A DNA stretch of 64,000 nucleotides from Bradyrhizobium sp. WSM3983 (GTDB lineage Bacteria > Pseudomonadota > Alphaproteobacteria > Rhizobiales > Xanthobacteraceae), in contig NZ_AXAY01000004.1 of NCBI RefSeq assembly GCF_000473045.1, positions 310,001-374,000 on the forward strand. The letters run 5' to 3'. The notes under the pieces were generated by a model. The model worked only from the letters and a program-made list of their open reading frames with translations, did not search any database and was not told the DNA's origin. The position numbers and the translations under genes were made by a program. Shown here piece after piece: positions 1 through 64,000 of this stretch (position 1 is the first letter of the stretch; each line of letters opens with the position of its first letter).

Positions 1-515
1 TGGCGCTGTTCCTGGAGCGCGGCTTCGAGGCCACGACCATCGACGACATCGCTGAAGCGGCCGATATGTCGCGCCGGAGCTTCTTTCATTATTTCGCGTC
101 CAAAGAGGACGTTGTCGCCGCCTGGCAGGAGGATGCGGCGGCCGCGCTGGTCGCCGAAATCCTCGCACGGCCCGCGGACGAATCCATGCTGACGGCGGCG
201 GAGAACGCCATCGCTGCGGCGGTCAAGCGGATCGATCCGGCTGAGGCGGCAGCGATGTCACGGCTCAAGCGCGACAATCCCGCGCTTCAGGCCCGCGACC
301 AGCTCAAATACGAAAAGCTCGAGCGCGCGCTGGCGGACGGGCTTGCGCAACGCTCCGGCCGCAAGTCGGACCGGCTGAAGGCCCGGCTCGTCGCCATGAT
401 CGCCACCGGCGCGATGCGCGTCGGCGGCGAGAGCTGGCTCAGCGAAGGCACGCGCGACAAGCCGGAGGCTTTTGTGAAGCGGACCTTCGATTTGATCAGG
501 GCGATCCTGGCGTGA
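1..515 (+). CDS. TetR family transcriptional regulator, 5' end outside window
   Basis: The frame is open from the left edge, so the true start lies upstream; an internal ATG at 66 is not the start. The first visible codons read a helix-turn-helix (TTIDDIAEAADMSRRSFFHYF, then SKEDVV), the DNA-binding part of TetR proteins, preceded by ALFLERGFEA, the usual end of helix 1. The remaining ~140 residues are the helical ligand-binding half, which is too variable to name a ligand. It ends 9 bp before the convergent stop of the downstream hydrolase, so it is not in that operon. Family assignment is secure; target genes are unknown. Confidence 0.88.
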   Translation, partial: ALFLERGFEATTIDDIAEAADMSRRSFFHYFASKEDVVAAWQEDAAAALVAEILARPADESMLTAAENAIAAAVKRIDPAEAAAMSRLKRDNPALQARDQLKYEKLERALADGLAQRSGRKSDRLKARLVAMIATGAMRVGGESWLSEGTRDKPEAFVKRTFDLIRAILA

Positions 516-524
516 GCACGTCCC

Positions 525-1349
525 TCAGCCCTTGAAGAACGCCAGCAGGTCCGCGTTGATGGTTTCGGCGTGCGTGGTCGGCATGCCGTGCGGAAAACCC
601 TTGTAGGTCTTCAGCGTGCCGTTCTTGAGCAGCTTGGCCGACAGCGGCGCGGAGTCGGCATAGGGCACGATCTGGTCGTCGTCGCCATGCATCACCAGCA
701 CCGGCACGTTGATCTTCTTCAGGTCCTCGGTGAAATCGGTCTGCGAGAACGCGACGATGCCGTCGTAATGCGCCTTCGCGCCGCCCATCATGCCCTGACG
801 CCACCAGTTCTGGATCACCGCTTCCGACGGTTTTGCGCCGGGACGGTTGTAGCCATAAAAGGGACCGGCGGCGATATCGCGGTAGAAGGCCGAGCGGCCG
901 GCGGCGAGTGCTGTCTGAAAGCCGTCGAACACGTCCCTGGGCAGACCGCCGGGATTGGCCTCGGTCTTCACCATCAGCGGCGGCACCGCGGAGAGGATCG
1001 CGGCCTTCGCGACCCGGCTCTCGCCGTGGCGCGCGATGTAATGCACGACCTCGCCGCCGCCGGTGGAATGGCCGACATGGATGGCGTTCTTGAGATCGAG
1101 ATGCGCGGTCACCGCCGCGAGATCGTCGGCATAATGATCCATGTCGTGACCGTCGGCGACCTGCGACGAGCGGCCGTGGCCGCGGCGGTCATGAGCGATG
1201 ACGCGGTAGCCGTGGGTGACGAAGAACATCATCTGCGCGTCCCAGTCGTCGGCCGATAGTGGCCAGCCGTGGCTGAACACGATCGGCTGGCCCGGGCCCC
1301 AGTCCTTGTAGAAAATGTCGACGCCGTCTTTGGTGGTGATGGTGGGCAT
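525..1349 (-). CDS. alpha/beta hydrolase, non-heme chloroperoxidase/arylesterase type
   Basis: 274 residues, a normal length for the family. Oxyanion region [12 protein letters not shown] near residue 26, nucleophile elbow GHSTGG with Ser95, acid in HGDDDQIVP near Asp225, and His254 in FPHGMPTTH complete a Ser-Asp-His triad. Family members are cytoplasmic esterases that can also run perhydrolase or haloperoxidase side reactions; the natural substrate cannot be read from sequence. No signal peptide. A membrane protein gene follows 27 bp upstream on the same strand (1376-1885), so the two may be co-transcribed. Confidence 0.85.
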
Positions 1350-1375
1350 TGGTGGGCTCCTTTAGTTAAGAACAC

Positions 1376-1885
1376 TCAGGCGAACGCCATCGGCTTGTAG
1401 CGGCGCCAGGCACCGATGGTCACCAGCACGAAGAACACCAGCACGATGCCCTGCACGACGGCGAAGACCGGGCCGGACGGCGGCGCCGGCGGCACGGCCG
1501 GTGCGAGCGCAGCCAGCGCCGGCACTTTCAGGAACGACTGGATGATCAGCACGAACACGTTGAAGTAGAGCGAGATCATCGCGGTCACGATGTAGACCGG
1601 GCGCCAGACGCCCGCGAGCTTCATGCCGTAGAGCGCGATGCAGGCGACCGCGAGCAGCACCAGCGAGATGATACCGATGATATGCGACGGCAGCAGCTCC
1701 TTGAACGGAAACAGGAAGCCGGTGGCGCTGGTCAGGATGGTGAACAGCAGGAAGATCGCGGTGAGGCCCGGCATCGACTTCGAGCCGAGCAGGCCGAACA
1801 TCACGATCAGCCCTGCGACGATTCCGATCAGGCTGATGATGACATGGACCAGTGTGAAGGCGGGCAGGCTCATCCCGAGAACCAT
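1376..1885 (-). CDS. small polytopic membrane protein, unknown function
   Basis: 169 residues with about five hydrophobic segments (roughly residues 8-30, 38-58, 68-88, 95-117 and 138-158) and a Pro/Ala-rich linker (ALAPAVPPAPPSGP) before the last. The C-terminus is short and basic (WRRYKPMAFA). I do not recognise a family. It lies just upstream of the chloroperoxidase-like hydrolase on the same strand, 26 bp away, which suggests an operon but says nothing about function. The ATG at 1885 is preceded on the minus strand by a purine-rich AGGAGA, a good ribosome-binding site. Confidence 0.7.
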   Translation of the reverse strand: MVLGMSLPAFTLVHVIISLIGIVAGLIVMFGLLGSKSMPGLTAIFLLFTILTSATGFLFPFKELLPSHIIGIISLVLLAVACIALYGMKLAGVWRPVYIVTAMISLYFNVFVLIIQSFLKVPALAALAPAVPPAPPSGPVFAVVQGIVLVFFVLVTIGAWRRYKPMAFA

Positions 1886-2076
1886 GACATCTCTCCTATT
1901 CTCTGCATTGAGATCAGGTGATTGATATTACGGTCCTCATCGGATTGCCACATGCTCCTGCATCACACGGCGCGCGCAGCCATGCGTCATCGTGCGAATC
2001 GACAAACGCATGGCTGAATTTTTTGCAGCGTTGCCACAAACGACAACAGCTTTTCGACGAAAGTTGAATCGGGGCG

Positions 2077-2385
2077 TCAGACTTCCTTGGTGTCGAAGAT
2101 CAGCATGTCGGCACCGCCGCTGGCGAATTTCGGCACGTCGCCGGCGGCGGCCTTGCCTGCCTCGCTGCCGAACGCCTTCTGAATGTCGCCCACGCTGTCG
2201 AAGCTGAGAATGGCGACGAGATGAATACCTGACGGTCCGGCAGGCGAGCCGACCGCGCCCGTGCTGACGGCGTATTTTTTCAGGCCGGGAAGCTTCTTGG
2301 CCAGCGGAATGTGGGTCTCTGCATAATGCTTGTCGAAGGCGGCAGCGTCTTTGGGCGTCTTGTAGAGCACGACGAGTTCGGCCAT
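2077..2385 (-). CDS. EthD-domain protein
   Basis: 102 residues, matching the single ferredoxin-like EthD domain: start MAELVVLYKTPKDAAAFDKHY, then ETHIPLAKKLPGL and a C-terminal strand. EthD proteins are small dimeric alpha/beta barrels; the founding member is needed for ethyl tert-butyl ether degradation, but most relatives have no proven reaction. A GGGAGG Shine-Dalgarno sits just before the ATG. It stands alone between a 190-bp gap and a repeat, so context gives no substrate. Confidence 0.82.
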   Translation of the reverse strand: MAELVVLYKTPKDAAAFDKHYAETHIPLAKKLPGLKKYAVSTGAVGSPAGPSGIHLVAILSFDSVGDIQKAFGSEAGKAAAGDVPKFASGGADMLIFDTKEV

Positions 2386-2418
2386 TTAGTCCTCCCGTTG
2401 AAGCTTGTTGTCTTTAGT

Positions 2419-2523
2419 CCTCATGGTGAGGAGGCGCGTCAGCGCCGTCTCGAACCATGCAGGCCCGGCTGTATCCGGGCCTTCATCCTTCGAGACGCGC
2501 GTTCCGCGCTCCTCAGGATGAGG
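2419..2523. repeat. intergenic hairpin repeat, CTCATGGTGAGGAG family (copy 1)
   Basis: A composite palindrome: CCTCATGGTGAGGAGG with its GTCTCGAACCATG partner, then CATCCTTCGAGACGCGCG with CTCCTCAGGATGAGG. The two halves are diverged inverted copies. A related longer block lies at 10018-10190. From memory this is an abundant Bradyrhizobium intergenic repeat. It lies between the EthD gene and the flavoprotein gene and carries no credible coding sequence. Confidence 0.75.
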
Positions 2524-2592
2524 GGATAGTCTGCATCATGACGCGTCATGGCAAGTCACAATCGACTTGCCGTCTGCTTGTCTTCTGCTTGA

Positions 2593-4320
2593 CTAAAGCG
2601 CCGGTTTTGCGGCGTCGCCGAGATAGCCGTGCAGGGAGGCCACGACCTGCGCGCCTTCGCCGATGGCGCCGCCGACGCGCTTGACCGAGCCGGAGCGGAC
2701 GTCGCCGACGGCGTAGACACCGGGCACGGAGGTCTCTAAAGGCGCCACCAGCTTGCCCTGGTTCAGCTCGGACTGTGCGCCGGTGACGACGAAGCCGCCG
2801 CGATCGAGCGTGACGCCGCAGCCGTTGAGCCAGCCGGTGGCGGGATCGGCGCCGACGAACAAAAAGAGATTGCGGATGTCAGCGGACTCTTCGTCGTTCG
2901 ACAGGCGGCTCTTCAAGCGGATGCGCCGCAGCAGCGAGGCCTCGTCGCCCTCAAGCGCCGAGATCTCGGTGTTGAACATCAGCTCGATGTTCGGCGTCGC
3001 CTCGATGCGCTCAATGAGATAGCGCGACATGCTGGCGCCCAGGCCGCCGCCGCGGATGATCATCAGCACCTTCTTCGCGTGCCCAGACAGGAACACGGCG
3101 GCCTGCCCGGCCGAATTGCCTGCGCCGACCAGCGCGACTTCCTCTCCGGCGCACAGCTTCGCCTCGACCGGGGACGCCCAGTACCAGACGCCGCGGCCCT
3201 CGAATTTGTCGAGGTTCTCGATCTCTGGCCGGCGATAGCGCGCACCGCTGGCGACCACGATCGCGCGCGATCGCAGGGGATCGCTGCCGTCCAGCGCGAT
3301 TGAAAACGCGCCATCCTTGCGCGTGCAGTCGAGCGACTGCACCGTCACCGGGATCATGATGTCAGCGCCGAACTTCTGCGCCTGGTTGAACGCGCGCGCC
3401 GTGAGGGCCTGTCCTGAAATGCCGGTCGGAAAACCCAGATAGTTTTCGATGCGCGCGCTGGCGCCGGCCTGGCCGCCGAAGGCGCGGGTGTCGAGCACGG
3501 CAACCGATAGCCCTTCGGACGCCGCATACACGGCGGTTGCGAGCCCGGCCGGTCCGCAGCCGACGATCGCGACGTCGTAGATGCGGTCATTGCGCGGGCC
3601 GCCGATCATGCCGATCGCACGCGCAAGCTCGGTTTCGCCGGGATTGCGCAGCACCGCACCGTCTGAGGTGACCACCAGCGGCCAGTCCTCAGGCTTCGGT
3701 GAATAGCGTGCGATCATTTCGGCGGCATCGCGGTCGCGCTCGGGATCGAGCAGATGATGCGGCTGGCCGTTGCGGGTGAGAAAACCCTGCAAGCGCACCA
3801 CGCCGGCCGAATGCGAGGGACCGATCAGCACGATGCCGCCGACGCCAGCCTGGAGCAGATTGACCCGGCGCAGGATCAGCGCGCGCATGATGCGCTCGCC
3901 GAGCTCGGCCTCGGCGACCAGCAGCGCGCGCAGGCGCTCGGGCGGCAGCAGCAGCGTCTCGACATCGCCCTTGGCGCGGCCGTCGACCAGCGCCGGACGG
4001 CCGGAGAGCTGGCTGAGCTCGGCCAGGAATTGCCCCGGCCCCTGCTCAATCAACGGGGTGACATTGCCGAGACCGTCGCGCTGGGTGATGGCGACATGGC
4101 CCTTCAGCACGACGAACATGCCCGGCCCCGGCTTGCCGGTTTCGAACAGCAGCTCGCCATCCTGATAGGAGCGGACTTCGCCAAAATGCCGCATGCGTTC
4201 GATCTCGGCGGATGTCAGCGCCGGAAAGGTCTGCTCGGGACGGGTGAACCGCGACATCATCGCGTCCCCATTGGTACGGTCCTGCTCGTTCTGCCCCATG
4301 GCCACGTCCACGCACTCCAA
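2593..4320 (-). CDS. cyclic nucleotide-binding domain fused to thioredoxin-reductase-like FAD/NAD(P) oxidoreductase
   Basis: Up to 575 residues. The N-terminal third is a cNMP-binding fold (about 35-145: SYQDGELLFETGKPGPGMFVV, then GPGQFLAELSQLSG). After a linker comes an FAD Rossmann motif GCGPAGLATAVYAASEG (about residue 253) and an NAD(P) motif GAGNSAGQAAVFLSG (about 400), ending VGDVRSGSVKRVGGAIGEG. The CxxC pair of thioredoxin reductase is missing: the matching stretch reads GVWYWASPVEAKLC. So it is flavin-linked but unlikely to reduce thioredoxin in the usual way. Start is uncertain: ATGs at 4320, 4299 and 4260 are all in frame; 4260 has a GGGGA upstream. Confidence 0.85.
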   Translation of the reverse strand: MECVDVAMGQNEQDRTNGDAMMSRFTRPEQTFPALTSAEIERMRHFGEVRSYQDGELLFETGKPGPGMFVVLKGHVAITQRDGLGNVTPLIEQGPGQFLAELSQLSGRPALVDGRAKGDVETLLLPPERLRALLVAEAELGERIMRALILRRVNLLQAGVGGIVLIGPSHSAGVVRLQGFLTRNGQPHHLLDPERDRDAAEMIARYSPKPEDWPLVVTSDGAVLRNPGETELARAIGMIGGPRNDRIYDVAIVGCGPAGLATAVYAASEGLSVAVLDTRAFGGQAGASARIENYLGFPTGISGQALTARAFNQAQKFGADIMIPVTVQSLDCTRKDGAFSIALDGSDPLRSRAIVVASGARYRRPEIENLDKFEGRGVWYWASPVEAKLCAGEEVALVGAGNSAGQAAVFLSGHAKKVLMIIRGGGLGASMSRYLIERIEATPNIELMFNTEISALEGDEASLLRRIRLKSRLSNDEESADIRNLFLFVGADPATGWLNGCGVTLDRGGFVVTGAQSELNQGKLVAPLETSVPGVYAVGDVRSGSVKRVGGAIGEGAQVVASLHGYLGDAAKPAL

Positions 4321-4325
4321 AATTT

Positions 4326-4526
4326 CTAGCCTCCGGCCTTGCCGGCGGTCCCCTCATCTGGGGAATCATCATCGTTCTGCGAGGGCTCGGCGCTTGCGGC
4401 GCGTTCGCGCGCCTGCACCTTCCGCCGCTTCAGATTCTCCCGCAGCGCCGATTTCAGCCGGTCGTCCCGCGATGCTCTCGCCTGCCTCGTGTCCTGCTTC
4501 GCGTTTCTGTCGTTCTCGTCAGCCAT
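4326..4526 (-). CDS. small charged hypothetical protein
   Basis: 66 residues from MADENDRNAKQ; a longer in-frame start at 4580 adds a Cys/Trp-rich leader that looks untranslated. The protein is highly charged and probably partly disordered: a basic helix (RDDRLKSALRENLKRRKVQ) followed by an acidic, low-complexity tail (SQNDDDSPDEGTAGKAGG). No recognisable domain. It ends 6 bp before the start of the flavoprotein gene and is on the same strand, so the two could be co-transcribed, with this gene first. Confidence 0.6.
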   Translation of the reverse strand: MADENDRNAKQDTRQARASRDDRLKSALRENLKRRKVQARERAASAEPSQNDDDSPDEGTAGKAGG

Positions 4527-4636
4527 TTCGGGTCCATACAGCGGTTGGCGATAACATGCCCAGAGAATGCGGCAGCTCAAGAGGCCCGCGCGGTCCCGAT
4601 CGTGCGAAACTCAAAATGGCTGGAATCCGCCTCTCG

Positions 4637-4656
4637 GGCCAACTGGCCAGTTGGCC
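4637..4656. other. perfect 20-bp palindrome
   Basis: GGCCAACTGG is followed directly by its own reverse complement, with no spacer, in the 318-bp gap between the small charged gene (minus strand) and tRNA-Thr (plus strand). No T-run follows, so it is not a classic terminator. It could be a dimeric regulator site or a cruciform; no evidence favours either. Confidence 0.6.
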
Positions 4657-4844
4657 GGGGGGAAGAAGAACCAAAATCGACGGAAAGTCGGTCGTTTCGG
4701 GCCCAAACAGCCTTGATACCCCCGATATCGCCCCGATTTTCTCGCTTTGGCGGGTCCGGCAAGCTTGCACAGCGGGGAGGCCTGTGGCAGATATCGGCCC
4801 GCTTGGTAGGCCCCTCGGGCGGCCGATTCTTAATCCCAGCACAT

Positions 4845-4919
4845 GCTGCCGTAGCTCAGTGGTAGAGCACTCCATTGGTAATGGAGAGGTCGACAGTTCA
4901 ATCCTGTCTGGCAGCACCA
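4845..4919 (+). tRNA. tRNA-Thr (anticodon GGT)
   Basis: A full cloverleaf with encoded CCA. Acceptor GCTGCCG pairs with TGGCAGC (one G-T at the base), the D arm is GCTC-AGTGGTA-GAGC, the anticodon stem CTCCA/TGGAG encloses loop TTGGTAA with anticodon GGT, the T arm is GACAG-TTCAATC-CTGTC, the discriminator is A and CCA occupies 4917-4919. GGT reads threonine ACC/ACU codons. It is followed by a gene-poor region of different composition, a common setting near tRNA genes, but no second copy of the tRNA 3' end was found within the window. Confidence 0.96.
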
Positions 4920-4979
4920 TTTCATCTCTCGAAATGAGCATGAATCAGCATTCTCGCGGCACCAAACGCCCGAGTTTTG

Positions 4980-5730
4980 CTCGTCTCCGTTGCCCTCTTC
5001 CGTGAAGAGGGCGCAGGGAAGACCGGGTGCCAACGGGCACCCGCGGTCCGCTGCGCGAATGTGTAGCGCAAGGAGACCGCACAGCAGCATACAGGTGACG
5101 CCGAACACTCAGCCTTCCCTGCGCGATGGGTTGACGGCGTATGCCGCGCTCTCCCCGGCGACGAGTTCCTTTTGTCACCGTCACTTCGCGATCCGTTGAC
5201 GCACCGCGCGCGGTTGGGGCGATGCATCGTCGCAAAAGCTTGGCTGTAGCAACGACAGCCAGGACCACACGGTTTAGCCGTACGCAGCGTTCCGGCTCCG
5301 CCCAAGGGCTACGCCGGACAAGCCCGACTACGCCCAAAGCTTCACCAGACACAGGCGCCGTTCGTTCGACACGGCTTGCGGCGAGCTCACGGGGTTCGGC
5401 TCAATCCTCTGCCCGCCCTGCTCCCACATCCGCGCCGGCGCTGCCGCGTCCACCGCACCCCGACCCACGTTCGTGACGACGTACGATCGCCCCTCTCCTT
5501 GGGTCGGGATGGAGGGAGTGTGTCGCAATTCCGAATTTCGGTAAAGTGGAATATTTTTGCGAGAGAGGGTTGACGGGGTTTTGCGGGAGGCGGGTGTTTT
5601 GCCCGACGGGTTGGATTGGCTGCGTGGCGAACAGAAGCCCGCCGACGCGTTCGACTGTGAACCGGCATGACCGAGTAATTGGCACGAGCAAGCTGGACCA
5701 AACTTGCACTCAAAAATGTCGCTTCTAGCA
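4980..5730. repeat. gene-free, repeat-like region downstream of tRNA-Thr
   Basis: About 900 bp (4920-5888) with no credible gene: frames on both strands are short, rich in Arg/Ser/Pro and lack ribosome-binding sites. Two perfect hairpins sit at its start: GCCCTCTTC/GAAGAGGGC (4992-5012) and CGGGTGCC/GGCACCCG (5024-5043). Phrases such as CAAGGGCTACGCCGGACAAG and AAAGCTTCACCAGACACAGG recur, from memory, across many Bradyrhizobium genomes, so this is probably a degenerate interspersed repeat. The last part (5520-5730) turns AT-richer. The boundaries are approximate. Confidence 0.45.
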
Positions 5731-5888
5731 AAGCGGAAATCGCGGACACGCTATCATCGATCGCTTTTTTTCCTGACCAGACTTGCCGCTGTTTTGCTTG
5801 CTAAGCGAGATATGGTCGACGACAATCGAGGCTTGGCTCTGCTCGTCGCGTGTTCACTCCCGAAGAGTGCTCCCACATAGGATTCGCC

Positions 5889-6638
5889 ATGCCGCTCAAA
5901 ATCCTTCGCCGCTCTTTGCCAAACTGGGGTTGGGGTTATGGTCCGCCCGGTGAAGGTCCATTTCCGGCGATCATGCTCTTGCATGGCTCGGAAGGCAGTC
6001 GGTCAGGAATGATCTATAGGACCGCTGCTGTTCTAGCGGCGCATGGCTTTCTCGCGATGGCCTTTCCCTATTCGAACGGCCAGAACAGCAGCGACATAGT
6101 TGACGTCCCTCTTGACCAAACGGCGAAGGCCCTTTCCAGCCTCCGTTCGTGGCCAATCGTCGGAAAGAGGGTCGGACTCTATGGAAGTTCGCGCGGTGCC
6201 GAACATGCTCTATTGCTGGCCTCGCTGATGGCGAGGGATAGCGTCGCCGGGCTCCCTGACGCAATTGCTGCGCACACTCCACCTGACGTTATTTGCGGAG
6301 CATTTAACTCCAGGATGTGGAGAGACTCTGGTGATCCCGGTTGGCGCCCTTGGGACCCGGCGGATCGTGCTTGGAGTTGGCGCGGATCGTCGAACGAGCT
6401 CCTTCCAACGACGGCAATCGAAATCGAACGGTTTGATGGTCCAATCTTTCTAAGTCACGGCACCAAGGACGCCACATGGTCAGTCGAGATGACGCACCGG
6501 CTGCGGGATCGGCTGCAGCGTCATGGCCGCACTCCGGAAGTACACCTGTATGAAGGGGAAGGGCACGGGGTGAACAGCGATGTCGAGAACCAGCACAACG
6601 AACTGCTGATCGACTTCTTTAGTCGTCATTTGAGCTAG
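5889..6638 (+). CDS. alpha/beta hydrolase, BAAT/dienelactone-hydrolase-like
   Basis: 249 residues from MPLKILRRS; a start at 5850 is also open but lacks family similarity. An oxyanion segment LLHGSEGS (~residue 31), nucleophile elbow GSSRGAEH with Ser101, acid in HGTKDATWS (Asp194) and His226 in GEGHG give a complete triad. The arrangement resembles acyl-CoA thioesterase/BAAT C-terminal and dienelactone-hydrolase-like enzymes. No signal peptide. It stands alone between AT-rich gaps and a hairpin repeat; its codon use and GC look lower than those of neighbouring genes, consistent with acquisition. Substrate unknown. Confidence 0.8.
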   Translation: MPLKILRRSLPNWGWGYGPPGEGPFPAIMLLHGSEGSRSGMIYRTAAVLAAHGFLAMAFPYSNGQNSSDIVDVPLDQTAKALSSLRSWPIVGKRVGLYGSSRGAEHALLLASLMARDSVAGLPDAIAAHTPPDVICGAFNSRMWRDSGDPGWRPWDPADRAWSWRGSSNELLPTTAIEIERFDGPIFLSHGTKDATWSVEMTHRLRDRLQRHGRTPEVHLYEGEGHGVNSDVENQHNELLIDFFSRHLS

Positions 6639-6641
6639 CTC

Positions 6642-6716
6642 GTAGGATGGGTAGAGCGCAGCGAAACCCATCGCACTTTGTCTAGATGGGTTTCGCAAGT
6701 GCTCTACCCATCCTAT
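6642..6716. repeat. hairpin repeat, GTAGGATGGGTAGAGC family (copy 1)
   Basis: Arms GTAGGATGGGTAGAGC and GCTCTACCCATCCTAT flank inner arms GCGAAACCCATC/GATGGGTTTCGC. It begins 4 bp after the hydrolase stop codon, so it may act as a transcript-end stem. Two more copies lie at 6955-7042 and 8850-8936. Confidence 0.9.
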
Positions 6717-6747
6717 GCACACCGCTAAGCCACGCAGGTAAGGTTAA

Positions 6748-6927
6748 TTCTTCCTTTCGATTGTCGGTAAAATTTTATCTATTATCGTCTTTGTCATTCA
6801 AGACGAACCCGGGGCTCCAATAGTGCTTGCGTTTTGCCTGATCGTGACTGGGACTGCGTTGCTTCTCTTCGGCTTAGTTGCCTTCGGCTTTCATCGAAAC
6901 TCGCTGCACTCAATGGCGTTGCTGTAG
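6748..6927 (+). other. possible short membrane-peptide ORF (weak)
   Basis: In the otherwise empty 6717-6954 gap, a frame open from 6748 to the stop at 6925-6927 reads as one strongly hydrophobic stretch (VLAFCLIVTGTALLLFGLVAFGF) after IVFVIQDEPGAP. There is no ATG; the only conventional starts are GTG at 6823, giving 34 residues with a GGGG upstream, or non-standard ATT codons. It could be a small membrane protein, a gene remnant or chance in AT-rich sequence. I lean to remnant or chance. Confidence 0.2.
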
Positions 6928-6954
6928 CTGTACCAGCGAGCCGGCTCGTAGCTC

Positions 6955-7042
6955 GTAGGATGGGTAGAGCGAAAGCGAAACCCATCGAGAGTTTGTTCGG
7001 TGCCGAGACATGATGGGTTTCGCAAGTGCTCTACCCATCCTA
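6955..7042. repeat. hairpin repeat, GTAGGATGGGTAGAGC family (copy 2)
   Basis: Same outer arms as copy 1 with a longer loop containing GGTGCCGAGACATGATGGG. On the minus strand its last bases supply the TAG stop codon (7042-7040) of the cyclic nucleotide-binding protein, so element and gene overlap. Confidence 0.92.
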
Positions 7043-7531
7043 CGCACGATCAATTGCCGTCCCAACCGGATGCCCCGCGAATCGATCATCCGATCGGCGG
7101 AGCCGTCGGCATAATTCGCGATTGATGTTCTGCAGGACGATCACATAGGCGTGGATATCGGCCTTGTAGCAGGCGTAGAGTTTTTGGGCCGTCAGCTCGT
7201 AGAGCACGGTCGGAGACTCCGCGACCACCGTGGCGGAGCGGTTCTGCATTTCAATCAGCGTCATCTCGCCGAAGAAATCGCCGGGCCCCAGAACAGAAAT
7301 CGGGACGACGCTGCCTGAATTCGCCCGCTTGCTCACTGCCAGCCGGCCGGACTTGACGATGAACATCGAGCGCCCCGCCGCGCCCTCCGCCACGATTGTC
7401 GCGCCGGCATCGCAGCGGCACTCGACCAGCATCGACATCAGGAGGTCGAGGCTCGCATCCGTGAGACCGCCGAAGAACGGCGTCACAAGCAGGAACGCTT
7501 TCAGATCGGGGGAGCTGACGGTCATGCGCAA
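7040..7531 (-). CDS. cyclic nucleotide-binding domain protein
   Basis: 163 residues, one cNMP-binding domain and little else: PFFGGLTDASLDLL, then GATIVAEGAAGRSMFIVKSGRLAVS and the phosphate-binding-cassette region LGPGDFFGEMTLIEMQNRSATVVAES. The canonical Arg and Glu of the cassette (GE...RSAT) are present, so cAMP or cGMP binding is plausible. No helix-turn-helix follows, so it is not a Crp-type regulator; the C-terminal helix is only ~35 residues. The extreme C-terminus (GTAIDRA) is encoded at the edge of a hairpin repeat that provides the stop codon. Role unknown. Confidence 0.85.
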   Translation of the reverse strand: MRMTVSSPDLKAFLLVTPFFGGLTDASLDLLMSMLVECRCDAGATIVAEGAAGRSMFIVKSGRLAVSKRANSGSVVPISVLGPGDFFGEMTLIEMQNRSATVVAESPTVLYELTAQKLYACYKADIHAYVIVLQNINRELCRRLRRSDDRFAGHPVGTAIDRA

Positions 7532-7571
7532 AACTACGTCCCATCAGGATCTGCGGCAAGCAGACCCTTGT

Positions 7572-8207
7572 TCACTGCCGTGCAATGCTCTCGCCGCGCA
7601 ACGTCCGCTTTCGCCAGAGATCCACCATAACCTTGATCGTTGCCGCAAGCACAGCTGCGCAAAGCGCCACTTTCGAGATGGTCTCCATCGTCCCCTCGAT
7701 CAGCAGGCAATGGACCACGCTGGCTGCGACGATGACGATCGCGAGTGGGATATGGACCATGCGCCAGGTTCGCAGTCGCACCCCCAGCCGCCGGCGCAGG
7801 GCAGCCAGAAGCGCGACGGCGAAGATGGCCCACATGGCGATCACCCCAAAGGGAGAGAACGGCGTCGGCGATGAGAAGGTGACCGCATCGATCATGTCGG
7901 GCGGGCTGGTGATCCAGAGGCCGGCGACGTGGATCGCCACCGCCAAAGCAAGCGCGCTGCCGATCCAGTGGTGTGCGCGCCGTCCGCGATAGGCCGACAG
8001 GCCCGGCAAATATCCGCCGATCAGCAGGGGCTGAACCAGCACGAGGCCGAGGGCAATGATGCCTGCGAATCCGGCGAGGATGTAGACCGGTCCGCGCCAT
8101 GCGAGCTGCTCGCTCTCTGCTGCGAGCGCGATCGGCACGCCAATAGCCAAAGCGAGGACGACCCAGATCAGGGGCACCCGGGCCGATCTCCACTCTTTCA
8201 ATGGCAA
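7572..8207 (-). CDS. ferric-reductase-like (cytochrome b-type) membrane protein
   Basis: 211 residues with about six membrane segments. Two helices carry His pairs spaced as in heme-binding ferric reductase/cytochrome b domains: His79/His80 and His93 in RRAHHWIGSALALAVAIHVAG, and His152 and His166 in VHIPLAIVIVAASVVH. These would ligate one or two hemes across the membrane. No flavin or NADPH domain is fused, so electrons must come from another partner. The gene follows 5 bp after the stop of the dioxygenase-like gene (8213-8715) on the same strand, suggesting one operon. Confidence 0.8.
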   Translation of the reverse strand: MPLKEWRSARVPLIWVVLALAIGVPIALAAESEQLAWRGPVYILAGFAGIIALGLVLVQPLLIGGYLPGLSAYRGRRAHHWIGSALALAVAIHVAGLWITSPPDMIDAVTFSSPTPFSPFGVIAMWAIFAVALLAALRRRLGVRLRTWRMVHIPLAIVIVAASVVHCLLIEGTMETISKVALCAAVLAATIKVMVDLWRKRTLRGESIARQ

Positions 8208-8212
8208 CGCGG

Positions 8213-8715
8213 TCAGGCCGGCTGAAGCACGAAATGCGCCTCGAGGCTGGTTTCCTTCGCGCTCCGCATGATCGGCCGCAGAAAGACGGTTTTGAATTCA
8301 CCGCTGTCATAGGCGAGGTGGCCGTGCGGCTGGCCGAAGATGGGAATGATCTGCGGCATCTCGAGCCGGAACGCGCCGTCCTTGTCGGTGAGCGTGGCGC
8401 CATGGCTCTGCGGCTCGTGCTCCTGCCCTTCGACCGTGTGCGCCCAGATCTGGATGCGCTGCCCGGCAAGCGGCGCCCCGTCGCCGGCGCGGCGCACGGT
8501 GCCGCTCATCCAGAAGCCGCCCTTGCCGATCCGGTCCACGATGGCCGCGCCCTTGCGGTAGTTGTTCGCCCCGCCCGTCATCGATTCAGTCGGCGCAAGG
8601 CCGTCTGCGCGGGCGGGCAGCAGGAGCCCGGAAACCCCGCCGCCAAAACGCCTGTTGCAAGGACGGAACCGCCGGCAGCGAGGAGGTTGCGGCGACTGAG
8701 TACGACGATGGTCAT
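8213..8715 (-). pseudogene. Tat-exported intradiol-dioxygenase-fold protein, frameshifted in the signal peptide
   Basis: From 8715 the frame encodes a twin-arginine signal peptide (MTIVVLSRRNLLAAGGSVLATG) and then runs out of frame to a stop at 8578. The mature part is in the -1 frame: reading it back from 8581 gives GVSGLLLPARADGLAPTES followed by MTGGANNYRKG and an intradiol-dioxygenase-like beta fold (SGTVRRAGDGAPLAGQRIQIWAH, then GQPHGHLAY). One missing base in the C4 run at 8635-8638 (plus strand) explains the break exactly. The usual Tyr/His iron ligands are only partly recognisable, so activity is uncertain even if in frame. Likely partner of the adjacent heme membrane protein. Confidence 0.75.
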
Positions 8716-8849
8716 GTCAGGTCCTCCTGGCGACGGTGGCGCTGCATAGAGGGTACAACAACGAGCGCGAAACGCCCAGTTACGACGAAGGGCGCCATGG
8801 GTCGCAATAACAGGGTTGTGAACGGAGGAGCGGCCGCTCAAGCAGCTTT

Positions 8850-8936
8850 GTAGGATGGGTAGAGCGGAAGCGAAACCCATCGAGGTCTTTCGATGACGAG
8901 ACATGATGGGTTTCGCAAGTGCTCTACCCATCCTAC
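8850..8936. repeat. hairpin repeat, GTAGGATGGGTAGAGC family (copy 3)
   Basis: Outer arms GTAGGATGGGTAGAGC and GCTCTACCCATCCTAC, inner arms GCGAAACCCATC/GATGGGTTTCGC. It lies in the 280-bp gap between the start of the dioxygenase-like gene and the start of the divergent luciferase-like gene, so here it sits between promoters rather than after a gene. Confidence 0.92.
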
Positions 8937-8995
8937 GCGATGACATTACATGTCATGCTCTCAGACGCGCAGCCCTCCACTCCGGTACCCCGCCC

Positions 8996-10003
8996 ATGAT
9001 CCCCTTCTCCGTGCTCGACCTCGCGCCCATCAGGCAGGGCGCCGATGCGTCGCAAGCGTTTCGCAATTCGCTCGATCTTGCCCAGCATGCGGAAGGCTGG
9101 GGCTTCAAGCGGTTCTGGCTCGCCGAGCATCACAACATGACCGGCATCGCGAGTGCGGCGACGTCCGTCGTGATCGGGCATGTCGCGGGCGGGACCAAGA
9201 CGATCCGCGTCGGGTCCGGCGGCGTGATGCTGCCGAACCATTCGCCGCTGGTGATCGCCGAGCAGTTCGGCACGCTGGAGTCGCTCTATCCCGGGCGGAT
9301 CGATCTCGGGCTCGGCCGCGCGCCGGGCACCGACCAGTTCACCGCGCGGGCGCTGCGGCGCGATCTCGCGACTGCTGCCGAGAATTTTCCGCATGACGTG
9401 CTGGAATTGCAGGCACTGCTCGGCGATGTGCAGCCGAACCAGACCATCCGCGCCGTACCCGGCATGGGGACGAAGGTGCCGCTCTGGATCCTCGGCTCCA
9501 GCATGTTCGGCGCGCAGCTCGCGGCCATGCTCGGGTTGCCCTTCGCGTTCGCCTCGCATTTCGCGCCGCAGATGATGATGCCGGCGCTGCGCGAGTATCG
9601 CGCACGGTTCGAGCCCTCGGTGCAGCTCGACAAGCCCTATGCGATGGTCGGCGTCAACGTGTTTGCCGCCGACAGCGACCTCGAGGCGCAGCGCATGTTC
9701 ACCTCGCTGCAACAGCAGTTCATCAACCTGCGCCGCGGCACGCCCGGCCAGCTGCCGCCGCCGGTCGACGACATGGACGCGCTGTGGTCGCCGGCCGAGA
9801 AGGCCGGCGTCGCGCAGTCGCTGGCCTGCTCCGTCGTCGGCTCGCCCGCTGTTATCGAGGAGAAGCTGAAGGCGCTGATCGCCGACACCGCCGCGGACGA
9901 GCTGATGACCACGGGGCAGATCTACGATCACGCCGCGCGGCTGCGCTCCTTCGAGATCGCGGCCAAGGTGCGGGATCGGTTGGCAGGATGGACGGCCGTT
10001 TGA
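8996..10003 (+). CDS. LLM-class flavin-dependent oxidoreductase
   Basis: 335 residues starting [19 protein letters not shown], the standard opening of the alkanal-monooxygenase-like (LuxA-like) group. Typical motifs follow: [32 protein letters not shown] and [17 protein letters not shown]. These proteins are TIM barrels that use FMNH2 supplied by a separate reductase. An upstream ATG at 8903 lies inside a repeat and is rejected. Substrate unknown. The catabolic operon downstream encodes a flavin reductase-family protein on the other strand, but there is no direct link. Confidence 0.87.
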
Positions 10004-10017
10004 AACAGCTCGGCCTG

Positions 10018-10190
10018 CATGGTTCGAGACGCCCGCTTTCAGCGGGCTCCTCACCATGAGGGTCTAACAGCAACACCGGGCCTCATCCTGAGGAGCCCGC
10101 CAAAAGGCGGGCGTCTCGAAGGATGGCCGTGGGCGAGAGCTGGGCCTTCATGGTTCGAGACGGCGCTAACGCGCCTCCTCACCACGAGGG
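10018..10190. repeat. intergenic hairpin repeats, CTCATGGTGAGGAG family (three tandem units)
   Basis: Three units: CATGGTTCGAGACGCCCGC...GGGCTCCTCACCATGAGG, then CCTCATCCTGAGGAGCCCGCC...GGCGGGCGTCTCGAAGGATGG, then CATGGTTCGAGACGGCGC...GCGCCTCCTCACCACGAGG. Each folds on itself and the units pair with each other in alternating orientation. The block fills the whole gap between two convergent genes, where it may serve as a two-way transcript end. Confidence 0.85.
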
Positions 10191-10195
10191 TTTGG

Positions 10196-11071
10196 CTAGT
10201 CCGGAAACCCGAACAGTTTTGCCGGATTGTGCACGAGGATCTTTTCCAGTTCGGCCTTATCAGGCGCGTAGCGGAACATCAGTTCGAGCAGATCGGCGTC
10301 GTTCGGCGGCTGCTTGACGGAGACCGGGTGCGGCCAGTCGCTGGCCCAGACGCAGCGGTCGATCGCGGCCTCGATATAGGTGCGCGCGATCGGAATCACG
10401 TCGTCGTAGGGCGGACCGACCTGGGAGGTCTTCTCGCCGAGCGAGAGCATGACCCAGAAATTGCCCTTGGCGAGCAGCTCCAGCATCTTGCGCAGGTTCG
10501 GATCGTCCTTGCCGCGCGAGGGCTCGGGCCGCGCCATGTGATCGATCAGCACGGGCACGTCGAGATTCTCGTACTTGGCGACGCTGGAGACGATGCCGTC
10601 CTTCTCCGGCTGGATCTTGACGTACCAGCCGAGCTCGCGGATGCGGGCGATCGCCCGGGCGAAATCGGCGTCCGACAGCACCGCGCCCAGTTCCTGTCGA
10701 AAACTGAAGCGCGCGCCGCGCACGCCGGCGTCATGCAACTCGGCAAGGTAAGAATCGCTCGCCTCCGCGAACACCAGCGCGTTGGCGCAGCCGCGGTAGT
10801 TCGGGCCCATCGCGGCGAGGCCGTCGAGCACGACGGCATGGTCGGCGCCATAGGTCGTGGTCTGCACGATGATGCCGCGCTCGATTCCGAGCGTCTTGTG
10901 CACGCGCCGCGCCGCTTCCCAGGTTGCAGTCGGCATCCGATAGGCCGCACCGGGACGCTCCGGATATTTGTCCACGGGACCGAGCACGTGAAACTGGCTG
11001 TCGACGGTCTTCGGCGGCGGTGCCTTGATCGGGCGGCGCGGATTGGGATCGAACGGCAGATAGGTCGGCAT
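10196..11071 (-). CDS. amidohydrolase, 2-pyrone-4,6-dicarboxylate lactonase (LigI)-like
   Basis: 291 residues from MPTYLPFDPNPRRP, after which PKTVDSQFHVLGP replaces the usual HxH metal motif with QFH. Later features are LVIDHMARP-like VLIDHMARPEP and the terminal SDWPHP, both typical of LigI, an amidohydrolase-superfamily lactonase that works without a metal. That makes ring-opened or lactone acids from aromatic catabolism the likely substrates. It is the last gene of the six-gene operon controlled from 14.9 kb. ACMSD-type decarboxylases are a more distant alternative, but they need the metal ligands missing here. Confidence 0.8.
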   Translation of the reverse strand: MPTYLPFDPNPRRPIKAPPPKTVDSQFHVLGPVDKYPERPGAAYRMPTATWEAARRVHKTLGIERGIIVQTTTYGADHAVVLDGLAAMGPNYRGCANALVFAEASDSYLAELHDAGVRGARFSFRQELGAVLSDADFARAIARIRELGWYVKIQPEKDGIVSSVAKYENLDVPVLIDHMARPEPSRGKDDPNLRKMLELLAKGNFWVMLSLGEKTSQVGPPYDDVIPIARTYIEAAIDRCVWASDWPHPVSVKQPPNDADLLELMFRYAPDKAELEKILVHNPAKLFGFPD

Positions 11072-11085
11072 GCAAAAATGCTCCT

Positions 11086-11478
11086 TCAGTCGATCACGGC
11101 GGTGAAGTCGCACTGCACCAGCGCGCCCCCATCCATGTCGTCCATCGGCAGCGCGTGCCGCGCCGGGCGCGAATGCTCGTCTGGAAACATCTTCAGCCAC
11201 TCGACATTGACCGGGCCGCGCTGCGTGCGGTCCTTCAGCCACACCGTCATCTTGATGATGTCGTCCGTGCTGCCGCCGGCGGCCTCCACGGTCGCCTTCA
11301 TATGCGCGAACATGTTGGCGCATTGCGCGTCGAGACTCTCGGGCATCGCGCCGGCCGCATCGCGGCCGAGGATGACGCCTGATATCACGAGATTTCCGAT
11401 GCGGCAGGCGTTCGGAATCGGATTGGCATGCTTGAAGGCGCCGATATGGATGCTCTTGCGCCGCGTTGGACCTGACAT
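11086..11478 (-). CDS. RidA (YjgF/YER057c/UK114) family protein
   Basis: 130 residues from MSGPTRRKSIHIGAF, with NPIPNACRIGNLVISGVILGRD, the MFAHMKATVEAAGGSTDDIIKM helix region and SRPARHALPM near the C-terminus, where family members carry the catalytic Arg that binds the carboxylate of imine or enamine substrates. RidA proteins deaminate reactive enamines; some subgroups act in aromatic pathways, such as 2-aminomuconate deaminases. It sits between the hydratase and the amidohydrolase in one operon (25 and 14 bp gaps), so a pathway-specific deaminase is more likely than housekeeping RidA. Confidence 0.87.
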   Translation of the reverse strand: MSGPTRRKSIHIGAFKHANPIPNACRIGNLVISGVILGRDAAGAMPESLDAQCANMFAHMKATVEAAGGSTDDIIKMTVWLKDRTQRGPVNVEWLKMFPDEHSRPARHALPMDDMDGGALVQCDFTAVID

Positions 11479-11503
11479 GCTGCGTTCCCTCTTTATTGTT
11501 GGT

Positions 11504-12307
11504 TCAGACGAACTGACACGACACCGAGCCGAAGGTGCCATAGTCGGCGTGGAAGGTGTCGCCGCGACGAATATCGACCGGACGCGTGAACGATCCCGCC
11601 AGCACCACCTCGCCGGCGGCGAGATGCTCGTCATGCGGTGCGAGGCGGTTGGCGAGCCAGGCGATGCCGTTGGCGGGATGGTTGAGCACGCCCGCGGCAA
11701 GCCCAGTCTCCTCGACCTCGCCGTTGCGGAACAGCAGCGCGCCGATCCAGCGCAGATCCGCATCCAGCGGGCGGAACGGCCGGCCGCCGAGCACCAGCGC
11801 GGCATTGGCCGCGTTGTCGGAGATCGTGTCCACGACCTTTCGCGTCTTGCCGGTCTCAGGATCGACGCGATGCATGCGCGTCTCCAGGATCTCGAGTGCC
11901 GGCGTGACGTAATCGGTGGCGTTGAGCACATCGAAGATGGTGCAGTCAGGCCCGCGCAGCGGCGCCTTCAGCACGAAGGCGAGCTCGACCTCGATCCGCG
12001 GCGCGTGAAAGCGGTCGAACGGGATCGGCGTGGCATCGGCATAGAACATGTCGGCGAACAGCACGCCGTAATCGGGCTCGGAGATGCCGACTGCGTTCTG
12101 CATCGCCTTCGAGGTCAGGCCGATCTTGTGGCCCTTGATGACGCGGCCGCGGCCGAGCTGAAGTTTCGTCCAGGCGCGCTGAACCGCGTAGGCATCCTCG
12201 ATACTGAAACCCGGATACTCCTTGGAGAACATCGGAATCAGCGCCTTGGTGCGCTCGGCTTCATCCAGGCGCGCGGCAAGGCGCTCGATCGTGGCGGTAT
12301 CGAGCAT
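11504..12307 (-). CDS. hpaH: 2-oxo-hept-3-ene-1,7-dioate hydratase (HpaH-like)
   Basis: 267 residues, full family length, with [55 protein letters not shown] and [15 protein letters not shown]. These match, from memory and almost without gaps, E. coli HpaH of homoprotocatechuate breakdown. The enzyme adds water to a 2-hydroxy-dienoate using Mg2+ or Mn2+ held by the E.E acidic residues of IEVE. The gene starts 3 bp after the stop of the FAH-family gene, so the two are translationally linked. Substrate could be a close homologue, because the dioxygenase and dehydrogenase of the classical pathway are absent from this window. Confidence 0.85.
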
Positions 12308-12310
12308 GAC

Positions 12311-13171
12311 TTACTGCTCTGCCACGACGGTATTGCGCAGCACGCCGATGCGGCTGGACTCGACCTCGACGACGTCGCCAACCTTGAGCCAGCGCGGTGG
12401 ATCGAAGCGAACACCCGCTCCCGTCGGCGTGCCCGTCACGATCATGTCGCCGGGCTTCAGTGTGGCGAAGGTCGAGAGATAGGAGATCAGGACATCGAAC
12501 GGGAACATCAGCCGCTCGGTCGTGTCCTGCTGCCGCACCTCGCCGTTGACGCGCGTGATGACGTCGTGCGGCCCGCGCGGATCGAGCTCATCTGCGGTGA
12601 CGATCCAGGGACCGATGCTGCCGGAGCGATCGAAGTTCTTGCCTTGCGTGACGTTGAACTTGCCGTGGCGCAGCCAGTCGCGGATCGTGCCCTCGTTGCA
12701 CAACGTCATGCCGAAGATGTGCGACCAGGCTTTTTCGCGCGGGATGTGACGGCCGCCCTGCCCGATCACGATGACGAGTTCGCCTTCGTAATCGAGCTGC
12801 TCAGAGACGTGCGGCTTCTCCAGAGGCTGGCCGGAGCCTGTCACCGAGGACATGCTGCGCACGAACAGGCTCGGATATTTGGGCAACTCGGAATTGTCTT
12901 TATATTCGGCGTTGCGCTCGGCGTAGTTGACGCCGATGCACCAGAGCTTTTCGGGCGCCAGGACCGGAGGCAGCAGCGTGAGCTGGTCCAGCGCATAGTC
13001 AGGCTTCTGGCCGGCCACCGCCTCCTGCGCTTCGGCCAGCGCGTTGGCGGCGATCAGCGCCTTCACATCGGAGAAGTCGCGGCCGATCCGCGTGGTCAGA
13101 TCGACGACACCACCATCAACAGCCGCGCCATAGCGCGGCTCTCCGTCCACCAGATAGCTCAACAGTCGCAT
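12311..13171 (-). CDS. fumarylacetoacetate hydrolase family protein (HpaG-like)
   Basis: 286 residues from MRLLSYLVDG. The FAH catalytic core is clear: KLWCIGVNYAERNAEY, then the metal-binding LDYEGELVIVIGQGGR with E-x-E, FGMTLCNEGTIRDW, GKNFDRSGSIGPW and GTPTGAG. Members cleave or decarboxylate C-C bonds of 2,4-dioxo acids; next to an HpaH homologue the likely role is isomerase/decarboxylase of a ring-fission product. A 36-bp longer frame start is not supported. It is translated just upstream of the hydratase in the same operon. Confidence 0.85.
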   Translation of the reverse strand: MRLLSYLVDGEPRYGAAVDGGVVDLTTRIGRDFSDVKALIAANALAEAQEAVAGQKPDYALDQLTLLPPVLAPEKLWCIGVNYAERNAEYKDNSELPKYPSLFVRSMSSVTGSGQPLEKPHVSEQLDYEGELVIVIGQGGRHIPREKAWSHIFGMTLCNEGTIRDWLRHGKFNVTQGKNFDRSGSIGPWIVTADELDPRGPHDVITRVNGEVRQQDTTERLMFPFDVLISYLSTFATLKPGDMIVTGTPTGAGVRFDPPRWLKVGDVVEVESSRIGVLRNTVVAEQ

Positions 13172-13220
13172 CGTCGTTCTCCAATGGTCTTCAGGCGGCG
13201 TACGCAAGCCGTCCGCACGC

Positions 13221-13838
13221 TCAGTCCTTCGATTTGGGAGTCTGGAAGACGGTGTTCAGCGTCACGATCTCGCCGAGGCGGGCATAACGGGGGCCGCCGA
13301 TGCGGGCGATCGGATCGAGTGCTTTGGTTTCGACCTTGCCGTCGGTGACGAGGCCGTCGCGGATGTGGAACATCACGACCTCGCCGACGATCAGCCGGCT
13401 GCGCGCCTCGCCGAATTCGAGGCACTGGCGAAAGCGGCACTCCATCGCAACCGGCGCAGCGGCCAGCCTGCGCACCTTGATGCGCTCGCAGTCGAGCGTC
13501 TCCAGCCCGAGATGCTCGACCTCGCTGATTTCAGGCGGATGCTCGACCGAGCTGTCATGCACCGCGTTCATCAGCGGCGTATCGGCGATGTGGATCACGT
13601 ATTCCTCGGTGTCGAGGATGTTGTGTGCGGTGTCCTTGTAGTCCGCGCCCTTGCGGCCGACGCTGATGGCAAGCATCGGCGGCTTCTGCGAGACGAAAGT
13701 GAAGGCGCTGAACGGCGCGAGGTTGAGCACGCCGCTGCGTGACAGGCTGGTCACCCAGGCGATCGGGCGCGGCACCACGATGCCGGTCATCAGCCGGTAG
13801 ATGCGCTCCGCGCCGAACTCGGTGGGGTCGATCCGCAT
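13221..13838 (-). CDS. flavin reductase-like (split-barrel FMN-binding) protein
   Basis: 205 residues with ERIYRLMTGIVVPRPIAWVTSLSRSG near the N-terminus and NLAPFSAFTFVSQKPPMLAISVG, the FMN-phosphate binding signature of the DIM6/NTAB flavin-reductase domain, then KDTAHNILDTEEYVIHI. It could supply reduced flavin to a monooxygenase or act on a substrate itself. The operon contains no two-component oxygenase subunit. It ends 49 bp before the FAH-family start and begins 3 bp after the Bug-protein stop, so it is the second gene of the operon. Confidence 0.85.
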   Translation of the reverse strand: MRIDPTEFGAERIYRLMTGIVVPRPIAWVTSLSRSGVLNLAPFSAFTFVSQKPPMLAISVGRKGADYKDTAHNILDTEEYVIHIADTPLMNAVHDSSVEHPPEISEVEHLGLETLDCERIKVRRLAAAPVAMECRFRQCLEFGEARSRLIVGEVVMFHIRDGLVTDGKVETKALDPIARIGGPRYARLGEIVTLNTVFQTPKSKD

Positions 13839-13841
13839 CGC

Positions 13842-14807
13842 TCAGTCAGCCTTGATGTTGGCCTTGCGCACGACCGGAATCCACTTGGCGTCCTCGCGCT
13901 CGAGATAAGCCCGGAATTCGTCCGGCGTCATCGCGACGGCTTCGCCGCCAAGCTTGTCGAACTTGTCGACCACGCCGGGGTCTTTGAGGATCGCGACCAG
14001 CGTCTCGTGCAGCTTGTCCACGATCGGCGCCGGCGTGCCCGCGGGCGCGAACAGGCCGGTAAAGGTCTGGCCGTCAAAGTCCTTGTAGCCGAGCTCGGAG
14101 AAGGTCGGCACGTCAGGCAAGGACTTCAGGCGATGCGGACTGGTGACCGCGAGCGCCCGGAACAGACCGGCCTTGATATGCTGGAGGCTGACCGTAAGCT
14201 GGTCGAAGGCGAACTGCACCTGGCCGCCGAGCAGATCGTTGATGGCCGGCGCATTGCCGCGGTAATGCGCCGTGACCCATTGCAGGTCGAGGCTCGACTG
14301 CATCAGCTCGCTGAGCAGATGGTTGGTGGTGCCGGGGCCGGGCGAGGCCATGGTCAGCTTGCCGGGCTCACGCTTGGCGAGGTCGATGAACTCCTTGAAG
14401 GTCGCAGCCTGCACCGACGGATGGACCTCGAGCACCAACGGCGTCATCGAGATGGTCGAGATCGGCAGAAAATCCTTCTTCCAGTTATAGGCATCACGCT
14501 TGTTGATCTCGGTCGCGAACAGCACCGGGCCGTTGGCGCCGACGAACAGCGTGTAGCCGTCGGGTGCCGATTTCACGAAGGCTTCGCCCGCGATCATGCC
14601 GCCGGCACCGGCCTTGTTTTCGATGATGAAAGGCTGGCCGAGCTTTTCCTGGAGCTTGTCGGCGATGATGCGCGCGGCGCTGTCGACATTGCCGCCGGCG
14701 GGATAGGGCACGATCAGCTTGACGCTGCGCGCCGGCCATTGCTGAGCCGACACCGGCCCCGCCAGCATGGCAGTTACAGCAGCGATGGCAATCGCGATTA
14801 ATCTCAT
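13842..14807 (-). CDS. Bug-family tripartite tricarboxylate transporter substrate-binding protein
   Basis: 321 residues from MRLIAIAIAAVTAMLAGPVSA, a clear Sec signal peptide ending AQQ. The mature part has VKLIVPYPAGGNVDSAARI, NKAGAGGMIAGEAF, SAPDGYTLFVGANG and the PLDVPTF-like LPDVPTFSELG, all hallmarks of Bug periplasmic receptors for carboxylates. No TctA/TctB membrane genes are adjacent, so it is an orphan receptor that would share a transporter encoded elsewhere. It is the first gene of the catabolic operon and faces the IclR gene across a 129-bp control region. Confidence 0.9.
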   Translation of the reverse strand: MRLIAIAIAAVTAMLAGPVSAQQWPARSVKLIVPYPAGGNVDSAARIIADKLQEKLGQPFIIENKAGAGGMIAGEAFVKSAPDGYTLFVGANGPVLFATEINKRDAYNWKKDFLPISTISMTPLVLEVHPSVQAATFKEFIDLAKREPGKLTMASPGPGTTNHLLSELMQSSLDLQWVTAHYRGNAPAINDLLGGQVQFAFDQLTVSLQHIKAGLFRALAVTSPHRLKSLPDVPTFSELGYKDFDGQTFTGLFAPAGTPAPIVDKLHETLVAILKDPGVVDKFDKLGGEAVAMTPDEFRAYLEREDAKWIPVVRKANIKAD

Positions 14808-14926
14808 GTTAACCTCCCGGCGGCGCTTCCAATTCCACGTCGAGTGCCCTGTCGTTGCGCATGGCGCTCGATCGCCGCGCAATCTCCAGACGAGCGCTTT
14901 ACCTGTCGAGTGAATTATGGCGTTCT

Positions 14927-14943
14927 TGTCCATATTATGGACA
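14927..14943. promoter_or_regulatory. perfect 17-bp operator over the iclR start codon
   Basis: TGTCCATATTATGGACA: two 8-nt arms around a single central T. The right arm contains the ATG (14937) of the IclR gene. It lies 120 bp from the start of the divergent catabolic operon. Length, symmetry and place fit an IclR-dimer site giving autorepression; the assignment to IclR is inference. Confidence 0.75.
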
Positions 14944-15743
14944 GAGCCAATTCCAGCAAATCCGCCCGCCGCGCGTTGGAGCCGCGACAAGGCGCGCAGG
15001 CGATCCGGCGCGCGCTTGCCGTGCTGCGTATTCTTGCCGCAGGTCGCGAAGACGGTGTGCCATTGGCCGAGGTCGTGCAGGCCACCGGCCTCACGCGCCC
15101 GACCGTGCACCGCATTGTTCACGTGCTGATCGAGGAAGGCATCGTCGAGCGGCACGGCAGGACCGGCCGCTACGCGATCGGCAACCAGGTGCCGGAATTG
15201 GCGCTCGCGCGTCCGCGGCCCTCGCCGCTGCTCGTCGCCGCAGGCCCTTCGTTGCGCCGCGCCTCCGCCGAGATCGGCGACACGCTGTTCCTGACAATGC
15301 GGACCGGCAACGACACGCTATGCGTCGACCGCAGGATCGGCGCCTATCCGATCCAGGTGCTGTCGATCGAGGTCGGCGCGCGCCGCCCGCTCGGCGTCTC
15401 CAGCGCGGGCGTCGCGATCCTCGCCGCGCTGCCGGCGCCGGACGCGCGAAAAATCGTCGCAGCCAACGAAAAGAGATTCGAGGCCTATCGGACCGATGCC
15501 GCAACCGTGCTCGGCCAGGTCACCGCGGCGCGGCGGCGAGGATACGCCATGCGGGAGATCGGACTCGTGCAGGGCACGAAATCGATCTCGACCTGGATCA
15601 AGACCCCGGACGGACGGCCCGCGGCTGCCATGACCGTCTCCGCCGTTCGGACGAGGCTCGGCCCGCGCCGCGAGCAGGAGGTCGCGGAGATCTTGTTGCG
15701 CGAGACCCGCGCGATCGAGCAGGCCATCGGCACAAATATCTAG
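14937..15743 (+). CDS. IclR family transcriptional regulator
   Basis: 268 residues from MDRANSSKSARR. A winged helix (AIRRALAVLRILAAGREDGVPL, then VVQATGLTRPTVHRIVHVLIEEG) at about 20-85 is followed by the GAF-like effector domain (GDTLFLTMRTGNDTLCVDRRIG, later GTKSISTWIKTPDG). IclR proteins usually bind a carboxylate or aromatic effector and control a neighbouring catabolic operon; here that is the divergent Bug-to-amidohydrolase operon. An in-frame ATG at 14844 is open, but 14937 is chosen because the protein begins in the normal family position and the operator overlaps it. Confidence 0.88.
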   Translation: MDRANSSKSARRALEPRQGAQAIRRALAVLRILAAGREDGVPLAEVVQATGLTRPTVHRIVHVLIEEGIVERHGRTGRYAIGNQVPELALARPRPSPLLVAAGPSLRRASAEIGDTLFLTMRTGNDTLCVDRRIGAYPIQVLSIEVGARRPLGVSSAGVAILAALPAPDARKIVAANEKRFEAYRTDAATVLGQVTAARRRGYAMREIGLVQGTKSISTWIKTPDGRPAAAMTVSAVRTRLGPRREQEVAEILLRETRAIEQAIGTNI

Positions 15744-15840
15744 CGCTGCGTGAGCTCGCGTGACGCTGTCAATAGGCTGACGTGGCGGGCGTTTTTGTGG
15801 CACAAGGGCCGCCATCGCCGATCGACCAACGAGGCCACGC

Positions 15841-17136
15841 ATGCCCGCGCCAAAACCGCCTGCCTTCGAGACCCTGAGCCTGCATGCGGGCCAGCATCCG
15901 GATCCCGCGACCGGCGCCCGCGCGGTGCCGATCTACCAGACCACGTCCTATGTGTTCCAGGATTCCGACCACGCGGCGGCGCTGTTCAACCTGGAGCGCG
16001 CCGGGCACATCTATACGCGCATCTCCAATCCGACCACCGGCGTGCTGGAAGAGCGGCTCGCGGCGCTGGAAGGCGGCGTCGGCGCGATCTGCACCGCGAG
16101 CGGCATGGCCGCGCTGCATCTGGCCATCGCCACGCTGCTCAACGCCGGCGACCATATCGTGGCGTCGAGCTCGCTCTATGGCGGCACGATCAATCTGCTG
16201 GCGCACACACTGCCGCGCTTCGGCATCACCACGACCTTCGTGAAACCGCGCGATCATGATGCGTTCCGGAAGGCGATCAAGCCGAACACGAAACTCGTGA
16301 TCGGCGAGACCATCGGCAATCCCGGGCTTGAGGTGCTGGATATCCCGAAGGTCGCGGCGATCGCGCATGACGCAAAAATTCCGCTGCTGATCGACAACAC
16401 CTTTGCCACGCCCTATCTCAGCCGGCCGATCGAGCTCGACGCCGACATTGTCATGCATTCGGCAACCAAATGGATCGGCGGCCACGGCATCGCGATCGGG
16501 GGCGCCCTCGTCGACGGCGGCCGGTTCGACTGGCGCGCGTCCGGCAAGTTCGGCGTGCTGACCGAGCCCTATGGCGGCTATCACGGCATCGTCTTCGACG
16601 AGCAGTTCGGCACAGCGGCTTTCATCATGCGCGCGCGCACCGAAGGCCTGCGCGATTTCGGCGCCTGTCTGTCGCCGACCAACGCGTTTCAGCTGTTGCA
16701 GGGCGTGGAGACGCTGGGCGTGCGCATGGACCGCCACATCCAGAACACGCACCTTGTGCTTGAGGCGCTGAAGTCCAACAAGGCTGTCGACTGGGTGCTG
16801 CATCCCTCGCTGGAAGACCACCCGGACTATCAGCGCGCGAAGACATTGCTGCCGCGCGGCGCGGGCTCGATCGTCTCCTTCGGCATCAAGGGCGGCCGGC
16901 CGGCGGGGCGCAAGTTCATCGAGTCTCTGCGCATGATCAGCCATCTCGCCAATGTCGGCGACGCCAAGACGCTGGTGATCCACCCGGCCTCGACCACGCA
17001 TCAGCAGATGGATGCCGAGCAGCTCAAGGCGGCCGGCGTCGGCGAGGAGCTGGTGCGGCTGTCGGTCGGCATCGAGACGGCGTCCGACATCATCGACGAT
17101 CTCGCGCAGGCGCTGCGCATCTCGCAGAAGGTTTGA
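15841..17136 (+). CDS. metY: O-acetylhomoserine (thiol)-lyase, MetY type
   Basis: 431 residues, normal for MetY. PLP enzyme of the Cys/Met metabolism family: FETLSLHAGQHPDPATGARAVPIYQTTSY at the start, YTRISNPTTGVLEERLAALEGG, and HSATKWIGGHG with the PLP-binding Lys210. It makes homocysteine from O-acetylhomoserine and sulfide in the cytoplasm. The long insert after the PLP Lys and the C-terminal VRLSVGIETASDIIDDL separate it from cystathionine gamma-synthase. I looked for a SAM-II riboswitch in the 97-bp leader and saw none. The hydrolase gene starts 4 bp after its stop. Confidence 0.92.
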   Translation: MPAPKPPAFETLSLHAGQHPDPATGARAVPIYQTTSYVFQDSDHAAALFNLERAGHIYTRISNPTTGVLEERLAALEGGVGAICTASGMAALHLAIATLLNAGDHIVASSSLYGGTINLLAHTLPRFGITTTFVKPRDHDAFRKAIKPNTKLVIGETIGNPGLEVLDIPKVAAIAHDAKIPLLIDNTFATPYLSRPIELDADIVMHSATKWIGGHGIAIGGALVDGGRFDWRASGKFGVLTEPYGGYHGIVFDEQFGTAAFIMRARTEGLRDFGACLSPTNAFQLLQGVETLGVRMDRHIQNTHLVLEALKSNKAVDWVLHPSLEDHPDYQRAKTLLPRGAGSIVSFGIKGGRPAGRKFIESLRMISHLANVGDAKTLVIHPASTTHQQMDAEQLKAAGVGEELVRLSVGIETASDIIDDLAQALRISQKV

Positions 17137-17140
17137 CACG

Positions 17141-17923
17141 ATGAAGCTCTCCGTCAACGGCGCCGAGGTGTTTGTCGCGACCGGCGGTCGCGAATTCGAC
17201 AAGTCCTTGCCTGCGGTCGTCTTCATCCACGGCGCCGGTTTTGATCATTCGACCTGGGCGCTGCATACGCGCTGGTTCGCCCATCATGGCTTTTCCGTTC
17301 TCGCTCTGGATTTGCCCGGTCACGGCCGCTCGGCCGGTCCGTCGCTGTCGAGCATTGCCGACATGGCCGACTGGACGGCGGCGCTACTCGATGTCGCTGG
17401 AGCTGAGAAGGCGCATCTGATCGGCCATTCCATGGGATCGCTGATCTCGCTGGAGACGGCCGCGCGGCATCCCGACAAAGTCTCGGCACTGAGTCTGATC
17501 GGTACGGCCGCGACCATGACGGTCGGACCGGATCTGCTCAAGGCGGCCGAAGCCAACGAGCAGGACGCCAACGACATGGTGTCGATCTGGGGCCTTGGCT
17601 TCAAGGCCGAGCTCGGCGGCAGCCTCGCGCCCGGCCTGTGGATGCATGGCGGCGCGCAGGCTGTACTGAAACATTGCCAGCCGGGCGTGCTGTTCAGGGA
17701 TTTGTCGGCCTGCAATGCCTATGCGAATGCGCTTCAAGCGGCCGCGACCATCAAGATGCCGGCCACGCTTATTCTCGGCGAGCGGGACATGATGACGCCG
17801 ACGAAGGCGGGCAAGGCGCTTGCCGCGGCGATCCCGCATGCCAGGACCGTCGTGGTGCCGGGCGCAGGCCACATGATCATGGCCGAGCGGCCGGATGAAT
17901 TGCTGGCGGCATTGAGGGGCTGA
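17141..17923 (+). CDS. alpha/beta hydrolase
   Basis: 260 residues from MKLSVNGAEVFVATGG. HGAGFDHSTWALH (oxyanion region, ~residue 30), GHSMGS with Ser97 as nucleophile, GERDMMTPTKAG carrying the acid, and PGAGHMIMAERP carrying the His give the complete triad of a small esterase or C-C hydrolase. It starts 4 bp after metY on the same strand and is almost certainly co-transcribed with it. A link to methionine biosynthesis is possible but unproven; the family is too broad to name a substrate. Confidence 0.85.
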   Translation: MKLSVNGAEVFVATGGREFDKSLPAVVFIHGAGFDHSTWALHTRWFAHHGFSVLALDLPGHGRSAGPSLSSIADMADWTAALLDVAGAEKAHLIGHSMGSLISLETAARHPDKVSALSLIGTAATMTVGPDLLKAAEANEQDANDMVSIWGLGFKAELGGSLAPGLWMHGGAQAVLKHCQPGVLFRDLSACNAYANALQAAATIKMPATLILGERDMMTPTKAGKALAAAIPHARTVVVPGAGHMIMAERPDELLAALRG

Positions 17924-17991
17924 TAGGATCAAACTTCGCGCTGGTGCGTTGTGGTTGGACATCCCTGCGACTCGAAAAGGGAATTTGAGCC

Positions 17992-18495
17992 ATGCCAAGA
18001 CAGGACATCATCCGCAAAGCCCGGCAAGACAAGCGTGCCGGCAAATCGGCGAGCACGCAGGCCGGCGAATTCGTCAAGGACGAGATCGACAAGGTCAGGA
18101 AAGGCAAGCACGGCGCGCGTTCGACGAAGCAAGCCATTGCCATCGGCCTGTCCGAGGCGCGGCGCGCCGGTGTCGACCTGCCGCCGCCGCGCAAAGGGCG
18201 TACCAAGAAGGCGACGCGCCGTAGCGCCAAATATGCCTATGAAGTTGGCCAGGGCAGGCGCACGCCGAAGCGTCGCCCCCGCGTGTCGCGGGCCGTCGAA
18301 GGCGTCTTGAAGAAGGAGCCGCGCTCGACTGCGTCGCGCAGCGCGCTGTCGAAGCAGGCCAAGCGTGCTGCGAGCCGTCGAACCGCCGCCTCGCGCTCGG
18401 CCGCCGCACGGAAGGCGAGCCAGACCAAGGGCGCCAAGGTCCGCTCCGCCGCCGCCAAGAAAGCGGCGCGCACCAGGGCGCGCCGGCGGAGTTAG
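17992..18495 (+). CDS. very basic histone-like protein with a DUF6496-type motif
   Basis: 167 residues, extremely rich in Lys, Arg, Ala and Ser. The first half has a small alpha-helical motif (FVKDEIDKVRKGKHGARS, then TKQAIAIGLSEARRAG) that I recognise as DUF6496-like. The second half is low-complexity (SRSALSKQAKRAASRRTAASRSAAARKAS..., ending TRARRRS), reminiscent of the AlgR3/histone H1-like tails of bacterial nucleoid proteins. DNA or RNA binding by charge is an inference. It has its own RBS and stands between the hydrolase and an SDR gene. Confidence 0.75.
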   Translation: MPRQDIIRKARQDKRAGKSASTQAGEFVKDEIDKVRKGKHGARSTKQAIAIGLSEARRAGVDLPPPRKGRTKKATRRSAKYAYEVGQGRRTPKRRPRVSRAVEGVLKKEPRSTASRSALSKQAKRAASRRTAASRSAAARKASQTKGAKVRSAAAKKAARTRARRRS

Positions 18496-18576
18496 TCGGG
18501 ATAGCGACCTTTTGAGTTGAATGACGGCGGCTAACGCCCGACGATCCCGCCGTGATCGGATCGATCGGAGCTTCTC

Positions 18577-19308
18577 ATGTCGGATAGTCTCAAGGGGCGC
18601 ACGGCGCTCGTCACCGGCGGCTCGCGCGGAATCGGCGCTGCCGTCTGTTGCGCGCTGGCGGACGCTGGCGCCGCCGTAGCGATCAACTGCCGCGAGCAGA
18701 TCGGGCAGGCCGAGAAGCTGGCGGGCGAGATCGGTAAAGAAGGCGGACGCGCCATCGTCGTTGCCGCAGATGTTTCACAGCGCGAGGCGGTGGCCAATAT
18801 GGTCGAGCGCATCACGGGCGGGCTCGGGCCGATCGACATTCTCGTCAACAATGCCGGCATCGCAATCACGCGCGGCGTCGACGATCTCACCGAGGACGAT
18901 TTCGACCGCACCATCCTGGTCAATCTGAAATCGGTCTTCCTGTGCACACAGGCGGCGCTGCCGTCGATGCGCGCGCGAAAGTGGGGCCGCATCGTCAACA
19001 TCTCCTCGGGAGCCGCGCGCGGCGCCGGCTCGATTGGGCCACACTACAACGCCTCCAAGGCCGGCATGGAAGGCCTCACGCGAGGCTATGCGGCGCGGCT
19101 GGTGAAGGAGGGCATCACCGTCAATGCGGTGGCGCCGTCGTTGATCGAGACCGACATGATGAGCGGCCAGCCGCAACTGATCAGCCACATCCCACTCGGC
19201 CGCTTCGGCACAGCGGACGAGGTGGCGAAAGCCGTGATGCTGCTGGTCGACAATGCCTACATGACCGGGCAGACGGTCGCACTGAGTGGTGGGATGGCGT
19301 TTAATTAG
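18577..19308 (+). CDS. SDR family oxidoreductase (FabG-like)
   Basis: 243 residues, classical short-chain dehydrogenase. NAD(P) site GGSRGIGAAV (about 14-23), structural NNAG motif in ILVNNAGIAITRG, catalytic Ser in NISSGAARGAG, and Tyr/Lys in HYNASKAGMEGL (about residues 150-155). The C-terminal VALSGGMAFN is typical of 3-oxoacyl-ACP-reductase-like SDRs. Cofactor preference and substrate cannot be decided; many such paralogues exist in rhizobia. It is followed by a hairpin repeat and no further gene on this strand, so it is probably the end of its transcription unit. Confidence 0.87.
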   Translation: MSDSLKGRTALVTGGSRGIGAAVCCALADAGAAVAINCREQIGQAEKLAGEIGKEGGRAIVVAADVSQREAVANMVERITGGLGPIDILVNNAGIAITRGVDDLTEDDFDRTILVNLKSVFLCTQAALPSMRARKWGRIVNISSGAARGAGSIGPHYNASKAGMEGLTRGYAARLVKEGITVNAVAPSLIETDMMSGQPQLISHIPLGRFGTADEVAKAVMLLVDNAYMTGQTVALSGGMAFN

Positions 19309-19353
19309 GTGGCGTGGCGCTTGCCATGCTCTCTTTCGATCTCGGGGAACACC

Positions 19354-19445
19354 GTAGGGTGGGCAAAGCGGAGCGTGCCCACCATTTCTTTCGCGGTGCT
19401 AAATAGGTGGTGGGCACGGCGCAAGGGCGCCTTTGCCCACCCTAC
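19354..19445. repeat. hairpin repeat, GTAGGGTGGGCAAAG family (copy 1)
   Basis: Arms GTAGGGTGGGCAAAG and CTTTGCCCACCCTAC enclose inner arms GCGTGCCCACCA/TGGTGGGCACG. It lies in the 213-bp gap between two convergent genes (SDR and PPOX). A second copy is at 27385-27477. A short run of C (19469-19475) follows it. Confidence 0.92.
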
Positions 19446-19521
19446 GATTCCGGAGTCGCAGAGAGAACCCCCCCACCCGTCTCGCCGCTCTCTCCCACAG
19501 GGGGAGAGAGGAGAAGGAAAC

Positions 19522-20133
19522 TCACCACATCGTCGCGGCGGCACGCTCCGGCCAGATGCGGTCATACTCCGCGCCGCCGAGCTTGTTCTGGCTCATCTCG
19601 GCCAGGATCTGTCCGGGTGTCGGCAGCGTCTTCGGGTCGATTCGCTTGTCGGGATTCCAGAGGTCGGAGCGCACGATGGCGCGGGCGCACTGGAAGTAGA
19701 TCTCGTCCACCTTCATCACCATGACGCTGCGCGGCGCCTTGCCCTCGACCTTGAACGAGGCGAGCAGCTCAGGATCGACCGAAAGATGCGCGCGGCCGTT
19801 GGCGCGGACCGCGTTGCCAGAGCCGGGGATCAGGAACATCAGCGACACCCGGGGGTCACGCACGATGTTGCGCAGGGAATCGACCCGGTTGTTGCCGCGC
19901 CGATCCGGCAGCATCAGCGTCCTCTCGTCATGGATGCGGACAAAGCCGGGAAGATCGCCGCGCGGCGAGCAGTCGATGCCCTCGGGCCCGATGGTGGCAA
20001 GCGCCGCGAACGGCGCCTTCTCAATGAAGATGCGGTAGAGCGGTGTGACGTGGTCGGCGACTTTCACGGTCGAGGCGTCATTGGTGGCGCCGTAGATGGC
20101 TTCCAGCTGTTCGACCGTTTCGATCACCGACAT
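19522..20133 (-). CDS. pyridoxamine 5'-phosphate oxidase-family protein (MSMEG_1061-like)
   Basis: 203 residues with the split-barrel FMN-binding fold: FIEKAPFAALATIGPEGIDCSPRGD, MLPDRRGNNRVDSLRNIVRDPRVSLMFLIPG and VRANGRAHLSVDPELL. The long C-terminal extension with WNPDKRIDPKTLPTPGQIL marks the MSMEG_1061-like subgroup, whose reactions are mostly unknown; some relatives use F420 or heme instead of FMN. It begins 25 bp after the phnN stop on the same strand and could be the last gene of the phn operon, but nothing connects it mechanistically to phosphonates. Confidence 0.82.
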   Translation of the reverse strand: MSVIETVEQLEAIYGATNDASTVKVADHVTPLYRIFIEKAPFAALATIGPEGIDCSPRGDLPGFVRIHDERTLMLPDRRGNNRVDSLRNIVRDPRVSLMFLIPGSGNAVRANGRAHLSVDPELLASFKVEGKAPRSVMVMKVDEIYFQCARAIVRSDLWNPDKRIDPKTLPTPGQILAEMSQNKLGGAEYDRIWPERAAATMW

Positions 20134-20158
20134 TCCGTTCTCCTTGTTGTGCCAGCCG

Positions 20159-20752
20159 CTATTCGTGCCAGCTTTCGTTCCTGATCACGCGCAGGAGGTG
20201 GCGGCTGTGATAGTCCGCGCTGCCGGCGTTGAGGATGGTGACGTCAGCATTGGCCGATGCGTCATCGACGCTGCGCGTGAGCCGATCCGCGATATTGCCG
20301 TCGCTGTGACGGGCGCGTGCAGCAAGGCGCTGCGCCAGCACATCCGGTGGCGCGGCAATCGCGACCACGACGACGTTGGAATAGGCATCGCGTAGCGCGG
20401 CGATCACAGTGCGAGAGACATTCACGACCACGGCGCGCCCCGCACGGATGTCGTCGTTGATCTCCAGCGGCAGTGCGTAGGAATGCCCATGCGCATCCCA
20501 ATGCACGGCGAAATCGCCATGATCGCGCGCGCGCTGGAACTCGTCCGGGCTCAGTGAAATATTGTCCTCGTCGGCAGACGACGCGCGCGTCACGACACGG
20601 CGCGGGAAGACGATGTCGTGATCGTCGGCACAGGCCGCCTGCGCCAGCCGCAGCAGCGTGTCCTTGCCGGCGCCGCTCGGGCCGACCACGAGCACCAGCC
20701 GCCCCGGCCCGATCGTGCCTGCCTGCGCCGCGGTCGTGATGGTCTCGCTCAT
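20159..20752 (-). CDS. phnN: ribose 1,5-bisphosphokinase PhnN
   Basis: 197 residues with P-loop GPSGAGKDTLLRLAQ near residue 25, as in guanylate-kinase-like PhnN. It phosphorylates ribose 1,5-bisphosphate to PRPP, feeding the end product of C-P lyase breakdown back into nucleotide synthesis. The start overlaps the phnM stop by 4 bp, so translation is coupled. RRVVTRASSADEDNISL is the family's nucleotide-lid region. Ends the core phnGHIJKLMN order. Confidence 0.92.
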   Translation of the reverse strand: MSETITTAAQAGTIGPGRLVLVVGPSGAGKDTLLRLAQAACADDHDIVFPRRVVTRASSADEDNISLSPDEFQRARDHGDFAVHWDAHGHSYALPLEINDDIRAGRAVVVNVSRTVIAALRDAYSNVVVVAIAAPPDVLAQRLAARARHSDGNIADRLTRSVDDASANADVTILNAGSADYHSRHLLRVIRNESWHE

Positions 20753-21906
20753 GCGACACGGCCCCCCTTGCGCCAGACGCTGCGAACCACGGGAACGCTG
20801 CCCGCGACATGGACGCGGATCAGATCGGCGCGCTTGCCGATGGCGATCTCGCCGCGATCGGTGAGGCCGACCGCATCGGCCGGCGCCTTCGTCACGGTGC
20901 GAACCGCCGCCGGCAGGCTGATCGACGGCGCATGCTCGGGCAATTGCAGCGCGCCCATCAGCAGGCTGGACGGGATGTAGTCCGAGGACAGGATGTCGAG
21001 CAAGCCTTCGCGGGCGAGATCGACCGCGGCGATGTTGCCGGAGTGCGAGCCGCCGCGCACCACGTTGGGCGCGCCCATCAGGATGTCGATGCCGGCCTGG
21101 TGCAGGCCGCGCGCGGCCTCCAACGTGGTCGGGAATTCCGCCACCGCGACGCCGTCGCGCACGGCGTCCGCGACATTCTCCTCGGTGGTGTCGTCGTGGC
21201 TTGCGAGCGGAATCTTGTACTGATGCGCGAGCGCGACGATCTCGCGCATGTTGGTCGCCGCATAGAGCCTCTGGTATTCGAAGCGTTTTGCGAACAGCTC
21301 GTCGAGCTCGGCATCGGTCTTGCCGCCGCCTTTGCCGCGATAATAGTCACGCAGCTTCACTTCATCCCGGAACTGGCGCTGGCCGGGCGTATGGTCCATC
21401 AACGACATCAGCTTGACGTCAGGCCGGTCGATCAGCTCCTTGGCTTCCTCGACCACGCTCGGCATCGGGATTTCGCACCGCAGATGCAGGAAGTGATCGG
21501 CGCGCAGCAAATTCGAGTCGCGCGCGGTCGTGATCGCCGCGGCGAGCACGCCGGCGCGGCCATCGACCTCCTCGGCGCCGTCCTCGCGCCAGACGCGGAG
21601 CGAATCGAACACGGTGGTGATGCCCGAGGTCGCGAGCTGACCGTCATAGGAGATGACGGCAGCAACCGGATTCCAGAACACCTTTGGACGCGGCACGTAG
21701 TGCGCTTCGAGATGGTCGGTGTGGAGTTCGATCAGGCCGGGCATGATCAGATCGCCGCCGGCGTCCTCCGCGCCCGCGGGAGCCCTGCCCTCACCGATCT
21801 CGGCAATGTGTCCGTCGGCAAGAGCAAGCCAGCCCTGTTCGATCACCCGGTCAGCCAGCACGATCCTGGCGTTGGCGATCACGATGTCCTTCGGCTTGGC
21901 GTTCAT
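20749..21906 (-). CDS. phnM: alpha-D-ribose 1-methylphosphonate 5-triphosphate diphosphatase PhnM (first copy)
   Basis: 385 residues, amidohydrolase fold. Metal site ELHTDHLEAHYVPRPK, LHLRCEIP, SLMDHTPGQRQFRD, ASHDDTTEE and [14 protein letters not shown] are all as in E. coli PhnM. It removes pyrophosphate from the triphosphate formed by PhnGHIL, giving the substrate of PhnJ. It is 12 bp downstream of phnL and overlaps phnN. This is the orthodox copy; a divergent second PhnM lies at 31934-33127. Confidence 0.94.
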   Translation of the reverse strand: MNAKPKDIVIANARIVLADRVIEQGWLALADGHIAEIGEGRAPAGAEDAGGDLIMPGLIELHTDHLEAHYVPRPKVFWNPVAAVISYDGQLATSGITTVFDSLRVWREDGAEEVDGRAGVLAAAITTARDSNLLRADHFLHLRCEIPMPSVVEEAKELIDRPDVKLMSLMDHTPGQRQFRDEVKLRDYYRGKGGGKTDAELDELFAKRFEYQRLYAATNMREIVALAHQYKIPLASHDDTTEENVADAVRDGVAVAEFPTTLEAARGLHQAGIDILMGAPNVVRGGSHSGNIAAVDLAREGLLDILSSDYIPSSLLMGALQLPEHAPSISLPAAVRTVTKAPADAVGLTDRGEIAIGKRADLIRVHVAGSVPVVRSVWRKGGRVA

Positions 21907-21918
21907 TTCCTTCTTCCT

Positions 21919-22617
21919 TCAGGCCGCGGCGGCAAAGCTGGTGACGTCGACGATACGGTCGGCAATCAAATGGCGGATTTCGTCGTCATGGACAATCGCA
22001 ACCATGGCAACGTCCCGGCGTTTTTTCTCAGCGACCAGTTCGACCACGACGGCACGGTTGGCGGCGTCGAGCGATGCGGTCGGCTCGTCCAGCAGCAGGA
22101 TCGGCAGGTCCGAGATGAAGCCGCGCGCGATGTTGACGCGCTGCTGCTCGCCGCCGGAGAAGGTCGCGGGTGGGAGCCGCCAGAGACGCTCGGGGATGTT
22201 GAGACGATGCAGCAGCTCGCCGGCGCGTGCCTGCGCATCGGCGCGCGTGATGCCGTTGACGATCAGCGGCTCGGCGACGACGTCGATGGTCGCAACCCGC
22301 GGCACCGCCCGCAAAAACTGGCTGACATAGCCAATGGTGGCGCGGCGGACGTTGAGGACCTGCCGCGGCTCGGCGGTGGCGAGGTCGATCACCTCACCGC
22401 GATGGCGGATGCCGATCCGGCCGGAGTCGCAGCGGTAATTGCCGAAGATCATCTTCAGGATCGACGATTTTCCGGCGCCCGACGGGCCGGACAGCACGAC
22501 ACATTCGCCGGGCTCGACGTGGAAGGTCACGCCGCGCACCACCGGCAGCTCGATGCCGCCCTGCAGGTGCATCGTGAAGGTCTTGTTGGCGTCGTCGATG
22601 TCGATCATGGCGGTCAT
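21919..22617 (-). CDS. phnL: C-P lyase ATP-binding protein PhnL
   Basis: 232 residues, ABC-type ATPase: Walker A GPSGAGKSSILKM (about residue 38), Q-loop VSQFLRAVPR, signature FSGGEQQRVNIARGF and Walker B ILLLDEPTASLD. PhnL works with PhnG, H and I in attaching the phosphonate to the ribose of ATP; it is not a transporter component although it has the same fold. The His switch is present near VAIVHDDEIRH. The gene sits between phnK (20-bp gap) and phnM (12 bp). Confidence 0.94.
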   Translation of the reverse strand: MTAMIDIDDANKTFTMHLQGGIELPVVRGVTFHVEPGECVVLSGPSGAGKSSILKMIFGNYRCDSGRIGIRHRGEVIDLATAEPRQVLNVRRATIGYVSQFLRAVPRVATIDVVAEPLIVNGITRADAQARAGELLHRLNIPERLWRLPPATFSGGEQQRVNIARGFISDLPILLLDEPTASLDAANRAVVVELVAEKKRRDVAMVAIVHDDEIRHLIADRIVDVTSFAAAA

Positions 22618-22637
22618 GGGAAACTCATTTGAAAAGC

Positions 22638-23435
22638 TTATGGCGGCAGAATCGAGGAGACGAGGAGCTGGGTGTAGGGCTCGCGCGGATCGTCCAGCAC
22701 CTGGTCGGTGAGACCGGTCTCAATGACGCGGCCGCCCTTCATCACCATCACGCGATGCGACAGAAGACGCGCGACCGCAAGATCGTGCGTGACGATGACG
22801 ACGGCGAGATGCAGTTCGGCGACGAGATTGCGCAGGAGATCGAGCAGGCGGGCCTGGACTGAAACATCAAGGCCGCCGGTCGGCTCGTCCATGAACACCA
22901 GCCGCGGCCCGGTAACGAGGTTGCGCGCGATCTGGAGGCGCTGGCGCATGCCGCCAGAATAGGTGCGTGGCGCATCATCGATACGCGCGACGTCGATCTC
23001 GACCCGGGTCAGCCAGTCTGAGGCGGACTCGCGAATGCGGCCGTAATGATTCCAGCCCACGGCCATCAGCCGTTCGCCGACATTCGCGCCGGCCGAAACT
23101 GCCATGCGCAGTCCCTGCGCCGGATCCTGGTGCACGAAACCCCAATCGGTGCGGAATAGCAGGCGCCGCTCGGCCTCGCCGAGCGCGGCGAGATCGCGGG
23201 TGATTCCGTCGCGCATCCGATAGGACACCTGCCCGCCGCTCGCCGCGAGCTGGCCTGACAGGAGCTGCAGCAGCGTCGACTTGCCAGAGCCGGATTCGCC
23301 GACGATCGCCAGCACCTCGCCGGGATAGAGCGAGAACGACACGTCACGGCAGGCGGCGATGCGGCCGTAGGACTTGCTGAGGGAGTCCGCGACCAGCAGC
23401 GGCTGATCGGTTTCCAGAAGATCCTGATCAGCCAT
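22638..23435 (-). CDS. phnK: C-P lyase ATP-binding protein PhnK
   Basis: 265 residues, ABC-type ATPase: Walker A GESGSGKSTLLQLLSG, signature YSGGMRQRLQIARNL and Walker B LVFMDEPTGGLDVS, with the long insert after the Q-loop (HQDPAQGLRMAVSAGANVGERLM) shared by PhnK and oligopeptide-type ATPases. PhnK binds the PhnGHIJ core complex and is thought to drive its opening. It overlaps the end of phnJ by 8 bp. Confidence 0.94.
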   Translation of the reverse strand: MADQDLLETDQPLLVADSLSKSYGRIAACRDVSFSLYPGEVLAIVGESGSGKSTLLQLLSGQLAASGGQVSYRMRDGITRDLAALGEAERRLLFRTDWGFVHQDPAQGLRMAVSAGANVGERLMAVGWNHYGRIRESASDWLTRVEIDVARIDDAPRTYSGGMRQRLQIARNLVTGPRLVFMDEPTGGLDVSVQARLLDLLRNLVAELHLAVVIVTHDLAVARLLSHRVMVMKGGRVIETGLTDQVLDDPREPYTQLLVSSILPP

Positions 23436-24324
23436 TTGCTTCCCCTTGTGCCTTCTCCTTGTACGGCGCAGCGCTCATGCTGCCGTGATGGCCGGCGGCC
23501 TGGCGTCCCTCGCAATAGTCGGTGTCGGAGCAGACGAACATGCGGCTGCCCTTGTCGTCGGTGACGATTTCGTCGAGGTAGGAATTTTCGGCGGCGCACA
23601 GCGCGCAGGGCGCGTTGAAACGGTAGGGCTCGAACGGGTGATCCTCGAAATCGAGCGACACCACCTGGGTATAGGGCGGGATCGCGTAGATGCGCTTCTC
23701 GCGGCCGGCGCCGAACAATTGCAACGCCGGGCAATTGTCCATCTTGGGATTGTCGAATTTCGGCGTCGGCGACGGATCCATCACGTAACGCGCGTTGACC
23801 TTCACCGGATAGGCGTAGGCGGTCGCGATGTGACCGAAGCGGGCGATGTCCTCGTAGAGCTTCACATGCATCAGGCCGTATTCGGCGAGCGCGTGCATGC
23901 GCCGCGTCTCGGTCTCGCGCGGCTCGAGGAAGCGCAGGGGTTCCGGGATGGGCACCTGGTAGACCAGCACCTGGTTTTCGTGCAGCGACGTCTCGGGAAT
24001 GCGATGGCGCGTCTGGATCACGGTGGCATCGTCCGTCGACGTCGTCGTGGCGACGCCGGCGGTCTTGGCGAAGAATTTGCGGATCGAGATCGCGTTGGTG
24101 GTGTCGTCCGAACCCTGGTCGATCACCTTCAGCACGTCCTGGGGACCAAGGATCGCGGCAGTCACCTGCACGCCGCCGGTGCCCCAGCCATAGGGCATCG
24201 GCATTTCGCGGCTGGCGAATGGCACCTGATAGCCGGGGATCGCGATCGCCTTCAGGATCGCGCGGCGGATCATCCGCTTGGTCTGCTCGTCGAGATAGGC
24301 GAAGTTGTAGGCAGGCGCGTTCAT
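23428..24324 (-). CDS. phnJ: alpha-D-ribose 1-methylphosphonate 5-phosphate C-P lyase PhnJ
   Basis: 298 residues. The radical SAM centre has the four Cys of PhnJ in their expected place: Cys240 and Cys243 (APCALC), Cys265 (MFVCSD) and Cys271 (TDYC), one residue off the E. coli numbering. Gly31 in IAIPGYQVPF corresponds to the glycyl-radical site. PhnJ splits the carbon-phosphorus bond of the ribosyl phosphonate to methane (or other alkane) and a cyclic phosphate. The start overlaps phnI by 4 bp and the end overlaps phnK by 8 bp. Confidence 0.96.
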   Translation of the reverse strand: MNAPAYNFAYLDEQTKRMIRRAILKAIAIPGYQVPFASREMPMPYGWGTGGVQVTAAILGPQDVLKVIDQGSDDTTNAISIRKFFAKTAGVATTTSTDDATVIQTRHRIPETSLHENQVLVYQVPIPEPLRFLEPRETETRRMHALAEYGLMHVKLYEDIARFGHIATAYAYPVKVNARYVMDPSPTPKFDNPKMDNCPALQLFGAGREKRIYAIPPYTQVVSLDFEDHPFEPYRFNAPCALCAAENSYLDEIVTDDKGSRMFVCSDTDYCEGRQAAGHHGSMSAAPYKEKAQGEANG

Positions 24325-25436
24325 TCCGCGGCCTCCTTCATGGCATCAGGCGCATTGGCCTCGGCAGAGGCTTCGGCAAATTGCTTGCGCAGCTTGCGCA
24401 GCAGGCCGAGCTCGGACTGGAAGTCGACATAATGCGGCAGCTTCAGATGCTCGACGAAGCCGGTCGCCTGGACGTTGTCCGAATGCGACAACACGAATTC
24501 TTCATCTTGCGCCGGGGCTCCCACCTCTTCACCGAGCTCGCGGGCGCGCAGCGCACGGTCGACCAGTGCCATCGACATGGTCTTGCGCTCGCTCTGGCCG
24601 AAGGCAAGGCCATAACCGCGGGTGAAGCACGGCGCTTCCGTTGCCGAGCCCTTGAATTGGTTGACCATCTGGCACTCCGTGAGCTCGATCGAACCGAGCG
24701 GCACGACGAAGCCGACGTCTTCCGCTGCGAATTCGACCTCGACCTCGCCGAAGCGGATTTCGCCGGCGAAGGGATGGTTGCGGCCGTAGCCACGTTGGGT
24801 AGAGTAGCCCATCGCCAGCAGAAAACCTTCGTCTCCGCGTGCGAGATTTTGCAGGCGCAAATCGCGGTCCGCAGGAAAGTTCAGCGGCTCGCGGGTGAGA
24901 TCGCCGACGCTGGCGCCGTCTTCGGCCTGCGGCGAAGCCTCGATCAGCCCGTCGCGGCCCAAAATGTCGGTCACGCGCGGCGTCGGCGCCGTCGACGCTT
25001 CGGCCATAGAAGGCGCTTCCGGCACAAAACCTTCGGCCAGCGAGGGATCGAGCAGGCGATGGGTGTAGTCGAAGGTCGGCCCAAGGATCTGGCCGCCGGG
25101 AATGTCCTTGAAGGTCGAGGACACCCGCCGCCGCACCCGCATGGCGCCGGTGTCGACCGGCTCGCTGGCGCCGAAGCGCGGCAGGGTGGCGCGGAAGGCG
25201 CGAACGAGGAAGATCGCCTCGATCAAATCGCCGCGCGCCTGCTTGATCGCAAGCGCCGCGAGCTCGCGGTCATAGAGCGAACCTTCGCTCATGACGCGAT
25301 CGACGGCGAGCCCAAGCTGTTCCGAGATCTGGTCGAGGGAGACTTCCGCAACGCTCTGGTCGCCGCGCCGCGCATTGGCGAGCAGGCGATGGGCGTTCTC
25401 GATGGCGCGTTCGCCACCTTTGACTGCGACATACAT
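24321..25436 (-). CDS. phnI: C-P lyase core protein PhnI
   Basis: 371 residues from MYVAVKGGERAIENAHRLLANARRGD, the characteristic PhnI opening. GYSTQRGYGRNHPFAGEIR and KFNxGR-like FGEVEVEFAAEDVGFVVPLGSIELTECQMV are conserved blocks. PhnI is the nucleosidase-like catalytic subunit that, with G, H and L, swaps adenine of ATP for the phosphonate. It is followed by phnJ with an ATGA overlap and preceded by phnH with a 4-bp gap. Confidence 0.95.
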   Translation of the reverse strand: MYVAVKGGERAIENAHRLLANARRGDQSVAEVSLDQISEQLGLAVDRVMSEGSLYDRELAALAIKQARGDLIEAIFLVRAFRATLPRFGASEPVDTGAMRVRRRVSSTFKDIPGGQILGPTFDYTHRLLDPSLAEGFVPEAPSMAEASTAPTPRVTDILGRDGLIEASPQAEDGASVGDLTREPLNFPADRDLRLQNLARGDEGFLLAMGYSTQRGYGRNHPFAGEIRFGEVEVEFAAEDVGFVVPLGSIELTECQMVNQFKGSATEAPCFTRGYGLAFGQSERKTMSMALVDRALRARELGEEVGAPAQDEEFVLSHSDNVQATGFVEHLKLPHYVDFQSELGLLRKLRKQFAEASAEANAPDAMKEAAE

Positions 25437-25440
25437 GCCT

Positions 25441-26049
25441 CTAGCCTCCCTTGCTCACGACGCGCGTGGTGCGCGGGATCGCAACCACGGCGTCATCGGC
25501 GACCAGAACCACGTCGATGCCGCGCGGAAACAGCGTCTCGTTGAACCGCAGCCGCTCGAACAGATCGAACGGCCTGATCGATGCCTGCAGCGTCGCAACA
25601 CCATCGATGCCGGGGCCGCGCAGCTCGAAGCTGCGGCCGGCGTCGAGGCCGTCGACCTGGATGATCACCGTGGTCGAACGATCAGGATATTCGTTGGTGC
25701 CCAGAGCGAATCGCTCGAGCGCCGGGAGCAACGAGCCATCGCTGATCAGCGCGAAGGCCGCGATCGAGGAATCCTGGATCACCGGCGCGCCGGTGTGGAA
25801 CTTCAACCATTTCAGGACGTCGGAACTCTCCGACATCCGGGCATCGAGCCAGAGCGGCGTGTCGTGGTCGAACAGCGTCAGCGCGATCGCGGCGGTGCCG
25901 CGCATCATCGCATCAGGCGTTCCCGCCATCGGCACGATGCGCTGGACCGCGCCCGGCCGGGCCATCGCATCCATGACCGAGCGAAAAGTCGATTGCGCCG
26001 ACAACACCTTGTCGACGAAACCCGGCGGCAGTTCCGCAATCGTGGTCAT
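25441..26049 (-). CDS. phnH: C-P lyase subunit PhnH
   Basis: 202 residues from MTTIAELPPGF; five extra codons to 26064 are open but overlap phnG. Blocks recognised: TFRSVMDAMARPGAVQRI near the N-terminus, TLFDHDTPLWLDARMS and GTNEYPDRSTTVIIQVDGL, with RGPGIDG. PhnH has a PLP-transferase-like fold without PLP and is a structural subunit of the PhnGHIJ core. The gap to phnG is 4 bp. Confidence 0.93.
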   Translation of the reverse strand: MTTIAELPPGFVDKVLSAQSTFRSVMDAMARPGAVQRIVPMAGTPDAMMRGTAAIALTLFDHDTPLWLDARMSESSDVLKWLKFHTGAPVIQDSSIAAFALISDGSLLPALERFALGTNEYPDRSTTVIIQVDGLDAGRSFELRGPGIDGVATLQASIRPFDLFERLRFNETLFPRGIDVVLVADDAVVAIPRTTRVVSKGG

Positions 26050-26053
26050 CGCC

Positions 26054-26509
26054 TCACCCCTCACCGCGCACCATGGTGTAGAAATCTACCTTCGTCGCCG
26101 CGGTCTCTTCCGCCGCCTGCTTGCGCCGAATCATAAGCTGCTCACGCAACGGCGCGATAACGTCGCGCTCGACGGCAGCGCCGAAATCACGCGACTGCAC
26201 CAGCGCATCGCACAGAGCGATCAGCCGCGCCTTCTCGCCGTCGCGCCCGAGCGTGTAGCCGAAGCCGACCTCGCCACTCGCAAGCCGCACGGCCGCGCGC
26301 GACACCGTCGCCTCCCCGAGATTGAACGGCGCACCGTCGCCGCCGACCCGGGCGCGCAGCATCACCAGGCCGCTCTCCGGCGCGCGCAAATCCTGATGGC
26401 CGGGCGAGGGAATCGTGCGGAGGCGGGCGGCGATCTCGCCCGCCTCCGCGTGCGCCAGCACGGCCATGGCGGCCTGGCGCTGGGCTTGCTGGGTGTTGTG
26501 CTGGGTCAC
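26054..26509 (-). CDS. phnG: C-P lyase subunit PhnG (GTG start)
   Basis: 151 residues from a GTG reading VTQHNTQQAQRQAAMAVLAHAE, a typical PhnG opening, with GGTGGA 7 nt upstream. An ATG at 26557 is in frame, but its first codons lie inside the 30-bp regulatory palindrome, so they are probably not translated. Later blocks: RTIPSPGHQDLRAPESGLVMLRARVGG, FNLGEATVSRAAVRL and GFGYTLGRDGEKARL. PhnG is the small core subunit of C-P lyase and the first gene of the operon. Confidence 0.9.
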   Translation of the reverse strand: MTQHNTQQAQRQAAMAVLAHAEAGEIAARLRTIPSPGHQDLRAPESGLVMLRARVGGDGAPFNLGEATVSRAAVRLASGEVGFGYTLGRDGEKARLIALCDALVQSRDFGAAVERDVIAPLREQLMIRRKQAAEETAATKVDFYTMVRGEG

Positions 26510-26532
26510 CGAATCCACCGACCTTGCCGAAT

Positions 26533-26562
26533 TCAAGTTGTCTATGATAATAGACAACTTGA
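26533..26562. promoter_or_regulatory. PhnF-type operator, 13-nt perfect arms
   Basis: TCAAGTTGTCTAT, spacer GATA, then the exact reverse complement ATAGACAACTTGA. It lies between phnG and divergent phnF and overlaps the predicted phnG -10 (TATCAA on the minus strand, 26564-26559). A HutC-type GntR dimer is the natural reader, so PhnF repression of phnG and perhaps of itself is likely. Confidence 0.8.
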
Positions 26563-26574
26563 TACGGAAACGCC

Positions 26575-26592
26575 ATGACTGTTTCGTGACAA
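26575..26592 (-). promoter_or_regulatory. Pho box upstream of phnG
   Basis: Read on the minus strand: TTGTCAC, 4-nt spacer GAAA, CAGTCAT, against the PhoB consensus of two CTGTCAT repeats 4 nt apart (5 and 6 matches of 7). A -10-like TATCAA follows 10 nt downstream, the spacing of class II PhoB promoters. The PhnF palindrome overlaps that -10. Confidence 0.7.
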
Positions 26593-26625
26593 AGCTATGA
26601 TTTCTGGGCTAGGCTGGCCGCCGAC

Positions 26626-27354
26626 ATGAGCATGCAGGACACCGCCTCTTCAGGCGTCGCGTTGTGGCGCCTCGTTGCTGATGGCATCGAGCGCGGCATC
26701 GCCGACGGCCGTTTTGCCGCAGGCGACAAGCTGCCGGGCGAGATGGAGATCGCCGAGACCTATCGCGTCAATCGCCACACCGTGCGGCGCGCGATCGCGG
26801 CACTCGCCGAGCGCGGCATCGTCCGCGCCGAGCGCGGCAGCGGAACCTATGTCGAGGCGCAGAAGCTCGCTTATCCGTTGCGCTCGCGCACGCGCTTCTC
26901 CGAGATCGTCGGCGCCGACGGCCGCGAGCCGCATGGCCGGATGATCGAGGCGTCAGAAGATGTCGCGACCCGCGAGCTCGCGCGGGAGCTGGGATTGAAG
27001 ACCGGCGCGCCGCTGGTGCGGATCGAGGCCATCCGCCTCGCCGACCGCACACCGATCTGCGTCTCCACCACCTGGCTGTCGGCAGAGCGGTTCTCGGGCG
27101 CGGGCACGGTGTTTGCTGCCACGCGCTCGATGACGAAAATGCTCGAGCATTACGGGATCCGCGATTACCGCCGCGGCGCCACCCGCATCACCGCCGGCAT
27201 CGTCGACGCCACCGACGCCGCGCGGCTCGATCTGCCGCTGGGGCGGCCGATCCTGGTGGTCGACGCGACGGATCTCGATCTCGACGGCAAGCCGCTGGTG
27301 ACCAAGCACTCGCGCTTCGCGGCGGAGCGGGTGGAGTTTCTGGTGGAGTCGTAG
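26626..27354 (+). CDS. phnF: PhnF, GntR/HutC-family phosphonate repressor
   Basis: 242 residues. Winged helix with PGEMEIAETYRVNRHTVRRAIAALAERGIVRAERGSGTYVE (residues ~30-70), then a UbiC transcription-regulator-associated (UTRA) effector domain: RTRFSEIVGADGREPHGRMIEA, later DLPLGRPILVVDATDLDLDGKPL and HSRFAAERVEF. The HutC subgroup senses small anionic ligands, here probably a phosphonate or pathway intermediate. It is divergent from phnG across the Pho box and palindrome. The ATG at 26626 and an inner ATG at 26632 are both possible. Confidence 0.9.
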   Translation: MSMQDTASSGVALWRLVADGIERGIADGRFAAGDKLPGEMEIAETYRVNRHTVRRAIAALAERGIVRAERGSGTYVEAQKLAYPLRSRTRFSEIVGADGREPHGRMIEASEDVATRELARELGLKTGAPLVRIEAIRLADRTPICVSTTWLSAERFSGAGTVFAATRSMTKMLEHYGIRDYRRGATRITAGIVDATDAARLDLPLGRPILVVDATDLDLDGKPLVTKHSRFAAERVEFLVES

Positions 27355-27384
27355 GGGCTCACCTCTCTCCGCGAAACCGGAGCC

Positions 27385-27477
27385 GTAGGGTGGGCAAAGG
27401 CGCCCTCGCGCCGTGCCCACCATCTTTCAAGGCTCTCGATAGAAATGGTGGGCACGCTTACGCTTTGCCCACCCTAC
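27385..27477. repeat. hairpin repeat, GTAGGGTGGGCAAAG family (copy 2)
   Basis: Arms GTAGGGTGGGCAAAG and CTTTGCCCACCCTAC with inner arms CGTGCCCACCAT/ATGGTGGGCACG. It fills the 134-bp gap between the convergent ends of phnF and phnE, so it may end transcripts from both sides. Copy 1 is at 19354-19445. Confidence 0.92.
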
Positions 27478-27488
27478 GGCACCTTTGA

Positions 27489-28334
27489 TCAGGCCACAGC
27501 CCGCCTGCCAATAATCGCAAACCGCAGCTTGCCCGAGATGAAATCGATCGCGGCGACCGCGACCAGGATCATCAGGATCAGGAACGACACCTTCTGCCAT
27601 TCCAGTACGCGGATCTGCTCGGCGAGCTGGAGGCCGATGCCGCCGGCGCCGACGATGCCGATGATGGTGGCCGAGCGCGTGTTGGATTCGATGAAGTAGA
27701 GCACCTGGCCGGCGATCACGGGCAGCACCTGCGGCATCAGGCCGAAACGGATCTCGTGCAGCGCGCTGCCGCCGGAGGCACGGATGCCCTCGACCTGCTT
27801 CTGATCAGCCCCTTCGATCGCCTCAGAGAACAGCTTTCCGAACGCGCCGAAATCCGACACCGCGATCGCAAGCACGCCGGCGAACGGGCCGAGCCCGACG
27901 ACATTGATCCACACCAGCGCCCAGATCAGCGTATCGACGCCGCGAATCGAATCGAGGAAGCGGCGCACGGGAAAGCGGAGAATGTTCGGCACGATATTGC
28001 GCGCGGCGAGCAAGCTGACCGGCAGCGCGAACACCGCGGCCAATGTCGTGCCCAGCAGTGCGATCGACAGCGTTTCGCCCAGCGCCTTCAGATAGACCGG
28101 CAGCGAGGAGCCGGGATCCGGCGGGATCATCATCACGCTGATCCAGCCGAGCTGGCTGAGACCCGCGAAGAAGCGCGACGGCGAGAAGTCGAGATCGACG
28201 AGGCCGTAGACCAGGATCGCAAGCGCCGCGACGATCATCGCCGGCATGGCGAGCCGCGCCGAGGCGGGCCGGTCGAACACGTCGGGATAGCGCGCGCGAA
28301 TCTGCGCGGTATCGACCTCCTGCGGCCTCGTCAC
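27489..28334 (-). CDS. phnE: phosphonate ABC transporter permease PhnE (second subunit)
   Basis: 281 residues with about six membrane helices and the permease EAA-type loop that contacts the ATPase (SEAIEGADQKQVEGIRASGGSALHEIRFGLMPQVLP). It pairs with the upstream PhnE, whose stop overlaps its start by 4 bp, forming a heteromeric channel for phosphonates in the inner membrane. FAGVLAIAVSDFGAFGKLFSE is a block shared with the sister subunit. Rhizobial phn loci commonly have two PhnE proteins, sometimes called PhnE1/PhnE2 or PhnT. Confidence 0.92.
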   Translation of the reverse strand: MTRPQEVDTAQIRARYPDVFDRPASARLAMPAMIVAALAILVYGLVDLDFSPSRFFAGLSQLGWISVMMIPPDPGSSLPVYLKALGETLSIALLGTTLAAVFALPVSLLAARNIVPNILRFPVRRFLDSIRGVDTLIWALVWINVVGLGPFAGVLAIAVSDFGAFGKLFSEAIEGADQKQVEGIRASGGSALHEIRFGLMPQVLPVIAGQVLYFIESNTRSATIIGIVGAGGIGLQLAEQIRVLEWQKVSFLILMILVAVAAIDFISGKLRFAIIGRRAVA

Positions 28335-29215
28335 GTCCGCGCCTCCTTGCCGAACAGGCGGCCGCGCAGCCAGCCAGTACCGATGTCGATAATGAAGACC
28401 GTGACGATGATGGCGAGCAGGATGGCGCTGACGTCCGAATAGTAGAATTTGCGGATCGCGACGACAAGCTCCTGCCCGATGCCGCCGGCACCCACGAAGC
28501 CCATGACAGAAGCCTCGCGGACATTGATCTCGAAGCGCAGCAGTGCGTAGCTGGCATAGCCCGCGGTCACTTGCGGCACGATGGCAAAGCGCATGCAGGA
28601 CAGCCAGCTCGCGCCGGTCGAGCGGATGCCTTCGACCGGCTTCATGTCGGCGTTCTCGACGATCTCCGAGAACAGCTTTCCGAGCGCGCCGGTGGAGTGG
28701 ATTGCAATCGCCAGCACGCCGGCCATTGGGCCGAGACCGAAGGCGATGACGAAGATCAGCGCGAAGACGATGCCTGGGACGGTACGCGCGAATTCAAGCA
28801 GGCGGCGCACCACGAAGCGCAGCCATGGCGACGGCGACGTATTCTCGGCGGCAAAGAAATTCAGGCCAAAAGCAAAGACGGCGCCAGTCAGCGTCCCCAC
28901 ATAGCTGATCAGCAGGGTCTCACCCAGCATCTTCAGCCATTTGCGCCAGCCCCAGAGCCACTCGCCAACATCGGTCCAGACGCGCTGGCCGCTGTCGAGC
29001 GTGAGGATGCGGTCGAAATAGCTGACGAAGTTGCCGAAATGGGTGAATAGCGTGCGCAAATTCACTTCCGCGCCGACCGCGGCGAGAAGCAGCGCGGCGG
29101 CGAACACCACGGCTCCGAACAGCAGACGCCATCGCCTGCGCGCAACCGCCTGGCTGTAAGCGGCATTGAGCGTCGCCAGTTGCTGCTCGGGAAGGATCGA
29201 AACCGCGATGGTCAT
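28331..29215 (-). CDS. phnE: phosphonate ABC transporter permease PhnE (first subunit)
   Basis: 294 residues. A long cytoplasmic N-terminus is followed by a helix (LLFGAVVFAAALLLAAVGAE), a periplasmic loop, and the permease core with loop SEIVENADMKPVEGIRSTGASWLSCMRFAIVPQV. The block FALNFFAAENTSP-like FGLNFFAAENTSP is typical of the larger PhnE. It is separated from phnD by 73 bp containing a strong hairpin, and overlaps the second phnE. Confidence 0.92.
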   Translation of the reverse strand: MTIAVSILPEQQLATLNAAYSQAVARRRWRLLFGAVVFAAALLLAAVGAEVNLRTLFTHFGNFVSYFDRILTLDSGQRVWTDVGEWLWGWRKWLKMLGETLLISYVGTLTGAVFAFGLNFFAAENTSPSPWLRFVVRRLLEFARTVPGIVFALIFVIAFGLGPMAGVLAIAIHSTGALGKLFSEIVENADMKPVEGIRSTGASWLSCMRFAIVPQVTAGYASYALLRFEINVREASVMGFVGAGGIGQELVVAIRKFYYSDVSAILLAIIVTVFIIDIGTGWLRGRLFGKEART

Positions 29216-29244
29216 TGGTCAAAGAGGACCCGTCAAAAGAGAAA

Positions 29245-29268
29245 GAGCCGGGTCCATCGACCCGGCTC
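29245..29268 (-). terminator. attenuating hairpin between phnD and phnE
   Basis: GAGCCGGGTC, loop of 4, GACCCGGCTC: a perfect 10-bp stem starting 20 nt after the phnD stop. On the minus strand it is followed by TTTCTCTTTT. The run is interrupted, so partial termination or 3'-end protection of the phnCD message is more likely than full termination. That would give more binding protein than permease. Confidence 0.65.
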
Positions 29269-29288
29269 CAGTGCGTCGTCCCAAAAAC

Positions 29289-30224
29289 TCAGGACGCCTT
29301 CTTCTTACGCAGTGCATCGACGAACTTGATCAGCTCGATCGTGCCATCCCAGTCCTTGGTGGTGGCGGGATGAAAACCCTTCTTCTGGCCGTCGGAGAGA
29401 CGGTCGAATGCCGCCTTGTCCTTGGTCGGCGCATCGAAGAACGCCTTCGCGATCGCCGCCTTGGCGTCTTCCGGCAGGTCCGAATTGTAGGCATAGGGGC
29501 CGTTGATGATCGGCGCCGACTTGTGGATGATGCGGAAATCGTCCTTTTTCATCGCCGAGCCGTCGGCATTCTTCAACATGCCCTTGGTCAGCATCTGCGC
29601 CAGCGTGGAATCGTCGTCGCTGGTCCACTGGTTGGCGGCGACATCGACCGTGCCCTGCGACAACGCCAGCAATGCGTTCTCGTGGCTGCCGGTGAAGACA
29701 ACCTTGCCGAAATAGCTTTCGGCGTCCGTGATGCCCATCTTGTTGAGCTCGAACCGCGGCACATTGTTGCCGGAGGTCGAGTTCGGATCGACCAGACCAA
29801 GGTTCTTGCCCTTGAGCTCTTCCACGGTCTTGTAGGGGCTGCTCGCCTTGACGAAGAACATCGAGTAGTAACCGGTCGAGCCGTCGGAGTTGATGTCGTT
29901 GGCGAAGGCGTCGGTCTTGACGCCGGTCAGGCGGGCACGGGCGAACGAGGCCGAGCCATAGCTGGCGATATGGATGTTGCCCGCGCGCTGGCCTTCGATC
30001 ACGGCGGCATAGTCGTTGGCGATGCGCAACGTGACCTTCACGCCGAGCTGTTTCGACAGATATTCCACGAACGGGGTCCAGCGCTCGGTCACGCCGGAGG
30101 CGTTCTCGGCCGGAACGACCGCGAAGGTCAGCTCGGGATATTTGGCTTTCCAGTCGTCCGCCGAGGCGGAGGTCGTGAAGGCGAGCGCGGCGGTGCCGGC
30201 AAGGATTAGTCTGCGAGTGATCAT
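29289..30224 (-). CDS. phnD: phosphonate ABC transporter substrate-binding protein PhnD
   Basis: 311 residues with signal peptide MITRRLILAGTAALAFTTSASA. The mature protein has LTFAVVPAENASGVTERWTPFVEYLSKQLGVKV, the standard PhnD opening, and LVDPNSTSGNNVPRFEL, TGSHENALLALSQGTVDVAANQW and SAPIINGPYAY, which line the phosphonate pocket. It is the periplasmic receptor of the importer. RBS AGAGGG precedes the ATG. The 70-bp gap to phnC shows no strong hairpin. Confidence 0.94.
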   Translation of the reverse strand: MITRRLILAGTAALAFTTSASADDWKAKYPELTFAVVPAENASGVTERWTPFVEYLSKQLGVKVTLRIANDYAAVIEGQRAGNIHIASYGSASFARARLTGVKTDAFANDINSDGSTGYYSMFFVKASSPYKTVEELKGKNLGLVDPNSTSGNNVPRFELNKMGITDAESYFGKVVFTGSHENALLALSQGTVDVAANQWTSDDDSTLAQMLTKGMLKNADGSAMKKDDFRIIHKSAPIINGPYAYNSDLPEDAKAAIAKAFFDAPTKDKAAFDRLSDGQKKGFHPATTKDWDGTIELIKFVDALRKKKAS

Positions 30225-30294
30225 GATACCCTCTTCATCGGTTGGGGTCGGTTGACGCGAAACTTATCAGCAGGACGTGACGGCGTTATGCCGA

Positions 30295-31104
30295 TCAAGC
30301 CGCCGCGGCCGTTCCGAGTGCCGGAACGCCCTCCGGCGCCGGCGCAGCCGCGCCGCCCATGACGTCGGCGGCTTCGAGATCGTAGAGCTCACGCGCGACG
30401 AGATCGGTCAGCGCGGATGGCACGCCGTCGAACACCACGCGGCCCTGCGCCATGCCGACCAAGCGGTCGCAATAGTTGCGCGCGAGATCGAGCGAATGCA
30501 GATTGCAGATCACGGTGATACCGAAGTGCTTGTTGATGCGCAGAAGCGCATCCATGACGATCTTGGTGTTGCGCGGGTCGAGCGAGGCGATGGGCTCGTC
30601 GGCGAGGATGATGTCGGGCTGCTGCACCAGCGCCCGGGCGATCGCGACACGCTGCTGCTGGCCGCCGGAGAGCTGATCGGCACGCTGGGCGGCGAGCGAG
30701 GCGATGTCGAACTGCTCGAGCGCCGACATGGCCAATGCCTTGTCCTGCTCGGGCCAGATCTGCGACAACGAGCGCCAGGCCGGCATCGTGGCAAGGCGTC
30801 CCATCAGGACATTGGTCAGCACGTCGAGCCGGCCGACCAGGTTGAACTGCTGAAAGATCATCGCGGACCGCGCCCGCCACTGCCGCAGCTCCTTGCCGCG
30901 CAGTGAGGTGACGTCGAGGCCGTCGAACAGGATACGGCCCTGGGTCGGCGTCACCAGACGGTTGATGGTCCGCAACAGCGTCGACTTGCCGGCGCCGGAG
31001 CGCCCGATCACACCGACGAAGCCGCCGGGGGAGATTTGAAACGAAGCGTCGTCCACCGCGGCTTTTGCGCCGAAGCGGCACGTCAGACCTTCCACCACCA
31101 GCAT
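30295..31104 (-). CDS. phnC: phosphonate ABC transporter ATP-binding protein PhnC
   Basis: 269 residues. Walker [16 protein letters not shown] (about 36), signature [15 protein letters not shown], Walker [13 protein letters not shown], switch His in [16 protein letters not shown]. The insert [29 protein letters not shown] is specific to PhnC-type ATPases. First gene of phnCDEE. Its Shine-Dalgarno GGAG lies in the arm of a perfect hairpin just upstream, and a Pho box lies 44-61 bp from the start. The Ala/Pro-rich tail is not conserved in the family. Confidence 0.94.
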
Positions 31105-31107
31105 GCA

Positions 31108-31130
31108 GGGCTCCAGAGTAGCTGGAGCCC
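31108..31130 (-). promoter_or_regulatory. hairpin covering the phnC ribosome-binding site
   Basis: Perfect 9-bp stem GGGCTCCAG/CTGGAGCCC with a 5-nt loop. On the phnC message the 3' arm contains GGAG, 6 nt before the ATG, so the fold would mask the ribosome-binding site. Whether it matters in the cell is not known; no ligand-binding core is visible. Confidence 0.55.
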
Positions 31131-31147
31131 ACCGCTATCCCTGCCGC

Positions 31148-31165
31148 TTGACACTTGTGTGACAT
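31148..31165 (-). promoter_or_regulatory. Pho box upstream of phnC
   Basis: Minus strand: ATGTCAC, spacer ACAA, GTGTCAA; each half matches the CTGTCAT PhoB repeat at 5 of 7 positions with the canonical 4-nt spacing. A weak -10-like GATAGC follows at 31139-31134. Places phnCDEE under phosphate control. Confidence 0.6.
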
Positions 31166-31202
31166 GCGCGATGCAGTGCGGCGATCCAACACATCTCATC
31201 CC

Positions 31203-31231
31203 CTGTCATTGTATCGTCATGACACTGTCAT
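31203..31231 (+). promoter_or_regulatory. tandem Pho box, three repeats at 11-bp period
   Basis: CTGTCAT-TGTA-TCGTCAT-GACA-CTGTCAT: the outer repeats match the PhoB consensus perfectly, the middle one at 5 of 7. Three units with 4-nt spacers would seat overlapping PhoB dimers on one face of the helix. It points to the transferase-phnM-DUF1045 unit starting at 31281. Confidence 0.82.
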
Positions 31232-31280
31232 CGAGCCGCTCGAAGACGAGCGCCCCCGCCTTCCAACTATCGGACGCAAC

Positions 31281-31937
31281 ATGGCCAAGGTGCTTTCGGT
31301 CCAACCGACGATCGATCCTTCGGCGAAGCTGCATGAGACCCGGCTCGGCGCCTATACCGAGGTCGGCGCCCGCACCATCCTGCATGAAGTGGCGATGGGT
31401 GATTACTCCTACGTCGTCAACGACGCGCAGATCACCTACACCACCATCGGAAGGTTCTGCTCGATCGCGGCGATGACGCGGATCAATCCCGGCAATCATC
31501 CGATGCATCGCGCCACGCAGGCACACTTCACCTACCGCTCCAGCGCCTACTTTCCGGGCGAGAGCGACGACACCGATTTCTTCGACTGGCGGCGCCAGCA
31601 TCACGTCCATATCGGCCATGACGTCTGGATCGGCCACGGCGCGATCGTGCTGCCGGGCCGCAACATCGGCACCGGTGCGGTGATCGCAGCGGGCGCCATC
31701 GTCACCAAGGACGTGCCGGCCTATACCATCGTCGCCGGCAATCCGGCGCGCATCGTGCGGCGCCGGTTCTCGGAAGAGGTTGCCGGACGGCTTGCCAAGC
31801 TGGCATGGTGGGACTGGGATCACGATAAATTGCGTGAAGCGCTGCCCGATTTCCGCAAGCTCTCGATTGAAGATTTCCTGACGGCATACGAAGCAGGGGC
31901 AAGCTCCTCTTCCAGCAAACGAAGCGCGGTCGCGTGA
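31281..31937 (+). CDS. hexapeptide-repeat acyltransferase-like protein of phosphonate loci (TIGR03308-like)
   Basis: 218 residues from [24 protein letters not shown] left-handed beta helix of hexapeptide repeats ([30 protein letters not shown] and [36 protein letters not shown]) ends in [14 protein letters not shown], the standard acetyltransferase cap. Such proteins recur in phn clusters and may acetylate aminoalkylphosphonates, but no reaction is proven for this one. A 126-bp longer frame start is not supported and would overlap the Pho repeats. Its stop overlaps the next start (GTGA). Confidence 0.83.
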
Positions 31938-33127
31938 CAGACATTTTCATCGAGGGCGGCCGGATCCTGATCGGCTCCGAGTTCGCCGAAACCTCACTTG
32001 CAGTATCGGGAACCGACATCGCGCAGATCGACGCATCTCGCTGCCGCGCGCGGCTGGCGATCGATGCGCGCAACCTGCTGGTGCTGCCCGGCATCGTCGA
32101 CCTGCATGGCGATGCCTTCGAGCGGCAGATGATGCCGCGCGCCGGCGTCGATTTCCCGATCGACGTCGCGCTGGCCGACACCGACCGCCAGGTCATCAGC
32201 AACGGCATCACCACGGTGTTCCACGCCACCACCTGGTCGTGGGAGCCGGGCCTGCGCAGCGGCGACAATGCAAGGCGTCTGCTCGAGGCGATCGAGCGGC
32301 AGCGTCCGCAATTTGGCGCCGACACCCGCTTCCATCTGCGGCACGAGACCTACAATCTCGATGCCGAGGACGAGATCGGCCAGTGGCTCGCCGATGGTCG
32401 CGTCGACCTGTTCGCCTTCAACGACCACATGAACGGGGTCATTGCCGACATCTCCAATCCGCGCAAGCGCAACCGCATGGTGGAGCGCACGGGGCTATCG
32501 AGCGAGGCATTCGACAAGCTCGTCGCGCATATCGTCTCGCGCGCCGCCGATGTTCCGGCGTCGATCACCCGGCTTGCTGCCGCGGCTCGCGCAGCCGAGG
32601 TGCGGATGCTGTCGCATGACGATGCAACGCCGGCAATGCGCCGGGATTTTCGCGACATGGGCGTGAAGCTCGCCGAGTTTCCGATCAATGAGGAGACGGC
32701 GCGCGAAGCCGCAGATCATGGCGACGCCATCGTCTATGGCGCGCCGAACGTCGTGCGCGGCGGCAGCCACACCGGCTGGACCAAGGCCTCGGACATGATC
32801 GCGAAGGGACTCTGCACGGTGCTGGCCTCCGACTATTACTATCCGGCGCCGCTGCTCGCTGCCTTCCGCCTTGCCGCAGACGGCGTGCTGCCGCTGACGG
32901 AGGCCTGGAAGCTGATCTCGTCGGCACCGGCGCTAGCGACCGGCCTCACCGATCGCGGCACGCTCGCCGCAGGCCATCGCGCCGACATCCTGCTGGTCGA
33001 CGACGGCACGCCACAGCGGCCGCGGCTGGTCGCGGTGATCGCCGCCGGCAAGCTCGTGCATCTCACCGATGCGACACGGCTGCTCGCTAATGCAGCGATG
33101 CCGCGCGAGACTGTCGTCGCGGCATAA
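31934..33127 (+). CDS. phnM: PhnM-family diphosphatase (second, divergent copy)
   Basis: 397 residues from a GTG that overlaps the previous stop. Amidohydrolase fold with [48 protein letters not shown] and [15 protein letters not shown]. Compared with the first PhnM the metal segment is HGDAFERQ rather than HTDHLEAH, and the DHTPGQRQF block is replaced by FNDHMNGVI. It therefore belongs to a different PhnM clade, perhaps for a different ribosyl phosphonate or as a phosphate-starvation backup. It lies between the hexapeptide protein and the 2H phosphoesterase. Confidence 0.88.
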
Positions 33128-33145
33128 ATTGGTTATGCTCAGGCA

Positions 33146-33844
33146 ATGACTGGTTTTTCCCGCTACGCGATCTATTTTGCCGCCGGCGCCGACCATGCGC
33201 TGTCCCGCTTCGGCGCCGAGTTGCTCGGCTATGATGCCTATACGGGCGACGAGATTTCGTTTCCGCAGGACGCCCTGCATGTCGCGCCGGACTGGCGCGA
33301 CATCACCGCTGATCCCCGCAAATACGGCTTTCACGGCACGCTGAAGGCGCCGATGGCGCTGGCGCCCGGCAAGACCGAGGCCGAGCTCAAGGCTGCCTGC
33401 GCGGCATTCGCCGGCAAGACGCGACCGATGCCGGTGATCCGGCCGGTGGTCGCTGCCATCAGTGGCTTCCTTGCCGTCATCCCGGCCGAGCCAATCGACG
33501 CGCTCCAGCAACTCGCCGCCGATTGCGTCCGCGACTTCGATTCATTTCGTTCGCATCTGACGGCGGAAGACCGCGTGCGGCGCAAGCCCGAAAAGCTCAC
33601 AGAGCGGCAGCGCGAGTATCTCGACCGCTGGGGCTATCCTTACGTGATGGAAGAATTCCGCTTCCACATGACGCTGACGGGGCGGCTCGATGCGGACCGC
33701 CGCGAGCCGATTTTGGAGATGCTGCGCGGGCGGTTTGCGACGCTTGATCTAGAGACGCTGACGATCGACCGCATCGCAATGTTCAGGCAGGAAGATGCCG
33801 CCTCACGCTTCCGTATCATCGGCGAATGGGCTTTGACGCGGTAG
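33146..33844 (+). CDS. DUF1045 2H-phosphoesterase-like protein of phosphonate loci
   Basis: 232 residues with two H-x-T motifs, HGTLKAP (about residue 57) and FHMTLTG (about residue 171), the signature of 2H phosphoesterases, which open cyclic phosphates or act on 2',5'-linked nucleotides. The family is known mainly from phn operons. No phnP (cyclic ribose-phosphate phosphodiesterase) is present in the window, so this protein may open the 1,2-cyclic phosphate made by PhnJ. That is an inference. It is 18 bp after phnM copy 2 and ends the transcription unit. Confidence 0.85.
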   Translation: MTGFSRYAIYFAAGADHALSRFGAELLGYDAYTGDEISFPQDALHVAPDWRDITADPRKYGFHGTLKAPMALAPGKTEAELKAACAAFAGKTRPMPVIRPVVAAISGFLAVIPAEPIDALQQLAADCVRDFDSFRSHLTAEDRVRRKPEKLTERQREYLDRWGYPYVMEEFRFHMTLTGRLDADRREPILEMLRGRFATLDLETLTIDRIAMFRQEDAASRFRIIGEWALTR

Positions 33845-33847
33845 ATT

Positions 33848-34561
33848 TCAGCGCCAGCTCGCAAGATTGAAGGCGAGCGCCACCGCGCCAACCAGAACGA
33901 GGCTGGCCGCCCAGACTGCATCCAGATTGAACCAGCTTCGCGAGACGAACCTCAATCCCAGATGGCGGTAGACCAGCCAGGCCAGACATCCGCCGGCGCC
34001 GATCATGGCGGTAACGTGCACCAAGGACACCAGCACCGCCATCCCGAGACTTGCCTTCATCAGCGCACCCGCCGCCTCATGGCCGGCATCGAGCTCGAAG
34101 GCCTGGCAGAGCCCGAGATAGATCGGTACGAGCATCAGGGCGGCGCCGTGAGCAATGGCAACGGCAAATGACCAGAGCGCCAATTGCGTTGGCGCAATTC
34201 GTGCCAGCGCGCGGGGATGGCGCCGCGCGATCAGCCGATAGACGCCGAAGCCGATGACGAGAAGGCTCGCGCCCAGCTGGATCAAACGCTGCCACTCGGC
34301 CAGTACGAGCAGGAACGCGAATGGCAGCAGCACGAGAAGTGTTGCCAGGAGATGCCCGGCCGACAGAGCCCACAACGCACGGAACAGCGCGCGTGGGCTC
34401 TTGTCCATGAGCCCGGCCGAAACGGCGAGCGGCCATCCCATTCCCGGATTGCCCCCGTGGTAGAGACCACTCGCAACAAGAGCGAGCCAGAGCCAGCCAA
34501 GCGCCGGGCTCCCGAGCCCCCCGTCTAGACCGACGGGTAACAAAAGGAGTCCGTCGAACAA
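33848..34561 (-). CDS. polytopic membrane protein next to the methanethiol oxidase gene
   Basis: 237 residues and six to seven hydrophobic segments. The N-terminal SGLYHGGNPGMGWPLAVSAGLMDKS, with His and Gly in the first membrane helix, resembles NicO/UreH-type transporters, but the match is too weak to name a metal. HGAALMLVPIYLG and SLVHVTAMIGAG carry further conserved-looking His. Its start overlaps the 3' end of the SBP56/methanethiol oxidase gene by 37 bp, so it is co-translated with it and probably serves it, for example by supplying copper or exporting a product. Confidence 0.7.
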   Translation of the reverse strand: MFDGLLLLPVGLDGGLGSPALGWLWLALVASGLYHGGNPGMGWPLAVSAGLMDKSPRALFRALWALSAGHLLATLLVLLPFAFLLVLAEWQRLIQLGASLLVIGFGVYRLIARRHPRALARIAPTQLALWSFAVAIAHGAALMLVPIYLGLCQAFELDAGHEAAGALMKASLGMAVLVSLVHVTAMIGAGGCLAWLVYRHLGLRFVSRSWFNLDAVWAASLVLVGAVALAFNLASWR

Positions 34562-35925
34562 TCGCCGCCCTCGAGCCTGATCTGGTGCGCGCGATATCCG
34601 TCGGGGAAGCTCACGAAATAGTCCTTGTCGAGCTCGATGCCACCGTTGCGACCGACATTGGCCATGACCTCCACGCCCGGAACCCCATCGGGATAGAACT
34701 GGTCGTCCCAGGTGGAATAGAGGGAATTGGTCCAGTACACGCGCCTGCCATCGCGGCTGATCTCGACCATCTGCGGACCTGCCGCAAATGCCTTCCCGTT
34801 CGGATGGGGAGTTCGGCGCGCGATACCGCCGATGTAGACGGAGCCCGCAAGCTTCGGCTTTCGCGGATCACTCACATCGTACTGGCGCATTTCACCCGTG
34901 CCCCAGCACGAGACATAGAGAAACCGGTCATCCATCGACAGGTCGATGTCGGTCACCAGCGGCGGCACGGCGCCAAATCCCTGCAGCAGCGGCGGGAGCT
35001 CCTCCTTTGGCGCGGGTTCGGGAGGGATCGTCGCCGTCTTCTCCGCATGGAATTTTCCGCCGTCGCGCCACCAGGTCCAGATCGAGGCTTCGAGATTGGT
35101 GGTGTCGACCACCACGCCGACGAAACCGTATTCGCGCACCGGATCGTGTGCGGGTCGCACCTCCAGCGCCATCTGATGGTTGGCGCCGAGGTCGATGGTT
35201 TGAACGTTGCGCCGGGCCCGGAGATCCCAGAAGTGGAGCCGGTGGCCGTATTTGTTCGACAGGAGATCTTCGGGGACGATCCCGTTCTCGAACTGCGGCG
35301 GCAGCGCCCATTCGCTCGTCACCATGTAGTCGCGCGGCAAGTTCCACCAGAAATCATAGTGCCGCGTCTGCGGACCGCGATCGATCTCCCAACGTCCGAG
35401 AACCTCGAACGTCTCGCAATCCATTATGAAGATGCCCGGAGGCCCGCTCGTGCCATCCTTGCCGCCACCGCCCAGCGTGCTGACGTAAATGCCGTCCGGC
35501 CCGCAATGGATGGTGTGCGGCCGCGAGTAGCCGGTTTTCTTGAAGACTTCCTCCGGCTCGATGATCTTGTGAATCCTGGCTTTGGTCGGATCGGGCTTGG
35601 TGTCGATGATGTAGATGCGCGACGACCGCAGTCCCGGGATGATAAGATAGCGCCGCTCGATGAAGGCGTGTCCGGCGAGCGGAGACAATGCGGACGAGCA
35701 AGCATTCCAGCCGAAGTGATGAAACTCGTCGCCCTTGTTCGGCATCGTTACGGTGTGGACGATCTGGCTATAGGTCGGCGATCCCGGCTTGACGTCGATG
35801 ACCGCGAGCACATCCGGCTTTGAAAAATCCGGACTGAGCAGCAACGTATAGGCAAAGGTCTCCGGCGGAGCTTCCATCGCGAGTTTGGGCGATGCGTGGA
35901 AGGTGGGATCCGGCCTCATTGTCAT
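34525..35925 (-). CDS. selenium-binding protein 56 / methanethiol oxidase family
   Basis: 466 residues from MTMRPDPTFHAS. Family blocks are unmistakable: VKPGSPTYSQIVHTVTMPNKGDEFHHFGWNACSS, YSRPHTIHCGPDGIYVSTLGGG, RHYDFWWNLPRDYMVTSEW, LGANHQMALEVRPAHDP and DRFLYVSCWGTGEMRQYDV. The His clusters are the copper-binding site of the bacterial enzyme MtoX, which oxidises methanethiol to formaldehyde, sulfide and peroxide. No signal peptide is seen, whereas proven MtoX is periplasmic, so location is uncertain. A start at 36036 is open but gives an Arg-rich leader. Confidence 0.88.
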   Translation of the reverse strand: MTMRPDPTFHASPKLAMEAPPETFAYTLLLSPDFSKPDVLAVIDVKPGSPTYSQIVHTVTMPNKGDEFHHFGWNACSSALSPLAGHAFIERRYLIIPGLRSSRIYIIDTKPDPTKARIHKIIEPEEVFKKTGYSRPHTIHCGPDGIYVSTLGGGGKDGTSGPPGIFIMDCETFEVLGRWEIDRGPQTRHYDFWWNLPRDYMVTSEWALPPQFENGIVPEDLLSNKYGHRLHFWDLRARRNVQTIDLGANHQMALEVRPAHDPVREYGFVGVVVDTTNLEASIWTWWRDGGKFHAEKTATIPPEPAPKEELPPLLQGFGAVPPLVTDIDLSMDDRFLYVSCWGTGEMRQYDVSDPRKPKLAGSVYIGGIARRTPHPNGKAFAAGPQMVEISRDGRRVYWTNSLYSTWDDQFYPDGVPGVEVMANVGRNGGIELDKDYFVSFPDGYRAHQIRLEGGDCSTDSFCYPSV

Positions 35926-36146
35926 GGCACTGCCTCCCTGTTTGCGCGGCTTGCGCCAACCTGCTCGGGACACGGCATAATGAAGAGCTGTTGCGTGACG
36001 TCTTGAAGTCTCTTCAGCCTTGGCTGGCCAGCGCACAATACGTCATCGCGCCGCCCCGCGAAACTGCCCGAAGCGCGCCAATTCGACGCCTCCAGCCGAA
36101 ATGGGGCTGGCGGGACTAGGCGGAACACTCGCGCGTCTTACTCGGG

Positions 36147-36191
36147 GTCGTCCCGGCCTGGTGCGCAATCGCGCGCGGGGGCCGGGACGAC
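36147..36191. repeat. inverted repeat, GTCGTCCCGGCC family
   Basis: GTCGTCCCGGCC and its exact reverse complement GGCCGGGACGAC around a 21-nt GC-rich loop, 17 nt after the stop of the aldolase gene (minus strand). From memory this REP-like unit is common in Bradyrhizobium. No T-run. The rest of the 282-bp gap (35926-36207) shows nothing recognisable. Confidence 0.75.
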
Positions 36192-36207
36192 GACGGAGTG
36201 TTTGGCG

Positions 36208-37146
36208 TTATTTCCCCCAGCGCAGCGCCAGCGCGTCACGCTCCTTGGCCAATTCCAGCAACCCGGCCCGCGTCGCAGGATGCAGCGGCTGCAGCGGATG
36301 GCGCACAGCGTCCGATTTGATCACACCGCCGGCCTGCATCATCGCCTTGCAGGCGATCAGGCCGCATTGGCGGTTCTCGTAGTTGATCAGCGGCAGCCAG
36401 CGTTCATAGGCGGCCTTCGCCTCCTCGCGCTTGCCGGCAAAATAGGGATCGATGATCTGGCGAATGCCGTCGGGATAGCCGCCGCCGGTCATGGCGCCGG
36501 TCGCGCCCGCATCGAGATCGGCGAGCAGCGTGATCGCCTCCTCACCATCCCAGGGACCCTCGATATCCTTGCCGCCCGCCTCGATCAGGCTGCGGAGTTT
36601 TGACGCCGCGCCTGCCACCTCGATCTTGAAATAGCGGATGTTGGCGAAGTCACGCGCCAGCCGCGCCAACAACTCGACCGACAACGGCGTACCAGCCACC
36701 GGCGCATCCTGGATCATGATCGGGATGTTGATCGCCCCCGAAAGCACCCTAAAGAATTCGACGACGCCTTTTTCAGGCACCCGGAAGGTCGCGCCGTGAT
36801 AGGGCGGCATCACCATCACCATCGCAGCTCCAGCGGCCTCGGCCTGCTGGCTCCGTGCCGCGCACACGGCCGAGCTGAAATGGGTGGTGGTGACGATTAC
36901 GGGCACGCGGCCCGCGACCTGCTCCAGCACCGCATGCATCACGGTCTCGCGCTCGGCATCGGTCAGCACGAATTGCTCGGAGAAATTGGCGAGGATGCAG
37001 ATGCCGTGCGAGCCAGCATCGATCATGAAATCGATGCACCGGCGCTGACCGTCCAGGTCGAGCTCACCGCGCTCATCGAAGATGGTAGGCGCGACCGGGA
37101 ACACGCCGCGATAGGGGCGCTGGGCCTTGTGTGGGGTGACCGGCAT
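36208..37146 (-). CDS. dihydrodipicolinate synthase-family aldolase
   Basis: 312 residues, TIM-barrel class I aldolase/lyase. YRGVFPVAPTIFDERGELDLDGQ opens the family fold; IMIQDAPVAGTPLS occupies the place where most members have the catalytic Tyr (YN.P), and FKIEVAGAASKLRSL contains the Schiff-base Lys (YFKIE). The missing Tyr-Asn-x-Pro makes true DapA activity unlikely; a 2-keto-3-deoxy-acid or other pyruvate aldolase is more likely. Upstream, TGGTA-ccgc-TACCA (37209-37222) is a GntR-like half-site pair. No sugar-acid genes are adjacent. Confidence 0.82.
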   Translation of the reverse strand: MPVTPHKAQRPYRGVFPVAPTIFDERGELDLDGQRRCIDFMIDAGSHGICILANFSEQFVLTDAERETVMHAVLEQVAGRVPVIVTTTHFSSAVCAARSQQAEAAGAAMVMVMPPYHGATFRVPEKGVVEFFRVLSGAINIPIMIQDAPVAGTPLSVELLARLARDFANIRYFKIEVAGAASKLRSLIEAGGKDIEGPWDGEEAITLLADLDAGATGAMTGGGYPDGIRQIIDPYFAGKREEAKAAYERWLPLINYENRQCGLIACKAMMQAGGVIKSDAVRHPLQPLHPATRAGLLELAKERDALALRWGK

Positions 37147-37284
37147 CGAAATTATCTCCCTGTCGTCCTGCCGTTAGTTTTGATGCGCCGGCGAGGCATG
37201 TTAGAGCGTGGTACCGCTACCATTTACAGGGCGCAGGCACGCGCGGCAATGCCGATCCGCGCGCCGTTGAACAGGGAATGAAAC

Positions 37285-39366
37285 TTACGCGGTCTTCACC
37301 GCGCCAAGGAAGCCCTCGACCGCGACGCGGAGGCGGTCGGCGTCGGCCGACATCTTGCTCACGGACTGGGACAGCACCGTGCCGGCGTTGCCAGTCTCCT
37401 GGTTGAGCTTGGCGACGCTGCCGATGGTATCGGTGACCTCGCGGGTGCCCTGGGCGGCATGCTGGAAGTTGCGCGATATCTCGGTGGTGGCCGCGCGCTG
37501 CTGTTCGACGGCAGCCGCGATCGCGGTCATCTTCTCGTCGATGCCGCTGATGGCACCGCCGATCGAGCGGATGGCGGCGACCGCCTGCCCGGTCGCACCC
37601 TGAATTTCCTCGACCTGGCGCGAGATTTCCTCGGTCGCGGTCGCGGTTTGGGCCGCGAGGCTCTTGACCTCGCCGGCAACCACCGCGAAGCCGCGGCCGG
37701 CTTCGCCGGCGCGGGCCGCCTCGATGGTCGCATTCAAAGCGAGCAGATTGGTCTGGCCGGCGATGGCGTGGATCATCTTCACGACTTCGCTGATGCGGCC
37801 CGCGGTCTGGTCGAGAATCTCGACGGTGGCGTTGGTCTGCTCGACCTGCGACACCGCTTCGCGCGCATCGCGTGCGCTGGACTGCACCTGCGCGGAGATT
37901 TCACCGACGGAAGCCGAAAGCTCCTCGGTCGCAGCCGCAATGCTTTCGAGATTGTTGGTGGCCTGCTCGGCGGCGGAGGAGACCGCAGCCGTCTGGCTGC
38001 TCGATTCCGAGACCAGCGTGCGCACATCGGTCGCGGTAGCATCGAGCTCCCTGGCCGACGCGGCAACGCTGTGAATCACCGCCTGCACGGTGTCGTCGAA
38101 ACTACGGCACGCGTCGTCGACGGTACCGGAGCGGGCGAGTTGCAGCGCCTGCTGCGATTCGCGCTCCTGGCCCAGACGTTCCGCGGTCGCCGCGCTCTCG
38201 CGCAAGCTTTCGAGGGCAGCGGCCATGGTGCCGAACTCGTCGGGATAGCGGGATTGCGGAACCTGCGTTGCGTAGTCGCGGGCGCTGATGCGCGCGATGG
38301 CATCCAGGATGGACCGCACCGGACGCATCAGGCGATTGCGCACGACATAGACGCCGGTCAGGGTTACGGCGAGCGCGATCAGGAACGCGAGCGACTGGAT
38401 CACGAGATTGGTCAGCGCCTTCGCCTGCACCGTCTCCGCCCGCGCGATCGACTGGTCGAGCGCCTTGGTCGCGACCGCGACGATCAGGGGGAACGGCGAC
38501 TGGCACAGCGTATTCCATTCGGACGCAGGCATCGCCGGCTTGCCGCTGCCGTCAAAATTCCTGGTGAACTCGTTGATCTGCTTGAGGACACCGTCGGTCT
38601 TGGCCTGCGCGTCCTTCGCTGCGGTGACCAATTCCGCCGTCACGTCGGGCGCAGCCAGCAGTTCGCCCATGCCGGACCAGCCGGAGGCGATGGTTCCGTC
38701 CCACTGCGCCAGTGAACGCTTCTGGGTGTCGTCGAGTGGCTTGCTGCCGTTGACGTTCGAGCGCAGTGCCGAACAATGGATCCCATAGCGGTCGCGCACC
38801 TGCCAGGCGAGACGGCGGACCTGGATCATGCGGGCGATAAAGGGATCGTCCTTCCAGGCGCGGTTCGATACCGCGGTGGAGGCGAGGTTCGCGGTGTCGA
38901 TCACCTTGGTGACGGCATCGTACCAGGAGTTGGTCCGCTCGATCTTGCGCTCGGCGCGCGGACGCTTGGCCTCATCGTAGAACAGCTGGAATTGCGGTGC
39001 GGCCTCGCCCCAGCGCTGCTTCAGCGTGCTCGCAAGCTCGTCGCGGCGGGCGAAATCGACAGTGGCGAGCGCGGTGCTGATTCCTTCATAGCCGCCTTGC
39101 TCGGCCTTCTCGGCTTCGCCCAGCTTGGCACGCGGATCGTCCTCGCCGAGGATGGCGCTCTGGGCGTCGCCGCGATTGTTGCGCAAGGATAGCACGCCAT
39201 GGAAGATCGCCTTGTCGGCCGCGGCAAGCCGCGCGGTCTCGAGACTGTTGCTGTAGCGGCCGAAGGCCCCGACCATCTGGATCGCCGTGCTGGCGAGCGC
39301 ACCGGCTGCCAGCAAGGCCATCAACACCAGGAGAAGCGAACTTACCGATTTCTTAAACATTGCCAT
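37285..39366 (-). CDS. methyl-accepting chemotaxis protein
   Basis: 693 residues: membrane helix 1 (about 10-30), a ~290-residue periplasmic helical sensor, helix 2 (about 325-345, [17 protein letters not shown]), HAMP domain, then the cytoplasmic coiled-coil hairpin with tip [23 protein letters not shown]. No CheB/CheR-binding pentapeptide at the C-terminus (VKTA), so it probably needs high-abundance partners for adaptation. The sensor does not resemble a named ligand domain. It stands alone, 120 bp from the next gene. Confidence 0.93.
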
Positions 39367-39486
39367 AGGGTCAGGGGCCTACTCTTCACGAGAGGCCACC
39401 TTGCACCGCGAATGCCAATGTTCCGTTAAGGTTTTAGTCAAATGCCGGGAATGCCGGTTTGCCAAACCTCTGGGCAGGCCTAGGCG

Positions 39487-40257
39487 TCACGAAACCTTCG
39501 TGAAATCCGGCGGGCGTCGCTCGGCGAACGCCGTGAACGCCTCGCGTGCCTCCGCGGTGCGCAGGCGTTGCGCGAACTGCTCGCCCTCGGCCTGCATCTG
39601 CGCGACCAGCGCCTCGCCGTTGCGCATCAGCTTCTTGGTTGCGGTGAGCGCGCCGGCCGGCTGTCGGGCCAGACGCTGGGCGAGCGCGAGCGCCTCGGCG
39701 TCGAGCTTGTCGAGCGGCACCACGCGGTTGACCAGGCCCCATTCCAGCGCGGCCCTGGCGGGTACGGTCTCGCCGAGCGCAAACATCTCATAGGCACGGG
39801 CATAGCCGATGCGCGCCGGCATCAGCAGGCTGGAGGCGGCCTCCGGCACCAGCGCAAGGCTGACGAAGGGCGTCGACAATTGGGTGTTGTCGGCGAGCAC
39901 GACGAGATCGCAATGCAAGAGCATCGTGGTGCCGACGCCGACGGCGCGCCCCTGCACGGCCGCGACCAGCGGGCGGGTGCAACGCGCCAGCGACTGGATG
40001 AAACGGCCGACATTGCGGCTGCCTTCGGACTTGCCGTTCGCCACGGCCGCAAACTCGCCGACGTCATTGCCGGCGGTGAACATGTCACCCTCGCCGCGGA
40101 TCAGCAGCACGCGCGCGAACGGATCGAACTCGGCGGATTCGATGGTGTCGGCGAGCTTGGCATACATCGCATCCGTCAGCGCGTTCTTCTTGTCGGGGCG
40201 CGCCAGAGTGATCGTGAGAATTCCGTTGCTGTTCTCAACTCGCACATGCTCGGTCAT
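39487..40257 (-). CDS. enoyl-CoA hydratase/isomerase (crotonase) family protein
   Basis: 256 residues. NGILTITLARPDKKNALTDAMYAKL, oxyanion-hole sequence GDMFTAGNDVGEFA, and AVQGRAVGVGTTMLLHCDLVVLADNTQLSTPFVSLALVPEAAS define the fold. The two catalytic Glu of true hydratases are not both present (one site reads VGVGT..LH and the second VPEAASS retains one Glu), so isomerase or another crotonase reaction is possible. It follows a MarR regulator by 12 bp on the same strand and is probably its target. Confidence 0.87.
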   Translation of the reverse strand: MTEHVRVENSNGILTITLARPDKKNALTDAMYAKLADTIESAEFDPFARVLLIRGEGDMFTAGNDVGEFAAVANGKSEGSRNVGRFIQSLARCTRPLVAAVQGRAVGVGTTMLLHCDLVVLADNTQLSTPFVSLALVPEAASSLLMPARIGYARAYEMFALGETVPARAALEWGLVNRVVPLDKLDAEALALAQRLARQPAGALTATKKLMRNGEALVAQMQAEGEQFAQRLRTAEAREAFTAFAERRPPDFTKVS

Positions 40258-40269
40258 GGGTCTCTCCTG

Positions 40270-40731
40270 TTATTCCTCTGAGTCTCTTGTGAGATCCCTT
40301 GGAAACTTGTCCTGAATGCTCGTCAGCCAGCGCGCGACGATGTCGATCTCCGCGCTGGTAAATCCTTCCGTCAAAGCCGTGTTGACCGCGGCCGCGTCGG
40401 TCTTCGCCTGCGCCAGCACGGTACGGCCCTTCGACGTCAGCCACACCCGCCAGGCCCGGCCGTCCTCGCGATCGGCCCGCCGCTCGACCAGTCTCGCCGC
40501 GGCGCTGCGATCGACCAGGCCGGAAATGCCGGCCGGCCCCATATCGAGCGCCGCGCCCGCTTCGCCCATCAGGACGCCATCCTGCTTGCCGAGGATGAAC
40601 AGCAGCCCCGCCTGTGCCGGCGTCACTTCGCTCGAGGGCTGCGACGCCATCCAGCGCTGCAAGCGCCGTTGCGCGACGTTCAGCAGATAGATCAGCCGAT
40701 GATGCCGCGCTTCGGCCGCTTTATTTCGCAT
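40270..40731 (-). CDS. MarR family transcriptional regulator
   Basis: 153 residues: LIYLLNVAQRRLQRWMASQPSSEVTPAQAGLLFILGKQDG, recognition region GEAGAALDMGPAGISGLVDRSAAARLVERRADREDGRAWRVWLTSKGR, then a dimerisation helix. The wing DREDGR is typical. It precedes the crotonase gene by 12 bp. Its start codon lies inside a perfect 18-bp palindrome, so it is very probably autoregulated and responsive to an acyl- or aromatic-CoA ligand. Confidence 0.9.
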   Translation of the reverse strand: MRNKAAEARHHRLIYLLNVAQRRLQRWMASQPSSEVTPAQAGLLFILGKQDGVLMGEAGAALDMGPAGISGLVDRSAAARLVERRADREDGRAWRVWLTSKGRTVLAQAKTDAAAVNTALTEGFTSAEIDIVARWLTSIQDKFPRDLTRDSEE

Positions 40732-40739
40732 GCGAAATA
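40722..40739. promoter_or_regulatory. perfect 18-bp MarR operator over the marR start
   Basis: TATTTCGCATGCGAAATA, no spacer. The ATG of the MarR gene (40731-40729, minus strand) is the central ATG. Binding would block both initiation and the crotonase operon. Reader assigned by position. Confidence 0.78.
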
Positions 40740-40775
40740 CATAGTCGACACGGATCGGATTGTCAAAGGAAGCCG

Positions 40776-41435
40776 CTAGGACGATTTGGCGCGGCAGCCG
40801 TCGAGGAACAGCGCCGCGCAGATCTGCACGCGACGTTCGACCTGCTTGCGTGACGGCAGAGGTGCGCCGCCATAGATCGCGGCGCGCTGCGGCGCCGATG
40901 CGACCATGCCGATCAGCATGCCAGCCACGTCCTCGACATCGTCGATGACGATGCGCTTGCGCTTGACCTGAAGGCGCAGCCAGCCGGCAAGTGCCTTGGC
41001 AGTGCGGGCAATGCCGTTCGTGTAGAAGTTTGCAGCGAGCTCGGGAAATGTGGCGGATTGCTGCAGCACCATGCGTTGCAACGCCACGACTTCCGGATCG
41101 AGCGCGAGATCGGCGCAGGCCATCAGCGCGGCGCGTAAGCCCGTTTCGATATCGACGTCATCGCTGCCCTGAAGATCGACGGCAGAGAGCAGCCGCTCGA
41201 GCCTGTCCGCGCACATCGCCTCGAACAGCGCGGCTTTGCCCGGAAACAGGCGATAGAGCGTCTTGGTCGAGATGCCGGCGCGGCGCGCCAGCTCTTCGGT
41301 GCTGGTCGCGGCATAGCCTTCGACGGCGAACGCATGCCGTGCGGCTTCGAGGACGATTCTCGTCGTCTCCTCGTCGCTGCGCACCGGCGGGCGTCCGCGC
41401 GGACGGCATTCGCTTTCCGATTTTGCCTGAGCCAT
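40776..41435 (-). CDS. TetR family regulator, likely controls emrAB
   Basis: 219 residues with RIVLEAARHAFAVEGYAATSTEELARRAGISTKTLYRLFPGKAALFEAM, a textbook TetR helix-turn-helix, and a C-terminal AefR-like all-helical domain. Divergent from the EmrA/EmrB efflux genes across 90 bp containing ATGACTGTCAT, so repression of the pump is the simplest reading. Inducer unknown. The N-terminus is basic (RPRGRPPVRSDEE). Confidence 0.88.
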   Translation of the reverse strand: MAQAKSESECRPRGRPPVRSDEETTRIVLEAARHAFAVEGYAATSTEELARRAGISTKTLYRLFPGKAALFEAMCADRLERLLSAVDLQGSDDVDIETGLRAALMACADLALDPEVVALQRMVLQQSATFPELAANFYTNGIARTAKALAGWLRLQVKRKRIVIDDVEDVAGMLIGMVASAPQRAAIYGGAPLPSRKQVERRVQICAALFLDGCRAKSS

Positions 41436-41446
41436 GTCTTTACATG

Positions 41447-41457
41447 ATGACTGTCAT
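41447..41457. promoter_or_regulatory. short palindrome in the tetR-emrA control region
   Basis: ATGACTGTCAT, 5-nt arms around one T, 12 bp before the TetR start codon. Five bases further on, TTGACA (41462-41467) could be the -35 of emrA. Size and place suit a TetR half of a larger operator, but symmetry outside the core is poor. Confidence 0.45.
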
Positions 41458-41525
41458 TCCATTGACAATTCCAAAGCTAGTCTCATTTTGGAAATCGTCA
41501 AGTTTCCTAATTCAGGGATCCGGCC

Positions 41526-42785
41526 ATGACCGTGCACACCACCCCATCCGTTGCCGCCCAAACTGCCCTTCCCGCTTCCGCCCTGGAGGGCATCCTGCCT
41601 GGCGCACCAGCCGGCGCCGTCCGTAAAAAGCTCAATGTTCGCAAATTGTTGCTGATGGGGGCCGCGATCGTCGCCCTCGCCGGCGCGAGCTGGTACGGCT
41701 ACGATTACTGGACCGTCGGCCAGTACCTCGTCTCGACCGATGACGCCTATGTGAAGGCCGACAACACCACCATCGCGCCGAAGGTCAGCGGCTATCTCAA
41801 TGGGGTCCTGGTCGCCGATAACGAGCATGTGAAGGCCGGCCAGGTGCTGGCCAGGATCGACGATCGCGACTTCAAGGTCGCGCTCGACCAGGCCAAGGCC
41901 GATGTGTTGGCAGCGAATGCCACCATCTCCAGCAAGGAAGCGCAGATCGAGGTGCAGCAGGCGGTGATCAAGGCCGCGCGCGCCACGCTCGACGTCGATC
42001 AGGCCAACCTCACCTTCGCCGCCCAGGACAACAAGCGCTACACCGATCTCGCCGCGACGGGCTCCGGCAGCGTGCAAAACGCGCAGCAGGCGCAGTCACG
42101 CATCGCGTCAGCCCAGGCGACGCTCGAACGCGACACCGCCAATCTCGCATCGGCCCTCAAGCAGGTCGACCTGCTCAAGGCCGAGATTATTCAGGCCAAG
42201 GCCGCCGCCGCGCGCGCGGAAGCCGTGCAGCACCAGGCCGAGCTGAACCTCGGCTACACCAATGTGGTCTCGCCGATCGACGGCGTGGTGGGAAACCGTT
42301 CTTTGCGCGTCGGCCAGTTCGTGCAGGCGGGCACGCAGTTGATGTCGATCGTGCCGGCCGAGGGCGCTTATGTCGTCGCCAATTTCAAGGAAACGCAGCT
42401 CACCCACGTGAAGTCCGGCCAGGCCGTCGATATCGAGGTCGACATGTTCCCGGGCCAGGTCGTGCACGGCCACGTCGATTCCATCGCGCCGGCCAGCGGC
42501 CAGGAATTCGCGCTGCTGCCGCCGGACAACGCCACCGGCAATTTCACCAAGGTGGTGCAGCGCATCCCCGTCAAGATCGCGCTCGATGCCGAACATGGAC
42601 CCGCCATCGCGCTCCGTCCCGGCATGTCCGTGATCCCGACCATTGCAACACGTTCGACCGCGCCGACCGCGAATGCGGCCGACACGCCCAAGACAGCAGC
42701 AAAGGCAAAGCTCGTTTCCGGAGGATCGTGCCATGTCAAACAGCCTCTCACTTTCGACGCCCGCAACATCGGCCGCGACGTCTAA
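41526..42785 (+). CDS. emrA: HlyD/EmrA-type membrane fusion protein
   Basis: 419 residues: cytoplasmic N-tail, one membrane anchor (about 38-58, LLLMGAAIVALAGASWYGY), then lipoyl half-motif VSTDDAYVKADNTTIAPKVSGYL, a coiled-coil hairpin (about 115-225) and barrel with GNRSLRVGQFVQAGTQLMSIVP. It bridges the inner-membrane MFS pump and an outer-membrane channel encoded elsewhere. The last 17 codons overlap the start of emrB by 53 bp; the tail VKQPLTFDARNIGRDV looks unlike family ends and may be an extension. Confidence 0.9.
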   Translation: MTVHTTPSVAAQTALPASALEGILPGAPAGAVRKKLNVRKLLLMGAAIVALAGASWYGYDYWTVGQYLVSTDDAYVKADNTTIAPKVSGYLNGVLVADNEHVKAGQVLARIDDRDFKVALDQAKADVLAANATISSKEAQIEVQQAVIKAARATLDVDQANLTFAAQDNKRYTDLAATGSGSVQNAQQAQSRIASAQATLERDTANLASALKQVDLLKAEIIQAKAAAARAEAVQHQAELNLGYTNVVSPIDGVVGNRSLRVGQFVQAGTQLMSIVPAEGAYVVANFKETQLTHVKSGQAVDIEVDMFPGQVVHGHVDSIAPASGQEFALLPPDNATGNFTKVVQRIPVKIALDAEHGPAIALRPGMSVIPTIATRSTAPTANAADTPKTAAKAKLVSGGSCHVKQPLTFDARNIGRDV

Positions 42786-44346
42786 TCGCGTCGCCGTCGA
42801 TCCCAACCGCGCGAGCGCCGCAACCTGGATTGCCGTGCTCGCCGCCATGATCGGTTCGTTCATGGCGATCCTGAACATCCAGATCACCAACGCCTCGCTG
42901 GCCAATATCGAGGGCGGCATCGGCACCGGCGCCGACAACGGCTCCTGGATCTCGACGTCGTACCTGATCGGCGAGATCATCGTGATTCCGCTGACCGACT
43001 ATATGAGCCGCGTGTTCACGTTCCGCCGCTACATGCTGGCGAGCGCGACGCTGTTCGCGGCGTTCTCGGTCGCCTGCGCCTTCACTCACGATCTGCCGTC
43101 GATGATCGCGATGCGCGGCCTGCAGGGCTTTGCCGGCGGCGTCCTGATCCCGATGGCGTTCACGCTGGTGTTGACCAAGCTGCCGAAACCACAACAGCCG
43201 GTTGGGCTTGCGATCTTCGCGCTGTCCGTCACCTTTGCACCCGCGATCGGCCCGACCATCGGTGGCTATCTCACCGAAAACTACGGCTGGCGCACCATCT
43301 TCTTCGTCAATGTGATCCCGACCGCCGTGATGGTCGCTGCACTTTACTTGACGCTGGAGCGGCAGAAGATGCAGCTTAGCCTTCTCAGGGAAGGCGACTG
43401 GGCCGGCATCGTCACCATGGCGATCGGTCTGTCGGCCCTGCAGGCCGTGCTCGAGGAAGGCAACAAGGACGACTGGTTCTCCTCGCCCTTCATCGTCAAG
43501 CTCGCGATCATCGCCGCCGTCAGCCTCACACTGTTCGTCACGATCGAGCTCACCATCGAGAAGCCGCTGATCCGGCTGCGCCTCCTGACGCAGCGCAATT
43601 TCGGCTTCGGCACCATCGCGATGACGATGGTCGGCTTCGCCCTCTTCGGCTCGGTCTATATCCTGCCGGCCTATCTCGGCCAGGCGCAGGGCTATAATGC
43701 CGAGCAGATCGGCAACGTGCTGGCCTGGACCGGCCTGCCGCAGCTCGTGCTGATCCCGCTGATCCCGAAACTGATGCAGCGCTTCGACACGCGCTACATC
43801 GCCATCACCGGCCTTCTGATCTTCGCCTATAGCTGCTTCATGAATACCGCCATGTCGCCGGACTATGCCGGCGACCAGCTCTGGATTCCGAACATCGTGC
43901 GCGCCGTGGGCCAGGCTATGGTGCTGACGCCGCTGACGTCGGTGCTGACGGGCGGCATCGCGCCGCAGGACGCCGCCGCGGCCTCCGGCATCAGCAACAT
44001 GTTCCGCAATCTCGGCGGCGCGATCGGCACGGCGACGCTTGCAACCATCATCACCAAGCGCGAGCAGTTCCACTCCAACATCATCGGCCAGTCGGTCACG
44101 CTCGGCCGTGAAGAGGTCCGCACCCGCATCGCGCAGATGACCGATTACTTCATGGCCCATGGCGTGCCCGACCCCAACGCCGCCCGCGAGCAGGCCATCG
44201 TCGCGCTCGGCAAGACAGTGAAGCGCCAGGCGCTGGTGATGGGTTATTCCGACGCGTTTGCTGTGATCGGCATCGTGCTCGTGATCGCCGCGATCGCGGT
44301 GCTGCTGGCGCGGCGCGTGAAGGCGGCCGGCGGACCGGCCCACTAG
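42733..44346 (+). CDS. emrB: DHA2-family MFS drug efflux transporter (EmrB/QacA type)
   Basis: 537 residues, about 14 membrane helices. Typical signatures: MAILNIQITNASLANIEGGIGTG in helix 1 (motif D1), ISTSYLIGEIIVIPLTDYMSRVFTFRRYM (motif A) and LSVTFAPAIGPTIGGYLTENYGWR (motif C, the antiporter motif). Proton-driven export of drugs or lipophilic acids together with EmrA. The ATG at 42733 has GGAGG upstream. A strong terminator follows the stop. Confidence 0.92.
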   Translation: MSNSLSLSTPATSAATSNRVAVDPNRASAATWIAVLAAMIGSFMAILNIQITNASLANIEGGIGTGADNGSWISTSYLIGEIIVIPLTDYMSRVFTFRRYMLASATLFAAFSVACAFTHDLPSMIAMRGLQGFAGGVLIPMAFTLVLTKLPKPQQPVGLAIFALSVTFAPAIGPTIGGYLTENYGWRTIFFVNVIPTAVMVAALYLTLERQKMQLSLLREGDWAGIVTMAIGLSALQAVLEEGNKDDWFSSPFIVKLAIIAAVSLTLFVTIELTIEKPLIRLRLLTQRNFGFGTIAMTMVGFALFGSVYILPAYLGQAQGYNAEQIGNVLAWTGLPQLVLIPLIPKLMQRFDTRYIAITGLLIFAYSCFMNTAMSPDYAGDQLWIPNIVRAVGQAMVLTPLTSVLTGGIAPQDAAAASGISNMFRNLGGAIGTATLATIITKREQFHSNIIGQSVTLGREEVRTRIAQMTDYFMAHGVPDPNAAREQAIVALGKTVKRQALVMGYSDAFAVIGIVLVIAAIAVLLARRVKAAGGPAH

Positions 44347-44373
44347 GACCTCGCCCATCGATTGCAATTAATC

Positions 44374-44405
44374 GCGGCCGTCATGCTTGACGGCCGCCTC
44401 TTTTT
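44374..44405 (+). terminator. rho-independent terminator after emrAB
   Basis: GCGGCCGTCA, loop TGCT, TGACGGCCGC: perfect 10-bp GC-rich stem followed by CTC and TTTTT. It separates emrAB from the AAA ATPase gene, whose promoter must therefore lie in the 50 bp that follow; TATAAG at 44431-44436 is the best -10 candidate. Confidence 0.9.
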
Positions 44406-44455
44406 ATGTTCCCTATTTGTTCTTATCAATTATAAGTTGCGCAAAAGGGCGTTTC

Positions 44456-46177
44456 ATGAGCGACACTCAGGCCGAAATCGTGCCGGTTCAACTCGTGCTG
44501 CACGACGACGAAGATGTTCCGCGCGAGTTCATCATCGACCTGATGCGCCGTGTCTTTGGCAAGTCGGAGAGCGAGGCAGCCTCGGTCATGGCTAACATCG
44601 GGAAGCACGCGACCGCTGTCTGTGGCCCTTACCCACCATCCGTCGCAGACGCCTTACTGGAATCTGCCCGGCGGCGTATCACCTTCGCCGGCCACTCTCT
44701 CCTGATCACGAGGGAAACGGCGAAGCCCTGCTGCGGACTTTGCGACCAGCCGACAGCGCAATCGGAAGTGCAGTTGATGGACCGCACAGTCTGGCTATGC
44801 GCCGATTGCGTGCTCGCGGCAGCAACCGCATCGCAGCAACTGCCCGCGGAAGAGTTCAACTATGCGTTCGGTGTCCTGGATTGGCATTTCGCCGACATCC
44901 CGCGGAGTCAGCTTGTAACCACGGTCCGCCAATTTCCCGGCCACATGCGAGCGGACGTCCAGGCCGCCATCGACGGACTATTCGCCTCGCCGGTCCGGTT
45001 GCTCGGCCTCGCCGAGGATCGTCGTTACGAAACGCTGTCCATGTCCCGACTGATGCAGACCGATAATTTCGCGGTGACAATCGCACCACTTCAGTACAAC
45101 GACGTTGATATCGGCGAACAGACACCGGCCAAGTGCCTCGACAATGGTCTCTGGCTTTGCGCTTCGTCCGGCCTTCGCTATGCGATGCTTCTGGCCATTC
45201 ATCGGGAATATAGCCGTGAGACCGGCGTGCGGATCGAGATTATGGTGCCGGCCGGGGCGGCGGGAGCGGCACTTGTCCAACAATGCTTCACCGCACTGGA
45301 GGACGCAGTACAGGCCGCGCGCACCTATCGCGGCAAAATCCTCTCGCTCGATGCCGATTCCGACTACCGCGGCCGCTCACGCGGAATCACGGTGCACAGA
45401 CTTCCCTCGATCAGGCGTGACGAGGTGATCCTGCCCGACCAGACGTTGCGACTACTCGATCGCAACGTGTTGAACTTCGTAGGGACACGAGACATGCTGC
45501 GCCGGTTCGGGCAGTCGACCCGCAAGGGAATTTTGCTCTACGGACCGCCCGGCACCGGCAAGACACACACCATTCGCTATCTTGCGACCCATCTGCCGGG
45601 GCATACAACGCTGATCATCACGGCCGAGCAAATCGGCCTGCTCGGCGCCTATATGAACCTTGCCCGCCTCTTGCAGCCCGCCATGGTGGTGATCGAAGAC
45701 GTCGATCTGATCGCACGGCAACGCGAGAGCATGAGCGGCTGCGAGGAACCGCTACTCAACCGGCTCCTCAACGAGATGGACGGCTTGAAGCAGGACGCTG
45801 AGATTCTGTTCGTGCTGACCACCAACCGCCCCCAGCAGCTTGAGAGCGCCCTCGCCGGCCGCCCGGGTCGCATCGATCAGGCGATCGAAGTGCCGCTCCC
45901 CGACGAGACCGGCCGCGGCAAGCTGGTCCGGCTCTACGGCAAGGGATTGCCGCTCGACGACGCGGTCATCACTGAGGCGGCCCGTCGCAGCGCGGGCACG
46001 AGTTGCGCTTTCATCAAGGAATTGATGCGGCGGCTGGCGCAGGCGAGCCTCGCGCGCGATGGCGGCAACTCCGTGACGTCAGCCGATATCGACGAGGCGC
46101 TCGACGACATGCTGTTCTCCGGCGGCCGGCTCAACGCGCGATTGCTCGGCGGCGCACAGGCCATGGCGGCGGGGTAA
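44456..46177 (+). CDS. ClpS-like domain + ClpX-type zinc domain + AAA+ ATPase fusion
   Basis: 573 residues from MSDTQAEIVP with AAGGG 6 nt upstream. Residues ~10-87 look like a ClpS core (VQLVLHDDEDVPREFIIDLMR, then ATAVCG). The N-degron pocket is altered: E. coli Asn34 is His16 and His66 aligns with Gly49. Residues 93-118 carry C-x2-C and C-x2-C in a ClpX-like spacing (CGLC, CADC). An unassigned region (130-340) leads to an AAA module: Walker A GPPGTGKT 363-370, Walker B VVIEDVD 411-417, sensor TTN near 457, Arg fingers in RPGRID. There is no protease domain and the pore loop (IGLLG) lacks the usual aromatic. Possibly a substrate-selecting unfoldase; function is inferred. Confidence 0.82.
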   Translation: MSDTQAEIVPVQLVLHDDEDVPREFIIDLMRRVFGKSESEAASVMANIGKHATAVCGPYPPSVADALLESARRRITFAGHSLLITRETAKPCCGLCDQPTAQSEVQLMDRTVWLCADCVLAAATASQQLPAEEFNYAFGVLDWHFADIPRSQLVTTVRQFPGHMRADVQAAIDGLFASPVRLLGLAEDRRYETLSMSRLMQTDNFAVTIAPLQYNDVDIGEQTPAKCLDNGLWLCASSGLRYAMLLAIHREYSRETGVRIEIMVPAGAAGAALVQQCFTALEDAVQAARTYRGKILSLDADSDYRGRSRGITVHRLPSIRRDEVILPDQTLRLLDRNVLNFVGTRDMLRRFGQSTRKGILLYGPPGTGKTHTIRYLATHLPGHTTLIITAEQIGLLGAYMNLARLLQPAMVVIEDVDLIARQRESMSGCEEPLLNRLLNEMDGLKQDAEILFVLTTNRPQQLESALAGRPGRIDQAIEVPLPDETGRGKLVRLYGKGLPLDDAVITEAARRSAGTSCAFIKELMRRLAQASLARDGGNSVTSADIDEALDDMLFSGGRLNARLLGGAQAMAAG

Positions 46178-46210
46178 ATCCACCGCCACGATGCTCTGTT
46201 CGCATTGCGC

Positions 46211-47884
46211 CTACGGCGCGCAAGCGAAACTCGCTGCCGCCGTCACAGGGCCGGACTTGTAGTGCGGCCAAGCCGGCCAGCGGCACAGCGGCATCGCGCG
46301 GAGCGTCGCGAACGAAGGTGCTTCGACCTTCTGCTCGCTGACTTCCAAGTCGCCCGGCGCCGTGCCCTTCTCGACCCAGTCGACCAGCGCACTCAGCATG
46401 TCGACGTTGGCCGGCGCGCCGGAGCCGACATGGTCGACGCCCGGTGCGGTGTAGAGCCGCGCGAACTCCGCCGTCTCGGCCTTGCCGAGCTTGCGCTCGA
46501 CGCTCTCGAAATAGCGGATGCCGGCATAGGGGCTCTGCGCATAGTCCGCCATGTGCTCGAGCATGATCAGCCGGCCGCTGCGGGCGCGGAAGCGGCCGAG
46601 ATCAGGATCGGTCGAATCCATCAGGCTCGAGACTTCGAGCAGCCGCGCCTTGTGGTCTTCCACCTTGTAGGTGGTGACGTCGAGCTTGGGATCGCGTGCG
46701 AACACATATCGAATGCCGCCGGCCCCATAGATCCAGGCAATGCCGTTGTTGGCTGCAGGCGGTTGCGCCGGCGGCGCGGTGCCGAGCCACCACGCCACCC
46801 AGCCGCCGGTCGGCCCGATCGCCGGCGTGTCCTCGCCCGAGACACCCCAGCCCGGATAGTCGTCGAGACCATTGGCGAGCGTGAACGGGAATTTGTAGGT
46901 GGCATGCAGCGTATCGACGGCCTTGATCTGCGCCGAGGTCAGGCACTGATCGCCGCTCCTGCCGTCGGCGCAACGCAATGTCTCGACCTTGAACGCCGCC
47001 TTGCAGCCCACGGGGTCCTGCACCAGCGCGTCGTCGGATCCGTCCGCCTTGTCGCAGGCCGCTCGCACCGCATCGCCCACGAGCTTGACCTGTGCCGGAT
47101 TGATCCAGCCCTCGCCCATGGTGACGAGACCGGAGCGGGTGCCGGCATGCTGCAAGCCGACCCAGTTGATGACGGGGACGCGCGCGAAGATTCCGTCGAA
47201 ATCGTCGGGATAGCGCTGCGCCATGGTCAGGCCTTCGCGGCCGCCTTCGGACGACCCCATGAAGTACATCCGGTCCGGCTTCTTGCCGTAGGCGCGCTGC
47301 ATCAGCACGACCGCGGCGTCGCGCACCTTCTTGTAGGCGCGGTGGGCAAAATTCTCGAACGCTTCGTCATTCAAGGCAAACAGCTGCGGCGGCTCACCAG
47401 GCTTGGATTCATGACCGGAATCGGTGCCGTAGGTGACGAAGCCGCGTGCGAGCGGCGATGGCTTGTCGAAGGGATAGGCCGGCGGCAAACCGAGGCCGGT
47501 GATCAGCACGCCGTTGAAACCGCCGCCGCCATATTGCACCGAGCGTCCGTTCCATTCGATGGGCAGATTGACCTGGAATTTGACCGGCGGTGCCTTGGGA
47601 TCAACGGGCTCGATATGGCCGAGCACCTTGCAGAAGACGGGATTGGCCGGCGTGATGCGTCCCGCCGGCGTCGGTCCGCGCTCGGCAACAGCGAGTTGCG
47701 ACGGCGCCTGCAACGTCGCTGCGTCGATCATGACGGCATCGGTGCCGCCAACGAGACCTTTGCAGACCGTGTCCGCATCCTCCGCCAGCGTCGCTGCGAA
47801 CGCGCCGCTCGCGCCCAGCGCCGCCGCCGTCCCCACCAGCCATGCGCACAGCCATGCACACAGCCTCGCCTTCATCAGCGCCAT
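46211..47884 (-). CDS. tannase/feruloyl esterase-family secreted hydrolase
   Basis: About 557 residues from MALMKARLCAWLCAWLVGTAAALGASGAFA, a Sec signal peptide (a start at 47932 adds 16 residues). The catalytic Ser lies in FMGSSEGGREG, and HVGSG-like DHVGSGAPANVD carries the His. Cys pairs (CKGLVGG, CKVLGH, CADGRSGDQC) fit the disulfides of the family. These enzymes free gallic or ferulic acid from plant esters in the periplasm or outside the cell. It is 80 bp downstream of a GntP permease gene, so ester cleavage and acid uptake may be linked. Confidence 0.87.
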   Translation of the reverse strand: MALMKARLCAWLCAWLVGTAAALGASGAFAATLAEDADTVCKGLVGGTDAVMIDAATLQAPSQLAVAERGPTPAGRITPANPVFCKVLGHIEPVDPKAPPVKFQVNLPIEWNGRSVQYGGGGFNGVLITGLGLPPAYPFDKPSPLARGFVTYGTDSGHESKPGEPPQLFALNDEAFENFAHRAYKKVRDAAVVLMQRAYGKKPDRMYFMGSSEGGREGLTMAQRYPDDFDGIFARVPVINWVGLQHAGTRSGLVTMGEGWINPAQVKLVGDAVRAACDKADGSDDALVQDPVGCKAAFKVETLRCADGRSGDQCLTSAQIKAVDTLHATYKFPFTLANGLDDYPGWGVSGEDTPAIGPTGGWVAWWLGTAPPAQPPAANNGIAWIYGAGGIRYVFARDPKLDVTTYKVEDHKARLLEVSSLMDSTDPDLGRFRARSGRLIMLEHMADYAQSPYAGIRYFESVERKLGKAETAEFARLYTAPGVDHVGSGAPANVDMLSALVDWVEKGTAPGDLEVSEQKVEAPSFATLRAMPLCRWPAWPHYKSGPVTAAASFACAP

Positions 47885-47964
47885 CGTTTCCACCCGGCCT
47901 TCTCGGTTTTTGCGTCCGACGGTTGGCTGCATTCAACGCAACCTTCGTGCCTGCGTCAATCGCT

Positions 47965-49419
47965 TCAGAAAGATCCAAGGGCGCTACCCAACGCAATGGC
48001 GGCGACCAGCGCCAGCAGCGACGACACGATGCCCACCATCACGATGTCGAAATAGCTGTCGCGGTGGGTCAGGCCGCAGATCGCGAGCAGGCTAACGACG
48101 GCGCCGTTGTGCGGCAGGATGTCAAGCGTGCCGGAGCCGATCACCGCGACCCGATGCATCAGCGCAACGTCTATGCCGGTGCGTGCGGCGAGATCGACAT
48201 AGGTCTCCCCGAGCGCATCAAGGGCAATGGTCAGGCCGCCCGATGCCGAGCCGGTCAGCGCCGCCAGGATGTTGGTCGCGACCGCAAGCGACACCAGCGG
48301 GCCGCCTTCGATCGCAAGGACCCAGTCGCGTACGATCGTGAATGCCGGCAGCGCGGCCACGACGGCGCCAAATCCGACCAGGCTCGCGACACTGAATGCA
48401 GGCAGCACCGACGCATTGGCGCCGGCATCCATGGTTTGCCGCAACGCCGGCAGGCGCGCCCAGTTCAGCACGATGGTCGTGACGATGGCGCCGGTCAAGG
48501 CAACTGCGACCGACCACACGCCCGCAACCGCTGCGAGCGACGTACCGCCAAAGCGCTGTTCAGCGAGATAGGAGACATCGAGGCGCGGCAGCACGCCGAG
48601 CGACATCACGAGATTGACGGCGACAACGACGACCAGCGGCAGGATGGCACTCACGACTGGCGAGGGGTCGCTGCTGCGGCGGCCGTGCTTCATCTCGGCC
48701 GGATCGAACTCGCGCGCCGTCGTCGCGCGTTCGCGCACGAGCTCGTCGGACGCGGCACGCTCAGTCGTATCCTCGATATCGTCACCATAGCCCTCCCCGG
48801 CGCGCCGGGCCTTGGCTTCGGCGCGATGCAGCCACCACAATCCCGTGCCGAGCATGATGAGAGAGGCGATGATCCCGAGGCCCGGCGCGGCAAACGGCGT
48901 CGTGCCGAAGAATGGCATCGGGATCGCATTCTGGATCGAGGGCGTGCCCGGCAGGGCCGACATGGTGAAGGTCGACGTGCCCAGAACGATCGTGGCCGGA
49001 ATCAGCCGGCGCGGAATTGCAGCCGCACGAAACAGCGAGCGGGCCATCGGCACGATGACGAAGAACGCGACGAACAGGCTGACGCCGCCATAGGTGACGA
49101 GCGCACCGGCCAGCACCACGGCCAGGATCACGCGGCGCTCGCCCAGACGTTTCGCCATGAAGGCGGCCACCGAGGTAACCGCCCCGCTGTCGTCCATCAG
49201 CTTGCCGAACACGGCGCCGAGCAGGAAGATCGGAAAGAACTGCGCCAGAAATCCTGCCGCATTGACCATGAAAACCTGGGTCAGGTTCGCAAGCAGCGGC
49301 TCGCCGCCGAACAACGCCGCCACCAGCGCGGCGAATGGCGCGAGCAGGAGCACGCTCCAGCCGCGAAACGCAAATAGCACGAGCAGGCCGAGCCCAACGA
49401 GGAGGCCGACAAGACCCAT
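47965..49419 (-). CDS. GntP-family permease
   Basis: 484 residues with about 12 membrane segments and a charged cytoplasmic loop (residues 205-250: EGYGDDIEDTTERAASDEL) in the middle. GTSTFTMSALPGTPSIQNAIPMPFFGTTPFAAP and VIGSGTLDILPHNGAVVSLL are strong GntP signatures. Family members import gluconate and related hydroxy- or keto-acids with protons. It starts 3 bp after the patatin gene stop, with an SD inside the patatin gene, so they are translationally coupled. Confidence 0.88.
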   Translation of the reverse strand: MGLVGLLVGLGLLVLFAFRGWSVLLLAPFAALVAALFGGEPLLANLTQVFMVNAAGFLAQFFPIFLLGAVFGKLMDDSGAVTSVAAFMAKRLGERRVILAVVLAGALVTYGGVSLFVAFFVIVPMARSLFRAAAIPRRLIPATIVLGTSTFTMSALPGTPSIQNAIPMPFFGTTPFAAPGLGIIASLIMLGTGLWWLHRAEAKARRAGEGYGDDIEDTTERAASDELVRERATTAREFDPAEMKHGRRSSDPSPVVSAILPLVVVVAVNLVMSLGVLPRLDVSYLAEQRFGGTSLAAVAGVWSVAVALTGAIVTTIVLNWARLPALRQTMDAGANASVLPAFSVASLVGFGAVVAALPAFTIVRDWVLAIEGGPLVSLAVATNILAALTGSASGGLTIALDALGETYVDLAARTGIDVALMHRVAVIGSGTLDILPHNGAVVSLLAICGLTHRDSYFDIVMVGIVSSLLALVAAIALGSALGSF

Positions 49420-49422
49420 GCC

Positions 49423-50442
49423 TCAGCACTCCGCCAGGAGGACATCGAGATCGGCAGTCGAACGCCGGCCTATGTCGGCACCGTGCTCGACGAGAAATGC
49501 ATCCGCGGCCATGCGCCCCTCTGCGCGCAGCATCGAGACGAACTCCCATTCCGCGTTGAGCTTCGACGATGCGCCGAATTTCGCCAGCATGTCGCTCTTG
49601 ATCCGGTGGGTCCGCATCTTGGCCCAGCGCGCGCCCTCACCGCTGCCGGGATCGGCCGCCTGCCGCAGCAGCGCGATCATCCGCAGCTCCTTCATCAGCG
49701 GTGAATTGAAGGAAATCTCGTTGAGACGGTTGAGAATCTCCGCGGCCGTTCGCGGCTCCTCCAGCCGTTCGGTCGGATTGATCTGAACGAGGATGGCGTC
49801 GTGCGCGTCGCTCTCGCGCACCAGCGGCGTAATGGTCGGGTTGCCGGCATAGCCGCCGTCCCAATAAGGCTCGCCATCGATCTCGATCGCGCGGAACATG
49901 GTCGGCAGGCAGGCCGACGCCAGCAGGACATCCGCCGTGATCTCGGCGTTGCGAAAGATGCGGCCGCGGCCGGTGCGCACCCGCGTCGCGGTGACGAAGA
50001 GCTGGATCGGCGAGCGCGCGAGCCGCTCGAAATCGATGCTCTCGGCCAGCACCGCGCGCAGCGGGTTGTAGCCCATCGGATTGAGATCGTAGGGCGACAG
50101 CACCCGCGACATCAGGTCGGTCAGGATGTAGAAGGGCGACGTATCGAGCGTCCAGCGCCCCATCAGCCGGTCGAGCGGCGAGCGCTGCAGCGGGCTGAAG
50201 GCCGCAGCCTTCGAAACGCGGCGCCAGTACCGTTCGAGCGCATCACGCGCGCCTTCGGCACCACCCGCCGTCCACCCATCCGCCAGCACCGCCGCATTCA
50301 TCGCACCTGCGGAGGTTCCGGAGATCGCGGCGACGGTGAGCCAGTTTTCCTCCAGCAGGCGATCGAGCACACCCCAGGAGAAGGCGCCGTGCGAACCGCC
50401 GCCCTGAAGCGCGAGATCGATCAGTACGGCGTCCCGTTCCAT
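49423..50442 (-). CDS. patatin-like phospholipase family protein
   Basis: 339 residues. Oxyanion GGGSHGAF (about 14-21), nucleophile elbow GTSAG with Ser44, and catalytic Asp in WDGGYAGN (about 210) form the patatin Ser-Asp dyad. Cytoplasmic or membrane-associated lipid acyl hydrolase; no signal peptide or outer-membrane barrel. Two uncharacterised helices follow residue 250. It leads the patatin-GntP-tannase run on the minus strand; the lipid substrate is unknown. Confidence 0.9.
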   Translation of the reverse strand: MERDAVLIDLALQGGGSHGAFSWGVLDRLLEENWLTVAAISGTSAGAMNAAVLADGWTAGGAEGARDALERYWRRVSKAAAFSPLQRSPLDRLMGRWTLDTSPFYILTDLMSRVLSPYDLNPMGYNPLRAVLAESIDFERLARSPIQLFVTATRVRTGRGRIFRNAEITADVLLASACLPTMFRAIEIDGEPYWDGGYAGNPTITPLVRESDAHDAILVQINPTERLEEPRTAAEILNRLNEISFNSPLMKELRMIALLRQAADPGSGEGARWAKMRTHRIKSDMLAKFGASSKLNAEWEFVSMLRAEGRMAADAFLVEHGADIGRRSTADLDVLLAEC

Positions 50443-50554
50443 GGCGGATACTCACGCGGCTGAAGATCAAATTCGACGCGATTTGTACCACGCCGAAGAC
50501 GACAGCAGTGTAGAGAGCAGTAGCCGCGAAATGCAACCGGAACGTGGCAGCCGT

Positions 50555-51799
50555 CTAGTGCTCGAACACCAGCCGCGCGCCGATCGTACCTTCGAGCGCG
50601 CGGATCTGCGCCAGCAGCGCGCCCGAATCCTCGCCACCGAGATCGGCATCGAGCACGACGTAGCCGAGGTCGCCGGCGGTCTCCAGATATTGCGCGGCGA
50701 TGTTGATGTCGCGCTGGAGGAAGGCCTCGTTCAGCCGGCGCAGCATGCCCGGCACGTTGCGATGGACGTGGCTGAAGCGTACGCCGGAGGGACGCAAGTG
50801 CAGCTGCACCTCCGGGAAATTCACCGCGCCCATGGTCGATCCCGTGATGAAATAGTCGACCAGCTTGCGCGCCACCTCGCCGCCAATGCGCTCCTGCGCC
50901 TCTTCGGTCGAACCACCGACATGCGGCGTGAGGATGACGTTGCCGAGACCCTGCACCGGGCTCTTGAAGCGCTCCGAGTTCGACGAGGGCTCGACCGGAA
51001 ACACGTCGATCGCGGCACCCGCAATGTGGCCGTCACGCAGCGCGCCCGCAAGCGCATCGAGATCGACGACCGTGCCGCGGCTGTTGTTGATCAGGAACGA
51101 GCCCGGCTTCATGGCCCGCAGTTCCCTCTCGCCGATCATGCCGGCGGTCTGGGGCGTCTCCGGCACATGCAGGCTGACCACGTCGCTCTGCGCCAGCAGT
51201 TCGTCCAGCTTCTCGACCGGCTCGGTGTTGCCGTGGCGGAGCTTGTCGGTGCGATCGTAGTAGATCACGCGCATGCCCATGGCTTCGGCGAGCGTCGAGA
51301 GCTGCGAGCCGATATTGCCGTAGCCGATGATGCCGAGCGTACGGCCCCGCACCTCGCGGCTGCCGGCCGCGGACTTGTCCCAGCCACCGTCATGGGCCGA
51401 CACCGAGCGCGGGAAAATCTGCCGCAGCAGCATCACGATCTCGCCGATCACGAGCTCGGCAACGCTGCGCGTGTTGGAGAACGGTGCGTTGAATACGGGA
51501 ATGCCGCGCTTGCGCGCTGCCAGCAGATCGACTTGGTTGGTGCCGACGCTGAAGCACCCAACCGCGAGCAGCCCGTTGGCGGCTTCCAGCACCTCGTCGG
51601 TGATCTGGGTGCGGGAGCGGATGCCGAGCAGCGACACACCCTTGAGCGCCTGGCGCAGCGCCTCGCCATCCAGCGCCTTGGTGAGGCGCTCGACATTGGT
51701 GAAGCCCGCGCTCCTGAACAGATCCACGGCGCTGTCGTTAACACCTTCAAGCAGCAGCGCCTTCGCGCTCCGCTCAGGGCTTTGGCCTGGGGCTGGCAT
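50555..51799 (-). CDS. serA: D-3-phosphoglycerate dehydrogenase SerA
   Basis: 414 residues, the short, E. coli-like form. NAD site GRTLGIIGYGNIGSQ (about 150-164), catalytic Arg in NNSRGTVVDLDAL, Glu in PVEPSS, His in LTPHVGGST, and a C-terminal ACT domain (HRNVPGMLRRLNEAFLQRDINIAAQ) for serine feedback inhibition. First step of serine synthesis from glycolysis. A longer frame to 51916 reads through a leader with no RBS-like support and is not used. The upstream 135 bp (51800-51934) separate it from a truncated radical SAM gene. Confidence 0.93.
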   Translation of the reverse strand: MPAPGQSPERSAKALLLEGVNDSAVDLFRSAGFTNVERLTKALDGEALRQALKGVSLLGIRSRTQITDEVLEAANGLLAVGCFSVGTNQVDLLAARKRGIPVFNAPFSNTRSVAELVIGEIVMLLRQIFPRSVSAHDGGWDKSAAGSREVRGRTLGIIGYGNIGSQLSTLAEAMGMRVIYYDRTDKLRHGNTEPVEKLDELLAQSDVVSLHVPETPQTAGMIGERELRAMKPGSFLINNSRGTVVDLDALAGALRDGHIAGAAIDVFPVEPSSNSERFKSPVQGLGNVILTPHVGGSTEEAQERIGGEVARKLVDYFITGSTMGAVNFPEVQLHLRPSGVRFSHVHRNVPGMLRRLNEAFLQRDINIAAQYLETAGDLGYVVLDADLGGEDSGALLAQIRALEGTIGARLVFEH

Positions 51800-51934
51800 A
51801 GTATCTCCATGAATGGCGGCTTTGCCGCAGCACATAGACCGCGGACGACATACAGCACAATAGGGTTTGGATATGGGATTTCGCTTCGCGCCGTCCAGAC
51901 GACGCACTACAAACATACCGAACCGGACGGAAAA

Positions 51935-52189
51935 TCAGCCTTCGCCCTGCATCAGCGGCTCGCCCATGCCCTGGAGCTTGATCTCGATCAGGCCGTATTG
52001 CTGGTCGAGCAGCGCCTTGAAACTCTCGAGCGGCATGTCGCCGGCGCGCTGGCCTTTGTGCCAGTCGCTGACCTGGCACATGGTGCAGCGGAAATTGCAG
52101 CGGCTGACATTCTCGATGTCGAGCTTGATCGGCAGATAGTCGACGACGCTGCGGTCGGTGGCAAGGCCTCGCCCGACCGCCCCGAACAA
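51935..52189 (-). pseudogene. radical SAM protein, N-terminal fragment only
   Basis: 84 residues from a TTG, containing LPIKLDIENVSRCNFRCTMC with the radical SAM C-x3-C-x2-C motif, then QYGLIEIKLQGMGEPLMQ, where a full-length relative continues for roughly 250 more residues. Here a stop follows after GEG. In-frame codons upstream (SESGGVDPPE) extend to the stop at 52222, so the true start may be lost too. The sequence downstream is the serA leader. Deletion of the 3' part is the best explanation; no remainder of the gene occurs elsewhere in the window. Confidence 0.75.
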
Positions 52190-52214
52190 CTCCGGTGGAT
52201 CAACGCCACCGCTC

Positions 52215-53447
52215 TCAGATCACATAAAACCCGTGCGTGCCGTCGCGGCGGAGCTGGTCGACGAGGCCGTATTCCCAGTCGAGATAGTCCTGCATCGTTC
52301 GCTCGGCGATGTCGGTTCCCTCATAGGGGCGACGGTAGCGATGCGCGGGGTCGGGCTTTGGCAGGACCAGCGACGGGCCGACCTCGAGCGGGCCGGCATA
52401 GCCGCCGTCGAGCACATAGACCTCCCAGCCCATCTGCGCGAGCCAGGACGCCGTCATGTCGGCGCGGACGCCCTTGTCGTCGGTCAGGAGGATGCGCGCG
52501 CCGCGCACCGGCGCCGCCATGTCGGTCTCCTGCACGAGCTGGCCCCCGGGATAGTTGCGGAAACCCGACAGATGACCGGCCGCATATTCCTCCACGTCGC
52601 GCACGTCGAAGCGATAGAGCGTGCGGCTGGTCTGCGCGACCAGCGCCGACATCTCGTTCGCGCCGATATGGCGGACGCCAGCGCGATAGGCGACGTCGCG
52701 GGCATTGGCCGGGCCGCCCTCGAACGACCCGATCGCGCCACGCCGGTCGGCGCCATGAGCAAGCGTATGCCGCGCCAGCGTCCAGCCGATCGTGCCGTTG
52801 CGCAGCGCCCGCACCTTGTTGGGCACGCCGGCATTGATGAGCGACTGAGTGCCGATGATGGAGCGGGTGCGGCCGGCACAATTGACGATGATGGTGGTGT
52901 CGGGATCGGGCGCGGCCTGGCCGGCCCGCAGCACCAGTTCCGCACCGGGCACGCTGACCGAGCCCGGAATATTCATGGTCGCATATTCGTCGAAGCGGCG
53001 AACGTCGAGAATGGCGATGTTGGCCTTGTCCGCGATCAGTTTTGCCACTTCGTCGGCACTGAACGATGGCGTGTGGCGACGTGCCTCGACCAGCTCGCCA
53101 AACGCCTTGGAGTAGGAGTTGACGTCCTCGAACACCTCGTAGCCCGCCGCGCGCCAGGCCTTCAGCCCGCCATCGAGCGCACGGACATTGCTGTAGCCGA
53201 GTGCCGCGAGGCGTTCGGCTCCTACCGCGACCAGCCCCTCACCATCATCGAACAGCACGACCGGCACATCCTTGCGCGGCAGCCTCACCGCGGCCTCGAT
53301 CGCGATCCGGTCCACGGCCAAGTTGGCTGCGAACAGCGGATGGCCGGTGGCGAAGGCGGCCTCGTGCCTCAAATCGAGCAGCGCTATCTCCTCGCGCAGC
53401 AGCAGCGCGCGGCGGATATCGGCGGGGGTGACAGTCGAAAGCTTCAT
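52215..53447 (-). CDS. multidomain rhodanese-like protein, one active-site Cys
   Basis: 410 residues, three to four rhodanese-fold units. Only the second has the catalytic Cys: VNCAGRTRSIIG (Cys190), a C-x-G-R-T-R-S loop close to that of thiosulfate or mercaptopyruvate transferases. The matching loops of unit 1 (FDDGEGLVAV) and a later unit (LTDDKGVRADM) carry Asp instead. The inactive repeats may be docking or substrate domains. Cytoplasmic. A truncated radical SAM gene follows directly downstream, and such pairs could once have acted together. Role in sulfur transfer is likely, acceptor unknown. Confidence 0.87.
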   Translation of the reverse strand: MKLSTVTPADIRRALLLREEIALLDLRHEAAFATGHPLFAANLAVDRIAIEAAVRLPRKDVPVVLFDDGEGLVAVGAERLAALGYSNVRALDGGLKAWRAAGYEVFEDVNSYSKAFGELVEARRHTPSFSADEVAKLIADKANIAILDVRRFDEYATMNIPGSVSVPGAELVLRAGQAAPDPDTTIIVNCAGRTRSIIGTQSLINAGVPNKVRALRNGTIGWTLARHTLAHGADRRGAIGSFEGGPANARDVAYRAGVRHIGANEMSALVAQTSRTLYRFDVRDVEEYAAGHLSGFRNYPGGQLVQETDMAAPVRGARILLTDDKGVRADMTASWLAQMGWEVYVLDGGYAGPLEVGPSLVLPKPDPAHRYRRPYEGTDIAERTMQDYLDWEYGLVDQLRRDGTHGFYVI

Positions 53448-53559
53448 GGCGTGAACCTTGGGAACAGGGCCAGAAGCTTTTTGAACTATCGTCGCGATGT
53501 TGGCTAGTCGTACCAGCGAACAGGGCTATCGCCAGTTCACCGTGCAGGCAGTCATCGCA

Positions 53560-54915
53560 CTAGTCGCATTCATATGTGGCGACGACGCGCGAAAAGTCGA
53601 GTTGCGAGAGCGCATCCCGGTCGATCCAGAAATGAAGCACACACCCGATGTTGGAGTTCCAATCGAAGAATGCGAGGTCGCCCTGCACCTGGAGCAACAA
53701 CATGTCCTCCAGATGCTCCTCGGTCGCACCTTGGGGGCCGCTGCCATATCCCAGCATCTGATGAAGCGCCGTTCTGAAATGACGGTACTTCCCTTCTTTC
53801 ACGGTCGGGGTCTTCCAATGGTTCTGCCGCTCGAGATTCGCAACAAAGTCGAGAGGGGCATCATCGCAAGCATCGTCATCCTGGGTCGCCATGCAACGGA
53901 TCGTGTGGTTGATGGCATTGCCCAGGTCTGCCGCAAATTCCCCCGCGTATGTGCGTACCTGCCCATGTATTCTCTCATAGACATGCACGACATCGAGCCA
54001 CCAGGACCTAAAGGCTGTCTTTGTGTCCGCATCGACGTCGTCCATTGGAGTTAGCGTCCGACTGCGTTCAAGCCATCCGATTGCTCCAGCGCGAACCCGC
54101 TTCAGTTCGGCGACTACTTCGTCGGAAAGCGGCTTGCCGTAGTACCCTAGCTTCAGATCGCTGACGACGTGCGACAATACCGACCGAACCACATAATTAA
54201 TCAGCAGCCAGTTGAAGGGCCAATGCTCGTCTCTCTCGTATTCGGCCGCTCGTCGGAACTGAAGCAGGTCCCTTTTCTCCGGCTCACCCGGGCCTAACAC
54301 CTTGCACAATTCCTCGATCATGAGCTCGCCTCCAACGGCATCCTCATGGAAGTAGAAGTCGCGGAACAGCTGGAACGAAAGCGGGTACTTGAACTCGACC
54401 TTGGCATAAAAATCGAGCGCCGGATCGAGCCACTTGACCTGGGCGTCTCCGTCGGCACCAGCCAGCGGCATGAGATTTGGCGGTGGCGCACAGTCCGGAT
54501 AGGCGCCGCCGTCGGTCGGACTATAGAGGACGCGGCAAGGTGGATGCCCTTCACCGACAAACACCGAGCTGCAGAAGAAATAGAGCGTGCCTTGCTTCGG
54601 AAGCGGCGACCACCCGGACCCGGGCACTTCCGCCAAGTCGATCTGGGCAACGAAGGTGAGAGCGACGATCTCTGGCGTCACGTTCGCCGTGACTTCCGCC
54701 ACAGGCCAGTCGAGCTGCGGTGGAAGCCTGGGAAGTCCGCCAAAGAAACTTCGCGCCGGATGAGCAAGCGGCACAGGCAAATCGCTGCGTCTGACGAGCA
54801 CGGCCGGCAGTGCTGACTCTTCAAGTTCGTCTCGTTCGGATCGCGCCATTGGGTCACCACGACTTAAGCGTGCAGGACTCGGATCGAACCATTTCGCGAA
54901 GCCTTGGACAAGCAT
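53560..54915 (-). CDS. YwqG/DUF1963-like protein
   Basis: 451 residues from ATG 54915 (purine-rich GAAGAAGAA upstream) or 429 from 54849. YwqG-type blocks: SFFGGLPRLPPQLDWP, TFVAQIDLAEV, QGTLYFFCSS and C-terminal LLLQVQGDLAFFDWNSNIGCVLHFWIDRDALSQLDFSRVVAT. The middle ~200 residues (FELFRDFYFH to ADLGNAIN) are unlike short members and are not recognised. Related proteins occur near toxin-immunity genes, but no toxin gene is visible here. Base composition is visibly less GC-rich than its neighbours. Confidence 0.78.
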   Translation of the reverse strand: MLVQGFAKWFDPSPARLSRGDPMARSERDELEESALPAVLVRRSDLPVPLAHPARSFFGGLPRLPPQLDWPVAEVTANVTPEIVALTFVAQIDLAEVPGSGWSPLPKQGTLYFFCSSVFVGEGHPPCRVLYSPTDGGAYPDCAPPPNLMPLAGADGDAQVKWLDPALDFYAKVEFKYPLSFQLFRDFYFHEDAVGGELMIEELCKVLGPGEPEKRDLLQFRRAAEYERDEHWPFNWLLINYVVRSVLSHVVSDLKLGYYGKPLSDEVVAELKRVRAGAIGWLERSRTLTPMDDVDADTKTAFRSWWLDVVHVYERIHGQVRTYAGEFAADLGNAINHTIRCMATQDDDACDDAPLDFVANLERQNHWKTPTVKEGKYRHFRTALHQMLGYGSGPQGATEEHLEDMLLLQVQGDLAFFDWNSNIGCVLHFWIDRDALSQLDFSRVVATYECD

Positions 54916-55004
54916 TTCTTCTTCACCGCGCGGCGTAACCTCGGTGGCGACCTGTGCGATCGACTATCGCGCGACCGGTGACCCGTCAGCCGGGCGCTTC
55001 GCGA

Positions 55005-56186
55005 TCACTCGCCAGGAACGAGCCGCCCGACCGGCGGCTGCGCCGGGCGCCGCAGCTTGCGGCGCGACAGATACAAGAGCACGCCAGTGATCGCAAACAA
55101 CGGCATCAGCGCCGCGGCGATCATGAAGGCGAGCTTGCCGGGCCAACCCAGGACCGCGCCGCGGTGGATGTCGAGCACGCTAGCAATGACCTTCTCCCCA
55201 AGGGTCTTATCGGCATAGCGCTCCGCAGAGACCACCTGGCCGGTGACGGCATCGATGCGGAACTCATCGCGCATGCTATCGAGCGTGGAGTCCTTCGGCC
55301 ACGACCGGATCCGCATCACCGTGCCCGAGCCGGCGGGAAGCGTTAGCTGAGCCCTGGCAAAACCGCCGCCCTCCTCATGCTGGAGGGCCGACCACGCGCG
55401 ATCGAACCCGACCGGCTGCGCCGGTTCGGGACGACCGGGTGGACGCGGCTGCTTCGGCTGCATCTTCGCTGCCGCCACGTGTGGACGCGACAGCAACCAG
55501 ACGGCGCCGTCCTTGTACCAGTCGAACGAATACCACAGTCCGGTCAGGGTCATCACGAGGTAGACCGGCAGAACCCAGGTGCCGATGACAGCGTGCAGCG
55601 AGCGGTGCAAGCCGCGGCCGCTGAGCCCGAGATTCGGCTTCAGCCACATCTTCACGCTGCTTGCGCGACGTGGCCAGCGCAGCACGAGGCCCGAGACCAG
55701 CATCACGAGCAGACCCAGCGCGGCCACACCGGTGATCTGACGTCCCCAGCCCTTGGCATCGCCGGGAATGAGTAGCCAGCGATGCAGTCTGCGCACCGTC
55801 GCAAAGAAGTCCTCGCCGCGCGGCACGCCGAGCACGCTCCCGTCATAGGGATCGACATAGAGCGAGGACGGACGCGCGCCCTGCTCGTCGCGGGCGAAGC
55901 GGACATGCACTGCCCCGGACGGATCGCTCGACAGCATGATGGCCGCAACCTTGCCAACATCCGGCACAGCCTTCAGGCGCGCGACGAGTTCATCCGGCAA
56001 CAGCGCCGGCATCGTCCGTGGCGCAACCTGCATGATGCCGGCATTCAGATAGTCTACGATCTCGTCCTCAAAACTCATGATCGCGCCGGTCAGCGCGATC
56101 AGGGAGAACAGCAGCGCGAGCACGAGACCCGCAATGGAATGGACTTGATGCAGCGCCGCCTTGATCTTGTGCCAGAGCCTATGCAT
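55005..56186 (-). CDS. PepSY-domain membrane protein (PiuB-like, siderophore reductase type)
   Basis: 393 residues from MHRLWHKIKAALHQVHSIAG; four membrane helices with a PepSY domain in between. His residues HQVHS, HRWLLIPG, HRSLHAVIGTWV and DIHRGAVLGWPGK sit at helix ends like the heme-free or heme-binding sites of FoxB/FsrB-type ferrisiderophore reductases. It follows the TonB receptor gene by 63 bp on the same strand, so it probably releases iron from the imported siderophore in or from the periplasm. An extra 13 N-terminal residues (to 56225) are open but lack family similarity. Confidence 0.85.
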   Translation of the reverse strand: MHRLWHKIKAALHQVHSIAGLVLALLFSLIALTGAIMSFEDEIVDYLNAGIMQVAPRTMPALLPDELVARLKAVPDVGKVAAIMLSSDPSGAVHVRFARDEQGARPSSLYVDPYDGSVLGVPRGEDFFATVRRLHRWLLIPGDAKGWGRQITGVAALGLLVMLVSGLVLRWPRRASSVKMWLKPNLGLSGRGLHRSLHAVIGTWVLPVYLVMTLTGLWYSFDWYKDGAVWLLSRPHVAAAKMQPKQPRPPGRPEPAQPVGFDRAWSALQHEEGGGFARAQLTLPAGSGTVMRIRSWPKDSTLDSMRDEFRIDAVTGQVVSAERYADKTLGEKVIASVLDIHRGAVLGWPGKLAFMIAAALMPLFAITGVLLYLSRRKLRRPAQPPVGRLVPGE

Positions 56187-56249
56187 CGGCGCAGGCCCTC
56201 CCGGTCGGAATGACCGAGCCATCATCGTCTCTGCGCCGCACCCCCATCG

Positions 56250-58559
56250 CTAGAACTTCACCGTTGCCGACAACGAGATGCGGCGGCGATCGCCCAACGC
56301 GACGTTCAGGGCGTTTCCAGTGCTGGAGGTATAGTAGACCTTGTCGAACAGATTCTTGACGTTGAACTGATAGGTCACAGGCACCTTGTCGACCTTGGTG
56401 TCGTAGGTCGCAAAGATGTCCGCGACAGTATAGGCCGGCATGAAAAACGTGTTGGCGGAGTCACCGGGCCTGTCACCGACATAGTGTGCGCCGCCGCCGA
56501 CGCGCAAGCGTCCGGGCAGCCGGTCACCGAAATCATAGACGAGATAGAGCGAAGCCGTGTTCATCGCGGCGTTGAACAATTTTGCATTGCCAACAACGGG
56601 ATCGTCGATCAGGCGCGCATCGGTATAGCCATAACTTCCGATCATGCTCCATTCGTCGGTCAGCCTGCCGGTGACATCCAGTTCGACACCGCGCGACCGG
56701 GCCGCGCCCGAGGCGCGCGCCGCCGACTTGCCGCCGCCGATGTCATCCAACACCAGCACGTTCTTCTTCTGGATGTCGTAGACCGCCAGGGTGCCCGACA
56801 GCCGCTTGTTGACGTCGAACTTCAGGCCGGTCTCCCACTGCGTTCCCTCTTCAGGCGCGATGGTGGAGTCGACGACGAAGCCGGTTGTGAACGCTGCGAT
56901 AACCGATGTTGGCTTCAGCGACTGCGTATAGCTCACGTAATATGAGAGCTGATCGCTCAGCTTGACGATGACGCCACCAAGCGGCAGCACCTTGTCGCCT
57001 GCCAGACTGGTGTTGGTGATGAACAGAGGCCGGCCCTTTCCGGCAAGCTGCTCGTATTCCATCCAGCGCACGCCGCCCACCACGGACAGCCAGTTGGTCA
57101 GATGGAACGTATCCTGGGCGAAGAAGCCGCGGGTGCCGAGCTTGTCGGTCTGCTCACTGTCGGTTGCCGAAACGGTCGTACCCGGTGTGACCAGTCCATA
57201 GACCGGATTATAGAAATTGAAGCTCGGCGTGGCCTGGCGGATCAAATCGTGGCGATCGATCGTGCGATACATCGCCTCGCCGCCGAACAGGATCTCGTTG
57301 CGGAAGCCGCCGACCCAGACGTCACCTTGCAGATAGGAGGTGCCGTAGCTGACGTTGCTCAACGAGTTCCGGGTGCCGTCGTTGCTGCGGGTTTCGACGC
57401 CGGTCGTGGCGTCGACTTTGGTGATGCGGAGCTGGTTGGCGCTGAAAGTCTCGGTGTTGTAGCTATAGGCCGCGGTGACCTTCCAATTGTCGTCGAGCTT
57501 CTGCTCGACCGAGCCCTGCACCAGGTCGGACGTGCCCCACATGTTGTTGAAGGGTTCATCAAGCCGGCGCGTCGCCGGGATCGCCAGCTGGGCGCCGTTG
57601 ACGAAGGCCGTGCCGCGGTCGAACGGAGAGATGAATTCGCGGTGCTCATAGGTGAGCTGGACCGTCGTGGTCTCGCCGTACCAGGCGAGCGACGGGTTCA
57701 CGAGCATTTCCCGATGGCGCCCGAAATTGCGCCAATAATCCTCGCTGACACCATAGCCGATGAAGCGATAGGCGAGACCGCCGTCGCCGATCGGACCGGT
57801 AACGTCGAGGGTGCCGTCGGCACCGTTGCGATTGTTCGCGTAGATCGAGCCGAGCAGCGTGGCCGAGCCATGCTGATAGAGCTCCGGGCGCTTGCTGATG
57901 GTGTTCACGATGCCGCCGGGATCCATGATGCCGTAGAGCAGCGAGGCGGGTCCCTTCAGCACCTCGACGCTGTCGACCGCGGCGTTCAGGCTGCGGCCCT
58001 GCACCAGCGGCATGCCGTTGCGCATGATCGAACCGTCGCGATTGTCGCCGAAGCCGCGTCGGATCACCGCGTCCTGGGTTCCCGCGAGCGTATTGGTCTG
58101 GGTGATGCCGCTGATGTTGACAAGCGCATCGTCGATGTTGCGCGGCAGCTGGTCCTTGAGGACCTGTGCGGGCACGACGTTGACGGATTGCGAGGTGTCG
58201 AGCGGCGATGCGCCCGAGCGCAGCGTGCTAGCACTCGGCATCGCGCGATAGCCGAGCTTTGCGGCTTGTTGTGCGGCGGCGTCCGCCGCAGCACGTTCGG
58301 ACGGCGTCGGTGCTACGGGTGGAACTGCATTCGAGTTACGGCGCGCGGCCGTCTGTGTACGTCGTTGCGACTGCTCCGAAGCACGCGCCGGTTTTGGCCG
58401 CGGCGCCGGCGCATCCACATTCACCGGGGGCAGCGCCGTTTGCGCCTGCGCAGTGGTGTTGAGGGGACATTCGGCGAGCATGACGGCCGCTCCGATGAGA
58501 AGGCTAGCGCGGCTCTTGCCGGCGCGATTTCGATGGCCACTGACGCGATGGCCATCCAT
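56250..58559 (-). CDS. TonB-dependent siderophore receptor
   Basis: About 769 residues from MDGHRVSGHRNRAG (a GTG at 58571 is also open). A long signal peptide ends near AQAQ; a linker rich in Pro, Ala and Arg follows. Plug domain: SVNVVPAQVLKDQLPRNIDDALVNISGITQ, then RGFGDNRDGSIMRNGMPLVQG and VDSVEVLKGPASLLYGIMDPGGIVN; 22-stranded barrel with final aromatic residue in ISLSATVKF. The family imports ferric siderophores across the outer membrane. It starts ~106 bp downstream of an iron control element. Ligand unknown; alpha-proteobacterial relatives include catecholate and ferrichrome types. Confidence 0.93.
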   Translation of the reverse strand: MDGHRVSGHRNRAGKSRASLLIGAAVMLAECPLNTTAQAQTALPPVNVDAPAPRPKPARASEQSQRRTQTAARRNSNAVPPVAPTPSERAAADAAAQQAAKLGYRAMPSASTLRSGASPLDTSQSVNVVPAQVLKDQLPRNIDDALVNISGITQTNTLAGTQDAVIRRGFGDNRDGSIMRNGMPLVQGRSLNAAVDSVEVLKGPASLLYGIMDPGGIVNTISKRPELYQHGSATLLGSIYANNRNGADGTLDVTGPIGDGGLAYRFIGYGVSEDYWRNFGRHREMLVNPSLAWYGETTTVQLTYEHREFISPFDRGTAFVNGAQLAIPATRRLDEPFNNMWGTSDLVQGSVEQKLDDNWKVTAAYSYNTETFSANQLRITKVDATTGVETRSNDGTRNSLSNVSYGTSYLQGDVWVGGFRNEILFGGEAMYRTIDRHDLIRQATPSFNFYNPVYGLVTPGTTVSATDSEQTDKLGTRGFFAQDTFHLTNWLSVVGGVRWMEYEQLAGKGRPLFITNTSLAGDKVLPLGGVIVKLSDQLSYYVSYTQSLKPTSVIAAFTTGFVVDSTIAPEEGTQWETGLKFDVNKRLSGTLAVYDIQKKNVLVLDDIGGGKSAARASGAARSRGVELDVTGRLTDEWSMIGSYGYTDARLIDDPVVGNAKLFNAAMNTASLYLVYDFGDRLPGRLRVGGGAHYVGDRPGDSANTFFMPAYTVADIFATYDTKVDKVPVTYQFNVKNLFDKVYYTSSTGNALNVALGDRRRISLSATVKF

Positions 58560-58664
58560 AAGGGCACGCACTTTCGATTCACTTCCAAGTCACAGCATTG
58601 AAGTTGGCGCATCTACCAGCCGCTGCGAATGAAGAGAACATGGCGGCGACTTGAATCGCTCTAG

Positions 58665-58681
58665 TGTTGAATCGTTCTAAG
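58665..58681 (-). promoter_or_regulatory. iron control element (Irr box)-like site
   Basis: TGTTGAATCGTTCTAAG matches the Irr box TTTAGAA-N3-TTCTAAA at 11 of the 14 fixed positions. A 13-bp perfect palindrome CGTTCTAAGAACG (58673-58685) overlaps it. It lies 106 bp upstream of the TonB receptor start. The rest of the 58560-58955 gap holds only GATCGCGCGATC (58691-58702) and a plausible MarR promoter region. Confidence 0.6.
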
Positions 58682-58955
58682 AACGGGAACGATCGCGCGA
58701 TCATGCGGCGCCCGATGTTGTGACCTTTTCGCCAGCAAGAACCGGAACAGCGCGATTGGAACGCGCACGAAATGAGCGCACCCGCTCCATTGTCGATGCT
58801 GATGAGGTCATCGACGCGACGCCATGTCGCACGAGAGCTCCGCGCTCGCGCAAGCTCGCCCGCCGCCATCGCCGCGGTCGGGATTTCCGCTCACATCAGA
58901 TTAACTGTACAGTTATTCTTTGCAGGTTACCTTCAGATGTGCTATTCACTCAGCC

Positions 58956-59408
58956 ATGATCAATTCATCGGACCAACGCCCGTCCGCGCGCGCCGGCGCG
59001 CTCGCAGAAGACCTCCGTTCGCTGGTCGGAAAGCTCAAGCGCCGGCTGCGCGAGCAGGCGGGTCCGGAGGATTTGACCCCGTCTCAGGTGTCCATCCTGC
59101 TCCGCCTGGAAAAGGATGGCCCCGCCACGGTGTCGAGTCTGGCGCGATCGGAAAAGATGCGCCCGCAATCGATGAGCACGGCGGTCGCCGCGCTTCTGGC
59201 CGCAGGCCTGGTCAGTGGCGCCCCCGATCCGGAGGACGGACGTCAGACCATTCTGTCGCTGACGAAAGCGTGCCGCGACTGGATCCGGGTCGGTCGCGCC
59301 GCCCGGCAGGACTGGCTCTCGCGCACCATTTCGGCACGGCTGTCAGCGCGGGAGCAGGACGAACTGGCCGCCGCCGTCTCTCTGCTCAAACGGCTCGTCG
59401 ACGATTGA
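58956..59408 (+). CDS. MarR family transcriptional regulator
   Basis: 150 residues from MINSSDQRPSARAGAL. Winged helix with LTPSQVSILLRLEKDGPATVSSLARSEKMRPQSMSTAVAALLAAGLVSGAPDPEDGRQTILSLTKACRDW. An upstream ATG at 58920 is rejected. It is followed by an isochorismatase-like gene (34 bp), a small membrane gene and an MFS exporter on the same strand, and probably regulates that unit. The nearest dyad is GATCGCGCGATC at 58691; whether MarR reads it is unknown. Confidence 0.9.
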   Translation: MINSSDQRPSARAGALAEDLRSLVGKLKRRLREQAGPEDLTPSQVSILLRLEKDGPATVSSLARSEKMRPQSMSTAVAALLAAGLVSGAPDPEDGRQTILSLTKACRDWIRVGRAARQDWLSRTISARLSAREQDELAAAVSLLKRLVDD

Positions 59409-59442
59409 CGCGGCCCCGCCGCGCTGCCGGAAGGACATGATC

Positions 59443-60012
59443 ATGGCTCTTACGATGCTCGACCCGATCACTGCGCTCATCATCGTCGACCTGCAGCGCG
59501 GCATCGTCGATCTCCCCTCGGTCCATTCCATTGGAGACGTCGTGGCGCGCGCCGGCGCGCTTGCCGCGGCGTTTCGGCGGCATCGCCTGCCGGTCGTGCT
59601 GGTCAATGTCGCTGGCGGCGCGCCGGGCCGCACTGAGCGGGCGCGCCCTGACGGTCCGTTCCCCAACGGATGGACCGACCTCATTCCCGAACTGGATCGA
59701 CAGCCCGACGATATCGCCGTGACCAAGCGGACATGGGGCGCATTCGCGAGCACCGATCTCGAGAGCCAGCTGCGGCAGCGCGGCGTCACGCAGGTCGTCA
59801 TCGCCGGCGTCGCCACCGGCACCGGCGTCGAGTCCACCGCGCGGCAGGCTTACGAGGCGGGCTTCAATGTCGCCCTTGCCACCGACGCCATGACCGATTC
59901 GCGTTCGGAGGCCCACGACTACAGCATCGCAAACGTCTTTCCGCGGCTTGGCGAGAGTGGCTCGACGCAGGCGATCATCGATCACCTGGCAACACGGAGC
60001 GCGCAGGCATGA
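59443..60012 (+). CDS. isochorismatase-fold hydrolase without catalytic Cys
   Basis: 189 residues. Asp in LIIVDLQRGIV and Lys in VTKRTWGAF are present. The nucleophile Cys of cysteine hydrolases is replaced: GVATGTGVEST has Gly where nicotinamidase-type enzymes have Cys, as in true isochorismatases such as PhzD and EntB, which need only Asp. Isochorismate or a related vinyl ether is therefore a better candidate substrate than an amide. Starts at 59443, where GGAAGG is 8 nt upstream. The stop overlaps the next gene (ATGA). Operon partner of an MFS exporter. Confidence 0.82.
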   Translation: MALTMLDPITALIIVDLQRGIVDLPSVHSIGDVVARAGALAAAFRRHRLPVVLVNVAGGAPGRTERARPDGPFPNGWTDLIPELDRQPDDIAVTKRTWGAFASTDLESQLRQRGVTQVVIAGVATGTGVESTARQAYEAGFNVALATDAMTDSRSEAHDYSIANVFPRLGESGSTQAIIDHLATRSAQA

Positions 60013-60338
60013 GCTGGCTTCATTTCGTATCCTATTTCTTCGGTGGCGCGTGTCTCGCGAACACCATTCCGCATCTCGTCAGCGGCCTGCGCGGCGAACC
60101 GTTCCAGAGCCCGTTCGCAAAACCGAGAGGAGAAGGGCTATCCTCGTCGACGGTCAACGTGCTCTGGGGCTTCTTCAACCTCGTGGTCGGATATCTCCTC
60201 GTCTGCCGTGTCGGAGAGTTTTCACTGCTGGACATAGGTGACGTCGCAGCTCTCGGGCTCGGCGCTCTGCTGCTGAGCCTGTTTTGCGCGCGGCGGTTCG
60301 GCCAGTTCCACGGCGGCAACACGCCGACAGGGTCGTGA
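60009..60338 (+). CDS. small membrane protein
   Basis: 109 residues from MSWLHFVSYFFGGACLANTIPHLVSGLRGEPFQ. Three hydrophobic segments (about 2-22, 45-66, 75-95) and basic ends. The family occurs next to such hydrolase genes but has no known role that I can name. It begins in an ATGA overlap with the isochorismatase-like gene and ends 2 bp before the MFS gene, so it is firmly within the operon. A longer in-frame start at 59670 lies deep inside the previous gene and is rejected. Confidence 0.8.
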   Translation: MSWLHFVSYFFGGACLANTIPHLVSGLRGEPFQSPFAKPRGEGLSSSTVNVLWGFFNLVVGYLLVCRVGEFSLLDIGDVAALGLGALLLSLFCARRFGQFHGGNTPTGS

Positions 60339-60340
60339 GC

Positions 60341-61576
60341 ATGGCGGGCGCGGGTACGTTTCGCTCACTGCGGAACTACAATTACCGCGTCTGGGCAGCG
60401 GGCGCGCTGGTGTCCAACACCGGGACATGGATGCAGCGCGCCGCGCAGGACTGGCTCGTTCTCACCGAGCTCACACGACACAATGCGTCGACCGTCGGCG
60501 TGGTGATGGCGCTCCAGTTCGGGCCGCAGCTTCTGCTGATGCCGTGGACGGGTTTTGCCGCCGATCATTTCGACCAGCGACGGCTTCTGGTCGCGACTCA
60601 GGCGACGATGGGCGTGCTGGCGCTCGTTCTCGGCCTTCTCACGGTCACCGGCCTGGTGCAGCTCTGGCATGTTTACGCGTTTGCCTTCCTGTTCGGCTGT
60701 GCCGCGGCCTTCGACGCCCCGGTGCGCCAGACGTTCGTGGCCGAGCTCGTCGGCGACGGCGAGCTCTCCAATGCGATCGCGCTGAACTCGACGTCCTTCA
60801 ATGCCGCACGGATGGTCGGGCCCGCGGTGGCAGGGATTGTCATCGCTTCGATCGGCACCGGGTGGGCCTTCCTGCTCAACGCCGCATCCTTTATGGCGGT
60901 GCTCGGCTCGCTCGCTATGCTCCGCACCTCCGAGCTTCGCCCGAACGCACGGGCCCACCGGACCAAGGGCGGCATGACGGAGGGCTTTCGCTACGTGTGG
61001 TCACGCAGCGATCTCAGGGCGATCATGATCATGCTGTTCCTGATCGGCACGTTCGGACTGAATTTTCCGATCTTCATCTCGACCATGGCGGTCAGCGTCT
61101 TCCACACCGATGCGCGCGGCTTCGGCCTTTTGTCATCGACGATGGCGATCGGCACGATCTCAGGCGCGCTGCTGGCTGCAGGGCGCGCGCGGCCGCGGTT
61201 CGTCTCGTTGCTGCTGGGCGCGGCTGCTTTTGGCGCGGGATGCACTCTGGCCGCGCTCGCGCCCAGCTACTGGCTGTTCGCCGGCAGCCTGGTCCTGATC
61301 GGAGTCGCGGCGCTGACGGTCACGAATACCTCGAACGCCATGATGCAGCTCTCCACCGAGCCGCGAATGAGGGGACGCGTGATGGCGTTGCGCCTCGGCG
61401 TCGCGCTGGGCGGCACACCGATCGGCGCACCGATCGTCGGATGGGTGGCGGACAATCTGGGCCCGCGCTGGGCGCTCGGCGTGGGCGCGGCGGCAGGCTT
61501 CGCGGCGGCGCTGGTTGCGGCCCGCGCCATGTCGGCGCGCACGCGGAGGTTCACCGCGAATGAAACGCGCGCTTAG
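60341..61576 (+). CDS. MFS exporter (MFS_3/EntS-like)
   Basis: 411 residues from MAGAGTFRSLRNYNYRVWAAGALVSNTGTW, with about 12 membrane helices. LPWTGFAADHFDQRRLLVATQ is motif A, and the NTGTWMQRAAQDWLVLTELT opening is that of the MFS_3 group that includes the enterobactin exporter EntS and macrolide-efflux relatives. In an operon with an isochorismatase-fold enzyme and close to a TonB receptor, export of a small catechol or siderophore-like compound is plausible. Its stop overlaps the convergent aldolase stop by 4 bp. Confidence 0.87.
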   Translation: MAGAGTFRSLRNYNYRVWAAGALVSNTGTWMQRAAQDWLVLTELTRHNASTVGVVMALQFGPQLLLMPWTGFAADHFDQRRLLVATQATMGVLALVLGLLTVTGLVQLWHVYAFAFLFGCAAAFDAPVRQTFVAELVGDGELSNAIALNSTSFNAARMVGPAVAGIVIASIGTGWAFLLNAASFMAVLGSLAMLRTSELRPNARAHRTKGGMTEGFRYVWSRSDLRAIMIMLFLIGTFGLNFPIFISTMAVSVFHTDARGFGLLSSTMAIGTISGALLAAGRARPRFVSLLLGAAAFGAGCTLAALAPSYWLFAGSLVLIGVAALTVTNTSNAMMQLSTEPRMRGRVMALRLGVALGGTPIGAPIVGWVADNLGPRWALGVGAAAGFAAALVAARAMSARTRRFTANETRA

Positions 61577-62457
61577 GCGATCGCGGGGCTGGTCAGTTCG
61601 TCCAGCTTCGCCTTGAGCGCGGTGCCGTCAGTCAACGCACGCAGCGGCGGCCGCACGCGCAACCAGCCTGCGTCGCCGGTCTGCGCGGCGAGAATGGCCT
61701 TCAGCGTCGTCAGGAAGGACGGAGACTTCACCACGATATCAACCGCGGCCTGCATGCGTGCCTCGACATCCTTGCCGTCGATCATCGCCTTGACCAGCTC
61801 CGGCGTGATGTTGGCCATGCCGCAGATGGTGCCGGCGCCGCCGCCGGCGATCGCACGCGCGATGTCGGTTTCGTTACCGACAGTGATGGCTAGCTCAGGA
61901 GCAGCAGCGCGGAATGCCTGGAACTGCTTGAAGTCGCCGCTGGAGTCCTTCAGACCCGCGACCACCTTGCCGTAACGCTTGCGAAGGTTCGCTGCGACCG
62001 TTGTCGGGATCGCAACGCCGGAGACCTGCGGGATGTGATAGAGATAGGCGCGCAGACGATCATCGGCGACACCGTCGAAGATCGCCGCGAACGCATCCTC
62101 GATGCCTTCAGGCGCGGCGCTGCGATCGAAGTAAGGCGGCAGATACAGGACGTGGCGCAGACCAAGGCCGAGCACGGCGCGCGTCAGCGCGATGCCGTCG
62201 CTGATGGCGGGGAAGCCGCCGCCAATGCCGATGCGCTCCGCCGGCACGCCGGCCTTGAGCACGGCTTCGATGGTCGCGACGCGTTCAGCGACATTGAAGG
62301 AGGTGCCCTCGCCGGTGGTGCCGAACAGCACGACGCCGTCGACGCCCTTGCCGAAGAGCTGTTTGGCATGAGCGGCAAGCCTGGCGGAGTCCACGCTGCC
62401 GTCCGTCGCCAGCGGCGTCGCCGACGCCACCCAGAACCCGCGAATTGCCTCCGTCAT
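61573..62457 (-). CDS. dihydrodipicolinate synthase-family aldolase
   Basis: 294 residues from MTEAIRGFWVASATPLATDGSV. GxxGE motif as GTTGEG, catalytic Tyr in YLYHIPQVSG (about residue 137) and Schiff-base Lys in VAGLKDSSGDF (about 165) are all present, so it is a competent pyruvate-type aldolase. The second-ring features of true DapA are not clear. It is divergent from a GlcD-type FAD dehydrogenase, which suggests that the pair handles a hydroxy- or keto-acid rather than lysine synthesis. Twelve more bases to 62469 are open. Confidence 0.88.
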   Translation of the reverse strand: MTEAIRGFWVASATPLATDGSVDSARLAAHAKQLFGKGVDGVVLFGTTGEGTSFNVAERVATIEAVLKAGVPAERIGIGGGFPAISDGIALTRAVLGLGLRHVLYLPPYFDRSAAPEGIEDAFAAIFDGVADDRLRAYLYHIPQVSGVAIPTTVAANLRKRYGKVVAGLKDSSGDFKQFQAFRAAAPELAITVGNETDIARAIAGGGAGTICGMANITPELVKAMIDGKDVEARMQAAVDIVVKSPSFLTTLKAILAAQTGDAGWLRVRPPLRALTDGTALKAKLDELTSPAIA

Positions 62458-62626
62458 AGCACCACCCATTGTTGCGGCTCCCCGTGATCTCCAATGATCT
62501 TGGAGGGCTTACCGAGCCTTGTTTTTACTTTACTTTTTGTCCTGTACCTTACATACAAGATAGACGCAAATCCTTTCCGCCGTCGCGGCGCGCATGAGGC
62601 GCAGCCAAATTTTGAGGAGGTCTCGC

Positions 62627-64000
62627 ATGAACATGGTGACCTCCTTCGGACATCCCGAGCCGTTACTCGCCGCCTTGCGCGACAAGCTCGGCTCCGCGGC
62701 CGTGCTGACCGGCAGCGACGTGCCCGCGCGCAATTGCAACGACTGGAGCGCGAGCCTGCCGCAGACGCCGCTTGCGGTGATCCGGCCGCTCGATGCGCAG
62801 GGCGTTGCCGATGCGATCCTGACCTGCCGGCAGGCGCGCCTGCCCTTCGTGCCGCAGGGCGGCTTGACCGGGCTCTGCCGCGGCGCCGCGCCCGAAGCGG
62901 GCTGGGTCGCGATCTCGCTGGAGCGCATGACCGGCATCGAGGAGATCGATCGCGCCTCGATGACGATGACGGTGAAATCGGGCACGCCGCTCGAGGCGAT
63001 CCAGAAGGCTGCCGACGAGGCCGGCTTCTTCTTTCCGCTCGATCTCGGCTCGCGTGGCTCCTGCGCGATCGGCGGCAATCTCTCCACCAATGCCGGCGGC
63101 AACCGCGTGATCCGCTACGGCATGACCCGCGAGCTCGTGCTCGGTCTCGAAGTGGTGCTGCCGGACGGCACCGTCATCACCAGCCTCAACAAGCTGATGA
63201 AGAACAATGCCGGCTACGACCTGAAACATCTCTTCATCGGTTCGGAAGGCACGCTTGGGATCATCACCCGCGTGGTGCTGAAGCTGTTTCCGAAACCGCG
63301 CTCCACCATGGCTGCGCTCTGCGCGCTGAAGGATTATGCCGCGGTGATCGCGCTGCTCGATGCCGCACGCAGCGGGCTCGGACCGCTGCTGTCGGCGTTC
63401 GAAGTGATGTGGCCGGACTATTGGGACGTGATCACAACGCGGGCCGGCGTCAAGCCGCCGGTCGCCGCCGGCCAAGGTCTCTATGTGCTGGTCGAGGCGC
63501 AGGGCACCGACGAGAGCATCGATGCGCCACGTTTCCAGGCCTGGCTCGAAGAGCTGATGGAGCGCGGGCTATTGGCCGATGCCGCCGTGGCGCAATCGCT
63601 GGCGCAGACTCAAGCCTTCTGGCGCGTGCGCGACATCTGCGCCGAATTCGGCCAGGTGCTGGGTCCGCACATCTCCTACGACATCGGCCTTGCTGTGGCG
63701 CGGATGGACGAGTTCGCCACGCGCTGCAAGGCGGCGCTCGCTGATGGCATCAAAGGCTGCGAGAGCGTCTATTACGGCCATATCGGCGACGGCAATCTGC
63801 ATCTCGTCTCCTGGGTCACGGGCCTTCCCGTCGAACAGCAGCCCAAGGAGGAGATGGACACGATCATCTATGGTCTGGTGCGCGACATGGGCGGCAGCGT
63901 CTCCGCCGAGCACGGCATCGGCACGCTGAAGAAGAAATGGCTGGGACATGCGCGCAGCGAGGCCGAGATCGCCCTGATGCGGACACTAAAGGCCGCGCTC
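62627..64000 (+). CDS. FAD-binding oxidoreductase, GlcD/D-lactate dehydrogenase type, 3' end outside window
   Basis: At least 458 residues from MNMVTSFGHPEPL with GGAGG 6 nt upstream. PCMH-type FAD domain: PFVPQGGLTGLCRGAAP, SRGSCAIGGNLSTNAGGNRVIRYGM and GSEGTLGIITRV. The C-terminal substrate and metal-binding half has YYGHIGDGNLHL and SAEHGIGTLKKKWL, shared by D-2-hydroxyglutarate and D-lactate dehydrogenases. It would oxidise a D-2-hydroxy acid, passing electrons to the quinone pool or ETF. The frame is open to the right edge. Shares a 170-bp control region with the divergent aldolase. Confidence 0.9.
   Translation, partial: MNMVTSFGHPEPLLAALRDKLGSAAVLTGSDVPARNCNDWSASLPQTPLAVIRPLDAQGVADAILTCRQARLPFVPQGGLTGLCRGAAPEAGWVAISLERMTGIEEIDRASMTMTVKSGTPLEAIQKAADEAGFFFPLDLGSRGSCAIGGNLSTNAGGNRVIRYGMTRELVLGLEVVLPDGTVITSLNKLMKNNAGYDLKHLFIGSEGTLGIITRVVLKLFPKPRSTMAALCALKDYAAVIALLDAARSGLGPLLSAFEVMWPDYWDVITTRAGVKPPVAAGQGLYVLVEAQGTDESIDAPRFQAWLEELMERGLLADAAVAQSLAQTQAFWRVRDICAEFGQVLGPHISYDIGLAVARMDEFATRCKAALADGIKGCESVYYGHIGDGNLHLVSWVTGLPVEQQPKEEMDTIIYGLVRDMGGSVSAEHGIGTLKKKWLGHARSEAEIALMRTLKAAL

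Follow-up and report, generated by a model that had tools for sequence, protein, structure and literature searches.

Mitochondrial Bcs1 is an outlying AAA clade and a translocator of the folded Rieske protein; it is a heptameric membrane ring whose pore is wide and whose middle domain is a beta-sheet structure (PMC12219900). The gene examined here lies in a window (the whole stretch of DNA analysed, 64,000 nucleotides) from Bradyrhizobium sp. WSM3983 and encodes a fusion protein that shares with Bcs1/BCS1L the order of a middle domain followed by a C-terminal AAA module, and its predicted structure is matched by 8t14, 9gs2, 9gsn, 8tp1 and 8tby in Foldseek over these two parts. It differs in its first 130 residues, where it carries a ClpS domain and a zinc finger in place of the transmembrane helix of Bcs1. 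YjoB of Bacillus subtilis (7w42, 7w46), which we take to be a chaperone, is the best Foldseek match, over its N-domain and AAA; the part aligned with it by VIA-align (residues 138-554 of our model) is without ClpS or zinc module, and the identity is 18%.

ClpS and the ClpX finger are usually seen as adaptor parts of Clp proteases. The ClpS part of the fusion shares with the free adaptors (those of E. coli and Caulobacter and the two in the same genome) the profile, the predicted fold, an ungapped core and the positions of Asn/Asp34, Asp35, Thr38, Pro39 and Leu99; it differs in being covalently joined to an ATPase, in never having His66, in its changed Glu79/Lys84, Met40 and Met62 positions, and in a short N-terminal extension. 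Likewise, the finger has the C-x2-C...C-x2-C pattern of the ClpX zinc-binding domain (PF06689) and matches it as a family profile, but is placed between ClpS and a non-Clp AAA. Other settings of these parts are described in two papers: vWA proteins of Bacteroidetes into which an L12/ClpS domain is inserted (PMC7159879), and phages in which ClpS and BCS1 are each a protein of their own (PMC7824862); PMC4999443 makes no mention of ATPase, AAA, Clp or chaperone. Each part of the fusion is already known, and among open-licence papers, partial listings included, we found no description in print of ClpS and a ClpX finger on a Bcs1/YjoB-type AAA. That both occur on another AAA class lacking a protease domain suggests a reuse of degron readers, in which they select the clients to be remodelled.

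Clp-type recognition modules at the N-terminus

The features of the gene are collected in Table 1. Pfam places one AAA module at residues 359-481 (E 5e-21) and finds no protease domain, and the chain stops soon after this module, in agreement with the sequence-only reading, which had described a single AAA module with both Clp recognition modules on one ATPase; these are borne out as well, ClpS by Pfam and PDB matches and the finger at the level of the family.

Table 1. Features of the fusion gene (positions in the window; basis of each assignment in the last column)
Feature	Position	Strand	Basis
Whole gene, ClpS - C4 zinc finger - middle domain - AAA	44456..46177	+	573 aa; ATG 44456, TAA 46175-46177
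ClpS domain, residues 11-88	44486..44719	+	PF02617 E 5.2e-11; PDB ClpS E 5e-7; AF2 block pLDDT 81-90
Asp17-Asp18, at E. coli ClpS Asn34-Asp35	44504..44509	+	ungapped alignment
Gly49, at E. coli ClpS His66	44600..44602	+	alignment; family mostly Glu
C4 zinc finger, putative ClpX type, residues 90-128, Cys 93/96/115/118	44723..44839	+	family cysteines; profile vs PDB
Middle domain, residues 131-314	44846..45397	+	covered with AAA by YjoB and Bcs1 structures
AAA module, residues 315-556	45398..46123	+	PF00004 E 5.3e-21 at 359-481
Walker A GPPGTGKT, residues 363-370	45542..45565	+	five tested columns invariant in 74/74
Walker B MVVIEDVD, residues 410-417	45683..45706	+	E414, D415, D417 in 74/74
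Terminator-like hairpin and T tract, between upstream MFS gene and fusion gene	44374..44397	+	context only; 1 such hairpin found vs 1.3 expected by chance

A gap-free ClpS core had been proposed at the N-terminus, and the absence of a ClpS match in a profile search with residues 1-90 had been set down beforehand as counting against it. ClpS was matched: PF02617 was found at residues 11-83 with E-values of 5.2e-11 (query: residues 1-120) and 1.1e-9 (query: whole protein), its score of 42.6 bits standing against a Pfam cut-off of 23, and it was matched by all 39 members scanned (the window protein and 38 relatives). The sequence matches of residues 1-120 in the PDB were ten, all ClpS (E 5e-7 to 0.021), with no others up to E 10, and the E. 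coli-type ClpS chain aligned to the window protein with no gap (12-88 onto 29-105). The predicted structure agrees as far as ClpS is concerned, with the order strand-helix-helix-strand-helix-strand over residues 11-88 at a pLDDT of 81-90; the finger block was modelled at low confidence (pLDDT only 57-69, and 48 for residues 121-130).

Pocket positions were numbered by subtracting 17 from the E. coli residue. In the window protein, Asn34, Asp35, Thr38, Pro39, His66 and Leu99 are represented by Asp17, Asp18, Val21, Pro22, Gly49 and Leu82, and His16 stands at E. coli Val33. The earlier statement that the two key pocket residues are changed was right in that the pocket is altered and His66 lost (to Gly in the window protein, as had been said; Glu is commonest in the family), but the change of Asn34 to His came from a register slip of one residue and is ruled out by the ungapped ClpS alignments, which put Asp17 at Asn34.

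Conservation was read from an alignment of 74 proteins (the query and 73 of the 80 loci kept, mostly Bradyrhizobium). The residues Asn34, Asp35 and His66 of E. coli ClpS, which we take to be the trio that binds the amino end, are incompletely kept: position 17 is Asn in 44 and Asp in 25 proteins, position 18 is Asp in 71, and position 49 is Glu in 48, Leu in 8, Ser in 6, Asp in 5, Thr in 2 and one of five single letters in the rest, with His in 0/74. Around these, Thr is found at position 21 in 71/74, Pro at 22 in 66/74, Leu at 82 in 71/74 and Cys at 56 in all 74; Asp18, Thr21 and Phe25 are each kept in 71-73. The Met40 position is variable (Leu 26, Asp 20 and others), as is that of Met62 (Thr 21, Ala 21, Ile 16, Met 10), and the proposal that the pocket reading N-degrons had changed is supported by this variation and by the constant lack of His66. 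At Glu79 and Lys84, presumably the ClpA-docking residues of E. coli ClpS, the family has Ser/Pro/Ala/Thr (65/74) and Leu/Met/Ile (74/74), respectively. The core is preceded by 8-12 residues in 69/74 proteins and by 26 in 4, which leaves no long N-terminal extension; E. coli ClpS docks in the ClpA channel via its longer one (PMC9663308). Judged from these alignments, the fusion domain is a ClpS in which half of the amino-end site is kept, the other half being lost together with the ClpA contacts. Because the same genome also encodes two ordinary ClpS proteins, both with NDDYTP and His66, delivery of N-degrons to ClpA looks already served. With His66 mostly replaced by Glu, the divergent pocket provides a naturally occurring variation on the N-degron code.

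For the zinc finger, the cysteine pattern C-x2-C...C-x2-C is present in the window protein, and across the family the four cysteines are all present in 58/74 proteins and all absent in 16/74 (13 with no residue at this place, 3 with other letters), never partly lost. A finger profile of 29 members (the window protein and 28 others) had ClpX in all six of its best PDB rows (E 2.6e-4 to 0.17), and 12 of these 29 matched PF06689 singly (best E 3.6e-8). The window's own segment did not reach the Pfam threshold for PF06689 and had no good family match when searched alone (PF08274, E 0.027); the ClpX finger model run over the window's genome found one clear place, elsewhere, with the window gene absent up to E 10. 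The ClpX-like zinc domain of the sequence-only reading thus stands on its cysteines and on the family profile, and fails for the window segment alone; at family level, the profile comparison indicates that the ClpX-type identity is right.

The middle domain, the AAA motor and their likely class

The middle domain matched no family of note in Pfam or NCBIfam and no PDB sequence below E 0.9. Modelled alone (pLDDT 84.2), its best fold match had a Z of 7.4, within the stated background, and its matches to Bcs1 (Z 5.8 and 5.5) were not above background. In sequence, the closest kin of the AAA module are FtsH, PAN and Cdc48, with FtsH and PAN leading among the best 25 of 32 NCBIfam rows. It is of PF00004 type, not ClpX type: AAA_2, which we take to be the Pfam model of the ClpX AAA, was absent from the 24 Pfam rows up to E 1. 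Eleven catalytic positions (Walker A, Glu414, Asp415, Asp417, Asn457, Arg469 and Arg472) are invariant in 74/74, and the acidic pair of Walker B reads Glu-Asp here versus Asp-Glu in the aligned p97-type chain. Aligned with Afg2, the family lacks 8 residues in the stretch that runs from the second strand to Walker B and that we take to be the site of pore loop 1, the shortening being read off HMMER gaps and not a structure. A sequence search for pore-loop kin returned Afg2/p97 first and not Bcs1 (best 60 of 146 rows).

The full-chain AF2 model is of moderate confidence (pLDDT 80.1, pTM 0.63). Among the matches listed by Foldseek, YjoB took ranks 1-3 (E 2.6e-17) and Bcs1 ranks 4, 5, 8, 10 and 11, in alignments of 439-480 columns with an rmsd of 8-14 A; rows for p97, the proteasome, FtsH and others covered 236-417 columns. 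VIA-align placed p97 first (Z 21.1, 244 aligned) and gave the YjoB chain 7w42_B a Z of 20.4 (rmsd 5.2, 349 aligned). No Clp chain was among the Foldseek and VIA-align matches listed. From the model we assign the middle domain and AAA to a Bcs1/YjoB-class layout with moderate confidence.

The protein had been called a candidate unfoldase. In such a machine, proteins bearing a degron would be fed by the ClpS and zinc modules into the AAA pore for threading, whether or not an external peptidase takes part. Its nearness in sequence to FtsH, PAN and Cdc48, the first place of p97 in VIA-align, the intact arginine fingers and Walker motifs, and the fact that one chain also bears the Clp recognition modules all point this way; set against them are the pore-loop-1 stretch 8 residues short of that of Afg2, the lead of YjoB and Bcs1 in Foldseek, the PF00004-type AAA with no protease domain, and the lack of a peptidase among the window's nine neighbours (clusters at other loci were judged by eye). 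The name is not supported by the fold comparison or the pore-loop stretch, and we consider a true unfoldase unlikely.

In the reading that we favour, the protein is a soluble ATPase of the Bcs1/YjoB class; it would form a ring and act as a protein-remodelling chaperone and not as a protease motor. We judge this reading to be evenly balanced between right and wrong. We infer an arrangement in which ClpS and, where present, the finger sit at the N-terminus in the position of the membrane helix of Bcs1. The mouth of the ring would be the place where a client, or an adaptor, is held by the ClpS pocket and the finger; clients would be passed into the vestibule of the middle domain and AAA ring, and ATP-driven motion of these two parts would release or remodel the client, with no threading into a peptidase. 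The pocket keeps its acidic amino-end side (Asn/Asp34, Asp35) and part of its hydrophobic floor (the Val43, Val65 and Leu99 positions). Given the variable Met40 and Met62 positions, the replacement of His66 and the loss of the ClpA-docking positions of E. coli, we expect the altered pocket to bind an N-terminus or a basic segment with a specificity of its own and to pass it to the ring of the same protein, not to ClpA.

The chaperone reading is supported by the presence of ClpS in 39/39 members, by purifying selection (below) and the all-or-none zinc ligands, by the Foldseek lead of YjoB and Bcs1, by the ATPase residues kept in 74/74 and the lack of a protease domain, and by the coexistence of two ordinary ClpS and the short extension before the core in 69/74. 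Against it stand the nearness of the AAA sequence to FtsH/PAN/Cdc48 and the first rank of p97 in VIA-align, the middle domain that has no clear match alone, the moderate model confidence and large rmsd, the loci of the genus that have no ClpS (6/15 of a short-frame set, below), and the lack of a known client, partner or conserved operon.

Distribution, selection and gene neighbours

A scan of species genomes gave 126 candidate stretches, of which 111 were relatives and 80 were kept; 66 of these 80 records are titled Bradyrhizobium and the rest are mostly other Rhizobiales and metagenome bins. Seven loci (L050, L063, L082, L102, L105, L107, L128) were left out of the alignment as broken or short. 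The query by which the 80 loci were ranked included ClpS, which favours ClpS-bearing copies, and a search of the genus with the middle domain alone served as a correction; this search found the middle domain in 128 of 265 genomes of the genus, in at least 8 of these as fragments only. In a draw from the phylum, a narrow profile of the middle domain was matched in 7 of 398 genomes, all of the window's genus. Fifteen genomes of the genus had a full middle domain in an open frame of <520 residues; the ClpS part was present at nine of these loci, whether in the same frame or a different one and mostly in copies that are interrupted, and absent from six (L038, L158, L159, L172, L173, L174), so the ring can do without ClpS there.

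Searches of mobile elements gave 690 plasmid records matching the protein, six of them over at least 80% of its length, and the best 44 rows were all from rhizobia. Residues 1-130 had no match in 72,556 plasmid records, so these plasmid cousins lack a ClpS of the window type. A tree of the middle domain and AAA (97 rows, quick method, midpoint root, a few rows being pieces of broken copies) set five length-filtered ClpS-less plasmid proteins apart from the other 92 rows. Within these 92, both branches of deep forks include proteins that have ClpS together with the zinc finger; the finger is missing at several separate points (in Mesorhizobium, in the nif-linked Bradyrhizobium branch, in L108 and in L122), and both ClpS and finger are missing from L038/L158/L159, a group adjoining the window's own.

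These absences, together with the interruption of several other copies, would fit ClpS and zinc parts that are functionless leftovers of a fusion. Median dN/dS was 0.12 for ClpS, 0.22 for the finger, 0.10 for the middle domain and 0.08 for the AAA (17 pairs chosen by the authors, 16 for the middle domain), which indicates that the ClpS part is under purifying selection. With this value, four cysteines never partly lost, an invariant Cys56 and near-constant Asp18, Thr21 and Phe25, we regard a relic as highly improbable.

The window gene has a HlyD/MFS exporter pair on one side and, on the other, a tannase on the opposite strand; the nine neighbours scanned (exporter, tannase, permease, patatin and metabolic genes) include no peptidase. 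Neighbours are uniform within clades and differ between them, the window's clade having the exporter pair or a MarR gene upstream and the tannase downstream, and no conserved operon partner was found across the 80 loci, where neighbour clusters were mostly named by eye. Because neighbours change between clades, the gene has the look of a lone gene with no fixed partner. A HigA-like antitoxin gene lies downstream in four loci and is not general.

These surroundings bear on whether the protein could be an anti-phage ATPase of the IetA kind whose N-terminal modules sense phage proteins. IetA profiles do match the similar AAA region (E 2.4e-19; IteA E 1.5e-17), but the NCBIfam score for NF042959 was 63.8 bits against a cut-off of 510, far under the family threshold and weaker than FtsH/PAN, the window's neighbours hold metabolic and transport genes of the kinds listed above and no protease partner (other loci by eye), and residues 1-340 had no relative in 50,697 phage records. 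Three viral contigs match the AAA part only. We give an anti-phage role very little credence.

Linkage of some paralogues to nitrogen fixation

ClpX2 of Azotobacter, a nif-linked unfoldase, is said in a title to be linked with NifB/NifEN, and by that title only it resembles the present family, being an ATPase related to Clp and associated with nitrogen fixation. In four of eight plasmid regions, nif/fix genes adjoin a ClpS-less cousin: in Paraburkholderia sprentiae between nifHDK and nifENX, in Mesorhizobium AR10 and AR02 near fdxB, and in Rhizobium binae before fixABCX-nifA; the other four regions (three Sinorhizobium and one unannotated Rhizobium leguminosarum) have no nif/fix gene. On Bradyrhizobium genomes, zinc-less ClpS paralogues stand ~2-11 kb from nif genes in seven cases (6/15 loci examined and L123, which is the same locus as L040). 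The zinc-bearing loci scanned had no nif structural genes. The nifA-like matches of 36-40% at L080, L081, L083, L091 and L095 were not counted as nif linkage.

Upstream sites were scored in 88 + 12 regions against plain base shuffles (40 per region), a weak statistic. In the branch round L123 (L117, L119, L121, L123, L124, L126, L127, L148, L150, L151, L155, L156), a sigma54-like site with 10/12 positions was found in 12/12 loci and TGT-N10-ACA ~90 bases upstream in 10/12 (at L117 and L148 little upstream DNA was scanned); these upstream sequences are near-identical and count as one event. Within the DNA covered, nif genes were seen at three of the 12 loci (L123, L148, L150); others are short contigs or, like L151, lie plainly away from nif. 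A second nif-linked branch (L145, L146, L147, L149) scored 9/12 for sigma54, matched by 10-13/40 shuffles, with TGT-N10-ACA in 3/4 loci, and the R. binae and two Mesorhizobium plasmids scored 11/12. In form, these promoters are like those listed for NifA/RpoN in Mesorhizobium loti R7A (PMC3538637). The window gene scored 9/12, matched by 6/40 shuffles, had no TGT-N10-ACA motif (UAS) upstream and has no nif gene at its locus; nifD of the same genome is on another contig. Linkage to nif belongs to some paralogues and not to the window copy.

Our best reading is that one branch of a Bcs1/YjoB-class remodeller was recruited to nitrogen fixation. A stronger form, in which the whole family is primarily a nif-linked remodeller and the window copy its chromosomal paralogue, could draw on the plasmid cousins, on the paralogues in seven Bradyrhizobium genomes, on the sigma54- and NifA-like sites upstream of nif-linked copies and on nifD in all two-copy genomes (below). 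We think it rather unlikely, given a window locus that lacks a nif gene, a UAS and a good sigma54 site, the four plasmid regions with no nif gene, the nearest ClpS paralogue set with nif at only 3/12 loci (some on short contigs), and carriers that have no nifD.

Taking the favoured chaperone reading further, the family may consist of client-selective remodellers of folded proteins, with Clp degron readers set on a Bcs1/YjoB-type ring, one branch having been captured by NifA to serve nitrogenase or iron-sulphur assembly proteins in nodules by reading an altered N-terminal signal; this composite picture is speculative and, as a whole, quite unlikely. Through the nif-linked paralogues, the reuse of degron readers to select clients can be put to a direct test in legume nodules, and this could reveal how the assembly of nitrogenase is policed.

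The ATPase and nifD occur together in 94 genomes of the genus, the ATPase only in 34, nifD only in 70 and neither in 67, an association with an odds ratio of 2.6 (p 2e-4, uncorrected for kinship). Among genomes with a second copy, nifD is present in 16/16, compared with 94/128 of all carriers.

Ordinary ClpS proteins and interrupted copies of the fusion

Besides the ClpS-AAA fusion, the window's genome encodes two ordinary ClpS proteins (loci L001 on contig C13 and L002 on contig C1), both of which keep the NDDYTP motif and His66 (E. coli ClpS numbering). A stop codon or frameshift interrupts the copies of the fusion gene at L050, L063, L082, L102, L105 and L107, the copy at L068 (near its 3' end) and those at L163-L165 and L167-L169; some loci of the L163-L174 series probably duplicate genomes of loci already named. 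These interruptions imply either that some strains can do without the gene or that the draft assemblies contain errors.

Sites and genes flanking the fusion

Two Mesorhizobium copies (L113 and L115) also carry a sigma54-like site, TGGCACAGATATTGCC, ~50 bases upstream of the gene (10 of 12 consensus positions matched); no nif genes were found within the DNA scanned there. Downstream of the fusion at L079, L096, L098 and L099 lies a small gene that by eye appears HigA-like.

Nif-linked plasmid cousins and taxonomic placement

The Paraburkholderia sprentiae cousin, a ClpS-less relative embedded among nif genes, is annotated as two overlapping frames and is apparently a single broken gene. The plasmid of Rhizobium binae carries a TIR / DUF1273 / caspase-family / TIR gene row a few kb away from its own nif-linked cousin.

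Coordinates of features at the plasmid cousin loci
Feature	Locus	Positions
P. sprentiae cousin, two frames	L129	6947-8354
R. binae row, TIR / DUF1273 / caspase-family / TIR	L133	1929-4298

The locus recorded under the title Frankia sp. RB7 (L058) is typical of Bradyrhizobium, and this record is probably mislabelled or mixed. The match score of L037, whose genome (G075) is placed in another genus, is identical to that of the genome carrying L038 (G024); contamination or recent transfer may account for the equal scores.
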